From IMG/VR virus record IMGVR_UViG_3300021420_000077, positions 1 through 41,132 of that record: a DNA stretch of 41,132 bases; one strand, written 5' to 3'. Positions 1 to 41,132 of this stretch are shown piece by piece (position 1 is the first letter of the stretch; every line of letters begins with the position of its first letter). Under the pieces are notes generated by a model. It was not told the origin of the DNA, made no database searches, and saw only the letters and a program-made list of their open reading frames with translations. A program made the translations under genes and the position numbers. Origin of the DNA: a virus.

Positions 1-277
1 TTTCAATCTTGCGATGGATTGAAAGGCTGGCGGCGGTCTTGCCGCGATTCACAAGCTGGTCGTATCCCGTCTCACAGGCGAACTTGCAATACTCCTCAAA
101 CGTCAACGTAAATTCCTTTCCGCGCTCTTTGGCCCGGTCCCGCAGCTTCTTGAAAAAATACCGTAGTGGATTCTTTTCTTTACACGCAAGACGGCGGTGC
201 CGCGAGCACATTGGGCTTTTCTCGGTCGGCAGGACATACCGGCGGCAGTATTTGACTTTGCACTTCGGAAGGCTCAT
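1..277 (-). CDS. HNH-like zinc-finger protein, 3' end cut by window edge
   Basis: I read this frame directly from the reverse strand. It starts at 277 with an ATGA overlap on the stop of the upstream gene and runs off the left edge after about 92 codons. The N-terminus has cysteines and histidines spaced like a zinc-binding knuckle (MSLPKCKVKYC, then MCSRH). A basic helix (FFKKLRDRAKERGKEF) follows, and then YCKFACETGY and SLSIHRKI. The last part resembles the start of HNH nuclease domains in phages, where a conserved S-I-H/D-R-K/I segment precedes the G-Y-x-x-G-N-I motif. That motif would lie outside the window, so nuclease function is inference. It is the last visible gene of the leftward operon. 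Confidence 0.6.
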   Translation of the reverse strand, partial: MSLPKCKVKYCRRYVLPTEKSPMCSRHRRLACKEKNPLRYFFKKLRDRAKERGKEFTLTFEEYCKFACETGYDQLVNRGKTAASLSIHRKIE

Positions 278-474
278 GGGTCGTTTGTCACTGGGCGCAC
301 TTCGCGCGGTGGTCTCAATTCTTTCGGGAGCGAACTTTTGGGATGCCTTTTTCTGGCACACGTTTCACAAACCATTGACCTCGCAAGTCCGTCAACAATC
401 TCTTTCGGGATGCCGTCGTCAAACGTCAGCCTCATCGGAGAGTCACAGACAGGACATGGTATGGTCGCGGTCAT
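274..474 (-). CDS. Small zinc-ribbon protein
   Basis: This 66-residue protein begins MTATIPCPVCDSPM. It carries two CxxC pairs (CPVC near residue 7 and CETC near residue 37), the usual signature of a zinc ribbon. No other domain is visible. The start overlaps the stop of the gene at 471-683 by 4 nt, and its own stop overlaps the next start by 4 nt, so it is translationally coupled on both sides. Proteins of this kind are common in phage early regions; the target (DNA, RNA or protein) cannot be told from the sequence. Confidence 0.7.
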   Translation of the reverse strand: MTATIPCPVCDSPMRLTFDDGIPKEIVDGLARSMVCETCARKRHPKSSLPKELRPPREVRPVTNDP

Positions 475-683
475 GTTTGATCTCCTGTCGCAGCAATCCA
501 GATCGCGTGCATCAAAGCGTTGTATCTTGGCATTCTAGCCTCTGGTTCACACATAAACTCAAGTTCTCGAACAAGGCGCAACCACGCTTGTTTACATTCG
601 CCCTGATCTGGGATTACTTTTCGGGCCTGACACAAGGTTTGCTCAATGCCTGTTTTTCGGTCAACGTGTTTCTTGGTTTTCAT
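471..683 (-). CDS. Hypothetical small phage protein
   Basis: This is a 70-residue charged protein (MKTKKHVDRK...WIAATGDQT) with two isolated cysteines and a predicted helical middle (CKQAWLRLVRELEFM). I do not recognise a family. It is supported by its position in the compact leftward operon, by the ATGA overlap with the zinc-ribbon gene that follows, and by the lack of a better frame. It begins 14 nt after the tiny coupled reading frame at 697-717. Confidence 0.6.
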   Translation of the reverse strand: MKTKKHVDRKTGIEQTLCQARKVIPDQGECKQAWLRLVRELEFMCEPEARMPRYNALMHAIWIAATGDQT

Positions 684-696
684 TGGTTGCTTGTCG

Positions 697-717
697 TCAC
701 GGGATAGTGGCCGTCAC
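697..717 (-). other. Six-codon coupled mini-ORF (MTATIP)
   Basis: On the minus strand a strong AGGAGG ribosome site sits 5 nt before a GTG that overlaps the stop of the 714-1112 gene (GTGA). The frame reads six codons, MTATIP, then TGA. The same six residues open the zinc-ribbon protein at 274-474, with a different third base in every codon after the start. It is either a remnant of a duplicated gene start or a chance match; a product of six residues is unlikely to act as a protein. Confidence 0.35.
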
Positions 718-1112
718 AACGTCCTCCTAAATTCTAGGAGCATGGCAATCGCTCTCGCTCCCGCCGCGACCGCCTCAGCCGTTTGAGGAACATCGCTTCG
801 GCCTGTGGCCCTGTGAACTTCTGCCCGGCCTGTGGGCATTCTGATAACGCGGGCCTTGGCGCGGGCTTCCGCGAGCGTTTCTTCAAAGCCTTCGGTGTCT
901 CGGATGAGATTCGAGAATGGCAACGCGCCCGACCTTCGTGACTGCTCTTTGATGCCGCGTTTGATATGCCCAATCACGAGTTCAAGGTCGCGCTTGTCCC
1001 ATCCCTTCGCAATCCAGATTTCCCATTGCCACACTCGCGTCATGTCCAAAACTATCGGCAGGCTGGTCAAACCCACGTAACAGGCGTGTAAGAGGGTGAT
1101 TTGGTCGTTCAT
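714..1112 (-). CDS. Phage protein, probably replication-associated
   Basis: The chosen start at 1112 gives MNDQITLLHACYVGL and forms an ATGA overlap with the stop of the methyltransferase. Longer in-frame starts would only reread the methyltransferase tail. The 132-residue protein has the pattern WEIWIAKGWDKRDLELVIGH, KRGIKEQSRR, LPFSNLIRDTEGFEE and an alanine/arginine-rich tail (LAEARAKARVIR). I recall similar phage proteins encoded downstream of DnaD-like replication initiators, and the same arrangement is seen here, so a helper role in replication is plausible. No catalytic motif is visible. Confidence 0.65.
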   Translation of the reverse strand: MNDQITLLHACYVGLTSLPIVLDMTRVWQWEIWIAKGWDKRDLELVIGHIKRGIKEQSRRSGALPFSNLIRDTEGFEETLAEARAKARVIRMPTGRAEVHRATGRSDVPQTAEAVAAGARAIAMLLEFRRTL

Positions 1113-2233
1113 ATTATTTGTCGGATTGCTCTGGCGACGGCTTGTGCGACTTGCGGGACAATTGCATCCCCGGTGCATCGCGCAGAGGCTTGAGCCAATG
1201 CAGGGGAAATCCCATGAACCAACACTGGAATTCCGGTGTTAGTTTCCATCCACCAATCGGAGCTTGTAACCCTTCCACGCATGTCTGGACAGCGGCAGTC
1301 GTCGGTTTTCCGCCCTGACTGTATTTCGTTTTCCTGTTCGCAGCGGCGTTGCCAGTCAGCGTCGGCAAGAGTTGGCCCCGAATAACTGCGCTCAGTGGAA
1401 TGGTTTTGCCGCCCTTTTCCTGACGGCGTTTCATCACTCCTGAATCCAACCGGCCCCGGTCCCTCGTGTCCGAGGCAATCATTGTTGGAAGAAGATGTCT
1501 TGCCGTTCTCGTCAACAGGTCGTCGCCGAATCCCCTCTCCTTGCAATTCAAATCGACCCCACCCCGATTCGCGTTCAACGTCGGCAGAAGTTTGGACGCA
1601 GCGTAACTGCCCACTGAATTGTTCCCTCCCCACTTCGTCGCATTGGCGTTTTTGTTCTGCCGCATTGGTTGCGTGTCGAGAGTCGGCACCGATGATGATG
1701 AGCCGGAAACGCAGATGCCCGGCACCAAACAGCGCAGCGGGAATAGGTGTCCACAGACAATCATACCCGATCTCGGCCAATCCAGACACAATTCCGTTGA
1801 AGGCAGTTCCGTTAATTCCTTCTTCCCCGTCCCCATTGCCTTTAGCGAAAGACACTGCTGGCGGGTTCTCAAACACGCAGAATCGCGGTCGTAACTCGCC
1901 AACGACTCGGATGGCGTCACCCCAAAGCCAGCGGGCATCGGCAGTTCCACGCCGGTTTCCGAGAGTTGACACAGACTGGCATGGAGGACCTCCGACAATG
2001 ACCGAAGGACGGCCAACCGTTGCGAGAATCCTTGCAGAGAAGTCGGGCTTGGTAATGTCTCCGAAGTTCGGCACGTCGGGGTAGTGGTAACTTCCGACGA
2101 TGTTTTTATCGGAGTTGATTTCGGACACTCCAATTGTCCTGAATCCTTCCGCCTCAAATCCGATGGAGAATCCCCTGATTCCAGCGAACAGTTCAATGAC
2201 TGTCGGTTCATATTGTTTTTCAGAGTCTATCAT
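1109..2233 (-). CDS. DNA (cytosine-5)-methyltransferase, phage type
   Basis: It methylates the C5 of cytosine in DNA using S-adenosylmethionine; in phages this usually protects against host restriction. Visible motifs are I (ELFAGIRGFS, residues 14-23), IV with the catalytic cysteine (GGPPCQ, 81-86), VI (FENPP, 121-125; most relatives have ENV), VIII (HLRFR, 173-177; a variant of QRRxR) and a C-terminal GDAIVPQVAQ segment (about 355-364). Between motif VIII and the end lies a long low-conservation stretch that coincides with the second reading frame described separately. The start at 2233 (MIDSEKQYEP) puts motif I about 14 residues from the N-terminus, which is normal; an in-frame start at 2293 is possible. 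No partner restriction enzyme is seen. Confidence 0.9.
   Translation of the reverse strand: MIDSEKQYEPTVIELFAGIRGFSIGFEAEGFRTIGVSEINSDKNIVGSYHYPDVPNFGDITKPDFSARILATVGRPSVIVGGPPCQSVSTLGNRRGTADARWLWGDAIRVVGELRPRFCVFENPPAVSFAKGNGDGEEGINGTAFNGIVSGLAEIGYDCLWTPIPAALFGAGHLRFRLIIIGADSRHATNAAEQKRQCDEVGREQFSGQLRCVQTSADVERESGWGRFELQGEGIRRRPVDENGKTSSSNNDCLGHEGPGPVGFRSDETPSGKGRQNHSTERSYSGPTLADADWQRRCEQENEIQSGRKTDDCRCPDMRGRVTSSDWWMETNTGIPVLVHGISPALAQASARCTGDAIVPQVAQAVARAIRQII
1114..2211 (-). CDS. Second reading frame over the methyltransferase gene (LPTPT-repeat phage protein)
   Basis: A 365-codon open frame on the same strand, shifted relative to the methyltransferase, covers almost the whole gene. It is not random. 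It carries WPRSGM (residues 145-150), three repeats of LLPT[LM] followed by a small-residue segment (208-215, 240-248, 281-288), and a tryptophan-rich end (PEFQCWFMGFPLHWLKPL, about 326-343). From memory these are the hallmarks of a phage protein family usually found beside or over C5-methyltransferase genes, in which LPTPTAxD repeats precede a MGFPxGWT end. The family's function is unknown to me. The start codon is uncertain: 2211 is the first ATG of the frame. The stop TAA lies 1 nt before the start codon of the next gene. Confidence 0.6.
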   Translation of the reverse strand: MNRQSLNCSLESGDSPSDLRRKDSGQLECPKSTPIKTSSEVTTTPTCRTSETLPSPTSLQGFSQRLAVLRSLSEVLHASLCQLSETGVELPMPAGFGVTPSESLASYDRDSACLRTRQQCLSLKAMGTGKKELTELPSTELCLDWPRSGMIVCGHLFPLRCLVPGICVSGSSSSVPTLDTQPMRQNKNANATKWGGNNSVGSYAASKLLPTLNANRGGVDLNCKERGFGDDLLTRTARHLLPTMIASDTRDRGRLDSGVMKRRQEKGGKTIPLSAVIRGQLLPTLTGNAAANRKTKYSQGGKPTTAAVQTCVEGLQAPIGGWKLTPEFQCWFMGFPLHWLKPLRDAPGMQLSRKSHKPSPEQSDK

Positions 2234-2354
2234 TCCGGTTGCGAGTTCGCAGAATGCCCCCGGCAAAAGGGGTATCTGCAAGAGTACCATCACTCTCGGC
2301 GCTGAGCCATGCAGTTTCTTCCTGAGCCTTTGGACAACCTTTCCGTGGCTTCAT
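2220..2354 (-). CDS. Small hypothetical protein (44 aa)
   Basis: The frame opens MKPRKGCPKAQEETAW with an ATGA overlap on the stop of the gene at 2351-2551. It ends 14 nt inside the methyltransferase, whose start at 2233 lies within its last codons. Tight coupling on both sides is the main support. The protein is short, charged and without a recognisable domain. If the methyltransferase used the 2293 start instead, the two would overlap much more and this gene would be doubtful. Confidence 0.4.
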   Translation of the reverse strand: MKPRKGCPKAQEETAWLSAESDGTLADTPFAGGILRTRNRNDRL

Positions 2355-2551
2355 TTTATCAGTTCCTCCTGAATTGGCTCCCCCCAGTCCAGATACGCAG
2401 TCACCACATAATCCGCAGTCCCTTTCACCGCGAGAATGGAGACTCTCCACCCGTTGCGATTGAGTTCTTCCAGCACGCCAAACAACTCGCTACCGGAGCA
2501 TTTGGTTTGCTTTTTGGTTAAAGATGACTCATTCACACAAATCGCTTCCAC
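2351..2551 (-). CDS. Small hypothetical protein (66 aa)
   Basis: The protein begins MEAICVNESSLTKKQTK and contains ELFGVLEELNRNGWRVSILA and a tail AYLDWGEPIQEELIK, a mixed alpha/beta pattern that suggests a small folded domain. I do not recognise the family. Its start overlaps the last 19 nt of the replication gene upstream, and its stop overlaps the next start (ATGA), consistent with a single leftward transcript. Confidence 0.6.
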   Translation of the reverse strand: MEAICVNESSLTKKQTKCSGSELFGVLEELNRNGWRVSILAVKGTADYVVTAYLDWGEPIQEELIK

Positions 2552-3186
2552 GTGTCGTTAAAAAATGCGCCGGGAGTTTTTTGCACCCGGCCCTCTTTAA
2601 GCGCGAGAATTGTTTCCGCAAGGACGCGCTCGAATTTATCTCCATTTTGTTTGTAAAGGAGGGAAAAGTTGTGCTTTCGCCAGTCTGGTATTATCGCCTC
2701 CACCTTGTCCCTCACGTCGCCAGGGAAGTCTCCACGGCCAGCGCCGGACGTTCTGTGACCTGCTGTGACAGAGCGCGACAGATCACGAACCTGCGCGACA
2801 GTTTGTGATTCGGTGTGGACATTATCCTCTGCCCTCTTGTTGGCCATCCACGCCCGCTGATAATCCCGCCGTTCGTCCTTGTTCAACTTGTCGCGGTATT
2901 TTCCATGATTCAATACCTGCCATCCCCCGTCACATTCAGCTATCCTTCTCCCTTCATGCTCCTTCGTTCTCGAGTACGGGTCTGGCGACATCAACACCAT
3001 AAGAGCGGCCTTACACTCATCCATCGTCACTTTAGCCGCGTCCGCCAGTCCCGGCAACGAAGCTTCAACCAACCCGTTTTTATCGCACTTCGCCAGCATG
3101 GTAATCCACACAATTTTAACGTCCTTCGACTCCCTCCATACTGTTGAGTCAATAATACTGTTGAACAGCTTCGTATATCCGCTCAT
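2533..3186 (-). CDS. Phage replication protein with N-terminal winged helix
   Basis: The start at 3186 gives MSGYTKLFNSIIDSTVW, the typical opening of phage replisome-organiser/O-type proteins that bind the origin and help load the helicase; earlier in-frame codons translate repeat DNA. Residues 1-100 look like a winged helix (VKIVWITMLAKCDKNGLVEA, then LADAAKVTMDECKAALMVL), followed by WQVLNHGKYRDKL and a basic linker (DERRDYQRAWMANKRAED). The C-terminal third (KVEAIIPDWRKHNFSLLYKQ...KTPGAFFNDTWKRF) resembles the helicase-loader end of such proteins. It is the first gene of the leftward operon and lies next to a repeat-rich region that could be the origin. Confidence 0.75.
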   Translation of the reverse strand: MSGYTKLFNSIIDSTVWRESKDVKIVWITMLAKCDKNGLVEASLPGLADAAKVTMDECKAALMVLMSPDPYSRTKEHEGRRIAECDGGWQVLNHGKYRDKLNKDERRDYQRAWMANKRAEDNVHTESQTVAQVRDLSRSVTAGHRTSGAGRGDFPGDVRDKVEAIIPDWRKHNFSLLYKQNGDKFERVLAETILALKEGRVQKTPGAFFNDTWKRFV

Positions 3187-3193
3187 TTCAAAA

Positions 3194-3221
3194 ATCCTAT
3201 CAAAACCATAAAAAATGTCAA
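3194..3221 (-). promoter_or_regulatory. Promoter of the leftward replication/methyltransferase operon
   Basis: On the minus strand TTGACA (3216-3221) is followed by 16 nt and TAGGAT (3194-3199). Only 7 nt separate the -10 box from the ATG at 3186, so transcription would begin at or next to the start codon. An AGGA that could serve as a ribosome site (3195-3198) lies inside the -10 box, so it could work only on longer transcripts from further upstream. Confidence 0.5.
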
Positions 3222-3231
3222 CACCTTTCAA

Positions 3232-3249
3232 CAAAGTCAACAAAGTCAA
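3232..3249. repeat. Tandem 9-bp direct repeat
   Basis: CAAAGTCAA occurs twice without a gap. On the minus strand it reads TTGACTTTG twice, directly upstream of the TTGACA box of the replication-gene promoter. It could be an iteron-like site for the adjacent replication protein or an activator/repressor site for that promoter. Confidence 0.5.
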
Positions 3250-3547
3250 CTTTCGACACATACATATACATCTCCATCCCCATCCCCAGCACCAGCGCAT
3301 ACCCATTCATGTCATGTCATGGAATGCGCTTGCGCTGCGGATTTCGGAATGAATAAAACTTTCCCAAAAATACGGTGCTCGCTAAAACGGGAGAGGCGAG
3401 GAAGGGTGGCACCCCAAAACCCTCCCCACCCGGCACCCCGCCGGGACGGTCTGGCCAGGAAAAGAGAGCCTACCTTGAGCATCGACCAGGGTCACACTCG
3501 CTTGTGGTATGAGTGTCGCACAATAACACTTACGTTCAATACGATAA

Positions 3548-3565
3548 GTCACAACCTACTGTGAC
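3548..3565. repeat. Inverted repeat GTCACA-N6-TGTGAC
   Basis: A perfect 6-bp inverted repeat with a 6-nt spacer, the usual shape of a dimeric regulator site. Its outer GTCAC/GTGAC bases match the larger palindrome at 3660-3677. Confidence 0.4.
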
Positions 3566-3659
3566 GCTGTGCCTTGCGCTCTAGTTGCGTTCTCGACTTG
3601 ACTACTATTCAGCCAACCACCATTACGAGGGTACTCGAGGCCACAAGCGAACCGTCCAT

Positions 3660-3677
3660 GTCACCAGTTCTGGTGAC
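3660..3677. repeat. Palindrome GTCACCAGTTCTGGTGAC
   Basis: A perfect palindrome with 8-bp arms and a 2-nt centre. GTCACCAGTT recurs in direct orientation at 3711-3720, so the GTCACCAG half-site occurs three times in about 60 bp. This looks like a protein-binding cluster rather than a terminator, since no T-tract follows. Confidence 0.5.
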
Positions 3678-3700
3678 AAACTTTATACCGCAAAGTTTGT
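3676..3700. repeat. Inverted repeat ACAAACTTT-N7-AAAGTTTGT
   Basis: A perfect 9-bp inverted repeat with a 7-nt loop (ATACCGC), adjoining the palindrome before it. Both orientations lack a following T-run, so an operator or origin structure is more likely than a terminator. Confidence 0.5.
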
Positions 3701-3785
3701 AACCAGTCATGTCACCAGTTTTAACTCTTGACGACCGTACAAATGTTGACAGACTCTGAATAAATACTCCCCGTTGGAACAACCC

Positions 3786-4115
3786 TCACTTCTGGACACT
3801 CACAGGCTGGAAGTCGGAGAGGGGGTCTGAACGCCCGCGCTTGTCGTTCTTTTCGGAGGGCCGACGCGAGCCGGGCAGAGGGGTTCCAGCGATGATGCGA
3901 AGTTGGTCGCGAACAGCCGCAAGCGCACGCGCAAGCCCTGCCAAGTCTTTTGCAGACGTATCGGGGTCGAGTATTCGCAGCATCAGAGCCTGTTCAGTCG
4001 CAACGAGATAGAAGTAAGACTGAGGACGCTTTGAAGCCTGAGACCGAGCGCGGAGAAACGCCAATGCCGTCGCGGGGTTCTCATGTTCGACCACTTCGGC
4101 GGTTGACTCGCTCAT
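3786..4115 (-). CDS. Hypothetical phage protein, helical
   Basis: The start at 4115 (MSESTAEVVEHENPATAL) is the first ATG of the frame; an upstream TTG at 4136 would add 7 residues. The protein of about 109 residues is helical in its first two thirds (ATALAFLRARSQ, YFYLVATEQALMLRIL, LAGLARALAAVRDQLRII). It ends in a proline/basic disordered tail. The size and shape are like small DNA-packaging or replication accessory proteins, but no motif confirms this. It stands alone on the minus strand, followed by the repeat-rich region. Confidence 0.5.
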   Translation of the reverse strand: MSESTAEVVEHENPATALAFLRARSQASKRPQSYFYLVATEQALMLRILDPDTSAKDLAGLARALAAVRDQLRIIAGTPLPGSRRPSEKNDKRGRSDPLSDFQPVSVQK

Positions 4116-4303
4116 TTCGGGACTGTAACCGTGCAACTGGAAGGCGTCAAGAGCGAACGTAAAGGGGGCTGTGGCGAGCTTTGGTGGCTGGCGAGGGTTA
4201 TCGGCGTTCTGGTGCAGTTTGGGGAATCAAAATGCCTCATATCGAATCGTAATATTGACAGAACTATTTTCCGAGGGAGAACGACGAAATAAAGAAATAG
4301 TTG

Positions 4304-4331
4304 TTGCGTTTATATGCGGTTATGGTAGAGT
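4304..4331 (+). promoter_or_regulatory. Candidate promoter for the 4385-5210 operon
   Basis: The region 4116-4384 holds no convincing gene. Within it TTGCGT (4304-4309), a 16-nt spacer and TAGAGT (4326-4331) could form a rightward promoter, leaving a leader of about 45 nt before the ATG at 4385. The leader contains a short hairpin (GAGGC-7nt-GCCTC). The match to consensus is modest. Confidence 0.3.
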
Positions 4332-4384
4332 CTTAGTCAAGATTAGAGAGAGGCCCAGTAAGCCTCCTTGAAGCCAGTTAAAAT

Positions 4385-4579
4385 ATGAAAACGCAAATCA
4401 TTCAGACTGCCCAAGGAATAATAGTGAAGATCGACCACGACCTCATCAATTTTGACCGCGCTACGTGCGATTGCGGCAATCCCAATGCCGGATGGCACGG
4501 CGACAGGTGCGGGCATCGGTATTACGCCTGTGCGGACTGCGCCCACTTGGTTGAGACAACGCATGGGGTGGAGAAGTGA
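4385..4579 (+). CDS. Small cysteine/histidine-rich protein
   Basis: This 64-residue protein has ATCDCGNPNAGWHGDRCGHR followed by YACADCAHL, giving several Cys and His residues that could bind one or two zinc ions. It is the first gene of a short rightward operon that ends at the terminator near 5240. Its stop overlaps the GTG start of the next gene. The function is unknown. Confidence 0.6.
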   Translation: MKTQIIQTAQGIIVKIDHDLINFDRATCDCGNPNAGWHGDRCGHRYYACADCAHLVETTHGVEK

Positions 4580-4776
4580 ACTGCCCATACTGCCAAGAGG
4601 ACATTTACGGGATGACTGGATTTCAGGAGATTTTGGAGTTCAATAAGCATCTGCGGAAATGCCGGAAGAATCCCGGCAATATCGTGATAAGCGATGGACG
4701 GCAAACTGTTGTGACGCCGATCAAAGATCAAACAATGTTAGACGCCCTGAACATCAGAGCGGAAAGCGGACAATGA
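4576..4776 (+). CDS. Small zinc-finger-like protein
   Basis: Starting at a GTG that overlaps the upstream stop (GTGA), the 66-residue protein opens MNCPYCQEDI and later has FNKHLRKCRKN. The CxxC plus H-x4-C spacing is close to a CCHC/CCHH finger. The C-terminal half is a plain soluble segment. The next gene starts in an ATGA overlap with its stop. Confidence 0.6.
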   Translation: MNCPYCQEDIYGMTGFQEILEFNKHLRKCRKNPGNIVISDGRQTVVTPIKDQTMLDALNIRAESGQ

Positions 4777-4973
4777 AACATCACACGGAACCACCGGGGC
4801 CGACTTGGACATCTGATCACGGCAAGGAATTTAAACTTGTGACGAGCGGGCCGTTCGTTGGTTGGTTATGCTATCGCCACCCTGACGGCCAATGGGCTAC
4901 AAGCCACAAGCCCAGAGATGTTGACCGGATTAAGCTCTTGGACGACTTAAAAGCGCTGCGGCATTTGTGTTAG
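4773..4973 (+). CDS. Hypothetical protein (66 aa)
   Basis: The start at 4773 (MKHHTEPPGPTW) overlaps the previous stop; the longer frame starting at 4659 only rereads that gene. The protein contains FKLVTSGPFVGWLCYRHPDGQW, a beta-rich stretch, followed by a helix (DVDRIKLLDDLKAL). I do not recognise the family. The coupling and the normal composition support it. Confidence 0.55.
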   Translation: MKHHTEPPGPTWTSDHGKEFKLVTSGPFVGWLCYRHPDGQWATSHKPRDVDRIKLLDDLKALRHLC

Positions 4974-5066
4974 CCCGCCTCCTTTAAGCCTTGATGAGCA
5001 ACACCAAGAGGATTTACGGGCAATGGACGCAGACAACGACCCATCCGCAACAACCTTTCATCCCAA

Positions 5067-5210
5067 ATGAACCGCGCCGCGCAAGCCCTTGGACGCCGGG
5101 CGAGAGGCGTCCCGAAGCGGTTCTCAAAAGAGGAACTGGCCAAGCGGACGGAGAGGATCGTCAAGGCCCGCGCTGAATTCCTCGCCAAACCGAAGCCAAA
5201 GCCCGAATGA
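5067..5210 (+). CDS. Short basic protein (47 aa)
   Basis: Read directly from the sequence: MNRAAQALGRRARGVPKRFSKEELAKRTERIVKARAEF..., ending in KPKPKPE. A proline-lysine loop separates two helices and the second is strongly basic, similar to short phage proteins of the type AAQALGRLGKGKPK. The frame is preferred over the overlapping frame at 4994-5176, whose product looks like a chance translation. It is the last gene before a terminator beginning 7 nt after its stop. Confidence 0.55.
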   Translation: MNRAAQALGRRARGVPKRFSKEELAKRTERIVKARAEFLAKPKPKPE

Positions 5211-5217
5211 ACACTGA

Positions 5218-5243
5218 CCGGCGGCAGATACCGCCGGGTTTTT
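5218..5243 (+). terminator. Rho-independent terminator of the 4385-5210 operon
   Basis: A perfect 7-bp GC stem (CCGGCGG / CCGCCGG) with the 6-nt loop CAGATA is followed by GTTTTT. It sits directly after the stop at 5210. Confidence 0.75.
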
Positions 5244-5368
5244 GCTGTACGGATGGGGCTGGGAGCGATCAAGAAACAGCACCACCATCTTACCGCGCTC
5301 GGGCCGTCAGGATGCGTCCTAGAGGCTTGCAGAGGGGTAGGAAACGGCATTTGGGAGGCCAGTACAGC

Positions 5369-5395
5369 AAAACCGCCCGGATTTGAGTCCGGGCG
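5369..5395 (-). terminator. Terminator of the leftward 5416-6309 genes
   Basis: On the minus strand an 8-bp stem (CGCCCGGA / TCCGGGCG, loop CTCAAA) is followed by G then TTTT. It lies 20 nt after the stop of the gene at 5416. The sequence after the stem (TTTTGCTGTAC) is the same as that after the convergent terminator at 5218-5243. The 125 bp between the two terminators hold nothing I can identify. Confidence 0.7.
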
Positions 5396-5415
5396 ATGGG
5401 TGGAAGCCTTGAAGA

Positions 5416-5673
5416 TTACGAGCCTGAGGCTGGGGCCGCTGTTTGGGCCGCAAAGAATTGGTTTGCTTGGCGTTCCGCTTCTTGCGCAGTATCTGCGACG
5501 AATTTCACTGAGAACGAGGGGAACACAACCCGAGCGCGAAATTTGTCGCCGTCTTTGAATGCCCCCAAAACCCGCAAAGGTTTATCGTGAATGGCGCTTC
5601 TTGGGATGCTCACAAATGGGATGCCTATTTCCGCGCAAGCTTCCCGCATGGCTTCTTTTATCGGGTCGCGCAT
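5416..5673 (-). CDS. Hypothetical protein (85 aa)
   Basis: An AGGAGG site 5 nt before the ATG at 5673 decides the start (MRDPIKEAMREACAEIG); the frame stays open upstream. The protein has an N-terminal helix, a beta-rich centre (IHDKPLRVLGAFKDGDKF, VVFPSFSVKFVAD) and an alanine-rich tail. No family is recognised. It overlaps the upstream gene by 16 nt and is followed by a terminator. Confidence 0.65.
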   Translation of the reverse strand: MRDPIKEAMREACAEIGIPFVSIPRSAIHDKPLRVLGAFKDGDKFRARVVFPSFSVKFVADTAQEAERQANQFFAAQTAAPASGS

Positions 5674-5849
5674 GTTTCCTCCTTTTGGAGCCGCATCCAA
5701 GTATTCTGAGTCTGGTTATGCTCGAAATAATCGGGATACTCGGTCCCGTTCTCACGCCGATAGGATTGATACATATTGCCGCGCACGTTTAGCGGTGTGT
5801 CAATAGGTTCTAGTTTTCCTTCAGGCTTGCTGCAATTTATCAATTTCAT
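5658..5849 (-). CDS. Hypothetical protein (63 aa)
   Basis: The gene starts MKLINCSKPEGKLEP with an AAAGGA site 8 nt upstream. The middle is rich in tyrosine and asparagine (MYQSYRRENGTEYPDYFEHN). No domain is recognised. It is the second gene of the short leftward unit that starts at 6309. Confidence 0.6.
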   Translation of the reverse strand: MKLINCSKPEGKLEPIDTPLNVRGNMYQSYRRENGTEYPDYFEHNQTQNTWMRLQKEETCATR

Positions 5850-5867
5850 AATTCAATCCTTTCATTT

Positions 5868-5886
5868 GCCGGGAAACCGTCCCGGC
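5868..5886. other. Hairpin between two leftward genes
   Basis: GCCGGGA-AACCG-TCCCGGC forms a perfect 7-bp stem in the gap between the stop at 5893 and the start at 5849. No T-run follows on the minus strand, so it is more likely an RNA-stability or processing element than a terminator. Confidence 0.4.
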
Positions 5887-5892
5887 TCGGGG

Positions 5893-6309
5893 TTATTTTT
5901 CAGTGAGATCAGGAGCGATGATACCATAACCGCCCATGTCAGTGCACAAAGCGGGCAACCGGGCAGCATACCGGCCCGCGTTAAAAGTCCGCGTCGGCTC
6001 CTCTTCCAGCTTGATCGCATGGCCACGAGGGTCGCGGTTGATGAAAATTCCGGTGAACTTGATTAACTTGGAATCGGCGCACAAGAGGTTACCAAGCCGA
6101 ATCAAGGCGCAATTCGTTGCTGAATCAACCATGTCCAGCGTGACGCCACCGTCGCCGTTTGTGTAGTCAAGAATCGGCCTTGAAACCGCCGATTCAATCC
6201 GGCACAGCTTCTTGCACAGCGCGACCGGGTCTTTTTCCTCACAGCATGGGAACAACGCCAAAAGCGTCTCACCGTGCTTCCGAACTGCTTCTAATGTCTT
6301 TGCGTTCAT
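5893..6309 (-). CDS. Conserved phage hypothetical protein
   Basis: The start at 6309 (MNAKTLEAVRKHGETLLALFP) is chosen over one 15 nt earlier. The 138-residue protein has an N-terminal helical part with several cysteines (PCCEEKDPVALCKKLCRIE) and a C-terminal part with FTGIFINRDPRGHAIKLEEE. I recall the INxDPRGYALKI pattern from a widespread phage family of unknown function. It is expressed from a promoter at 6357-6385 that carries the shared operator. Confidence 0.7.
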   Translation of the reverse strand: MNAKTLEAVRKHGETLLALFPCCEEKDPVALCKKLCRIESAVSRPILDYTNGDGGVTLDMVDSATNCALIRLGNLLCADSKLIKFTGIFINRDPRGHAIKLEEEPTRTFNAGRYAARLPALCTDMGGYGIIAPDLTEK

Positions 6310-6356
6310 TTCATTCTCTTTCATTTTTCGACAGGTTAATTCCTGCCGATGGGGTG

Positions 6357-6385
6357 AATCTAGCCGACACGTCAGGATAGTGCAA
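6357..6385 (-). promoter_or_regulatory. Leftward promoter with operator in its spacer
   Basis: On the minus strand TTGCAC (6380-6385), exactly 17 nt, then TAGATT (6357-6362). The spacer ends in CCTGACGTGTCGGC, which on the plus strand contains GCCGACACGTCAG (6363-6375). The same 13-mer sits in the spacer of the rightward promoter at 6610-6638. The expected leader is about 40 nt before the ATG at 6309. Confidence 0.65.
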
Positions 6386-6430
6386 CATAAATCTTCACAA
6401 ATCGCGTTTTTACCTCGGAAAATAAATGTG

Positions 6431-6459
6431 TGGACAAGCTGACGCGTGGGCTGTATTGT
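6431..6459 (+). promoter_or_regulatory. Rightward promoter with operator-like spacer, leaderless
   Basis: TGGACA (6431-6436), 17 nt, TATTGT (6454-6459). The spacer contains GCTGACGCGTGGGC (6438-6451), which matches 12 of 14 bases of the reverse complement of the operator at 6619-6632. Only 7 nt lie between the -10 box and the ATG at 6467, so the transcript would be leaderless or nearly so. Confidence 0.5.
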
Positions 6460-6466
6460 CGCGGAA

Positions 6467-6613
6467 ATGAACGCACTGGTTGCCCACTTACGCCGCATCC
6501 GGCAAATACCTTCCGAGAAACGCGCAGAGGCCAGCCGCAATAATGGCCGGAAGCACCGTAAGTCCAAAACTATTTCTCCTCGTAAAAGCAAGAAAATTGA
6601 AGAAATCCGTTGA
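6467..6613 (+). CDS. Short very basic protein (48 aa)
   Basis: Read directly: MNALVAHLRRIRQIPSEKRAE followed by ASRNNGRKHRKSK and a lysine-rich tail ending IEEIR. The ExRAEASRxNG pattern is like the small basic proteins of many phages that have alternating RK and small residues; they may bind nucleic acid. Its stop codon lies inside the -35 box of the next promoter. Two promoters with a shared operator flank it, so it could be a regulator, but no HTH is visible. Confidence 0.5.
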   Translation: MNALVAHLRRIRQIPSEKRAEASRNNGRKHRKSKTISPRKSKKIEEIR

Positions 6614-6638
6614 CAAATGCCGACACGTCAGCTAGATT
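6610..6638 (+). promoter_or_regulatory. Rightward early promoter with operator in its spacer
   Basis: TTGACA (6610-6615), exactly 17 nt, TAGATT (6633-6638): a near-consensus promoter. The spacer ends in the quasi-palindrome GCCGACACGTCAGC (6619-6632), whose arms GCCGAC/GTCAGC match in 5 of 6 bases. It probably drives the large rightward operon beginning at 6681. Confidence 0.7.
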
Positions 6639-6644
6639 TGACGC

Positions 6645-6677
6645 ATGAAAACGAAATTTGAGTGCCAGCCTTCGTAA
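6645..6677 (+). other. Possible leader peptide (10 aa)
   Basis: In the leader of the 6610 promoter, ATG at 6645 opens a 10-codon frame (MKTKFECQPS) that stops 3 nt before the ATG of the pentapeptide gene. That gene has no clear ribosome site of its own, so reinitiation after this short frame could set its translation. This is inference. Confidence 0.3.
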
Positions 6678-6680
6678 AAT

Positions 6681-7286
6681 ATGAACATACAAGTCAAAAC
6701 TATATTCGGCAAAATCATCATCGACGGCGATTTCACTTCGTTAGCTGATGCGCTTTTTCACAATCGCGCGAACCTGCGAGGTGCCGACCTGTGCGATGCC
6801 AACCTGTGCGATGCCAACCTGCGAGGTGCCGACCTGCGCGGTGCCAACCTGCGCGGTGCCAACCTGCGCGATGCCAACCTGCGAGGTGCCGACCTGCGCG
6901 ATGCCAACCTGCGAGGTGCCGACCTGCGCGATGCCAACCTGCGAGGTGCCGACCTGCGCGGTGCCAACCTGTGCGATGCCCCATTCGCCGTCCAGCACTT
7001 AGACGCAAAAATTCTTGCAGCTATTGAAAACGGCGGTGTGTTGGACATGAAAGCATGGCACACATGCGAAACTACGCACTGCCGCGGCGGGTGGGCTGTT
7101 GTAATGGCTGGCGCGGCAGGCAAAACCCTTGAGTGGGTTTACGGCAGCAATACCGCCGCCGCCTTGATTTACGGGGCGTCCCGCCCAAAAATGAAGGTGC
7201 CTGATTTCACCGGCAGCTTGGATAACGATGCGGTATTGGATGACATTCGCGATTGCGCCGCGGCTGACCCGTTGCCAAAATCTTAA
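6681..7286 (+). CDS. Pentapeptide-repeat protein with C-terminal HTC-type domain
   Basis: Residues 1-30 are a lead-in ([18 protein letters not shown]). Residues 31-100 are 14 uninterrupted pentapeptides of the form [ND]L[RC][GD]A, which fold as a right-handed square helix that can mimic DNA. Residues about 120-201 form another domain with [20 protein letters not shown] and later [11 protein letters not shown] recall this C-terminal domain in other phage pentapeptide proteins. Known pentapeptide proteins protect DNA gyrase from inhibitors, but here the role is open. It is the first large gene of the rightward operon. Confidence 0.8.
6771..6980 (+). repeat. Fourteen tandem 15-bp units encoding pentapeptides
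   Basis: Exactly 210 bp built from 14 in-frame copies of a 15-mer of the form [AG]ACCTG[CT]G[AC]G[AG]TGCC. The units are nearly identical at DNA level, not just in protein, so the array is young or homogenised. Units can be gained or lost without breaking the frame. Confidence 0.9.
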
Positions 7287-7308
7287 AAATCTGGAAAACA
7301 CCAAACCT

Positions 7309-8013
7309 ATGAATGACACTGTGGCAGTGCAGCGCGTCGAGCCGGGCGGCGAAATAACGATTCGGCAGGCGTTCGAGGCGGCGGCTTCCAAGTCGCTGGA
7401 CAAAGAATCACTGGCGGTCATGCAGGAACTTTTGAAGATGGATGCGGAGCAACGGTTCACCGCCGCTTTCGTCGCGCTTCAACAGGAAATGCCGACGATT
7501 ACTGCCAAAACGATTATCCCAAACCGTGGTAAATACGAGAAGTTCGAGGATTTGATGGAAGTTGTCGGGCCGCTGCTGACAAAGCACGGCTTCACAGTGA
7601 CGTTCTCAAACGACTTTCGGGATTCTCGCGTGATTGAGACGTGTCACCTCTCGTACGGACGGCACACGCGCAGCAACAGCTTCGCGGTGCGCGTTGGCCG
7701 GGGCGACGACGACACGCAAAAGGATTTGAAGGCCGCGACGACCGCCAAGCGGCTTGCGCTTTGCAACGCGCTAAACCTTGTCATTAGGCAGGACATGCAG
7801 ACCGATGAGAACGACGCCTCACTTGAAGGCGACCCGAACGCAAAGGTGACGGCAGATCAGGCCGATGAACTTGAACGGCGAGCGCAGTTGACCAATTCGG
7901 ATATTCCGGCATTTCTCAAATACGCCAAGGTCACGAAGTTCGCCGACATTCCGGCGCGGCTTTACACGGAGCTTGACCAGTTGCTTGCGCGGAAAGAAAG
8001 GCAGGGGCGGTGA
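7309..8013 (+). CDS. erf: ERF-family single-strand annealing protein
   Basis: ERF proteins anneal complementary single strands and drive phage recombination. The start at 7309 (MNDTVAVQRVEPGG) removes an upstream extension that rereads the previous gene. The family signature is in the middle: FVALQQEMPTI, KYEKFEDLMEVVGPLLTKHG, FTVTFSNDF, the SYGRHTRSNSF strand, and KAATTAKRLALCNALNLVI, where ERF members have the conserved G/A-x-T-Y/A-x-K-R-Y-x-L segment. The C-terminal tail (VTADQADELERRAQL) is typical. The neighbour at 8204 encodes the partner exonuclease, making a Red-like annealing/exonuclease pair. Confidence 0.85.
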   Translation: MNDTVAVQRVEPGGEITIRQAFEAAASKSLDKESLAVMQELLKMDAEQRFTAAFVALQQEMPTITAKTIIPNRGKYEKFEDLMEVVGPLLTKHGFTVTFSNDFRDSRVIETCHLSYGRHTRSNSFAVRVGRGDDDTQKDLKAATTAKRLALCNALNLVIRQDMQTDENDASLEGDPNAKVTADQADELERRAQLTNSDIPAFLKYAKVTKFADIPARLYTELDQLLARKERQGR

Positions 8014-8207
8014 AATCCAAAGAAACGTACGTTCCAGTAACACCATTGAAGCCATGCACCGCCGCCGACGCTGAACGCTATTCGGACGCGCTTTCAGACG
8101 CTATTTGTTGGCTCGATGGATTTGTTGCCGCTGGCGGGCAGTATCACCCGCACAGCATTGATTCTCTGCGAGAGCTTAACACCAAACTAAAGGACGCGCT
8201 GCTGTGA
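8010..8207 (+). CDS. Hypothetical protein between annealing protein and exonuclease
   Basis: A GTG start overlaps the stop of the ERF gene (GTGA) and its own stop overlaps the GTG of the exonuclease gene. The 65-residue product (MKSKETYVPVTPLKPC) is helical (AADAERYSDALSDAICWL, LRELNTKLKDALL) with no known motif. Coupling on both sides suggests it accompanies the recombination pair. Confidence 0.55.
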   Translation: MKSKETYVPVTPLKPCTAADAERYSDALSDAICWLDGFVAAGGQYHPHSIDSLRELNTKLKDALL

Positions 8208-8899
8208 AAATCCACAGAGAATTTGAACAAGGGGGAGTGGAATGGGGAATGGCTCGCGCGGGCTTGGTGACTGCCTCTGAAATGTCGCGTCTTGTGACGC
8301 CTCTTGGGAAGGTTCGCACAGGCGACGGCCCAAAATCTTTTTTGTACGAAAAAGTGGCAGAGTCGTGGCTGGGTGCTCCACTTCCAACTGCGGAGTTTTT
8401 CGATTCAGACCAAGGCAGATGGCTTGAAGAATACGCGAGGCCCGCCTTCACCCTAGAAACCGGGTTGACCGTTGAAACTGTGGGCTTAATTACTTCCGAT
8501 GATGGCAAAACCGCTTGCTCTCCTGACGGTTTAATCACCGGCCAGGAATGCGGCTTAGAGATTAAATCTCCACACTTGGAAACCGCCATTGGCTATTTAC
8601 TGGAAGGCGTTTTGCCTCCTGACTACATTCTCCAAGTCCAAGGCTCGCTTTACGTGAGCGGTTTTCCCGCGTGGAAATTCTTTTCCTTCCGGCGCGGTAT
8701 GCCGCCGTTGATTCTCACCGTGGAACCAGACCGCAAAATTCAAGAGGCAATCGCCGAGGCGGTTAATAATTTCGCGGTGCTTTTGGACGCTGCGCTTCTG
8801 CGCTTGACCGAGCTTAACGGCGGCGTACGCCCGAAGCCGATACGCCTTGCGCCAGAGCCTAACCCCGAACCGGAATTCAAATCAGAAATGCCGAGCTAA
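8204..8899 (+). CDS. YqaJ-type viral recombinase (lambda-exonuclease family)
   Basis: This is a 5'-to-3' DNA exonuclease of the PD-(D/E)xK class that makes single strands for the ERF protein. Residues 14-30 (WGMARAGLVTASEMSRL) match the family opening (W x x R x G x x T A S). RWLEEYAR (72-79) has the helix acidic residues. SPDG (106-109) and LEIKSP (118-123) give the catalytic D...ExK, and QVQGSLYVSG (144-153) is the conserved glutamine helix. At 231 residues it is a normal length. The proline-rich tail (EPNPEPEFKSE) is disordered. It has a GTG start coupled to the gene before. Confidence 0.85.
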   Translation: MKIHREFEQGGVEWGMARAGLVTASEMSRLVTPLGKVRTGDGPKSFLYEKVAESWLGAPLPTAEFFDSDQGRWLEEYARPAFTLETGLTVETVGLITSDDGKTACSPDGLITGQECGLEIKSPHLETAIGYLLEGVLPPDYILQVQGSLYVSGFPAWKFFSFRRGMPPLILTVEPDRKIQEAIAEAVNNFAVLLDAALLRLTELNGGVRPKPIRLAPEPNPEPEFKSEMPS

Positions 8900-8900
8900 T

Positions 8901-9152
8901 ATGACACCGGAAAAAATTAACGAAATCGCCGAGCGGTGGACTTACAACACAATTCAAGGCACTGAATGGCGCAATGCTCGCCTCGCAATCGAAGGCGCAA
9001 TTAAAAGCGCGATCTACGAGGCAATCAACGTCCAACTTGCCGAGAACACGCAAGCCGCTCTGGACAGCCTGAGATCAGCAGGCCAGCCCAAATCCATCCA
9101 GCAACCGCCGATGGTCGAGGCTTTGGGCTGCACCGTGCTGGAGGCGACATGA
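8901..9152 (+). CDS. Hypothetical protein (83 aa)
   Basis: The ATG at 8901 lies 1 nt after the stop of the exonuclease gene. The product begins MTPEKINEIAERWTYNTI and is mostly helical (ARLAIEGAIKSAIYEAINVQL). No domain is recognised. The next gene starts in an ATGA overlap with its stop. Confidence 0.55.
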   Translation: MTPEKINEIAERWTYNTIQGTEWRNARLAIEGAIKSAIYEAINVQLAENTQAALDSLRSAGQPKSIQQPPMVEALGCTVLEAT

Positions 9153-9370
9153 TTCCCGCCGAACAATGGGACAAGGAAGGCAAATGCTTTGCTGGTGTTG
9201 CGAGAGAGATTCAACTTGACGCCTTCAAAGCCGGGATGACGCGGGCGGCGGAAATGGTCGATTGCCAACGAATCCACAGCGACTTTAGTTTACACAGCGT
9301 GAACGGGCCGCGCTTGATGGTCATTAAAATTGAACTTTACCGCGACAATCTCAAGGAGTTGCCGGTATGA
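9149..9370 (+). CDS. Hypothetical protein (73 aa)
   Basis: It begins MIPAEQWDKEGKCFAG and contains QLDAFKAGMTRAAEM, a helix often seen in short phage proteins that accompany recombination genes, and a beta-rich end (LMVIKIELYRDNL). The function is unknown. It is coupled by 4-nt overlaps to both neighbours. Confidence 0.55.
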   Translation: MIPAEQWDKEGKCFAGVAREIQLDAFKAGMTRAAEMVDCQRIHSDFSLHSVNGPRLMVIKIELYRDNLKELPV

Positions 9371-9546
9371 CCGAAACGAAACAAGACACGGCTTGCAGCA
9401 AATGCGGTGCGCGAATGCCTCAATTTACACCCGTAAAAAATGCTTCACCGATAAACATGATGAAAATGACGATCACGGCATACCGTTGCGACACTTGTGG
9501 CCATTGGAACAATTTGAAGCGGCGCAAAAAGAAAGGACAGCCATGA
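9367..9546 (+). CDS. Small zinc-ribbon protein (59 aa)
   Basis: Read directly: MTETKQDTACSKCGARM, a variable loop, then TAYRCDTCGHWNNLKRRKKK. Two CxxC knuckles about 30 residues apart make a classic zinc ribbon, and the basic tail suggests nucleic-acid contact. It starts and ends in ATGA overlaps. The longer frame at 9330-9746 crosses this region in another phase and is not used here. Confidence 0.65.
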   Translation: MTETKQDTACSKCGARMPQFTPVKNASPINMMKMTITAYRCDTCGHWNNLKRRKKKGQP

Positions 9547-9746
9547 CCGCAGCAGCATTCAACAAACTTAAGGTCGGGGATTGGATTAGGTTTAAGGACG
9601 AACCGGACAGCCGTGAAATTCTGGCTGCCAACCGTTGTTACAAACTCAGCGGCTCTAGTCCGCCTGTTGAGGCGAGAACGCCTGAAAACTGGACTCTCGT
9701 TCCGGCCCCACGCAGCGCGAAGGCAAAGAGGAAACATGCCAAATGA
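9543..9746 (+). CDS. Hypothetical protein (67 aa)
   Basis: Start at 9543 (MTAAAFNKLKVGDWIRFKD), overlapping the previous stop (ATGA). The first half resembles a small beta-barrel opening (KVGDWIRF) and the end is basic (APRSAKAKRKHAK). No family is recognised. The upstream extension in this frame overlaps the zinc-ribbon gene and is discarded. Confidence 0.55.
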   Translation: MTAAAFNKLKVGDWIRFKDEPDSREILAANRCYKLSGSSPPVEARTPENWTLVPAPRSAKAKRKHAK

Positions 9747-10119
9747 CATCAAAAGCATTACCGGCAGCGAATCCTTCCGAAAGCGCAACCCTCACCTGTT
9801 TGGTGTGGGTCAATTACCAGTCCACCAGCCCGAACCAGACGCAAGGGGAGCATTGGTCGGTAAAGGCGCGGCGACGCAAAGATGCAAGGGAGGCGTGGCA
9901 GTTCGCGTTGCGGGGCCACTGCTCACCATTGAACTCGTTCGATGCGGTTCGCGCAGCCTTGACAGCGACAACCTTGCCAGCAGCTTCAAAGGGTTGCGAG
10001 ACTCCATTGCCGAAAGCCTCGACGTTGACGACGGCGATGCGAGGCTTGAATGGCGGTACAGCCAAGTCAAGACAACGGCCAAAGCTGGGGTGATTGTGAA
10101 ATTCGATATAATGTTATGA
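9743..10119 (+). CDS. RusA-type Holliday junction resolvase, frame broken by one base
   Basis: RusA proteins cut branched DNA. The N-terminal half is in the frame starting at 9743 (ATGA overlap): LVWVNYQSTSPNQ, then GEHWSVKARRRKDAREAW, the usual HWxxRxxxxK opening. The C-terminal half is in another frame: LTIELVRCGSRSLDSDNLAS, FKGLRDSIAESLDVDDGD, RLEWRY, with the D-x-DN-x(8)-D metal-site pattern. Adding one G to the GGGG run at 9912-9915 joins them smoothly (FALRGPLLTIELV). So the gene is a recent pseudogene, a sequencing or assembly indel, or, less likely, a programmed frameshift (no canonical slippery heptamer). Alternatively only the frame from 9736 is used. Confidence 0.65.
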
Positions 10120-10352
10120 GCGACACGCCAAAATGGGAATGCGGTAAAATAACTCACGAGGCACGGTATCGCGGCAGGCATCCTAAGCCGTGGATTGGTT
10201 TAGCGCCTCCAACCCGTCAGAACAACATTGAGACAGAGGCTAAAATCCTCCGCGCCTTCGTCGCCGAAGTTGAAAATCGGTCGAAAACAGTATCGCAACG
10301 CGATGCGTGGCCAATCATGAAACAAATCCTCTCCGAATACCCAAAAGGTTGA
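10116..10352 (+). CDS. Hypothetical protein (78 aa)
   Basis: The start at 10116 (MSDTPKWECGKITHEARY) overlaps the stop of the RusA gene (ATGA), and the upstream extension is dropped for that reason. The protein is charged, with a helical end (AFVAEVENRSKTVSQRDAW). The family is unknown. Confidence 0.5.
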   Translation: MSDTPKWECGKITHEARYRGRHPKPWIGLAPPTRQNNIETEAKILRAFVAEVENRSKTVSQRDAWPIMKQILSEYPKG

Positions 10353-10354
10353 CT

Positions 10355-10576
10355 ATGGACGAAAAGGATAAAATGAGAGATCGGCAACTATTTCCAACCG
10401 ATTCCAGTGGTTACGATGTCCCCACACGCGACTGTCAGGCCGATGCGACGGGGCATTGTTCGTACCCGAGTTGTCCCAAGCGTCCCGGCTGGCCGTGTCC
10501 GTTGGTTCCGAATCCGAATCATCCAAACCCAAACGCCGGTCTGGCGCAGAAGGCGAAAGGAAGGTGGACGACATGA
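10355..10576 (+). CDS. Small cysteine-containing protein (73 aa)
   Basis: The ATG at 10355 follows the previous stop by 2 nt. The product MDEKDKMRDRQLFPTDSSGY continues with CQADATGHCSYPSCPKRPGW and CPLVPNPNHPNPNAG. The clustered cysteines and histidines could bind zinc, and the proline/asparagine end is probably disordered. No known family. Confidence 0.5.
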   Translation: MDEKDKMRDRQLFPTDSSGYDVPTRDCQADATGHCSYPSCPKRPGWPCPLVPNPNHPNPNAGLAQKAKGRWTT

Positions 10577-10713
10577 AATTCTTCGTCATATACTGTTGCC
10601 TGTCCTCGCTGTGCTGCGGATTAGCCGTGGCGACAGGCTCATGGTGGTTTCTGGTGAGCGGCGTGTGCTTCACGGTCGCGGCGGCGATGGACAGGCCGAA
10701 ATTAAAAGATTGA
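10573..10713 (+). CDS. Small membrane protein (46 aa)
   Basis: The start at 10573 (ATGA overlap) gives MKFFVIYCCLSSLCCGLAVA, then a second hydrophobic stretch (WWFLVSGVCFTVAAAM) and a short basic end (DRPKLKD). Two membrane helices or one hairpin are likely. Small membrane proteins in phage early operons often act in exclusion or host takeover; nothing specific can be said here. Confidence 0.55.
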   Translation: MKFFVIYCCLSSLCCGLAVATGSWWFLVSGVCFTVAAAMDRPKLKD

Positions 10714-11187
10714 CGAGTGAACGCCGATATGCCAATTTGTCTGCGGTATGACAGTATTGTCCCGCAGACTTTCTTTGCGTGGGTGGAAATTCCATCCCAC
10801 AGGACGAACTTTCATACCACGCCCACGCAAAGTCTTTTCCTCTCGTCATTCCCCAAAAAGGAGCGGTGGTTCGCTTTGCGCGTCGTATTGGCCCTGTATC
10901 AGCGGGCAACGTGCAGCAGACGCCACGCCCCGGACAACCGCTCACGCGATGGAGTAGCAACCCAAGCCCCGATTAAGGCCGCAAGCTACCTGACGGCCAT
11001 GAAGGGTGATGCTGGAGGGAGAAAGGCTAACGCTTGGCTCCGAAGGAACAGACAGGCTCCGTACGAGGCTGTGACCAAACACGGCAGGGAAAGCGTCTGC
11101 TTTCACCAAAGGAACAATTTATTTGTACAGTCTCAAGTCGGTTTAACCCCTTAACCCCAATCCAAGTCGTTAAAATGAAAGGAAAGT
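10714..11187 (+). other. 474 bp without a convincing gene; structured
   Basis: All neighbouring genes overlap by a few bases, but this stretch breaks the pattern. The frame from the GTG at 10717 (145 codons) has no recognisable family and its first third translates an inverted repeat, so I do not call it. The stretch holds the long hairpin at 10766-10835, an arm pair GGCCG...CGGCC near 10978-11000, and a tandem TTAACCCC (11143-11158) just before the ribosome site of the next gene. A non-coding RNA, an attenuator or a decayed gene are all possible. Confidence 0.4.
10766..10835 (+). repeat. Long inverted repeat with alternative inner hairpin
   Basis: CTTTGCGTGGG (10773-10783) pairs perfectly with CCCACGCAAAG (10822-10832), and AGACT/AGTCT flank the arms. 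Inside, GGGTGGAA can pair with TTCCATCCC with one bulge, using bases of the outer left arm. The two folds are mutually exclusive, as in attenuators and riboswitch-like switches. Confidence 0.5.
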
Positions 11188-11628
11188 ATGAGATGTCCTG
11201 GCTGTAATAAATTCGTCAGTTACGATGAGCCTCAATGTGAAGTTCAATCGGTCGAAGTCGATGGCAACATTCTGCGAGCCAGCGTCACCGTTCAGCTTAA
11301 CTGCCAGGATTGCGGCGGCACGTTGAAAGATGCTGAAATTGAGGCTGAGGCCGAGATCGAACATGAGTGCGCCGAGGACGCCGAAAAAAACAAGGAGTGG
11401 AAAGATGGCGACAACGAATTCGAGGTTGAAAACGACGGGGACGCAGAGGGAACAAATCGCACAGAAACCAAAGACCGTCACGGCAAGCCAATAAAATCAA
11501 GCCGTTACATGAAGTCTTTTTACGGCTTTGCTCTGGACTCTGGGGTCAAGTGCTGCAAGTGCAACGAAACTGTATCGGTGCATCTTGAGGGCGAAGAACA
11601 GGTAAGCTCATTTAATGAGTGCTGCTAA
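11188..11628 (+). CDS. Zinc-binding acidic phage protein
   Basis: An AAAGGA site precedes the ATG at 11188. The 146-residue protein opens MRCPGCNKFVSYDEPQCEVQ, has NCQDCGGTLKDAEIEAEAEI, an acidic middle full of Glu and Asp (about residues 50-90), and closes with KCCKCNETVSVHLEGEEQ. Three CxxC knuckles flank an acidic linker. I recall related proteins in archaeal and bacterial viruses (CPxCGKxISYDEPEVEVE), all of unknown function. It is preceded by the 474-bp gap, so it may have its own promoter. Confidence 0.7.
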   Translation: MRCPGCNKFVSYDEPQCEVQSVEVDGNILRASVTVQLNCQDCGGTLKDAEIEAEAEIEHECAEDAEKNKEWKDGDNEFEVENDGDAEGTNRTETKDRHGKPIKSSRYMKSFYGFALDSGVKCCKCNETVSVHLEGEEQVSSFNECC

Positions 11629-11660
11629 TAACCACCCCCTGAAACCGCGCGAGGAGGAGA

Positions 11661-11837
11661 ATGATGACAAAGTATATTTGCGATAAATGCGGCCGCGAGC
11701 AGGACAAGGAATTACACGAACTTCAATTTACTGAAGCGCGAAGCGGCGGGGAGGTTCTCACAATCGCAGAATTGTGCGGTCGCTGCTTGTGCCAAGTGAA
11801 ACGCTTTTGCGAGACGCAAAGAAAGAAAAGCAAATGA
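11661..11837 (+). CDS. Small zinc-ribbon protein (58 aa)
   Basis: A strong GAGGAGGAGA site precedes two adjacent ATG codons (11661, 11664). The product MMTKYICDKCGREQDKELHE carries a CDKC knuckle, then ELCGRCLCQVKRFCETQ and a basic end. It is a zinc ribbon typical of the phage's other small proteins. The same ribosome-site sequence (GAGGAGGAGA) recurs before the XRE gene at 11877. Its stop overlaps the mini-ORF at 11834. Confidence 0.65.
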   Translation: MMTKYICDKCGREQDKELHELQFTEARSGGEVLTIAELCGRCLCQVKRFCETQRKKSK

Positions 11838-11890
11838 CCCCGCTCCAATCGCTCATTTGGTCTTGTGAGGAGGAGAATGAGGCGGATTGA
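11834..11890 (+). other. Eighteen-codon mini-ORF (MTPLQSLIWSCE...)
   Basis: The ATG overlaps the previous stop (ATGA) and the frame runs 18 codons: MTPLQSLIWSCEEENEAD. Its first 12 residues mirror the start of the gene at 12098 (MTDLQRRIWSCE). Its last codons contain the ribosome site of the XRE gene, so it may couple translation of that regulator, or be a decayed copy of the 12098 gene. Confidence 0.4.
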
Positions 11891-12101
11891 GCCAGTGTAT
11901 CAGAAGTTTGGTTGCCGCGTGTTGGCTCACCGCGCCAGATGCGGAATGACGCAGCAATGCCTTGCTGATGCTGTCGGATTGTCGCGTGGGTCAATCGCCA
12001 ATATCGAGCTTGGAAGGCAACGTGTTCCGATTCACTGGGTCTATATTTTCGCGGCGGCTTTCAGGACTTCGCCACAGTCCATGCTTCGAGGATGCTTATG
12101 A
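11877..12101 (+). CDS. XRE-family helix-turn-helix regulator
   Basis: The start at 11877 follows GAGGAGGAGA. The 74-residue protein is a single HTH domain of the Cro/CI type: RVLAHRARCGMTQQCLADAV forms helices 1-2, then GLSRGSIANIELGRQRVP gives the recognition helix with the usual S-x-x-x-I-x-x-x-E-x-G-R. The end (VYIFAAAFRTSPQSML) is helices 4-5. It is a candidate repressor for the shared operator at 6357-6638 because it lies in the operon that promoter drives; that link is inference. Confidence 0.75.
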   Translation: MRRIEPVYQKFGCRVLAHRARCGMTQQCLADAVGLSRGSIANIELGRQRVPIHWVYIFAAAFRTSPQSMLRGCL

Positions 12102-12409
12102 CCGATTTACAAAGACGAATATGGTCTTGCGAAGTGCCTGAATTTAGGCCGGTTGAACCTACGAAACGCCCTTTGGAAACTGAGGGCTTGGGAGAAGGTA
12201 ACGCATCCCGCTCGACTGGCCGTTATTTACGTCCTTCCGAAGTGTCCAGAGGCCATCCCATGAGGCCGGGACGCCAAAGGCTCTACATGAATCAGCCGCG
12301 CTTCTGGATTGACCCTAACAATGCGGAGATTGCCAGATTGTTGATGATGGAGACAATCAGGTGTTCCACTTTTCGTCCGCGCACCAAAGATCAGTCAATT
12401 CCGGCGTGA
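12098..12409 (+). CDS. Hypothetical protein at the end of the early operon
   Basis: The ATG at 12098 overlaps the stop of the XRE gene (ATGA). The 103-residue product begins MTDLQRRIWSCEVPEFRPVE. It contains a proline/arginine-rich middle and MNQPRFWIDPNNAEIARLL near the end. No family is recognised. Its last 53 bp overlap the 3' end of the peptidase gene on the other strand, so the C-terminus may be under constraint from two genes, or the true gene is shorter. Confidence 0.45.
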   Translation: MTDLQRRIWSCEVPEFRPVEPTKRPLETEGLGEGNASRSTGRYLRPSEVSRGHPMRPGRQRLYMNQPRFWIDPNNAEIARLLMMETIRCSTFRPRTKDQSIPA

Positions 12410-12851
12410 TGTCGAAGTCTCGTGGTGAAATCTTGCCTGCTGAATACCGCTCTGGAAAGCAGTCGCACCCGCAATGTTGAAGAAAAAGGTCCGCGAATTG
12501 GCTGCAAATAATCCCGGTGTAAGTCTTTGGAATCGGGAAGCCGTAGAAATCCAAGAGAACTTTGAAGCCGTAGGGATAGCCTTGGACGGACTTGAACCAT
12601 GTCCAGGCGGCAGCGCGGTCAAAAGCCATTCGTTTCGGTCGCCGCACTTCAAACACGGTCGGGTCAAATGGGTAGCGGTTCACGCCTTTGTTATTGCGAC
12701 TGGCCAGACTGAATCCCTCGCTTTCGTAAATCTCGACGTGCGTAATCCTCGACCACGTTTTTAGCCTTATCAGCGTGTCGAAAAAGCCTTTGTGAGAATA
12801 AAGGCACACGTCGCCAAACTGCAACGGCGGCAATGGGCTTGGGGCAGTCAC
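12357..12851 (-). CDS. Permuted papain-like peptidase/amidase (YiiX/NlpC-P60-like)
   Basis: The start is a GTG at 12851 overlapping the stop of the next gene (GTGA); the frame extends upstream but only rereads that gene. Motifs in order: FGDVCLYSHKGFFDTLIRL (12-30), then SRITHVEIY with the catalytic-type His38, and GIICSQFADLFLQHCG with Cys116. The His-before-Cys order is that of circularly permuted papain folds such as YiiX/YebB, which cleave amide bonds in cell-wall peptides or lipids. In a late operon next to small membrane proteins it could act in lysis or virion entry. The end has FPERYSAGKISPRDFD, typical of the family. Confidence 0.7.
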   Translation of the reverse strand: MTAPSPLPPLQFGDVCLYSHKGFFDTLIRLKTWSRITHVEIYESEGFSLASRNNKGVNRYPFDPTVFEVRRPKRMAFDRAAAWTWFKSVQGYPYGFKVLLDFYGFPIPKTYTGIICSQFADLFLQHCGCDCFPERYSAGKISPRDFDITPELTDLWCADEKWNT

Positions 12852-13102
12852 TTGGCTTTTGACGCGGCAAAAAGGTACATGCTCGCAGCCGTGGCGGTAG
12901 CGGCGAATTCCTTGCCGTGTGACGGAACCCAAATAGACCCCACCGCGCAGCCAAACAAGACAATGCCGGAGCAATTTACGTGAACGTCGTCCAGAAAGGT
13001 GCGCCAAGCTGTCTGTTTTGGCTCCGGCGGGGCCGAATAGGATGAAACGAGGCTTGGAGGCGTCGGGTCGTTCGGTGCCACTGGAGGCAAGGCCGCGCTC
13101 AT
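12848..13102 (-). CDS. Small membrane protein, possible holin
   Basis: The ATG at 13102 has GGAG 6 nt upstream. The 84-residue protein has a proline-rich start (MSAALPPVAPNDPTPPSL), then a hydrophobic segment (NCSGIVLFGCAVGSIWV) and a second, weaker one (ATATAASMYLFAAS). Two short membrane passes next to a wall-peptidase-like gene fit a holin, but the sequence resembles no holin family I know. It is coupled to both neighbours by 4-nt overlaps. Confidence 0.5.
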   Translation of the reverse strand: MSAALPPVAPNDPTPPSLVSSYSAPPEPKQTAWRTFLDDVHVNCSGIVLFGCAVGSIWVPSHGKEFAATATAASMYLFAASKAK

Positions 13103-13242
13103 TGTTTCAACTCCGCTTCGAGGCGAGACAATAGCCACCGAAACCACATGCGCTCATTGGCCATCTTGCATCGTGTGCAGCGAGCTTCTGTGTCCGAATA
13201 ATGCCACAAGTGCCCACGAATCCAGCAAATCAGGCTTTTCAT
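13099..13242 (-). CDS. Short C-x-x-C phage protein (47 aa)
   Basis: Read directly from the reverse strand: MKSLICWIRGHLWHYSD, then ARCTRCKMANERMWFRW and a helical end. The pattern C-x-x-R/G-H-x-W...C-x-x-C is a common small phage zinc-knuckle protein (often CRIRGHRW...CxRCG). Its stop overlaps the start of the membrane protein gene that follows (ATGA). Confidence 0.6.
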   Translation of the reverse strand: MKSLICWIRGHLWHYSDTEARCTRCKMANERMWFRWLLSRLEAELKQ

Positions 13243-13246
13243 GGGG

Positions 13247-13852
13247 TCAAAACGTCCCCGTCAACGCGCCGAAGTAGCCGATGCCCGGAATCACTGAATC
13301 GTCATACACGCCAAATTTCAGCCCGACATTGACCTTGGAGTTGATCGTCCAGTTGTGAAACAAGCCAGTCGCCGCCCAGTTGCCGACCTGCTTTCCGGTG
13401 AAATCATAAAGAACACCATCACCAGCAAACGCGTACCACTTTCCGAGAACGGTAGGGAGATTGGTCAACGAAGTGCCGACCGTGAAAGTGACCGGCGTAA
13501 TGAAACTGTGATGCGCCATTTCTCCGCCGCCAAGACCAATCGAAAGCTGCTGTGCGGCGGGAACGGTGATGTCCCCAAACATACCGAATTTGCCTTTGCC
13601 GTGAGGATTGGCCGAGTTGTAGAGGCCCGACAAATCGACACTGACCCTGCCATTGGTGATATACGGCGCATCGTCGCGCAGTTGGTTGATAATGACGCTG
13701 GTGAGTCCAGCCAGGGCGGGAATGACCGGCGGCGGTGGATTCGTCATGGCGGACAACGGCGGAACCGGCGGAATGTTCGTTCCCTGCCCAAACAGGGCGG
13801 CAGTGGCAAAGAGAACAGTTGCAAACGTGACGGCTGAGAGAATCTTCTTCAT
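13247..13852 (-). CDS. Secreted protein, possible outer-membrane-type barrel
   Basis: The 201-residue protein has a clear signal peptide (MKKILSAVTFATVLFATAAL, cleavage near FGQG). The mature part is glycine- and aromatic-rich with alternating strands (VSVDLSGLY, GKFGMFGDITV, QQLSIGLGGGEMAHHSF, GKWYAFAGDGVLYDF, NVGLKFGVYDDS, GIGYFGALTGTF) and ends in Phe, as many outer-membrane beta-barrel proteins do. A phage-encoded outer-membrane protein could block superinfection or alter the host surface. No close family is recognised. The promoter at 13859-13887 would make the transcript leaderless. Confidence 0.65.
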   Translation of the reverse strand: MKKILSAVTFATVLFATAALFGQGTNIPPVPPLSAMTNPPPPVIPALAGLTSVIINQLRDDAPYITNGRVSVDLSGLYNSANPHGKGKFGMFGDITVPAAQQLSIGLGGGEMAHHSFITPVTFTVGTSLTNLPTVLGKWYAFAGDGVLYDFTGKQVGNWAATGLFHNWTINSKVNVGLKFGVYDDSVIPGIGYFGALTGTF

Positions 13853-13858
13853 TTCTGG

Positions 13859-13887
13859 ACATTAGCGATTTCTCTTGACTTTGGCAA
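13859..13887 (-). promoter_or_regulatory. Promoter of the 13247 gene, leaderless
   Basis: On the minus strand TTGCCA (13882-13887), 17 nt, TAATGT (13859-13864), then exactly 6 nt before the ATG at 13852. With normal -10 spacing the A of the ATG is the first base transcribed, and no ribosome site is present. Confidence 0.55.
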
Positions 13888-13945
13888 GCGGTTTTTTCAC
13901 GCTGGAATCTGCTCAACAGCGGGCCTCATATCCCGCTCTTATTCG

Positions 13946-13976
13946 GGCCAGCCGGTTCGAGGTGTTCCGGCTGGCC
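13946..13976. terminator. Strong hairpin between oppositely transcribed genes
   Basis: GGCCAGCCGG / CCGGCTGGCC, a perfect 10-bp GC stem with an 11-nt loop, followed on the plus strand by only TTTC. It sits between the promoter of the 13247 gene and the start of the plus-strand pair at 13984. It may act as a weak terminator or insulator for plus-strand transcripts; the T-run is short. Confidence 0.45.
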
Positions 13977-13983
13977 TTTCATA

Positions 13984-14079
13984 ATGAATCGCCTTGATCG
14001 AATTGAGGACAAATGCGACGCCCTCAAAGAGCAACTCGACAAACTCACGAAGGATACGAAATCAGTGTGCCAGATATGA
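13984..14079 (+). CDS. Short coiled-coil protein (31 aa)
   Basis: Read directly: MNRLDRIEDKCDALKEQLDK followed by LTKDTKSVCQI, a heptad-like amphipathic helix. Its stop overlaps the start of the next gene (ATGA), which supports it as a real coupled frame. It could be a small partner of the following protein. Confidence 0.45.
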   Translation: MNRLDRIEDKCDALKEQLDKLTKDTKSVCQI

Positions 14080-14333
14080 CGCGGGATGAAATGCAAGCGG
14101 CTGGATACTTTAACAGACCTTTGAAATATCCAAACTGCCAAGACTGCGTTTATTGCATGAAGCCTTTTGGCATAGCAAATTTGTGGGGAATGTTTGGGGA
14201 AAGCACCGCATGGTGTTGGGTTGGAGAGAAGCTGGCAGGAAATCTCGAACCATCGAACGGCTCTGATTGTCATAAAATGAGAACTTTTGGGGCGTGCGGG
14301 CCGGATGCCAAACTATTCGAGCCGAAAGATTGA
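14076..14333 (+). CDS. Cysteine-rich hypothetical protein (85 aa)
   Basis: The ATG at 14076 overlaps the stop of the coiled-coil frame; the longer frame from 14013 rereads it. The protein begins MTRDEMQAAGYFNRPLKYPN and has CQDCVYCMKPFG, CWVGEKL, DCHKM and FGACGPDA. Six cysteines and one histidine could bind metal. With the preceding frame it forms a lone plus-strand pair inside a long minus-strand block. Its function is unknown. Confidence 0.6.
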   Translation: MTRDEMQAAGYFNRPLKYPNCQDCVYCMKPFGIANLWGMFGESTAWCWVGEKLAGNLEPSNGSDCHKMRTFGACGPDAKLFEPKD

Positions 14334-14346
14334 CCGCCGAATCCAT

Positions 14347-14700
14347 TTAAGGTCGGCGCAAATCCGCAAGAGCTTGGCTCAATTTTCCTGTGTCCACGTC
14401 CAGCTTTTGGACGGCCTTTTGAAGCTGCTTTATGTCGTCCTGGCCTTCCGTGACGGCTTTCGTCAACGAATCCACCTGCATGATGATAGCCGCGCTGGCG
14501 GCGGTGTCTTGGGTGGCTTTGGCCGGGGCAAAGGATTTACCAATCAACAGCACTAAAAGGGTGCTCTGAACGACCCGCCAGACGACGGTATCGCTCACGC
14601 CGAGCCACATTCTGTCTCCTTTATGGCGCACCTTGATAAGATCGGTGTTGCCGTTCTCCGGCGCATCCTGATTTTCTGCTGATGGTTTTTCCTGACTCAT
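14347..14700 (-). CDS. Membrane-anchored coiled-coil protein
   Basis: The 117-residue protein has a hydrophilic start (MSQEKPSAENQDAPENG), one membrane segment (VVWRVVQSTLLVLLIGKSF, about residues 39-57) and a long helix with heptads (MQVDSLTKAVTEGQDDIKQL, QKLDVDTGKLSQALADL). A single anchor plus periplasmic coiled coil is the plan of inner-membrane spanins and of some holin-associated proteins, so a lysis role is plausible. No lipoprotein partner with an evident lipobox was found next to it. Confidence 0.6.
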   Translation of the reverse strand: MSQEKPSAENQDAPENGNTDLIKVRHKGDRMWLGVSDTVVWRVVQSTLLVLLIGKSFAPAKATQDTAASAAIIMQVDSLTKAVTEGQDDIKQLQKAVQKLDVDTGKLSQALADLRRP

Positions 14701-14701
14701 G

Positions 14702-15160
14702 TTAAGGATGGGTTATGCCAATCACCAATCCCGGCGGACTGGGCGGGTTCGAGGCGATGTTGGACGTGTTGGTTTGCTGCCAGAAAAGGCTTGTGGACTG
14801 GACAACCCAAAAGAGGGCAGGCGCGGGGTTCGAGAGCGTGACGTGAAAGGCGAACGGCATGTCCGTGCCGACGATTTGATTGGTGAACGTCGCAATGGGC
14901 GCATTCGTAACGCTGGTCAACGGACCAAGCAGATTCGTTTCATTCAGCAGCACGAGCGACTGGTCGCCTACGGTGACGAGCGCGGCAGGGTAATGGCCGG
15001 AGATCGTGACGGTGTTGGATTGGGCAGAGGCGGTCAGGGCGGCTAGGCTCAGAAGCGCGACGAACTTGCAGGTCGTGTGACCGTGGCGCGATTCGCGTGG
15101 AGGACATTTGAAAAGCCACGTCATCACGCGGTCAAATATGTGGAAAAGAATCGTTTTCAT
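14702..15160 (-). CDS. Secreted hypothetical protein
   Basis: The start at 15160 (MKTILFHIFDRVMTW) overlaps the stop of the gene upstream by 4 nt. A hydrophobic segment (KFVALLSLAALTASAQ) about 30 residues in looks like a signal peptide with an A-x-A site; the N-region before it is unusually long. The mature part of about 100 residues is beta-rich (TVTISGHYPAALVTVGDQSL, FAFHVTLSNPAPALFWVVQS) and ends near a proline run. It may be a small secreted or virion-decorating domain. Confidence 0.55.
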   Translation of the reverse strand: MKTILFHIFDRVMTWLFKCPPRESRHGHTTCKFVALLSLAALTASAQSNTVTISGHYPAALVTVGDQSLVLLNETNLLGPLTSVTNAPIATFTNQIVGTDMPFAFHVTLSNPAPALFWVVQSTSLFWQQTNTSNIASNPPSPPGLVIGITHP

Positions 15161-15477
15161 ACCGATACAAGCTTTCCAGCGATGCAATGCCCATGCCAAA
15201 CACCCGGCATGTGGATGCTCGGTGTCAATGTTGGCTTGTCCTCGTTTCCGTCCCAGCCCCAAACCCGTTCGCCGCCAGCCGCGCCCCGTCTTACTTTTAT
15301 CGCGCTCCATCCACCACCTTCACCCGGAAGCGAGATATATATGTGAGCCGTTTCCTTGGTTTTGTCGCTAACCAGTTTTTCCGAATCAAAATCCCACGCA
15401 AAATCACCGGCTACAATTTGAGTTCCTGCCTCAACTGGTACTTTCACTCTTCGTAAATTGACACTTTCATTATTCAT
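15157..15477 (-). CDS. DUF6527-like protein
   Basis: The 106-residue protein begins MNNESVNLRRVKVPVEAG and contains WGWDGNEDKPTLTPSI followed by GVWHGHCIAGKL. The pattern W-x-W-[ND]-G...P-T-L-x-P-S-I...H is that of a phage family of unknown function that I know as DUF6527. It is usually encoded close to lysis or tail genes, as here. Both ends overlap neighbours by 4 nt. Confidence 0.65.
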   Translation of the reverse strand: MNNESVNLRRVKVPVEAGTQIVAGDFAWDFDSEKLVSDKTKETAHIYISLPGEGGGWSAIKVRRGAAGGERVWGWDGNEDKPTLTPSIHMPGVWHGHCIAGKLVSV

Positions 15478-16952
15478 TGTTGTGGTACTCCAGTTAAGAC
15501 AACGCCGCCAGATGCAACCCCGCTTAACACAACGCCAGAGGGTGTGCCAAGCAGCGTGACTCCGCCCGCGCCGGGTGATGAGGGAATCTCGTACGCTCCA
15601 ATGCTCGGCGGATTGGGCCGCGTCGCGCCGAGGATGTCGAACGGATTTGCAGACTCATAAAGCCCGGCGTGGATTGCTGGCGAGCCAGCTAACAAAGTCC
15701 CCGTTGCCGTATTTATCACGGCAGTCGAAGGATAATTCCGCGAGGTCGTTCCACCGGACACCGACTGATACGTCGAGAATTGAGAGGGTGTGTAGCCAGT
15801 TCCGTTGACCTGCCACGGCGTTCCGCCAACCGTGTTGGCGTAAAGGTTTGCGCCCACGTTGCCGCTGGTGACAGCACTCGTGATGTCAACGTATTGCTTC
15901 CCGCCGTTGAAAATGTTGTCGAGCATGACCAGCCCGCCCCCGCCGATATTCAGAAGCAATGGCAGCGAGCCAGTGTTGTCAGACAGTGTGCTTCCGACGA
16001 GTGAACCGCCGCCGAGGTTGAACAAGCCGTCCGCGAGCGTCCCCGCTTTGTTTATGGCAACCAGATTTATCCAAGTGACACCGTTAGTTGCAACGCCCGA
16101 CTGATTATAAATGGCCGCGTTGCCGTACGTCCCGTTATTGCCAATGAACATCACGTTGCTCCATGTCACACTGTTCATTGTGCCAGAGCCAAACCAGATA
16201 AAGCCGCTATCATGGTGATATTGACCGCCAGAAGCGTCCCAATTTGCCGTGTCTCCAAAGAAAGAGTTTTCAACAAAGAGATTGCCTCCGGTTAATCCGG
16301 TGGTGTTTAGCTCAATGCCGTGGTTCTGATTATAGATGTTGAAGTTGGAAACCGTAGCGGTCCCACTAGGAACTATCGCGATGGCCGTTCCAACATTTGT
16401 CATCCGGATATTAAGAAAGAAGCTGTTACCTTGGTCTTGAACGTCGTAAATCCCGCCAGTGGTATCGGAGAAATTATTCGGGTCAGAGGGAGCGACGTTC
16501 ACATAGATGTTATTTATGATGAGATTCTTTACGGTTAATCCAGTCACCGTACCGCCACAGTTGATTGCCCATACGGGCGTTTGATTTGTCAGCAGGGTTC
16601 CATTGGCCGTGCAAGCCAAGTATCCACCACCAGTGCCGTCAATGGTTGGACTCACCACATTAGGATAAATGAAAACGCATTGAGCATTAGGAGTGGCGAT
16701 TCCATTTCCACCAAGATTTAGTGTGACGTAATTTGAGATGATGCCGACCGCGCTGTTAATCGTGCCATCAAGCCAAAGGTTTGTTCCCGGCCCGACGTGA
16801 TAGTAGGCGTTTACCCACGCCAAGCTCTGCGGATTGTTCGTCGTCCCGTCCATCGCGCCAGCACCGTTCTGGCTGAAATGGAAGTAAGTCGTCGCCCTCG
16901 CCGCGTCCTGCCACAGCATAAAAGCCGCGAGTGCTAGGAGGAAGGGTTTCAT
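15474..16952 (-). CDS. Secreted right-handed beta-helix protein
   Basis: The start at 16952 gives a signal peptide (MKPFLLALAAFMLWQDAARA). The mature protein (about 470 residues) consists of short strands rich in Asn, Gly, Thr and Val (NYVTLNLGGNG, VTGLTVKNLIINNIYVN, SNFNIYNQNHGIELN, GNLFVENSFFGD), the pattern of parallel beta-helix folds such as pectate lyases and phage tailspikes. A late repeat (VTLLGTPSGVVLSGVASGGV) ends the chain. It could be a depolymerase-like spike or a surface protein; no catalytic residues can be assigned. It is coupled to the FN3-like gene upstream by ATGA. Confidence 0.7.
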   Translation of the reverse strand: MKPFLLALAAFMLWQDAARATTYFHFSQNGAGAMDGTTNNPQSLAWVNAYYHVGPGTNLWLDGTINSAVGIISNYVTLNLGGNGIATPNAQCVFIYPNVVSPTIDGTGGGYLACTANGTLLTNQTPVWAINCGGTVTGLTVKNLIINNIYVNVAPSDPNNFSDTTGGIYDVQDQGNSFFLNIRMTNVGTAIAIVPSGTATVSNFNIYNQNHGIELNTTGLTGGNLFVENSFFGDTANWDASGGQYHHDSGFIWFGSGTMNSVTWSNVMFIGNNGTYGNAAIYNQSGVATNGVTWINLVAINKAGTLADGLFNLGGGSLVGSTLSDNTGSLPLLLNIGGGGLVMLDNIFNGGKQYVDITSAVTSGNVGANLYANTVGGTPWQVNGTGYTPSQFSTYQSVSGGTTSRNYPSTAVINTATGTLLAGSPAIHAGLYESANPFDILGATRPNPPSIGAYEIPSSPGAGGVTLLGTPSGVVLSGVASGGVVLTGVPQQ

Positions 16953-17311
16953 GGCACTATAATTGTATGCGTCACCGTAGGCACAGGTGAGGGCGTAGGA
17001 ACAAGATAGCCATAAGTATCGGGCGGGGTGTTGCCAATAAAAACACCGTTGCTGTCGTAGCATTGGAATGTAAAATAATACTGGATTCCATGTGGAAAAT
17101 TACTCACCGTGATGCTGGTATTGGTGCCAATGTTGGTGCTTCCAGTATAAACGTAGGGAGATGTTCCGTAGAGGATATTGTAAGACGCGGCGTTGCTATA
17201 GGCCGTTCCCTGCACATTGATGGAGAACGTAATCACGGAGCCAGTGCCAGCGGTGCGGCCAATCAAGACTACCGACACGATGAACAGAATGGCGAATAGC
17301 AGGCGTTTCAT
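16949..17311 (-). CDS. Secreted fibronectin-type-III-like domain protein
   Basis: The start at 17311 (MKRLLFAILFIVSVVLIG) gives a strong signal peptide. The remaining 95 or so residues look like one FN3-type Ig fold: ASYNILYGTSPYVYTGSTNI, then TSITVSNFPHGIQYYFTFQC, YDSNGVF and a proline/threonine tail. Such domains bind carbohydrates or other proteins on phage tails and secreted enzymes. The extension up to 17482 rereads the tail gene and is excluded. Confidence 0.65.
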   Translation of the reverse strand: MKRLLFAILFIVSVVLIGRTAGTGSVITFSINVQGTAYSNAASYNILYGTSPYVYTGSTNIGTNTSITVSNFPHGIQYYFTFQCYDSNGVFIGNTPPDTYGYLVPTPSPVPTVTHTIIVP

Positions 17312-17312
17312 G

Positions 17313-20300
17313 TTAAAATGGTGAATAAGTTGCAGTAGGAGTTCCAACTGTATAAGTCTCCGAGAAATACTCACCCGGTTGAAGGTGAATAGTGATGTCC
17401 CCTGTAACAGATGAAAATATCTGAGTTCCGTTTTTCTTGAAAGATGTTCCAGTGACAGTAGGATTGTCAATATAAACCTCAATGTTGACGTTAAGCGGGT
17501 TTGTCCAATTCACCCCCGTCGCAGGAAATGTGATAGAAGTAGGGGCAACAAGATTACTTCGCAACGATATGTATCCTTGAGCGGCAGTGATCGTATTTGT
17601 CACGGCTAAAGAGTTTGTTACGCCTGCCGTCCCGTCGCCATACCCAACAATCACTCCAAGCGGTGATACCATCAATCCGGGGTGAAGTGGATTCAAACTT
17701 CCACCAGATGAGCCTGTCAATCCATATCCAAGTATAGTATATCCAGCTTGACCATTACCCCTGCTTTGCATTGGATACATGGCGGTCGGAATTCCCTGAG
17801 TGTTGTTTTGCCCATTCTGGTCATAAGCTCCAATGACGTTAGTCGTCGTGATTAAACCACTCGTGGAACCAAGATAATCTCCAAAATACCATGCGCCAGA
17901 AGTGCCGCCACCGCCCAAAAATGCGGCCGCCGCATTACCCGCTCCAGCGCCAGCGCCAATAAAGGAATAGGAACCAACCGGAAAATTTCCGTAACTTCCA
18001 CTGACGCTTGTTGAACTTGAAAACACCGAATTACCACTGTTTTGAAGCGTGGCAAAATATGGAGAGTAGATTCCCGGCCTGGCGTAAATCCCATTGATGT
18101 TCGTCAGGCCGGTAGAACCAATCGTGAGCGTGTCTCCCGCTGAAGCATACGTCCCCACATTTCCCGGCTGCGTGAATGTCCACAAAGCGGTGTTAGTTCC
18201 GTAGTTGGTGCCATAGCAGTCTAAATGCAGGCGATATAAAGGAGGCTCAGAGCCAGCAGAGGTTAATTTGGGAACTGTAAATCCTGAAAATAATCCACTT
18301 GCCGTTGGATTATTGAAGAACGAAATTACAGGAGAAACTTGGCCAGCATTGCCTGTAATGTTTGTCGTGTATAGATAAATATCACAGTGATTCAACACAT
18401 TTGGCAAAAGCCCTTGAATGTTGGAAATACAGATCGAATTCGTCACGTTAACCACGTAGTTGCTCCTCACATCAATCGGCCAATTCGTCCAGTTCTGGCT
18501 CCCACCGGTCTGCGTCCCGGCTCCGTCAGTCATTTGCAACGGAGTCAGCGAATTGCTCCACACGTTTGTCACGTAGAAATTGCCGTAGAGAACAGGCCCC
18601 TGCGTGCCGCCGTTGCCAGTGGTTGAGCCATACAACGCGACATTCGTCAGATTCGGCGTGTTCTTCACTTCAATCTGTCCGCTTCCATTGGTGTCAATCA
18701 TTCCGGGATTGTAGATGGGCAAAGCGGTGGAAGGTGGAGTGCTGAAATTATCACTCCCGTCAAGATACTGTGTGTTCGTTCCGGTGAACGCCTTCCCCGC
18801 AAAAGCCCCGCTAGAATTGGCTGTCACTACCGCCGGGCCGACTATACCTGCGTCGGTCATGTTGCTTGTTGCCACAACGTTACCTGCATTTAACAGCGCC
18901 AGATTCGTCACATTTGCAATGCCATTCCCATTGATGTTGGCTAAGGGAATAACATTCGTTGGTCTTGCCACAGTGTTTCCACCCGGCACTTGAACATCCA
19001 TCAATACTTGACCAGCATCGGCCTGCCATAACGTTGAATCATTCGTAATGTCTGCGCCAGAACCCACCAACGAAATTCCGTAGTCAAAATCACCGTTTCC
19101 AAACGGCGACGCCAAGGTTCCAAGGTTTAAAAAAGGATTCTGATAGGGTGATGCAATATTCGTTCCGTCGACTGTCAAAAAATGGTCATTTGGAACACCC
19201 CTCAATGAACCATATAATTGCACAGAACTGACCGTCAAATTTGGCTGATTAGGGGGAATAAGCAGTTGCACTGCCACATTCGTTGCCGAGGCCGTTTTCA
19301 CCGTTGCCGACGTGACGGCGAGTAGTGGCGTGTTGCTAACTGCCGCCTGCCAATACGGAGACAGACTGTAATAAATTCCATTGCGATCAAAGATGTCATT
19401 CGCAACCAAAGAATTGTCCACCGCAAGCCGGTCAATATGAGTGTAATTAAATCCACTGTTGACCGAGTCGTCGAAGTTTGTCACTACCAGAACGCCGTTG
19501 ATTGCCACAACCGCGCTCAGATGATTGTTGCCGCTGTTGATTCCAGCGGGCTGAACCCACGGTTGAAATGTCTCGCTCACAAAGCCTCTGTTCTCATACT
19601 CATCGGTTTGAATATAGCCGCTTGATGTCCAATTCAGCACGTCTGAAAGGTTGCACAAAGACAGTCCAATGGTTTCCACGTCATGCACACGGCTGTCGGA
19701 AATGGACGAAAATTCCCCAATTCCATTTGTCAGATGCACCGGCCAGCGCACCTGATAACCGTATGTGGTGGTTCCAAAATTAGTGACGGTGCCCGGATTG
19801 TTTGGCATCAAAACAGAATACGAAGTGCCGCCTGCCGGAGATGTAGCGAACTGAGTTGCGATGTTATAATTAGTCGAAGTTGCCCCAGCAATCACAACCG
19901 GCTGAAACATATCCGCATTAACACCAGACGCGGTGCTAACCGTCAAAATGCCGTTGGCCCATGATAGGCCGGTATTATTCACAGTCACGCCATTGCCAGT
20001 CCAGCCCAACGTTGTGTCAAATAAGTTTCCTCGAATCTGTATCCCTTCCCAATAACCGTAAAAATTCGTGATGTTGGAGTTAAACGATTTTGTCCCGCCG
20101 AGAATTGTGTCGCCCATTGCCCCTTGAAATTGATTGTCCTGAATTTGTAAACCGATTGTTCCGTAAAAAGATGACACATGAGGCCCAGTCCAATCGAATT
20201 CAATGCAGTTTGTGAAACTGGGATAAGACAGGGCCGACCACAAACTATTGGCGACAATGGAGTTTCCGCCATAAAATCGTATCGCCGCCTCCTCTGGAAC

Positions 20301-21083
20301 ACCGGCTTGAATAAACGCCGTTCCGCCATCCACAATGAACCCACCCAAATCCTGCTCAATTTCGTTGCTATTCAGAATGCCGTAACGGGTTTGGTTGCCA
20401 AATAAACAGGCCCAAATCGGGATGTTTGCGCCGTCCATGATGTACAGGCCATTTGTCCCGCCAATGAATGCAACGTGGTCAAACGACGGAGAACCCCACG
20501 CGGTGTGATTGGTGAGAACCACCAATGATCCCGTTGCATTCGTGGATGGTTGATAGAACGTGATATTCTTGAACGCAATGGAAACGTGGCTCGTGTCGTA
20601 AATTAAAGTGTTGCTTTGGCTTGTTTCTTCCAAGGTGCTGTTGCCAGTCGAAACAAATGATATGAACGCTCCGTCTCCGTCGCCTTGGACGGAACCGTCA
20701 TGCGAGAGCGTGATGCTGTTGGATGTCAAATATGCACCTGGGCCGCCCGGAAAATAAAGAGTGCCGCCGTTCGAGTTATACACTGCCGCAGCCGCCGCTA
20801 TTTCGGCAGTGCTGTCCGTCATGCCGTCCGGCACTGCGCCAAAATTGGTTACATTGATAAAATCGCCACCGGAGTCGCTGGCTGATGCGCTGAGTGTGAC
20901 GCTAGAATTGGTGCGGTGCGCCGTCACGCCAGAGCCAGCGATGATATTGGTGATAAGCCCATTGGCTGTGTCCGTTGCTTCTGGCGGTGCGATGATTTGA
21001 CCGTTATTGTTGACCATCACGGTTCGCTGGCCAAGCACGGGCCATGTCATTACAAGAAGCAGAATGAAAATTAAACGGTTCAC
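17313..21083 (-). CDS. Large tail-spike-type beta-helix protein with N-terminal signal
   Basis: A GTG at 21083 overlapping the previous stop (GTGA) starts a 1256-residue protein. Residues 1-18 are signal-like (VNRLIFILLLVMTWPVLG). Residues about 65-330 are a pectate-lyase-3-type domain opening with GDFINVTNFGAVPDGMTDST, the familiar N-V-x-x-F-G-A-x-x-D-G-x-x-D-(D/S)-T of phage spikes. The rest is a long Asn/Gly/Thr-rich fibre region (GTNTQYLDGSDNFSTPP, GFTVPKLTSAG). The end (GTQIFSSVTGDITIHLQPGE, then YFSETYTVG) looks like a compact C-terminal fibre domain. It is the probable receptor-binding or glycan-cutting tail protein. Confidence 0.8.
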   Translation of the reverse strand: MNRLIFILLLVMTWPVLGQRTVMVNNNGQIIAPPEATDTANGLITNIIAGSGVTAHRTNSSVTLSASASDSGGDFINVTNFGAVPDGMTDSTAEIAAAAAVYNSNGGTLYFPGGPGAYLTSNSITLSHDGSVQGDGDGAFISFVSTGNSTLEETSQSNTLIYDTSHVSIAFKNITFYQPSTNATGSLVVLTNHTAWGSPSFDHVAFIGGTNGLYIMDGANIPIWACLFGNQTRYGILNSNEIEQDLGGFIVDGGTAFIQAGVPEEAAIRFYGGNSIVANSLWSALSYPSFTNCIEFDWTGPHVSSFYGTIGLQIQDNQFQGAMGDTILGGTKSFNSNITNFYGYWEGIQIRGNLFDTTLGWTGNGVTVNNTGLSWANGILTVSTASGVNADMFQPVVIAGATSTNYNIATQFATSPAGGTSYSVLMPNNPGTVTNFGTTTYGYQVRWPVHLTNGIGEFSSISDSRVHDVETIGLSLCNLSDVLNWTSSGYIQTDEYENRGFVSETFQPWVQPAGINSGNNHLSAVVAINGVLVVTNFDDSVNSGFNYTHIDRLAVDNSLVANDIFDRNGIYYSLSPYWQAAVSNTPLLAVTSATVKTASATNVAVQLLIPPNQPNLTVSSVQLYGSLRGVPNDHFLTVDGTNIASPYQNPFLNLGTLASPFGNGDFDYGISLVGSGADITNDSTLWQADAGQVLMDVQVPGGNTVARPTNVIPLANINGNGIANVTNLALLNAGNVVATSNMTDAGIVGPAVVTANSSGAFAGKAFTGTNTQYLDGSDNFSTPPSTALPIYNPGMIDTNGSGQIEVKNTPNLTNVALYGSTTGNGGTQGPVLYGNFYVTNVWSNSLTPLQMTDGAGTQTGGSQNWTNWPIDVRSNYVVNVTNSICISNIQGLLPNVLNHCDIYLYTTNITGNAGQVSPVISFFNNPTASGLFSGFTVPKLTSAGSEPPLYRLHLDCYGTNYGTNTALWTFTQPGNVGTYASAGDTLTIGSTGLTNINGIYARPGIYSPYFATLQNSGNSVFSSSTSVSGSYGNFPVGSYSFIGAGAGAGNAAAAFLGGGGTSGAWYFGDYLGSTSGLITTTNVIGAYDQNGQNNTQGIPTAMYPMQSRGNGQAGYTILGYGLTGSSGGSLNPLHPGLMVSPLGVIVGYGDGTAGVTNSLAVTNTITAAQGYISLRSNLVAPTSITFPATGVNWTNPLNVNIEVYIDNPTVTGTSFKKNGTQIFSSVTGDITIHLQPGEYFSETYTVGTPTATYSPF

Positions 21084-21628
21084 GAGAGTTGGCAGTAAAG
21101 ATTTGCTTCGATCAGGGAAAGTTGGCCGGTGTCGCACGTCTCAAATCCGGCGTTTACTGCGGTTGTCGTCAGTGCTGAGGCGGAAATGGCAATGCCATAG
21201 ATTTTGCAGACCAGCACCAATTCGACGATTATCAATTCGAGCGGCGTTAATTGCTGAAAGAGTTTGGCTGTGACCAACACCGTATCAATCGTTCCAGGAC
21301 TGCCTTCGGTAATCCATTCCGACACCGTTTCGCACAAGTCCAACCCGCCGCTTGAAGTTTCCTGATAAGGCTCTGATTGAACCAGCAGTTGAGCGACAGT
21401 TTTGCCGGTGCCTGATGCCGTCCACAACGCGCCAACAAGAAGCATCTGCAACCGCCCAGCGTCAACCGCTTGCAGAACCGCGCCAGCGGCAAGGAGTGTG
21501 TTTGGCGTGCCAGCGGAACCGTTTTGAAGCCACAGAAGCCCCACGCGAGCCAGCCTCAGATCGCCTATATCCGCTGCCTGAAACGTGGCCCCGGACGCTT
21601 GTACCGCCTCTGGGGTGCATGTAGGCAT
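21080..21628 (-). CDS. Phage structural protein (unknown)
   Basis: The 182-residue protein begins MPTCTPEAVQASGATFQAAD and is rich in Ala, Leu and Thr with helical segments (LQAVDAGRLQMLLVGALW, AKLFQQLTPLELIIVELVLV). It lies between the capsid region and the spike in a tightly packed minus-strand operon, so a neck, tail or fibre-attachment role is likely. No family is recognised. Confidence 0.6.
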   Translation of the reverse strand: MPTCTPEAVQASGATFQAADIGDLRLARVGLLWLQNGSAGTPNTLLAAGAVLQAVDAGRLQMLLVGALWTASGTGKTVAQLLVQSEPYQETSSGGLDLCETVSEWITEGSPGTIDTVLVTAKLFQQLTPLELIIVELVLVCKIYGIAISASALTTTAVNAGFETCDTGQLSLIEANLYCQLS

Positions 21629-21631
21629 CTA

Positions 21632-22066
21632 TTACCCCCAAATTGCCAATAGTTCCAAATCGACGAAGATGTTCTGCTTTTGGAGAACCAGCGGCGTTCG
21701 CGCCATTTGCAATCCGATCACTGTCATTATGGTGTTGACGTTCAGAGACATATTGGTCGAATCTCGAAAATTAGCCTGTTGGACGTACTGCCCGACCGTT
21801 TCAGCACCAGGGTCGAAATCGAACGTGGTATTGCCAAGACCCGCGCCCCACGCTTCCGGTGTGAGCCCAATATAAGCGAGTTCCGCGTCTTTTGTGAGTT
21901 GGGTATGGTTGGCAATATAATTCGTGCCACCCTTGTAATTGAGCAGAACGAGTTTAGCCTGAACAAGAATGGCCAATCGCTGTTTGGCATTGATGTTGGG
22001 CGATTGAAAGGCCGCGCCTGCCGAGGCTAAAGAGGCTGATAAAGGAACTGTTTTAATGGCTGGCAT
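21632..22066 (-). CDS. Phage structural protein (unknown)
   Basis: The 144-residue protein opens MPAIKTVPLSASLASAGAAF. Helical stretches follow (AKQRLAILVQAKLVLLN, MSLNVNTIMTVIGLQMAR), with a central segment (GLGNTTFDFDPGAETVGQYV). The gene sits two places downstream of the capsid gene, where head-completion or tail genes are common. The function is inferred only from position. Confidence 0.6.
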   Translation of the reverse strand: MPAIKTVPLSASLASAGAAFQSPNINAKQRLAILVQAKLVLLNYKGGTNYIANHTQLTKDAELAYIGLTPEAWGAGLGNTTFDFDPGAETVGQYVQQANFRDSTNMSLNVNTIMTVIGLQMARTPLVLQKQNIFVDLELLAIWG

Positions 22067-22067
22067 A

Positions 22068-22340
22068 TTACGTTACTTCTTCGGCCCCGCCGCCGTCAGT
22101 CGCTTGTTGCGGCTCCGGTTCGGGTGCCATGCTTTTGTCAAAATCCTTCTCCCATCCCATGTCCTCTTTGGAATGCTCGCACTTCACCTTGAGCATCCCA
22201 TCGCTGGTGTGGCCGATGACGGTAAACACGTCACCGGCCTTGTAATCGCCCCCGCCAAGTGTCGCGGGGTCAATCGTAAACTCATTCTCCTCCGAGGCAT
22301 CCATTGGGGGTGCGCTCGGCGATGTCATGCCATAGGCCAT
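22068..22340 (-). CDS. Small acidic virion-type protein (90 aa)
   Basis: It begins MAYGMTSPSAPPMDASEENE, has a beta-rich centre (GGDYKAGDVFTVIGHTSDGM, LKVKCEHSKE) and ends in an acidic, proline/glutamine-rich tail. It directly follows the major capsid gene by 4 nt. Such small proteins after the capsid gene are sometimes decoration or stabilising proteins; this is inference. Confidence 0.55.
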   Translation of the reverse strand: MAYGMTSPSAPPMDASEENEFTIDPATLGGGDYKAGDVFTVIGHTSDGMLKVKCEHSKEDMGWEKDFDKSMAPEPEPQQATDGGGAEEVT

Positions 22341-22344
22341 TCGC

Positions 22345-23724
22345 CTAGTCCTCTGGTGTCACCCCGCCAAAGTCGGTAATGCCGGCATTGGCATAATACG
22401 TTTCCTCGCCCGGATTCGGGTTGCAATACGCATTGTAGGGCAACAAGGACTGCGCCGTGAGTGTCGGCGTCGTAGCCGCTCCCGCCGCCCGCGGCAGATC
22501 GGCAACCGGCGTGGTTTCCCGCTGATGCAAAATCATCAGTTCCAACTCAGGCCGGACGTTCTGGACGCCTGCCTCGAAATCCGCCCAAAAATAGCCCATG
22601 TTCCGTGCTACGTTGTCCAATGTGCAGAGCGTCCCGGAGTTCGGGTCATACACGTTGACCAAGGCCGGGTCGTTGCACCAATTCCACTTGCCCCACAAGT
22701 CACGGCGGCCAAACTTGGTTTCGCCGCCGAGTTCCGGGATTTCACCCCGGTAAACTTCGCGCGTCCGGCGGTGCGGGGAGTGCGACAACTGATAAGGCGC
22801 ATTCAGGTATTGCGAGTCGAGGACTGGTTGATTTCCAACAGTCGCCGTCTCGTTTTGGAACGGCATGACTCGCGTGAGGGTTCCCGGTGAAGACCGGTAA
22901 AACCGCGCCGGATAAGTGGCCGTGTTGAACATCCAATTTCCGCACTTGGCCATTGCGCCGTACTTGAAGAACTCGCCACCCTTCTCAAATGACGCGCCTT
23001 GATACATGCCGTTGAGGGCCGGATTGGCATTGCACAACTCAATGACACTCTGCATGTCGGTGATGAGTTGGAACATGCCGGTCGGCGTGAATTCGCCGTC
23101 GAAATACCCGTTGTACTGCAACTGAGGCGAGTACTGTTGCAGGTAATTCATCGTCAGCTTGGAAGTCGGCAGGTTGCTGTCCGACCCCATGTTCAGCGTG
23201 GTTAACCCCGCCGTGAACATGCTGGACGTGACCGCGACGGTCGTAAGCCCTTGCCCGCACGAATAAATGTAGTTGCTCCCGGCGGTGCATTGATACTTCA
23301 TGAACTCGGCCTTGACGTACTCGGGAACCTTGGCCAAACCGCTGTAGATGTCCCGCAACTGTTGTTTGGCTTCCTCGACGTGGCGCAGTTGGTCCATGCA
23401 CAACACGCGCGTTTTCCATCGGCGACGGAACTTGCCAAACACGCTCCGGCTCGCGCCCCAATCAATCTGGCGCGGCTCAGGATTGCAGACGTTGATGAGG
23501 CAATCCTCCGTCCGCATCTGCTCCCAGTCGCCCAAATCATTGGGCATATTGACGTGAATCCTGTCCCACGTCAGTTCCGTCCCATGAAACGACGGCCACG
23601 GCTGGAACGGGTACAGGGTGGAGTAAAGCAGGTCGCGTGGAAAAAGGTCTTGCACGAACTCCTTGAGGAAGTTTGGCGTTCTGCGGCTCAGGTATGAGGA
23701 GAACAAATTGCAGTTAATTGACAT
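22345..23724 (-). CDS. Major capsid protein (probable)
   Basis: The 459-residue protein begins MSINCNLFSSYLSRRTPNF. It has a long helix reminiscent of the HK97-fold spine (RHVEEAKQQLRDIYSGLAKV, then PEYVKAEFMKYQ), conserved-looking strands (TKFGRRDLWGKWNWCND) and an end rich in Ala/Thr/Pro. A helix with FQLITDMQSVIELCNANPAL precedes a loop. Size, single-copy position before small minor proteins, and the lack of signal or enzyme motifs fit a major capsid protein of a short-tailed phage. I cannot name a family, and another abundant head protein is possible. Confidence 0.65.
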   Translation of the reverse strand: MSINCNLFSSYLSRRTPNFLKEFVQDLFPRDLLYSTLYPFQPWPSFHGTELTWDRIHVNMPNDLGDWEQMRTEDCLINVCNPEPRQIDWGASRSVFGKFRRRWKTRVLCMDQLRHVEEAKQQLRDIYSGLAKVPEYVKAEFMKYQCTAGSNYIYSCGQGLTTVAVTSSMFTAGLTTLNMGSDSNLPTSKLTMNYLQQYSPQLQYNGYFDGEFTPTGMFQLITDMQSVIELCNANPALNGMYQGASFEKGGEFFKYGAMAKCGNWMFNTATYPARFYRSSPGTLTRVMPFQNETATVGNQPVLDSQYLNAPYQLSHSPHRRTREVYRGEIPELGGETKFGRRDLWGKWNWCNDPALVNVYDPNSGTLCTLDNVARNMGYFWADFEAGVQNVRPELELMILHQRETTPVADLPRAAGAATTPTLTAQSLLPYNAYCNPNPGEETYYANAGITDFGGVTPED

Positions 23725-23753
23725 ACATCGTTGTGATTGTTTCGCTTACGCGA

Positions 23754-23939
23754 TTATTGAACGGGTTTTTCAGACATGACACACGCCATGCCTGCGTCGA
23801 GAATCGGTTTCGTGCGGAGATTGACTCCAAACGCGGCTGACGCCACATTCAAGTTTTCCGAATAATACAACCGTAGTCTTATTCGGACACCGGCAATGAC
23901 CCGGCGTTGCTTCGATGCGCTATTCATCGTTGACGCCAT
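23754..23939 (-). CDS. Small hypothetical protein upstream of the capsid gene
   Basis: The start at 23939 (MASTMNSASKQRRVIAGV) is chosen because the longer frame runs across the HTH gene on the other strand. The 61-residue product has a beta-like centre (RIRLRLYYSENLNVASAAF) and ends near CVMSEKPVQ. There is no clear ribosome site. It is the first frame of the minus-strand late block and lies back to back with the HTH regulator. Confidence 0.45.
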   Translation of the reverse strand: MASTMNSASKQRRVIAGVRIRLRLYYSENLNVASAAFGVNLRTKPILDAGMACVMSEKPVQ

Positions 23940-23964
23940 CACTAAAAGCGAATTGTTTTTTTCA

Positions 23965-23993
23965 TTGACCGCATAGGTGCAATCGCATAAGTT
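23965..23993 (+). promoter_or_regulatory. Candidate promoter for the plus-strand block
   Basis: TTGACC (23965-23970), 17 nt, TAAGTT (23988-23993), then 8 nt to the ATG at 24002. An AGGT lies 5 nt before the ATG. If used, the leader would be only a base or two, so this resembles the leaderless arrangement seen at three other genes. Confidence 0.4.
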
Positions 23994-24001
23994 CAGGTCA
24001 G

Positions 24002-24199
24002 ATGGCCAAAGAAAAGTCATTTTCCGACGAGTTGAGAACGTGGCTAAAACGGCGCGGCTGGGTGCAAAAACAAGGGGCGGCTGCGTTGGGTGTGTCGTTG
24101 GATACTTTTCGTTCATGGATTCACGGACACCGAACACCACCCGAAGCTCCGTCAATCCGAGAAGTGCGACAGAAAATGGAGGCGTCCAATGCCGCGTAA
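24002..24199 (+). CDS. Helix-turn-helix regulator
   Basis: The 65-residue protein (MAKEKSFSDELRTWLKRRG) is one HTH unit: LRTWLKRRGWVQKQGAAAL for helices 1-2, then GVSLDTFRSWIHGHRTPPEA with the recognition helix and the G-x-R-x-P turn of XRE-type domains. It is the first gene of the plus-strand block and faces the capsid operon, so it may control both. Its end overlaps the HNH gene by 11 nt. Confidence 0.7.
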   Translation: MAKEKSFSDELRTWLKRRGWVQKQGAAALGVSLDTFRSWIHGHRTPPEAPSIREVRQKMEASNAA

Positions 24200-24674
24200 A
24201 TCTTGGCTTATTCCGGGCGATACGGTTGCTCGAAGTAAAGAGTCTTTATATTCAATCTGGCACGCCATGAGACGACGTTGTTATAGTCCAAAATGCAAGG
24301 TTTATAAACATTACGGCTCCCGCGGAATAACAGTTTGCGACGCTTGGAGAAATAGTTACCCAGCATACCGCGCATGGGCCTTAGCCAATGGCTACAAACC
24401 AGGCCTCAGCATTGACCGCATCGACAACGACGGAAATTACTGCCCTGAAAATTGTCGTGTTGTCACCAAGTCAGCCAACAATGGCCGCACTCGCAGAACG
24501 CATTTTTACAAAGGCCGTCGTGTACGGGACATTGAGAAAGAGCTTGGCCTTGGCCGCAGTGTCATTTGGAGCCGTATCAACGATTACGGCTGGCCGATTG
24601 ATAAGGCGATGACCACTCCCGCTATTCCAAATGAAGAAAAACGATTTTGCACAATAGGAGCGCACACGAAATGA
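24189..24674 (+). CDS. HNH-type endonuclease with C-terminal HTH
   Basis: The start at 24189 (MPRKSWLIPGDTVARSKESL) is preferred over an earlier start that would overlap the regulator more. The opening LYSIWHAMRRRCYSPKCKVY is followed by KHYGSRGITVCDAWRNSY and the HNH-like core LSIDRIDNDGNYCPENCRVV, where the usual H is replaced by D-R-I-D in this phage subfamily. A C-terminal HTH (VRDIEKELGLGRSVIWSRIN, then a PIDKAMTTP end) would bind DNA. Such genes are usually free-standing mobile or packaging-related nucleases. It lies near the left edge of the plus-strand block. Confidence 0.75.
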   Translation: MPRKSWLIPGDTVARSKESLYSIWHAMRRRCYSPKCKVYKHYGSRGITVCDAWRNSYPAYRAWALANGYKPGLSIDRIDNDGNYCPENCRVVTKSANNGRTRRTHFYKGRRVRDIEKELGLGRSVIWSRINDYGWPIDKAMTTPAIPNEEKRFCTIGAHTK

Positions 24675-24823
24675 ACTCCCGCCTTTCCAGAATCACGCGA
24701 AGATTTGCCGCATTAAGACGCGGCCCGGTCAAATTTTACCGGCGCAATTACCGCCGGTTGTCGCCGGTTCAAAAGCACGTTGCCCGCAAGTTCATGCTGG
24801 CGAAGTTGGAGGAAGTTCGTTGA
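24671..24823 (+). CDS. Short very basic protein (50 aa)
   Basis: Read directly: MNSRLSRITRRFAALRRGPV, KFYRRNYRRLSPVQKH and a helical end. It has 15 arginine or lysine residues and could bind nucleic acid. The start overlaps the HNH stop (ATGA) and its stop overlaps the TTG start of the next gene. No family is recognised. Confidence 0.5.
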   Translation: MNSRLSRITRRFAALRRGPVKFYRRNYRRLSPVQKHVARKFMLAKLEEVR

Positions 24824-26172
24824 CCAGCACAGTTTACATTTGCCTTGGCCGGGCTGGGGACATTTTGAATTTGCTCCCGTTGCTCAAGCGCGACTCTGAA
24901 TCCGGCGTCAAACCGATTGTGGTTACAACCAGTCCATTCCACGAGATTTTTGAAGGCGCGTCGTATGTCGAAGTGAAGATTTTTCCATCCGGCAATCCGC
25001 AGGACATCACAGGTGCCGTTGAATTCGCCAAGCAATTCGGTGTTCCAAGAGTCGTCCAAGTGGCCGGGCCGGAAGCGGAGATAAAAAAGCATTCCTTCGA
25101 GCGGGCGACAACCGACTCATGGGCGAAAGAGGCATGGCGTCTGGCCGGTCAATACGAGCAATGGAAACACTACGCGCCAACAGTGTTTGACCAACGAAGC
25201 GTCCAGCGCGAGGAAGCCTTGATGCCCGACAAGGTGATTACGCGCCAGCCGACGATTGTGCTGGCGACAGGCGGCGTGTCCAGTCCATTCAAATACCGGA
25301 AACTGCTGACCAAACTGGTCGAACTCCGCTTCCGCAAGCCGTGGTTCATCATGGATTTGTCCAAGGTAAAGGCGCATCGGCTTTATGATTTGCTTGGCAT
25401 CCTTGAACGCGCCAAGTTTCTGATCGCCACGGATTCAGCCGTTTTGCACCTCGCGCGGGCTGTGCCAACATTGCCAGTTGTCGCGCTGCAAGCGGATTCA
25501 CCGGGCTTGTGGAATGGCTCACCGTGGCGACCGGAATACATCTGGACGTGCCGCCACCGGGATTTCCCGACACGCGCTCCGTCCATGCTTGAGGCGATAA
25601 ACGATGCGTACCATAATGGATTGGCGTATTTGCCGACAGCGAAGCGCGAAGGCCGGTCGATCATCCATTTATTCTCAGCTTATGAAGGCATCAACTCAGA
25701 AGCGAAAAAGAACTGGCAGAAAGTCTATGACGCCGACGCCAGTTGGATTCACACACCAGCATATTTTGGTGTGTTCGGGCGGGACTCAAAGCTCGGCGGT
25801 GTCGGTGATGATTCGCGATTTGCGTTCGTCAAGGATGTCATTCGTATGGGAATGGGACGCGCGAAAAGTCCCACCGATACATTACTTCTGACCAAATCCG
25901 ACACCTGTTTTTGGAATCCAAAAGAGCCGTTGCCAGAGCTGCCTTTCTTCTCCCATCGCACAACGCAAAGCACGGACGGCAAGCCGATTCATCATCCAGC
26001 GGTGGACGTATTTTGCTTCACCCGCGAATGGTGGCAAAAGCACGTTAGCGAGTTTCCAGACATGATTTTAGCTCGTGACTACCATTGGCAACGGTGCCTT
26101 GCGGAACTGATTCGGAAGCACGGTGGCCGAGAAGTGCCGTTTCTAAGTTATCAGGCGAAGGAGGACAAATGA
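24820..26172 (+). CDS. Two-domain glycosyltransferase (GT9-like N-terminus)
   Basis: The start is a TTG overlapping the previous stop (TTGA); no ATG lies near it. Residues 1-270 look like a GT-B enzyme of the heptosyltransferase/GT9 type: CLGRAGDILNLLPLLKRDSE (the G-x-G-D loop), a central Rossmann part, and ATDSAVLHLARAVPTLPVVA, the conserved S/T-x-x-x-H-L-A sugar-nucleotide motif. Residues about 280-450 form a second domain (IHLFSAYEGINSEAKKNWQK, LLLTKSDTCFWNP, DMILARDYHWQRCLAEL) that resembles GT-A-like nucleotide-sugar proteins. Fusion of two transfer domains would allow two sequential sugar additions. It heads the sugar cassette. Confidence 0.7.
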   Translation: MTSTVYICLGRAGDILNLLPLLKRDSESGVKPIVVTTSPFHEIFEGASYVEVKIFPSGNPQDITGAVEFAKQFGVPRVVQVAGPEAEIKKHSFERATTDSWAKEAWRLAGQYEQWKHYAPTVFDQRSVQREEALMPDKVITRQPTIVLATGGVSSPFKYRKLLTKLVELRFRKPWFIMDLSKVKAHRLYDLLGILERAKFLIATDSAVLHLARAVPTLPVVALQADSPGLWNGSPWRPEYIWTCRHRDFPTRAPSMLEAINDAYHNGLAYLPTAKREGRSIIHLFSAYEGINSEAKKNWQKVYDADASWIHTPAYFGVFGRDSKLGGVGDDSRFAFVKDVIRMGMGRAKSPTDTLLLTKSDTCFWNPKEPLPELPFFSHRTTQSTDGKPIHHPAVDVFCFTREWWQKHVSEFPDMILARDYHWQRCLAELIRKHGGREVPFLSYQAKEDK

Positions 26173-27131
26173 CCTCCACTCCCGAAACCCCGCCCCGATT
26201 GGCTCACAACGCAGCGTTGGCAAAACGCTTCGGCCTTGGCGCGGCATATCCGCCAGTGACGAAGCAGTTGGAAGCGCTGCCGTTTTACAGGCGGTCGATA
26301 AATAAGCATGGTTACAACCCCAGCCTCATTCGATTCGGCGACCGTTTACTCATGGCGTATCGCTACCACTATGACGCCGGTTGGCAGACCCGCCTCGCAA
26401 TGGCGGAACTGGATTCAAAGTGGGCCGTGATTGGCAACAAGGAAATCATTGTTGAAAGCCAGCAGTCGAGCGAGGACGCGCATTTGTTCGTTCACCAAGG
26501 CCAACTTTGGATGTCATGGACTGAATCTGAATCGTGGGGGAAGTCGGTTGTCAAATACGGTCAACTTGTCGAAAGCAAGCAATGGATGGTGCCGACCCGA
26601 TTTCAGCCCAATTACGGCAGGAACAACGGCAAAGCGATGGAAAAGGGGTGGGTGCCATACAGTCAAAACAATGAGATTTTGTTTATTTATTCGGCCATGC
26701 CAGACCATATCGTTATCAAGGCGGCTGGCAACGACAAGCCGACTGCGATTTTGCAACCGCCGCTTAAACATTGGCCGTGGGGAATCATCAAAGGCGGCAC
26801 AGCATGGTTGCCGCATGGCGATGATTTTATCCGGTTTTTTCACTCGACGCTCGACAACGAATCCAATGTAAATTCCGTCAATAACCCGAATCGCCGGTAT
26901 TACATTGGCGTGATGAGCCGGAGCAAACTCGCCTCAAAACCGTTGCTCTACGGCAGCGAGGATTCTGAAATGACCGAGACGGAGCGGAGCGCGTGCCGTT
27001 CGTATAAGGGTAATGTCGTTTTCGTGAGCGGGGCCATTACGCTGCCGGACGGGAGTTTTGCAATCTGTGTTGGCATAAACGACAGCGAAACAGCAATCCT
27101 GAGAGCCAAGCCGGATGATCTCCACCTTTAA
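26169..27131 (+). CDS. GH130/GH43-like five-bladed propeller protein
   Basis: The start at 26169 overlaps the previous stop (ATGA). The 320-residue protein has blade repeats: NPSLIRFGDRLLMAYRYHYD, RLAMAELDSKWAVIG, SEDAHLFVHQGQLWMSWTES, EKGWVPYSQNNEILFIYSAM, and GGTAWLPHGDDFIRFFHSTL. The R-x-x-x-x-x-N-P start, the S-E-D-x-x-x strand and the E-K-x-W/N-x-P-Y/F motif fit mannoside phosphorylases (GH130) and related propellers. It could cut or phosphorolyse a glycan, or act as a sugar-binding partner of the transferases around it. Confidence 0.65.
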   Translation: MTSTPETPPRLAHNAALAKRFGLGAAYPPVTKQLEALPFYRRSINKHGYNPSLIRFGDRLLMAYRYHYDAGWQTRLAMAELDSKWAVIGNKEIIVESQQSSEDAHLFVHQGQLWMSWTESESWGKSVVKYGQLVESKQWMVPTRFQPNYGRNNGKAMEKGWVPYSQNNEILFIYSAMPDHIVIKAAGNDKPTAILQPPLKHWPWGIIKGGTAWLPHGDDFIRFFHSTLDNESNVNSVNNPNRRYYIGVMSRSKLASKPLLYGSEDSEMTETERSACRSYKGNVVFVSGAITLPDGSFAICVGINDSETAILRAKPDDLHL

Positions 27132-27750
27132 TCATATCGCACGGCGTCTTGAAGCGACAAACCCCCGCTTGGAGGGCTGGTGCGAATTGGACAAGGCTTT
27201 TGCGTTGGCCGCAACCACGTTTGCATTGCGCCCGCTGGTTTCCGTTGAAATCGGGTGTTGGGCGGGCCGTTCCGTCCTGCCTGTCGCCCTGTCTCTGCAA
27301 GAAATTGGCCGTGGAATCATTCACTGTATTGAGCCGTGGAGTCCACAAGCGAGCGCGGAGCAATATACTGGAGTAAACCACGACTGGTGGCTTAATGTGG
27401 CAAATCACGACTACGCCAAGAATCAGTTTTTCGGATGGGTGAAGGATACTCAATGTCAGCTATTTGTCCGCGTCCACCAGACGCGCAGCGATGACGTGAC
27501 ACCGCCAGACGACATTGGCTTATTGCACATTGATGGCGTCCACACCACTCAGGCGCGAAAGGATGTTTCGAGATTCGGTCCGAAAGTGAGCGTTGGCGGC
27601 ATCGTGTTTATGGATGACATCGGCTGGCAGAATGACGGCATTCGCCATGTCCGCTTGGCGGCGGATGATTTGATGGCGATGGGATTTAAGTTTCTTTACG
27701 GGATTTATTCCAAAGGGAACGAATGTGAAGTATTCCAAAGGGTGAAATGA
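27115..27750 (+). CDS. Class I SAM methyltransferase (Methyltransf_24 type)
   Basis: The 211-residue protein has the SAM loop SVEIGCWAGRSVLPVAL (about residues 42-58), an acidic residue after the second strand (IHCIEPWSP), and IGLLHIDGVHTTQARKDVSR followed by GGIVFMDDIGW, the D-G-x-H and D-D-I pattern of family 24 enzymes. Enzymes of this group O-methylate sugars among other substrates. It overlaps the propeller gene by 17 nt and lies among glycosyltransferases, so sugar methylation is likely. Confidence 0.75.
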   Translation: MISTFNHIARRLEATNPRLEGWCELDKAFALAATTFALRPLVSVEIGCWAGRSVLPVALSLQEIGRGIIHCIEPWSPQASAEQYTGVNHDWWLNVANHDYAKNQFFGWVKDTQCQLFVRVHQTRSDDVTPPDDIGLLHIDGVHTTQARKDVSRFGPKVSVGGIVFMDDIGWQNDGIRHVRLAADDLMAMGFKFLYGIYSKGNECEVFQRVK

Positions 27751-27959
27751 GCGTGAGGATAAACGAAACAGAAGTTGACGACGTGCCAAAGTGTTCGACG
27801 TGCGACAGGCTTCCGCATTTGTCGCTTGGCAGCGGCGTCAAAGACTTCTTTGTGTTTTGCGCTAACGGCGCGTGTCCGCGGGGCGGTTTTCGCGAGCAGA
27901 CACTTGAGCAAGCGAAGTTGAAATGGACTGAATTTCACGCCAAGGAGGGCGAGGAATGA
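27747..27959 (+). CDS. Lar-like zinc-ribbon protein
   Basis: The 70-residue protein has KCSTCDRLPHLSLGS and FFVFCANGACPRGGF, then a helix (TLEQAKLKWTEFH) where Lar-type proteins have the E-A-I/L-x-x-W-N helix. Restriction-alleviation proteins and many phage zinc ribbons share this plan. Its place inside a sugar cassette is odd; it may be a passenger. It is coupled by 4-nt overlaps on both sides. Confidence 0.6.
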   Translation: MSVRINETEVDDVPKCSTCDRLPHLSLGSGVKDFFVFCANGACPRGGFREQTLEQAKLKWTEFHAKEGEE

Positions 27960-28639
27960 AAGCGCTTGTTCCAGCGATGATCGGGCGTTTGGGAAATCAG
28001 CTTTTCAGTTACGCATACACCCGCGCCTTGGCCGCAAAGGAAGGCCGCGAGTTTCGGTGCAACCCGTGGCCGGGAGAGTTGATATTCGACTTGCCAATTC
28101 CGGCGCGTCCGCAAATCGGCGACGAGATTGTCGGGGGCTACCACCAAGACCAGGCATCGCTCATTTACACGCGGAAACAGGTCAAGGAATGGTTTAAATG
28201 GAGGCCGGAAGTTGAAAAGGCAATGAAAGCGTTTCCGGCCATTGAGCGTTATCAGAGTGTGGCTCATCGGCGCGTTGGCGATTATCCAGACTTGGGATTC
28301 GTTGTTGTCTCGCAAGAATCGTACGAGGATTTAGCCGACAAACTTAATATCGACAATTTGGAGTTTTTCACGGAAGAAAAACCACACGCGACACTCACGC
28401 CGTCATTGCCGCCTTGGGTTGTGGATATTTACCTGATTACCAAGGCATCAATCATTCTCAGGGGCAATTCGAGCTTTTCATGGTGGGCAGCAACATTGAG
28501 CGATGCCAACATTTTCTCGCCAAACATTGAAGGGCTTCCCGGTGGCCGGAAAGAGCAGTATTGCCAGTTCGAGGCCGGGAATCATTGTAAACTTTCAGAC
28601 CATGATTTCTGTTCCACGCTGTACCTGCCAGAAGTATGA
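27956..28639 (+). CDS. GT11-family glycosyltransferase (fucosyltransferase-like)
   Basis: The start MKALVPAMIGRLGNQLFSYA carries the family opening G-R-x-G-N-Q-x-F-x-Y-A. Later segments SVAHRRVGDYPDLGFVVVSQ (the HxRRGD-like motif) and ASIILRGNSSFSWWAATLSD (the G-N-S-S-F-S-W-W/Y motif) complete the GT11 signature. At 227 residues it is shorter than most GT11 enzymes (near 290), with the middle reduced. Members transfer fucose from GDP-fucose in alpha-1,2 linkage; the real donor here is unknown. Confidence 0.8.
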   Translation: MKALVPAMIGRLGNQLFSYAYTRALAAKEGREFRCNPWPGELIFDLPIPARPQIGDEIVGGYHQDQASLIYTRKQVKEWFKWRPEVEKAMKAFPAIERYQSVAHRRVGDYPDLGFVVVSQESYEDLADKLNIDNLEFFTEEKPHATLTPSLPPWVVDIYLITKASIILRGNSSFSWWAATLSDANIFSPNIEGLPGGRKEQYCQFEAGNHCKLSDHDFCSTLYLPEV

Positions 28640-29238
28640 CCGCCACTGAATATCGCAGCCCAATCCTTTGCTCGGTGCTGATACCGACGCATGACCGCGT
28701 TGATGACCTGCATCGGTGCATTGAATCGGTGTTCAGCGAAGCCAAAGACCCATCTCGTGTCGAGGCGATTGTGCGGCTGGATTTCGAGGACAGAAATACG
28801 CTTGAACATTTGACTTCGCTGAGTAGGCCGTATCCGAATGTGCGGGCCATTGTGAGTCATCGCATGGACGGGTTTGATTCGCTTCCCATATTTGATGATG
28901 AATGCGCAAGACTGGCACGGGGTGATTGGATTTGGCTTTTTAACGATGACGCATGGATTGACGGCGCGGGATGGGACGCGGTTTTGGAGAAGGCTGTCGA
29001 GCAGTTTCAAAACAAACTGTTTCCCCGTTTTTACCCTCAATATCAGTGGGACGGCACTTCCTGTTACGAGAACGCGGCAGGCGGCACGTTCCCGATAATC
29101 GGTCGGCACTTGTGGAAACACTGGGAACTCGGAAAAGTCAACGGCGGCGGAATTGACCATGTTGTGGGAAAACATGAACACGGCGTTGACGTTTTCCTTC
29201 CCGGCATCGGCGTCAGGCACACTTCAAGGCATAAATGA
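28636..29238 (+). CDS. GT2-family glycosyltransferase
   Basis: The 200-residue protein opens with a classic GT-A start, CSVLIPTHDRVDDLHRCIES. It then has VEAIVRLDFEDRNTLEHL and LARGDWIWLFNDDAWIDGAG, where N-D-D is the metal-binding DxD-type motif. The C-terminal half (QYQWDGTSCYENAAGGTFPI) would hold the acceptor site. It is short for the family, suggesting a single minimal domain. It is coupled by ATGA overlaps to both neighbours. Confidence 0.8.
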   Translation: MTATEYRSPILCSVLIPTHDRVDDLHRCIESVFSEAKDPSRVEAIVRLDFEDRNTLEHLTSLSRPYPNVRAIVSHRMDGFDSLPIFDDECARLARGDWIWLFNDDAWIDGAGWDAVLEKAVEQFQNKLFPRFYPQYQWDGTSCYENAAGGTFPIIGRHLWKHWELGKVNGGGIDHVVGKHEHGVDVFLPGIGVRHTSRHK

Positions 29239-29816
29239 AAAGCTATTCACAAGCGGGGCAGGATATTTGGTGCCACCGCCTCATTCCGTCAGACAGCGGC
29301 ACGTTCCTCGACATTGGGTGTGGCGACCTGCAATGGTCCAACACGCTCGCGTTGGAGGAAATTGGGTGGATAGGAACGCTATTGGATATTGGAGAAGGCG
29401 CCTTCCAGTCGATGACTCAACGACCTAAATGTTTGGCCATAAAAGCCGATGCCACAAAGTTTAATTGGTTGCAAATAATTGACAAGATGCACGTTCCGGT
29501 ATTTGAGGTTGATTACCTCTCTCTCGACGTTGACCACGCCAGCCTCGACGCGCTGCGAAACCTGCCGCTGGACAGGATGAAATTCAAAGTCATCACAGCG
29601 GAACATGATTATTGGAGGTTTGGGGATGAGTTGCGCGTGCCGATGCGAGAGATTTTTAAGAAGGCTGGCTATTTTCCGGTTCATTTGGATGTTTGCGGAA
29701 CGCCCGGCCAGCCATTCGAGGATTGGTGGGTTAGCGAGGCGTTGGTTCCCGCCATAAAACAATCGGAAGTTGACGCTCCGAACGGCATGTATTGGGAGGA
29801 CATCCTGAAATTATGA
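29235..29816 (+). CDS. FkbM-like methyltransferase
   Basis: The protein starts MKSYSQAGQDIWCHRLIPSD and has TFLDIGCGDLQWSNTLALEE (SAM loop), then GWIGTLLDIGEGAFQSM, VDYLSLDVDHASLDALRNLP and FKVITAEHDYW, matching the S-Q-x-x-Q-D...D-I-G...Y-L-S-L-D-x-x/D pattern of FkbM enzymes. These O-methylate sugars or polyketides. It is the second methyltransferase of the cassette. Confidence 0.8.
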   Translation: MKSYSQAGQDIWCHRLIPSDSGTFLDIGCGDLQWSNTLALEEIGWIGTLLDIGEGAFQSMTQRPKCLAIKADATKFNWLQIIDKMHVPVFEVDYLSLDVDHASLDALRNLPLDRMKFKVITAEHDYWRFGDELRVPMREIFKKAGYFPVHLDVCGTPGQPFEDWWVSEALVPAIKQSEVDAPNGMYWEDILKL

Positions 29817-30493
29817 GCCGATTTTCAGAGTATTTTGACCGCATTGTGGTCATTCATCGGCATTGCCGTGATGACAGGTCGGCGCATGTTTACGCCCAAA
29901 TCTACAAGTACGGGTTTAATTGCTCGTGGTTTTGGGCGCATGACCTCGTTGAAGGCGATGCTTCAAAGACAGGAAATTGGGCTGCTGTCCAATCGCATCG
30001 CGGAGTGTTGGAGATTGTCGGACAAAACATTTACGGCGACCGCGTTCTCGTCCTGGAAGATGACTTTGAAATCGTGGAGCCTGACCCGTCGAAGCCTTGG
30101 CAGCATGACGCGCACGCTGACAGGACGCTGCCGTTCAATGAACAATTCGCCGCCATCATCGACGAAGTTCCCGACGATTGGGACATGCTGTATTTGGGCG
30201 GGTCTTACGCAGAACCGCCTCGCGAACGAATCTCAAAGCACGTAATCCGCACAGCCCGCATGATGACCACCAGTAGTTACGCAATTACGCCAGCGCAGGC
30301 CCGGCGCATGGCCCCTCATATTGGCGGCAACGTCCCGATTGACTCGCAATTCGGCGAGTTCAACGTCAAGTGCAACTGTTACTGCCTGCAACCGCGTCTT
30401 TTCGTCCAGTACACCAATCACAGCGATTTACAGGGCCGTGTGATGGATAACGCCACGTCCATGCTCGACCCGAATCACGAAAAGATGGTCTGA
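29813..30493 (+). CDS. GT25-like glycosyltransferase
   Basis: The start at 29813 overlaps the previous stop (ATGA). The 226-residue protein has FDRIVVIHRHCRDDRSAHVY at the start, GNWAAVQSHRGVLEIVGQNI (the G-x-x-x-C/Q-S-H family segment), DRVLVLEDDFEIVE (the L-E-D-D metal site) and PDDWDMLYLGGSYAEPPRER, followed by TTSSYAITPAQARRM. These are the LPS galactosyltransferase (GT25) motifs in order. Confidence 0.8.
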   Translation: MSRFSEYFDRIVVIHRHCRDDRSAHVYAQIYKYGFNCSWFWAHDLVEGDASKTGNWAAVQSHRGVLEIVGQNIYGDRVLVLEDDFEIVEPDPSKPWQHDAHADRTLPFNEQFAAIIDEVPDDWDMLYLGGSYAEPPRERISKHVIRTARMMTTSSYAITPAQARRMAPHIGGNVPIDSQFGEFNVKCNCYCLQPRLFVQYTNHSDLQGRVMDNATSMLDPNHEKMV

Positions 30494-31431
30494 TGAAATC
30501 GTTCACAGTTTGTTTTTTAACGGGCAGAGATCGTTCCGAATGGGGATGGTTGCGAGACTCGTTTAATCGCGAAGTTGACCGTTTTGGCCTTGTTTCCGAG
30601 CCTCATCTTATCATCGTGAATGCCCGTCTCGGTTTCGACGGGATTATGATTGAGGGCAAAGGCCAAATCAAAGCGAAGCCTAAACCGACCATTTGGCAGG
30701 GAACCTATCGCGTCACAACAACCGACTGGTGGGCCAACAGCAATGCCAGAAACACCGCGATTGCCCTTTGCGAAACCGAGTGGATTATTTTCTACGATGA
30801 CCGCTGCGTTCTCATGCCCGGTTATCTGGACGCCTTGGAGGATGCGATGAATGGGAGTTACGTATTGGCGGGGGCTTACGAGAAGCGCATCGGCATGACG
30901 GTAGAGGACGGCGTTATTCGGCACGGCGGTATCGTGACGGCGCGAGACGGACGAGAGGAACATTGCGAAATGAATAAAATCTCCTCCCCGTTTTCGTGCG
31001 GCGGAGATTGGCTTTTCGGTTGCAATCTGGCGTTGCCTCTCGAATGGGCTTTGGAGTGTAACGGCTACCCTGAGATTGCAGACGGCCTTGGCTTCGAGGA
31101 CGTGTTATTCGGATTGTTGATCGCTAATAACGGACATCAAATCAAGTATGACCCGCGAGCGCGAGTCATTCAGGACAGAACACCAGAACTATCAGGGCCA
31201 ATTTACCGCAAAGAGGACAAGGGGAGAGGCAAAGGCCCGCAAAAGGACGAAAAGGCTTGGAAATTGCTGGAAATGTTCCGTCACGCGAAACAAGCAAAGC
31301 ACACGAACGGTTGGGACATGAACTTAAAGCAAGTTCGCGCTGATGTTCTTGCTGGCAAACCGTGGCCGGTTCCGCCTAATATCGAATTCGTGGATTTTTA
31401 CGACAATGAACCTGTGAAAAATTTCAAATGA
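30493..31431 (+). CDS. GT2-family glycosyltransferase, larger
   Basis: Starts 1 nt into the previous stop (TGATG). The 312-residue protein has FTVCFLTGRDRSEWGWLRDS and NARNTAIALCETEWIIFYDD, where D-D is the DxD-type metal site. Then follow LMPGYLDALEDAMNG, GGDWLFGCNLALPLEWALEC and EIADGLGFEDVLFGLLIANN, the G-x-E-D-x-x-F/L motif that binds the acceptor. The basic tail (YRKEDKGRGKGPQKDEKAW) is unusual. It is the last gene of the sugar cassette. Confidence 0.8.
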   Translation: MKSFTVCFLTGRDRSEWGWLRDSFNREVDRFGLVSEPHLIIVNARLGFDGIMIEGKGQIKAKPKPTIWQGTYRVTTTDWWANSNARNTAIALCETEWIIFYDDRCVLMPGYLDALEDAMNGSYVLAGAYEKRIGMTVEDGVIRHGGIVTARDGREEHCEMNKISSPFSCGGDWLFGCNLALPLEWALECNGYPEIADGLGFEDVLFGLLIANNGHQIKYDPRARVIQDRTPELSGPIYRKEDKGRGKGPQKDEKAWKLLEMFRHAKQAKHTNGWDMNLKQVRADVLAGKPWPVPPNIEFVDFYDNEPVKNFK

Positions 31432-31712
31432 CCGCCAAAGAATCATTCATCCAAGACGAAGCCGCAACGAAGCTGCTCATTTCCGTCACGCGCAGCCCGC
31501 TATTCGAGAAAGCTGTTGTTTACGCGAAGCAGCAATGGATGGACGGAAACAAGGATTTCACCGCCGAACAGTTGAAAGGCGTCAACGCCTTTCTTGAAGT
31601 GCTGCGAGACTTGCCGATTGAAGAACCAAAAGCTTCTGCAATGCCGCACCCGAAAGTCCACCACGATATTGACAACGTGGAACGAAAACCCAAACCTCAG
31701 AGAAAGAAATAG
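31428..31712 (+). CDS. Hypothetical phage protein (94 aa)
   Basis: It begins MTAKESFIQDEAATKLLISV and has helical stretches (LFEKAVVYAKQQWMDG, AEQLKGVNAFLEVLRDLP) and a basic, proline-rich end. It precedes the candidate scaffold by 2 nt and may belong with it rather than with the sugar genes. No family is recognised. Confidence 0.55.
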   Translation: MTAKESFIQDEAATKLLISVTRSPLFEKAVVYAKQQWMDGNKDFTAEQLKGVNAFLEVLRDLPIEEPKASAMPHPKVHHDIDNVERKPKPQRKK

Positions 31713-31714
31713 CT

Positions 31715-32950
31715 ATGGCCGACACTACGATTGCCACACCTGCGCCCGCTCCGGCACCAGCCGCACCGAAACCAGTTTTGACCGCGCCTACGCCCGGCAT
31801 GGCGTTTCCGCCGCCCTCCGGCAGTTCACCTGAGCCAAAGGCAGACGACGGTAAAGACCCGTGGGCCGACGTGGATAATGAGGTCAAACCGCCCGCCAAG
31901 CCGCCAGAGCCGGAACCGAAGGCACCGGAGAAACCGGCAGAGCCGCCTAAACCCGCCGCCGCCCCTGCAAAGCCCGCTACACCGCCCGTGCCGGTAGTTG
32001 ATGATCCAGACACCAAGTTGCCGCCGGCACAACTCAGGGCGGCAAAAAAGGCGGCAGAACTACGCGCAAAAACCGCCGAAACGAAATTGACGGAAGCCGA
32101 GGCTCGCCTTGCCGCCGCCGAGTCAAAAGGACAGAACACCGATGTTTTGGCACAACGCCTTGCCGCCGCCGAGAAAGAGCGTGATGCTGCACAGCAGGAA
32201 TTACGCATCGCGCGGTATGAGCCAAACGACGCCGTCAAAGCTGCTCGGAAAACGCTGAATCAAGTCGGCGCAACCGCCAAGCGCATCATCACCAGTCTTG
32301 AAGTCAACACACCAGACGGCGGCACCGCACCGGCTGATTGGAATAAGTTTCTTACCAATGCAACCAATCTTGAGCCGGGACCAGCCCTGAAATGGATTCG
32401 GGAGACATTCGGGGACAATGCACAACTGGCCATGAACCAGTATTTCGAGCTTACGAAGCACACGGACATTTTGGATACAGCAGAGCGCGAGGACAGGGAC
32501 GGATTCAACGACCGCGTTACCCGCGAGACAGCAACGCGGACACAAGCGCGTGAAGGCTTTGGCCGTATGGTGACTCAAGTGCGGACGGATATTGCGTCGA
32601 AGAACCCCGATTTCGCGCCTTCACCGGACGACCCGGAAGCTGACGCCTTGTTTAAGAAAGGCAGAGACATCGCGCAACTTGCGACCAGTGAGCAATACAA
32701 CAGCCTCAGCCCCAATCAACAGGCCGTGCTTGTGGCGAACATGGAATTGCGAGCGGCGGCGTACCCGAGGATGCGTTACCTTTTGAACAAGAAGGATGCG
32801 CGGATTGCCGCGCTTGAGGCTGAGAACGCCGAGTTGCGCGGTGGCGCATTGCCGCCAGAGCAACGGCCCGGCGGCGTGGAACATCCGTCAGGCGAAAAGA
32901 CCTTTGAACAAGACCTTGAGGAAGCGTCGAAAGAATGGGTGCAAGGGTAA
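31715..32950 (+). CDS. Candidate scaffolding protein
   Basis: The 411-residue protein starts with about 110 residues of proline/alanine-rich disorder (TPAPAPAPAAPKPV, PPAKPPEPEPKAPEKPAEP). A coiled coil of about 70 residues follows (LRAAKKAAELRAKTAETKLT, LAQRLAAAEKERDAAQQEL), then a helical core (WNKFLTNATNLEPGPALKWI, AREGFGRMVTQVRTDIASKN) and a charged end (FEQDLEEASKEWVQG). Disorder plus coiled coil plus charged tail is the usual plan of scaffolds of short-tailed phages. It is not beside the capsid gene but about 8 kb away on the opposite strand, which is odd. Confidence 0.5.
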   Translation: MADTTIATPAPAPAPAAPKPVLTAPTPGMAFPPPSGSSPEPKADDGKDPWADVDNEVKPPAKPPEPEPKAPEKPAEPPKPAAAPAKPATPPVPVVDDPDTKLPPAQLRAAKKAAELRAKTAETKLTEAEARLAAAESKGQNTDVLAQRLAAAEKERDAAQQELRIARYEPNDAVKAARKTLNQVGATAKRIITSLEVNTPDGGTAPADWNKFLTNATNLEPGPALKWIRETFGDNAQLAMNQYFELTKHTDILDTAEREDRDGFNDRVTRETATRTQAREGFGRMVTQVRTDIASKNPDFAPSPDDPEADALFKKGRDIAQLATSEQYNSLSPNQQAVLVANMELRAAAYPRMRYLLNKKDARIAALEAENAELRGGALPPEQRPGGVEHPSGEKTFEQDLEEASKEWVQG

Positions 32951-32953
32951 TTT

Positions 32954-33271
32954 ATGCAAGAACCACTCACAGCAAACAGTCCGGTCACGTCAATCGAGTG
33001 CGCCCCGAATTGTTTGGTCGTTCGCGTCCTTGACCAAGCGGGACTCTCCAAAGGCGGCATAATCCTGCCGGAAGTCCAGAGAGATGCGCCGTGCCAAGCC
33101 GTTGTCGTTTACGCCGGGGAATTCATCTGGCAACCTCACATGCAGGTGAAATTCAATCCGAAGCCTGGCGACCGAATTTCAATGCGAAGGTTTGGGTTTA
33201 GCTCAATTACGGTAAATGGCGAAGAATTAAGACAAATTGGCATCAACGATGTGCTCGCAATTCTCCATTGA
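32954..33271 (+). CDS. GroES-like co-chaperonin
   Basis: The 105-residue protein has the order of a Cpn10 fold: CLVVRVLDQAGLSKGGIILP (strand, mobile-loop region and the G-G-I-x-L-P after it), EVQRDAPCQAVVVYAGE (the V-V-x-x-G strand), KFNPKPGDRISMRRFGFSSI (the P-G-D turn) and VNGEELRQIGINDVLAIL (the final G-E-x-x-x-x-x-x-x-D-x-L-A strand). It would cap host GroEL for folding of phage proteins, as gp31 of T4 does for its capsid protein. No phage GroEL is seen. It follows the scaffold candidate by 3 nt, which fits a capsid-folding role. Confidence 0.7.
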   Translation: MQEPLTANSPVTSIECAPNCLVVRVLDQAGLSKGGIILPEVQRDAPCQAVVVYAGEFIWQPHMQVKFNPKPGDRISMRRFGFSSITVNGEELRQIGINDVLAILH

Positions 33272-33273
33272 CT

Positions 33274-33747
33274 ATGCGACTAATTCCTCTAAGTCAAGGC
33301 AAGTTTGCCCAAGTTGACGACGCCGATTATGACCGTCTGACCGTGTGCAAATGGTGCGCTAATAAAATTAAAGGACGTTTTTATGCCGTTCGCAATTCTC
33401 GCAAATCGGAAGGAAAGCGGAGAACTATTTTGATGCACTGCGTCATCATGGGGAAGAAACACATCGACCACAAAGACGGCGACGGTCTTAACAATAAACG
33501 GCAAAATCTACGACCCTCAACGCACAGCGAAAACGCAGCTAACCGTGGGAAAAACCGCAACAACACGTCTGGTTTTAAAGGGGTGTATTTCTGTAAGCCG
33601 CTCCAAAAATGGAGAGCGCGTATAAAATACGGGAATCAAAAAGAAACCCACCTTGGTTACTTCCTAACTGTAACAGATGCCGCCGTGGCTTACGATGCGG
33701 CTGCAAAGCAATATCACGGCCAATTTGCCAACGTCAATTTCCCATGA
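33274..33747 (+). CDS. HNH endonuclease with AP2 DNA-binding domain
   Basis: The ATG at 33274 is 2 nt past the previous stop; a TTG at 33268 overlapping that stop (TTGA) is an alternative start. The N-terminal half has TILMHCVIMGKKHIDHKDGD, with H-x-x-I...H-I-D-H-K-D-G and GLNNKRQNLRPSTHSENAAN, an HNH core. The C-terminal half (TSGFKGVYFCKPLQKWRARI, ETHLGYFLTVTDAAVAYDAA) is a clear AP2 domain. This is a typical free-standing phage homing-type nuclease. It lies near the right edge of the plus-strand block. Confidence 0.85.
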   Translation: MRLIPLSQGKFAQVDDADYDRLTVCKWCANKIKGRFYAVRNSRKSEGKRRTILMHCVIMGKKHIDHKDGDGLNNKRQNLRPSTHSENAANRGKNRNNTSGFKGVYFCKPLQKWRARIKYGNQKETHLGYFLTVTDAAVAYDAAAKQYHGQFANVNFP

Positions 33748-33938
33748 CAGCCCAAGAACTCGAAGGCTCACTCCGCTACTTGGTTCAGGAGGCGATGAAA
33801 TCCAAGATTCACCCCATTGCAATCATCGGCACGATGGAAACGGTGAAGATTGACACCGCCCTGATGATTCTTGAGGCGACGGCGAATCCGCCCGCCATTA
33901 TTCCGGCCAAGGACATTCCACGCCAGCCGGGCGGGTAG
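33744..33938 (+). CDS. Hypothetical protein (64 aa)
   Basis: The ATG at 33744 overlaps the HNH stop (ATGA), which decides against the longer frame from 33609. The product MTAQELEGSLRYLVQEAMKS is helical with TMETVKIDTALMILEATANP and a short proline tail. No family is recognised. A 46-bp gap follows before the membrane protein. Confidence 0.55.
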   Translation: MTAQELEGSLRYLVQEAMKSKIHPIAIIGTMETVKIDTALMILEATANPPAIIPAKDIPRQPGG

Positions 33939-33984
33939 GGTTTTGCCTTATTGTGAGCTTGTCAACCGCGAGGAAGATTGAGCT

Positions 33985-34152
33985 ATGTCGATTGCATTAC
34001 TATTTTGGGTCTTGATGATTTTGTGGCTCATTTTCGGCCCTTGGCCGTTTTGGGGCGCGAACACCGCAAGGCCGGTTGCGTTCTCATTGCTGACGTTTAT
34101 CCTGTTCGCGCTTTTAGGCTGGGCGGTGTTTGGCCCTGCGCTACATCGTTAG
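33985..34152 (+). CDS. Small two-pass membrane protein (55 aa)
   Basis: Read directly: MSIALLFWVLMILWLIFGPW then PFWGANTARP and a second hydrophobic run (VAFSLLTFILFALLGWAVFG). Two membrane helices with a short polar loop. I recall small phage proteins of this plan with unknown roles. Its TAG stop shares bases with the TAA stop of the opposite-strand gene at 34149. Confidence 0.6.
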   Translation: MSIALLFWVLMILWLIFGPWPFWGANTARPVAFSLLTFILFALLGWAVFGPALHR

Positions 34153-37100
34153 CGGAGAGGCGGCGGCTTGGCCCATGCGGGAAGTTTTGGCTTTGGTGGA
34201 GCGACCTTAAACACCACGGCGGCGGTGTCCTTCCTGTCTTTCTCTGCATCCAACACTTTTTTCTGGTCACTGGCAGACAAAGACGCCATGAATTTCTTGT
34301 CGCTCTCTTTGCTTCCAGTCCACGGCGCGGTTGAACTGCGTTGAAAATGTTCCGCAATAGCCGCCCTGTTTATCGGCTTGCCCGATGGTGTTGTGAGCTT
34401 TTTGGCCGTGAGAGCGTCAATTTCATTGGCGACTGATTTCACGTCGCCTTCACGCGCTGCCGCTCTAATGTCGCGGTAAACATCCTTGTCAGGGTCGTAC
34501 ACTTCCTCGTCCGGCACAGTTGCGACGTGGTTCTTGTCTTTCCAATTTTGAGCCAGCTTGTAAACGTCCTCCGTGGTAGTGTCACGATGCTCGGTGATTC
34601 CGGTGGAATTCAAGAACGATTCCCAAAGATGTTGGCTCTTGGTGATTGCCCCGCGCAACGGAATTGGAACAATGGTAGTTGCCTCATCTTTGACTTGCTC
34701 CCAAGGACTGCGCTTGCGCCCGAAATAATCGCGTCCTGTCAAACCTTCCAAGAGTGGCCGCGTGATGACTGGATTGAGGCGGTTGCGGACGTACCCGAGC
34801 GGGTCAGTGACGAAATGGTAAATATCTGACGCCGGAGTGCGAAGGCCGTATTCCTTGCCTTTGTAAGTGACTGTGAATGGACGGTCGAAGCGCATCTGCC
34901 CTGTCAATTCCTTTTCAACACTCTTGGCAACTACGGCCAATCCCACCGCGCCAAAGAGCAACGCCGTCCGCTGTTCCTTCCCGTATTTCCCGGTCGCTTG
35001 AAGGACTTGACGCAAGCGTTCTTCACCGAAATCGGGAGCCAAAAAGAGAACACGGAGAGTGTCCTGAAAAGTTTTGCTTCTGAAAATGGCGCGTTGATTT
35101 TGACCACCAAACACGGCGGCGGATTGACGCGCTGCCATGCGGGTGATTTGTTCTGGGGTGACTTTGCCAGCCTTGATGTCCGCCGCGTAATTCTCCATGC
35201 CGCGCTTTTCTATTGCCAGCGCGAGTGTCATTTTCCAACGCGGGATGTAATCTCGAAACAGCCAGTCTTTTGACGCTTGTAGATATTCCCCGGCGACAGG
35301 GATTTTATCCAGCAACCCGCCGCCGCTGACGCCCTCTGTGGCGTACGATGCGCCTTGATCGCCCTCGTACAAGCCAGCTTCGGCCATGCGCCGTTGCGCG
35401 GGGTCGTTTGGCACTAAGTCCATCAACTTAAACGGATTGATGCGATGCTCGACGCCGCCCAGTGTGATTTGAACCAAATGGAACGGCCCTTGCAACATCG
35501 TTTGCTTAACGAATCCAGACGTGCCGACGACAGTGCGGCGAATCGGGCCTTTCCCCCACCATGACTTTTCAAACAATGCCTGATATTTCTTGGCGAAATC
35601 CGGGTGAACTAAAATATCGCCCTGAACTAGAATCGGTTTGCCTGCTGAATCGGTGGTTGCGAATTTGTATCGCTGAAAAGCGGGGTGATCGAACCGCACG
35701 TAATCCCCTCGGTAATCCTCTGGCTTGCCGGAGTCTGCGCGAAACTTCGGCTTCACAAGGGTCATGGTCTTGCCCTCATCTGCCCCAAGGGTTGTCCCGC
35801 CCCCGGCAACGTCCAGTTCCGGCCTGCCGTCTTTTGCGACCGCCTTCTCAGCATCGAATGAGCGTTTGACAAACTCGCGGGCGGTCAATGCCTGACGGAA
35901 TCCGTAATCGTATGCGAGAATGCGTTTTGCGGCGTCCTTCTCCGGTGTGAGGCCCGCTTGCTCCGCATCGAAATCGGTGTCGTAAAAGCGTTTCTTGAAA
36001 CCAGCGAAGTCTTTGCTGAATCTCAGATAACGCAAGGCTTCCAGTTTCTTTTGCAACACAGGGTCGCTCTCCCGATAATAACGATGCAGGTACTTGTCCA
36101 ATCCATCCTCAAGCACCCCTTCGCGCTGTCCCCATGCCAGCATGTCCTCGTGATAGTTTTTGACTTCGCTTGCGAGTCGCGCTTCGTCATCGCCGAAGTT
36201 GGCCGCATCCAAGTAAGACTGTTTCAAGACAGGGTTTTTCGTTGCTTCGGCACGCTGTTGGAGTAACGCCTTGTCTCCCTCCGCATCAATCCAGTTGGAT
36301 AGAGCGCGGAGTTTGCTGCGGTCTTTGAAAACCTTCTGGACGTTTCCGGCGAATTGCCGAGCCGCTTGCCCGCCGACAAATTCATCTCCATTCCACACTC
36401 CAACGCGCCGGTCAAGATCAGTGATTTCCGGCAGCGTGGTTGCCTTCTCCTTAATCCAGGCAGGCACGGCTTTTGCCGCGATATATGACCGCGTGAAAAA
36501 ATCCTTCACTGGCACGCCAACAGAATCCATCCATTGACCGAGCTTTTCTTTGAATGAACCTTTCTGCTCTGGAAACTTGGCGACGGCATCGGCTAGTTGC
36601 TCAAGCGGAGCGATGTTTGACTCTCTACCGCCAATGTCCGTTTCGATGGTTGCGCCCGGCCGTGTTGCCGCGCCGGGGCCGGGTGTAAGTGGAATAGTCC
36701 TCACTTCCGGCGTTGCGGCTTCCTCACTTGATTGTATGCCTTTGGCCTTTTTAAAAGCCGCCGCCGCCTTGACCTTCTGCGCATCGGTCAGGGTTTTGTC
36801 TAAGTCAATGTCATCGATGGTTTCGTAAACCTTTCCTTTGAACGTGAACTTCCCTTTCCCCGCTGGCTCTGGCGTGGGTTTGGCCTCTGGACTGGCAGGC
36901 GCAGCGGGGGCTACATCGACTTCTGGTGCCGGTGGCTGTGCGTCCCCCCGCCGTGGCTCACTGACCGCTTGTGGTGATGTTCCGGCAGTTTCCCCCGGTT
37001 GTCGAAGTGGTGTTTCTTGACCCACTTGTGGCCGAATTTCTGGTTGAGAAACGCTCGCTGGGCTTGCGATGTCGCTGGCATTTTGTTCTCCTTCCGGTTC

Positions 37101-37844
37101 TAAGACTGCTTCTTGTGTTGACCGCCCCCGTGACTGAACTTCGCTTGGGACGACTGGCGTTTCTTCGGCTGCGGTGCCTTCCGGTTTCCCGGCTTGAACT
37201 GGTACGCTTTCAGGTGTTCGCACGTTTTCATTTTCTGTTCCTTTCGGTGTTTCGGTTTCAGGTTCCAAATGCGCCACATTTGACGGTGACGCCAATTCTG
37301 AATGGATGATGGATAGCGGCAGGCCAGTCGCCGTCGCCAGATCGACGCCAGCCTTGGCGATTGCAGCCTCGTCCCCGTATTTCATCGCTTGGACGGCCTT
37401 CTTGTAGGCCTCCGGGGCTTGGGACAGCATTTGGCTGGCAAACGCCGCCTTGGCCGCTTGCGCGAGCATCCCGCCGCCTTTTATCGCGGCCCCACCAACA
37501 ATGGCGTCGGGGTTCACAAATCCTAACGCCGTGTCTGCAAGCCCCTCTCCCGCGCCTTCCGCGACCTTCCTGACGCCCGGCGTGGCTCCCGGCAACATAC
37601 CTGCAATATCACCCGCGCTGGACTTGGCGGCGTAAATCAACGGTTTGCTGATGGATTCAGGGACAAATGGAGTTTCGGGTGGTTGACCGAGAATCGCATT
37701 GAGAATGTGGCTCGGTAGGAACTTCTTGGCGGCATCAATCCACTCGCCAGCATTCAACATGCTCGCGCCGAGCGATTCTGTCGCCGGTTCCGGCTCAAGA
37801 ACCGCCAAATCGCTTGTGTCCGGCTCTAAAACGGCGTCTGGCAT
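34149..37844 (-). CDS. Very large virion/internal protein with LPD-like region
   Basis: This 1231-residue protein has an acidic start (MPDAVLEPDTSDLAVLEPEP). Glycine/alanine-rich hydrophobic segments follow (about 65-170, e.g. VNPDAIVGGAAIKGGGMLAQ). Next is a long disordered Pro/Glu/Thr region (about 190-380), then a globular part of about 800 residues with DKYLHRYYRESDPVLQKKLE, RYKFATTDSAGKPI, VLFLAPDFGEERLRQVLQAT and LRTPASDIYHFVTDPLGYVR. The last part resembles regions of large polyvalent phage proteins. Such proteins are injected with the DNA or form an internal core in short-tailed phages. No lysozyme or protease motif is evident. Confidence 0.6.
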   Translation of the reverse strand: MPDAVLEPDTSDLAVLEPEPATESLGASMLNAGEWIDAAKKFLPSHILNAILGQPPETPFVPESISKPLIYAAKSSAGDIAGMLPGATPGVRKVAEGAGEGLADTALGFVNPDAIVGGAAIKGGGMLAQAAKAAFASQMLSQAPEAYKKAVQAMKYGDEAAIAKAGVDLATATGLPLSIIHSELASPSNVAHLEPETETPKGTENENVRTPESVPVQAGKPEGTAAEETPVVPSEVQSRGRSTQEAVLEPEGEQNASDIASPASVSQPEIRPQVGQETPLRQPGETAGTSPQAVSEPRRGDAQPPAPEVDVAPAAPASPEAKPTPEPAGKGKFTFKGKVYETIDDIDLDKTLTDAQKVKAAAAFKKAKGIQSSEEAATPEVRTIPLTPGPGAATRPGATIETDIGGRESNIAPLEQLADAVAKFPEQKGSFKEKLGQWMDSVGVPVKDFFTRSYIAAKAVPAWIKEKATTLPEITDLDRRVGVWNGDEFVGGQAARQFAGNVQKVFKDRSKLRALSNWIDAEGDKALLQQRAEATKNPVLKQSYLDAANFGDDEARLASEVKNYHEDMLAWGQREGVLEDGLDKYLHRYYRESDPVLQKKLEALRYLRFSKDFAGFKKRFYDTDFDAEQAGLTPEKDAAKRILAYDYGFRQALTAREFVKRSFDAEKAVAKDGRPELDVAGGGTTLGADEGKTMTLVKPKFRADSGKPEDYRGDYVRFDHPAFQRYKFATTDSAGKPILVQGDILVHPDFAKKYQALFEKSWWGKGPIRRTVVGTSGFVKQTMLQGPFHLVQITLGGVEHRINPFKLMDLVPNDPAQRRMAEAGLYEGDQGASYATEGVSGGGLLDKIPVAGEYLQASKDWLFRDYIPRWKMTLALAIEKRGMENYAADIKAGKVTPEQITRMAARQSAAVFGGQNQRAIFRSKTFQDTLRVLFLAPDFGEERLRQVLQATGKYGKEQRTALLFGAVGLAVVAKSVEKELTGQMRFDRPFTVTYKGKEYGLRTPASDIYHFVTDPLGYVRNRLNPVITRPLLEGLTGRDYFGRKRSPWEQVKDEATTIVPIPLRGAITKSQHLWESFLNSTGITEHRDTTTEDVYKLAQNWKDKNHVATVPDEEVYDPDKDVYRDIRAAAREGDVKSVANEIDALTAKKLTTPSGKPINRAAIAEHFQRSSTAPWTGSKESDKKFMASLSASDQKKVLDAEKDRKDTAAVVFKVAPPKPKLPAWAKPPPLR

Positions 37845-37847
37845 GGC

Positions 37848-38690
37848 TCATTGTGGTAAAACGGTGTATCCCGGAGGCAAGTTGCCGTCCTGTTTGACTT
37901 TGAACGTTTTACCCGTGGCATCCTTCACCCGTTGACCTGCTTTGACTGTGGGCGTGGCTGGAGTCGCCGTTGGCGCGGGTGCTGATGTTCCACGTGGAAC
38001 ATTCGGCGTGGCCTGTGGTGTGGCCGCCGGCATCAACGCCGCCCGTTGACGCTTCTGCTTGACCGTTTCCCAAATGTCCATCGCCTGTTCCGCGAGGTCA
38101 TCCGGTGATTTCTGCGCCTTTATTTCCTTCCCGGCATTGTCCCGTTGCAACCCAGTATAAATGGCATTGAACCCCGCCGTATCGTTGTGCATCTGCGCGG
38201 TGTCCGCTGCAATGGCATTGCGCGTGGTTCCAAGTTGAAGCGATGCGTCTAGGGCCTTTTGACGCAAATCCAGCCCGCGATTAGCGGTCTTATCCCGCAT
38301 ACCGGCAATGTCGGTTTCGGTATCCAGCCTGTCCTCGTTCACGCCTGCCGTCTGGTCGGCTTCACGCGCATGTTCGTTCAACTGGTCTTGCCAATGCTTT
38401 ACTTTGCCTTCCCATTCGGTTTTTTCCTTCTCCGTCTTGGCCGTCAGAGCCTTGGCCTGAGTGTCGGCCAACTGTTGCCGAATGTCGGCAATCTTGGCCG
38501 CGTTTTCTTCCATCTCTTGATGATGTTGCTGCGTCTCTTTCAGCCGCTCAATCTGATTGTCGATTTGCTCCGCGTGAAAGTCGGCCAACGCTTTCAACTG
38601 CTCTTTGCGCTGTTTGGACTGTTGAATCGCAAGATACAGGTCTGCGCCTGCGTCAAAATTGCCCACGATATTTGCTGGTGCGACTGGCAT
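37848..38690 (-). CDS. Coiled-coil virion protein
   Basis: The 280-residue protein begins MPVAPANIVGNFDAGADLYL and has a long coiled coil (about 25-115: QRKEQLKALADFHAEQIDNQ, ENAAKIADIRQQLADTQAKA). A helical middle follows, then an Ala/Pro/Thr-rich linker (TSAPAPTATPATPTV). A short C-terminal domain starts GQRVKDATGKTFKVKQDG. It lies between the large internal protein and two paralogous structural genes. An internal-core or tail-tube-associated role is plausible. Confidence 0.6.
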   Translation of the reverse strand: MPVAPANIVGNFDAGADLYLAIQQSKQRKEQLKALADFHAEQIDNQIERLKETQQHHQEMEENAAKIADIRQQLADTQAKALTAKTEKEKTEWEGKVKHWQDQLNEHAREADQTAGVNEDRLDTETDIAGMRDKTANRGLDLRQKALDASLQLGTTRNAIAADTAQMHNDTAGFNAIYTGLQRDNAGKEIKAQKSPDDLAEQAMDIWETVKQKRQRAALMPAATPQATPNVPRGTSAPAPTATPATPTVKAGQRVKDATGKTFKVKQDGNLPPGYTVLPQ

Positions 38691-38695
38691 ATAGT

Positions 38696-39319
38696 TTAGC
38701 CGGGAACAGTCACGCCTTCGGCGGCTCCCCCGGCGTTCGGGTCAAAGTTCATGTCGGTGGACGGGTTAGTTGGGAAATCACTGTAAGACACGCTGCTCCC
38801 GCCAGAACCGCCCGTCAAGTCGTTGAGCGCGTACCCAAATCCAAGTCCGGCGATGTGAGAGCCAATATTTACAAGCCCGGCCTGAGTCGGATTCGGCGAG
38901 GCGGCGTTAATGGCATTGATTTGCGCCAACTCAGCTTCAGTGGACGGCGCAACGGTCAAATACCGCGATGTCGGGCCAACGGTTGCCTGATAGTTTTTCT
39001 GGCCTTGTTGCTGTTGCGCCATTGAGGCTTGCGCGGCGGCGTTCAAATCGTAATTCTGCTGTAAGCCGCTGCCGGGGATTCCCTCATCAACACCCCACGC
39101 CGCGCCGTTGTTTTGAATCGTGGCGAGTGTGTCGGGCGAAAGTTGGCCTGACAATTCATTCACGATGTCGGAGGATGCGCCACCAGCAATCGCGGGAGTG
39201 TTTGGCAGGGCTTTGCCGAATGCCTGAAAAGGCTGGGGCAGAGAAATCGGGCCGGGCACCGCGCCGAAAACGCCGCTCCCACTTTGCGGCCTTGGATTGA
39301 TTGGATAAACGGCGGCCAT
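38696..39319 (-). CDS. Structural protein, paralogue of the 39323 gene
   Basis: The 207-residue protein has SGSGVFGAVPGPISLPQPFQ and DIVNELSGQLSPDTLATIQN near the start. These match SGSGPFGGVPGTVALPQPYA and SNILSELEGGLSPGTLDALG in the neighbouring gene. The rest is Asn/Ala/Gln-rich (AAAQASMAQQQQGQ, INAINAASPNPTQAG) and ends in a glycine-rich tail. A tandem duplication is evident. The role is probably virion internal or neck; no family is known to me. Confidence 0.65.
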   Translation of the reverse strand: MAAVYPINPRPQSGSGVFGAVPGPISLPQPFQAFGKALPNTPAIAGGASSDIVNELSGQLSPDTLATIQNNGAAWGVDEGIPGSGLQQNYDLNAAAQASMAQQQQGQKNYQATVGPTSRYLTVAPSTEAELAQINAINAASPNPTQAGLVNIGSHIAGLGFGYALNDLTGGSGGSSVSYSDFPTNPSTDMNFDPNAGGAAEGVTVPG

Positions 39320-39322
39320 AAT

Positions 39323-39973
39323 TTACAAAATCTTAGACAAAATCGCGCCAACTGCCGACGACGCGATTCCCGCCGCTGCCGATGACGTTGGATTCGCTGC
39401 CGCCGCCTGCTGCGCGTTGAACTCCGCAATCTGCGCTTCGACCTCTGGCGACACCGTTTGAGTGGTTGAAACAGATGGCAGCAAACCCGCCCAATTACCC
39501 ACTCCCTGACTTTCCAATGCCGTGCTGGTCGTGCCGAGACTCATTGGCGACGTGTTTATCGGCCCTTTGATGCCGAATGCGTCCTGTGCCTGACCGAGTG
39601 CGTCCAGTGTTCCGGGCGACAATCCGCCTTCAAGTTCACTTAGGATATTCGATGACAGGTCTTGATTCGCCTGCCCAAGATCGGGGAAGACTGAGGACAA
39701 ATCGGCATAAGGCTGCGGCAGAGCAACCGTTCCCGGCACACCGCCAAACGGCCCGCTTCCTGATTGATTACCGGGCGTGACGTTGTACTGGTAATTGGGA
39801 TCTGTCGCTGGCGCACTCGCAACAGCCGTTCCAGCACCGGGATTTGCAATCAGGGGATTTCCGCCAGCGGAGCCAGCCTGCGGACTGCCGACAAGAGGAT
39901 TGTTGACGCTCGCGCCGGATGGGTTGCTTCCAAAAATCCCGAATTGGTCGTATGCTGGTAGTGTGCCTGCCAT
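39323..39973 (-). CDS. Structural protein, paralogue of the 38696 gene
   Basis: The 216-residue protein has a Gly/Ala/Pro/Asn-rich start (NPSGASVNNPLVGSPQAGSA), then the shared block (SGSGPFGGVPGTVALPQPYA, LSSNILSELEGGLSPGTLDA) and an alanine-rich end (AEFNAQQAAAANPTSSAAAG). Its N-terminal low-complexity part is longer than in the paralogue. Two related proteins side by side suggest two different positions or stoichiometries in the virion. Confidence 0.65.
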   Translation of the reverse strand: MAGTLPAYDQFGIFGSNPSGASVNNPLVGSPQAGSAGGNPLIANPGAGTAVASAPATDPNYQYNVTPGNQSGSGPFGGVPGTVALPQPYADLSSVFPDLGQANQDLSSNILSELEGGLSPGTLDALGQAQDAFGIKGPINTSPMSLGTTSTALESQGVGNWAGLLPSVSTTQTVSPEVEAQIAEFNAQQAAAANPTSSAAAGIASSAVGAILSKIL

Positions 39974-39974
39974 A

Positions 39975-40190
39975 TTACGACAACTGCTTTCCGTTCACGG
40001 TTATCCTGTCCCAAGTTAATTCGGTTGCGTTGGCCCGTTTGTCCCATTCTTCTTTTGTCCACACCTCGTAGCGAGCATCGTTAGCAAGGCCGTCTCCCAA
40101 ATCTGAAACCCAGTATTTTCCACATCTGGACTGCCGCGCAATAATCCTTGTTGACCCCCATCCGATTGTTTCTTGTGCTAATTCACTCAT
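39975..40190 (-). CDS. Small hypothetical protein (71 aa)
   Basis: The ATG at 40190 (MSELAQETIGWGSTRIIARQ) lies 2 nt after the stop of the upstream gene; an in-frame TTG at 40196 is less likely. The protein contains GKYWVSDLGDGLANDARYEV and a helix (WTKEEWDKRANATEL). The tryptophan-rich, compact look suggests a folded domain. The family is unknown. Confidence 0.55.
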   Translation of the reverse strand: MSELAQETIGWGSTRIIARQSRCGKYWVSDLGDGLANDARYEVWTKEEWDKRANATELTWDRITVNGKQLS

Positions 40191-40192
40191 AA

Positions 40193-41132
40193 TCAAAACA
40201 TTTTCGTTTGCCCGATTCTCGTATGGCCTAACTCGCCAAACGACACTGGAACTTGGTCAAGCGGACACCAATCTTCCAGTTCGCGATTTAGCTGTTCAAC
40301 CGCCGCGAGAATATACGCTTGTTCCTGTTGGATTTCCCCGGCTTCATTTGCGATCACCGCTTGAACGCCGAGCTTCAATGCCGGGATGCTCGGTATGATG
40401 ATGATGTCATTCGGATTGACAGGCTGAATCTGGCGCAACTTTACGAGAGCCACAACACCGTTTGAAAACGAGTTGCCATTGCAGCACGGCAAATGAAGTT
40501 CCTGCTTCAAGAATTTCGGGTTTGTATCCGATGGCTCGTATTCGGCCAACGGGAACATATTCGTCGTTGACGTGTTTGGGGCGGCGAAAGTGCCGACTTC
40601 AAGGTACTGCGAGCCTTGCGGCCCGCGAGCGATGATGTTCTCGAATTGCAGCGTTGTCGGATTATACACCTGACCGCCAAGATTCGTGTTTTGCGCCGGT
40701 TGACCGAAGTCGATATAATAAAATCCCGGCTGACCACGGGCCACGATTGGAACCCAAGCGTTCTGATCGTAGTTCCATACGCTGCCGATAGTGTTGCTGG
40801 ATGGGGTTGCCTCACCGCCGAGATTGATGCTCTGACTTCCCGGCAACCCGTCAATCGTGACGCTGACTGTTATGCCGGTATCAATATTGTAGAGGAACCC
40901 GAATTGATACGTGTTTACGGAGACGTTGCCGACAGCAAAAAGAGTCGCGTTGCATTGCGTTGACTCACGCACAACGCGGCCGATGCGGCGAACGACTCCA
41001 GTTGTCTGAGCGTATGGATATTGCGCGGTCAACACCCATCCGTCCGACCATGTAAGGCCGTCAATGTTTCTGGTGCGGAGAGGTTGATTGTTGTTATCCA
41101 CCCCGAACAAGGTCAGAGTCGAACCGTAATCT
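40193..41132 (-). CDS. Structural protein, 5' end cut by window edge
   Basis: The frame is open to the right edge (its upstream codons read DYGSTLTLFGVDNNNQPLRT), so the apparent TTG start at 41110 is not real evidence of a start. Over 313 visible residues it is beta-rich: DGWVLTAQYPYAQTTGVVRR, STQCNATLFAVGNVSVNTYQ, QFENIIARGPQGSQYLEVGT. It ends in a helix (AYILAAVEQLNRELEDWCPL). I recall related proteins in short-tailed phage structural modules, with L-Y-G-x-D-x-N-G-Q-x-I-R near the start and a T-Q-x-N-V-T/R-L strand; their exact role is unclear. Confidence 0.65.
   Translation of the reverse strand, partial: DYGSTLTLFGVDNNNQPLRTRNIDGLTWSDGWVLTAQYPYAQTTGVVRRIGRVVRESTQCNATLFAVGNVSVNTYQFGFLYNIDTGITVSVTIDGLPGSQSINLGGEATPSSNTIGSVWNYDQNAWVPIVARGQPGFYYIDFGQPAQNTNLGGQVYNPTTLQFENIIARGPQGSQYLEVGTFAAPNTSTTNMFPLAEYEPSDTNPKFLKQELHLPCCNGNSFSNGVVALVKLRQIQPVNPNDIIIIPSIPALKLGVQAVIANEAGEIQQEQAYILAAVEQLNRELEDWCPLDQVPVSFGELGHTRIGQTKMF

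Follow-up and report, generated by a model that had tools for sequence, protein, structure and literature searches.

Two overlapping frames on one strand probably encode a split C5-cytosine methyltransferase in a virus

Known split and out-of-frame methyltransferases

Same-strand overlaps of several hundred bases in which two proteins are both under selection have seldom been documented. In the alpha/beta C5-methyltransferase M.EcoHK31I, the beta gene lies within the alpha gene in a different frame. The large chain of this YGGCCR-specific enzyme harbors motifs I–VIII and X, and the small chain motif IX (PMC3404938). M.AquI, an alpha/beta C5-methyltransferase specific for CYCGRG, is naturally split between motifs VIII and IX (PMC3404938). 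A different kind of hidden protein is exemplified by the ShiLan domain: methylase genes of mycobacteriophages conceal, in another frame, an HNH endonuclease (PMC11855218).

The locus described here resides in the window, a stretch of 41,132 nucleotides of viral DNA (positions 1 to 41,132 of IMG/VR record IMGVR_UViG_3300021420_000077). It resembles M.EcoHK31I in that a large chain, alpha, carries motifs I–VIII and X and motif IX lies in a second frame, beta, from which a separate polypeptide is inferred. Two differences exist: the M.EcoHK31I target-recognition domain (TRD) is predicted in its alpha chain (PMC3404938), whereas the LPT region found at the TRD place belongs to beta in the window, and the window system is viral. 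The best reading, drawn by analogy and without a test of sequence homology, is that the window system would work like M.EcoHK31I. In M.AquI, beta harbors both motifs IX and X, as it does in actinophage pairs such as Vash gp32/33. In contrast, motif X resides in alpha in the window and beta is nested, so that the M.AquI-type criterion of a small chain with motifs IX and X is not met. With the ShiLan arrangement the locus shares a second protein located out of frame inside a phage methylase gene. However, ShiLan is a mobile insertion that codes for a homing endonuclease, whereas beta has not been inserted and shares its DNA with the core motifs of the enzyme. An out-of-frame HNH endonuclease of the ShiLan type was considered for beta and rejected, since neither an HNH nor any other Pfam domain is present in beta.

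Organization of the window locus

According to the ORF listing, the alpha and beta frames are both open on the minus strand across the same DNA. An initial annotation, made from the sequence alone, had proposed two such frames across almost the same DNA, and both ORFs lie where it had placed them. The alpha ORF (1109..2293, minus strand; 394 aa) corresponds to the large subunit of a C5-cytosine methyltransferase by its matches to PF00145 and phrog_363. The beta ORF (1114..2211, minus strand; 365 aa) is shifted by +1 relative to alpha and is supported by phrog_1008 and by a beta family HMM. The two stop codons are 5 nt apart. The alpha ORF opens with a GTG at 2293, with alternative ATGs at 2290 and 2233, the latter (MIDSEKQYEP) being most likely the best start.

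For beta, a start survey of 95 nested loci suggests that the translated part likely begins at ATG 1938 (MPAGFG...; 1114..1938, minus strand), which is homologous to a recurrent start located 46 nt 3′ of the alpha PCQ. Starts upstream of this ATG are not excluded; in other loci, start codons are present just 5′ of motif IV, and many of these are accompanied by a Shine-Dalgarno-like sequence. No Shine-Dalgarno sequence was found at ATG 1938 itself, and such beta signals are patchy over the family. Of the roughly 1.1 kb of dual coding originally claimed, the overlap itself stands, whereas the securely dual-coded part amounts to about 0.8 kb and does not necessarily extend over the full ORF. Since the only close relative of the window, one other IMG/VR contig, is identical over the region, no dN/dS is available within the window lineage.

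The next downstream ORF (714-1178) overlaps the end of alpha, its likely ATG overlaps the alpha TGA, and it has no PHROG match. The virus is otherwise poorly covered: PHROG matches are absent for 9 of 10 larger window ORFs tested. An Erf-like ORF is found at 7228-8013 on the plus strand (4e-15, PHROG).

The methyltransferase core and the second frame

When the two translations were searched separately, alpha matched PF00145 (2.4e-30, 106.5 bits; curated cut-off 22) and phrog_363 (6e-51), and beta matched phrog_1008. Alpha meets the criteria for PF00145 membership, as it scores above the cut-off and contains GGPPCQ (motif IV) and FENPP (motif VI). All methyltransferase motifs recognized in the initial annotation, including the GDAIVPQ end, could be located in alpha from motif positions, that of motif I also by alignment. 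On the minus strand, these are the SAM-binding motif I, ELFAGIRGF (2168..2194), motif IV, GGPPCQ, with the catalytic cysteine (1976..1993), motif VI, FENPP (1859..1873), the motif VIII region, FGAGHLRFRL (1700..1729), and motif X, GDAIVPQ (1151..1171), where relatives show alpha-wobble periodicity. Motifs I, VI and X depart from the consensus—GIRG for GIGG, ENP for ENV and GDA for GNA, respectively—and the window may therefore hold a weakened copy; in the absence of activity data, it can only be said that alpha could be impaired as an enzyme. Motif IX was looked for in the alpha chain and is absent from it, being found only in the +1 frame.

Beta carries the LPT repeats and the motif IX that alpha lacks (LTPEFQCWFMGFP). 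Its sole profile match is phrog_1008, labeled 'DNA methyltransferase' (3e-13; residues 36-353 on profile positions 6-294 of 329), and the same profile is matched by 91/91 members of the beta family. Window beta is thus a member of phrog_1008, a label that is silent on an out-of-frame partnership with phrog_363-type alphas. Three features stand out, all on the minus strand. First, WPRSGM (1762..1779) is read from the same DNA as the alpha GLAEIGYD, where alpha codons are frozen in relatives. Second, the LPT repeats LLPTLNA (1590), LLPTMIA (1494) and LLPTLTG (1371) span a predicted target-recognition region (1351..1590). Third, motif IX, KLTPEFQCWFMGFPLHW (1195..1245), includes MGFPLHWL and has an in-frame equivalent in locus L121 and in phage PFR2. 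WPRSGM, the LLPT repeats and MGFPLHWL, like GDAIVPQ, had been quoted in the initial annotation, and all of them were found when the coordinates were checked. The function of the second family, which had been described as open, is less so than claimed, since the methyltransferase's own missing motif IX sits in this frame.

Structure prediction lends neither support to a split-enzyme mechanism nor grounds to refute it. The AlphaFold model of window beta alone has a mean pLDDT of 57, and its confident parts are limited to a pair of hairpins and the helix of motif IX; a compact beta reaches 63. A Foldseek search of the PDB with the beta models, mostly of low confidence, retrieved no C5-methyltransferase small domain and nothing useful, and a comparison of beta with PDB sequences yielded no match.

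Comparison with chance

The synonymous codons of alpha were permuted with the alpha protein preserved, and in only 0.03% of these shuffles does the whole +1 frame stay open (0.8% from motif IV to the end). A beta HMM built from 90 beta homologues, with the window excluded, scores the window's +1 frame at 107.9 bits, as compared with a mean of 23.7 and a maximum of 53.3 in 1000 alpha-preserving shuffles and -0.9 for the +2 frame. The claim that the second frame is not a product of chance is thereby borne out. It is conceivable that the +1 frame is an untranslated shadow ORF whose apparent conservation reflects only that of alpha. Indeed, conserved alpha motifs cast +1 shadows, namely FDPDTSSWRTS under LRPRYVVLENVP, WPRSGM under LAEIGYD, and GSSSS, and alpha-preserving shuffles still reach about 24 bits. 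However, this shadow accounts for only those 24 bits of the family score, and the observed 107.9 bits exceed all 1000 shuffles.

Split, fused, and nested relatives in cultured phages

By tblastn, beta matches genes of Streptomyces phages that are the second of two annotated as 'DNA methylase'. In Vash and its relatives, the first gene stops past motif VIII; the second lies in the +1 frame, and its end, LSPEFAEWMMGLEPGW...RIGNGVVP, corresponds to motifs IX and X. In Propionibacterium phage PFR2, a single ORF (gp47) encodes motif VIII, LLPTPTARD, FVEWMMGLPDG and GNGAVPQ in this order. The LPT repeats of beta lie at the same position as LLPTPTARD, and the order of parts in Vash and PFR2 suggests that the LPT repeats form the target-recognition part of a C5-methyltransferase and the MGFP end its motif IX. 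The single-chain relatives, PFR2 and L121, hold the beta parts in the frame of alpha, with LPTPTA, motif IX and motif X following one another in one frame, so that beta is fused to alpha in one chain. As to independent, non-overlapping homologues of beta, second genes with short or no annotated overlap do exist (Orcanus gp41, ArV1 067b), but none was found apart from an alpha.

Nested pairs also occur in cultured phages. Paenibacillus phage Leyra harbors a nested alpha and beta like those of the window (LEYRA_61/LEYRA_62), both annotated as DNA-cytosine methyltransferase, although the evidence in Leyra is annotation only. No description of the nested phage arrangement was found in the literature searched. 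The annotation of nested pairs (L206-L209, L004) is inconsistent, with both genes annotated in Leyra, only beta in SOVA965, and only alpha in BUCT711, MoxS-R1 and Rhynn. In the split methylases of the actinophages Sebastisaurus, Vash and Orcanus (L001, L002, L007), the second gene is annotated as starting deep within a longer, family-like open frame, and the true overlap is therefore probably longer than annotated.

Position of motif IX across loci

A scan of IMG/VR with the beta profile yielded 62 loci, all with a same-strand alpha match over or beside the same DNA. An alpha-only scan, blind to beta, yielded 80 loci, in which a regular expression for motif IX matched the +1 frame in 68/80, frame 0 in a single locus (L121), and the +2 frame in none; most of the 11 loci without a match show a degenerate MG[FY]P motif IX in +1. 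Among all de-duplicated loci, 113 have motif IX in the +1 frame alone and 14 have it in frame 0 alone; no locus has it in both, and 59 are not matched by the regular expression. Frequent stops in the second frame of homologous methyltransferase genes had been named beforehand as a result that would refute dual coding, and they are not seen: between motifs IV and X, 71 of the 80 alpha-selected loci have no +1 stop, eight have 1-2, and L121 has 7. In L121, motif IX is in frame 0 and the Pfam match covers residues 4-322 of 324. Nested loci occur in bacterial genome contigs too, and the nested genes range from 41 to 71% G+C; the median identity of their alpha N-domains is 55%. Five mixed loci (L011, L062, L078, L088, L089) have motifs IX–X in the alpha frame with the beta N-terminal part open in another frame; these are possibly relics or intermediates.

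Selection on both frames

In a gap-free alignment of 89 distinct rows on MG, variability falls on the third codon position of beta through motif IX and moves to that of alpha at motif X. Identity over motif IX is 73% in beta and 54% in alpha, and over motif X 63% in alpha and 26% in beta. In the VIII–IX interval, alpha sequences from different loci share only 25% identity, a value not above that of the +2 frame. The suggestion that the methyltransferase frame gives way to the other one thus holds. Synonymous-site conservation, proposed beforehand as a check, follows the same course: the excess identity at alpha synonymous sites in 95 nested loci is 0.00 at motif I, where variability matches the prediction from codon usage, 0.2-0.4 over VI–VIII and 0.6-0.7 over IX, falling to about 0 after X. 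Over motif IX, individual alpha codons are frozen (GGG 95/95, CCC 85/85, GCT 69/69). The same profile is obtained with 78 alpha-blind loci to which no motif IX filter was applied. Motif I and the part after motif X of the same nested genes, together with the +2 frame, provide clean controls; relatedness is excluded as the cause of the frozen codons because these free parts lie in the same genes.

Stop codons tell the same story. In the segment that begins directly 3′ of motif IV and runs to motif IX, the 95 nested loci contain 0 stops in +1 against about 374 expected, with +1 stops 5′ of motif IV and 3′ of motif IX, as well as +2 stops, near expectation. In the alpha frame, 0 stops occur between VIII and IX against 283 expected from beta-preserving shuffles, with the caveat that continuity of the alpha ORF was one selection criterion. 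The absence of +1 stops, the frozen alpha-synonymous codons and the beta-phase wobble through motif IX run against a mere shadow of alpha. That very improbable explanation is rejected on the basis of the alpha-preserving shuffles, the stop maps and the synonymous constraint. Both frames are under selection, and motif IX is in beta, not in alpha. With homologues, wobble switch, synonymous freezing and a lack of +1 stops in agreement, the proposal of a family-like second protein across a C5-methyltransferase gene is supported, and the case for dual coding is good both in the family and in the window locus.

A further possibility is that programmed ribosomal frameshifting fuses alpha motifs I–VIII to the +1 part with the LPT repeats and motif IX, giving one chain. 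In the actinophage split forms (Vash, ArV1, Orcanus), where IX and X both lie in the second frame, one shift would suffice for a full enzyme. In nested loci, however, motif X is in the frame of alpha again and two shifts would be needed. Moreover, the +1 constraint is already present over alpha VI–VIII, 5′ of any useful frameshift, and +1 stops are common 5′ of motif IV and absent thereafter, as expected for a start there. Frameshifting is therefore considered improbable. Since constraint over VI–VIII does not arise from a frameshift after VIII, independent initiation of beta upstream is favored, and beta is inferred to be a separate polypeptide.

A different +1 gene in classic methyltransferases

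Classic single-chain methyltransferases, which retain motif IX in their own frame, harbor a separate +1 gene that begins at motif IV and runs on for about 60 codons after VIII; these enzymes do not, for this reason, constitute a clean negative control. In 68 loci, this gene contains 0 stops against about 286 expected, with a synonymous excess of up to 0.83. The ORF of about 140-160 aa (loci L210-L289, alpha from ~1510, +1 ORF ~1655-2140, e.g., L229:1655-2140:+) encodes a product that ends with KYYLSPKACxGILRRAEKRGKxLP and matches phrog_16143. The dmt gene of phage P1 (AF234172) likewise contains an unannotated +1 ORF of 163 codons (L292:2219-2707) ending with KACAGILRRGEKR, which scores 109 bits against the family as compared with at most 60 in dmt-preserving shuffles.

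The occurrence of a +1 protein over single-chain enzymes that keep motif IX suggests that the beta N-terminal domain may have a role beyond supporting motif IX. It also leaves room for another view of beta as a translated and selected protein with mainly some other task, for instance regulating or inhibiting the methyltransferase or acting as an accessory factor unrelated to it, with alpha working alone: an alternative-frame partner without motif IX, as over P1 dmt, may exist for some other reason. This view is unlikely, given that alpha lacks motif IX in nested loci and beta strictly keeps it, that the +1 frame decays in L121, where motif IX is back in the frame of alpha, and that the LPT repeats and motif IX occupy the TRD–IX position of single-chain relatives.

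It may be, although this is tentative and may well not hold, that dual coding is general and old in phage C5-methyltransferase genes, with an overprinted +1 gene on motifs IV–VIII of several families, P1 dmt included. The second protein of the window branch would then have taken over target recognition and motif IX, and that of the other branch would have a different C-terminal module of unknown function.

A split enzyme from two frames

The explanation that we hold to be probable is a split C5-cytosine methyltransferase made from two same-strand overlapping frames, with beta supplying the TRD and motif IX; expression, assembly, activity, target and biological role are inferred. Alpha would provide the SAM-binding and catalytic core (motifs I–VIII), followed by a hydrophilic stretch of low conservation and then motif X. 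Translation of beta would be initiated independently within alpha, in the vicinity of ATG 1938 or upstream of it, and beta would comprise an N-terminal domain, the LPT repeats where the target-recognition domain is expected, and motif IX. Together, alpha and beta are proposed to assemble into one active enzyme which, as far as its role can be inferred, would probably shield the virus genome from host restriction. That motif IX is absent from one frame and present in the other strongly indicates, so far as sequence can indicate it, a division of labor between the frames.

Many divergent loci appear to share this division, in which one frame serves catalysis and the second provides target recognition and motif IX. 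The nested arrangement would account for the many phage methyltransferases that seem to lack motif IX, and for pipelines annotating alpha, beta or both. An orphan methyltransferase that has been recoded, or of which only the alpha frame has been cloned, would probably lack activity. The overlap of the P1 dmt type can be tested in a model phage, and the loci assembled here offer a large natural data set on two proteins that share one sequence.
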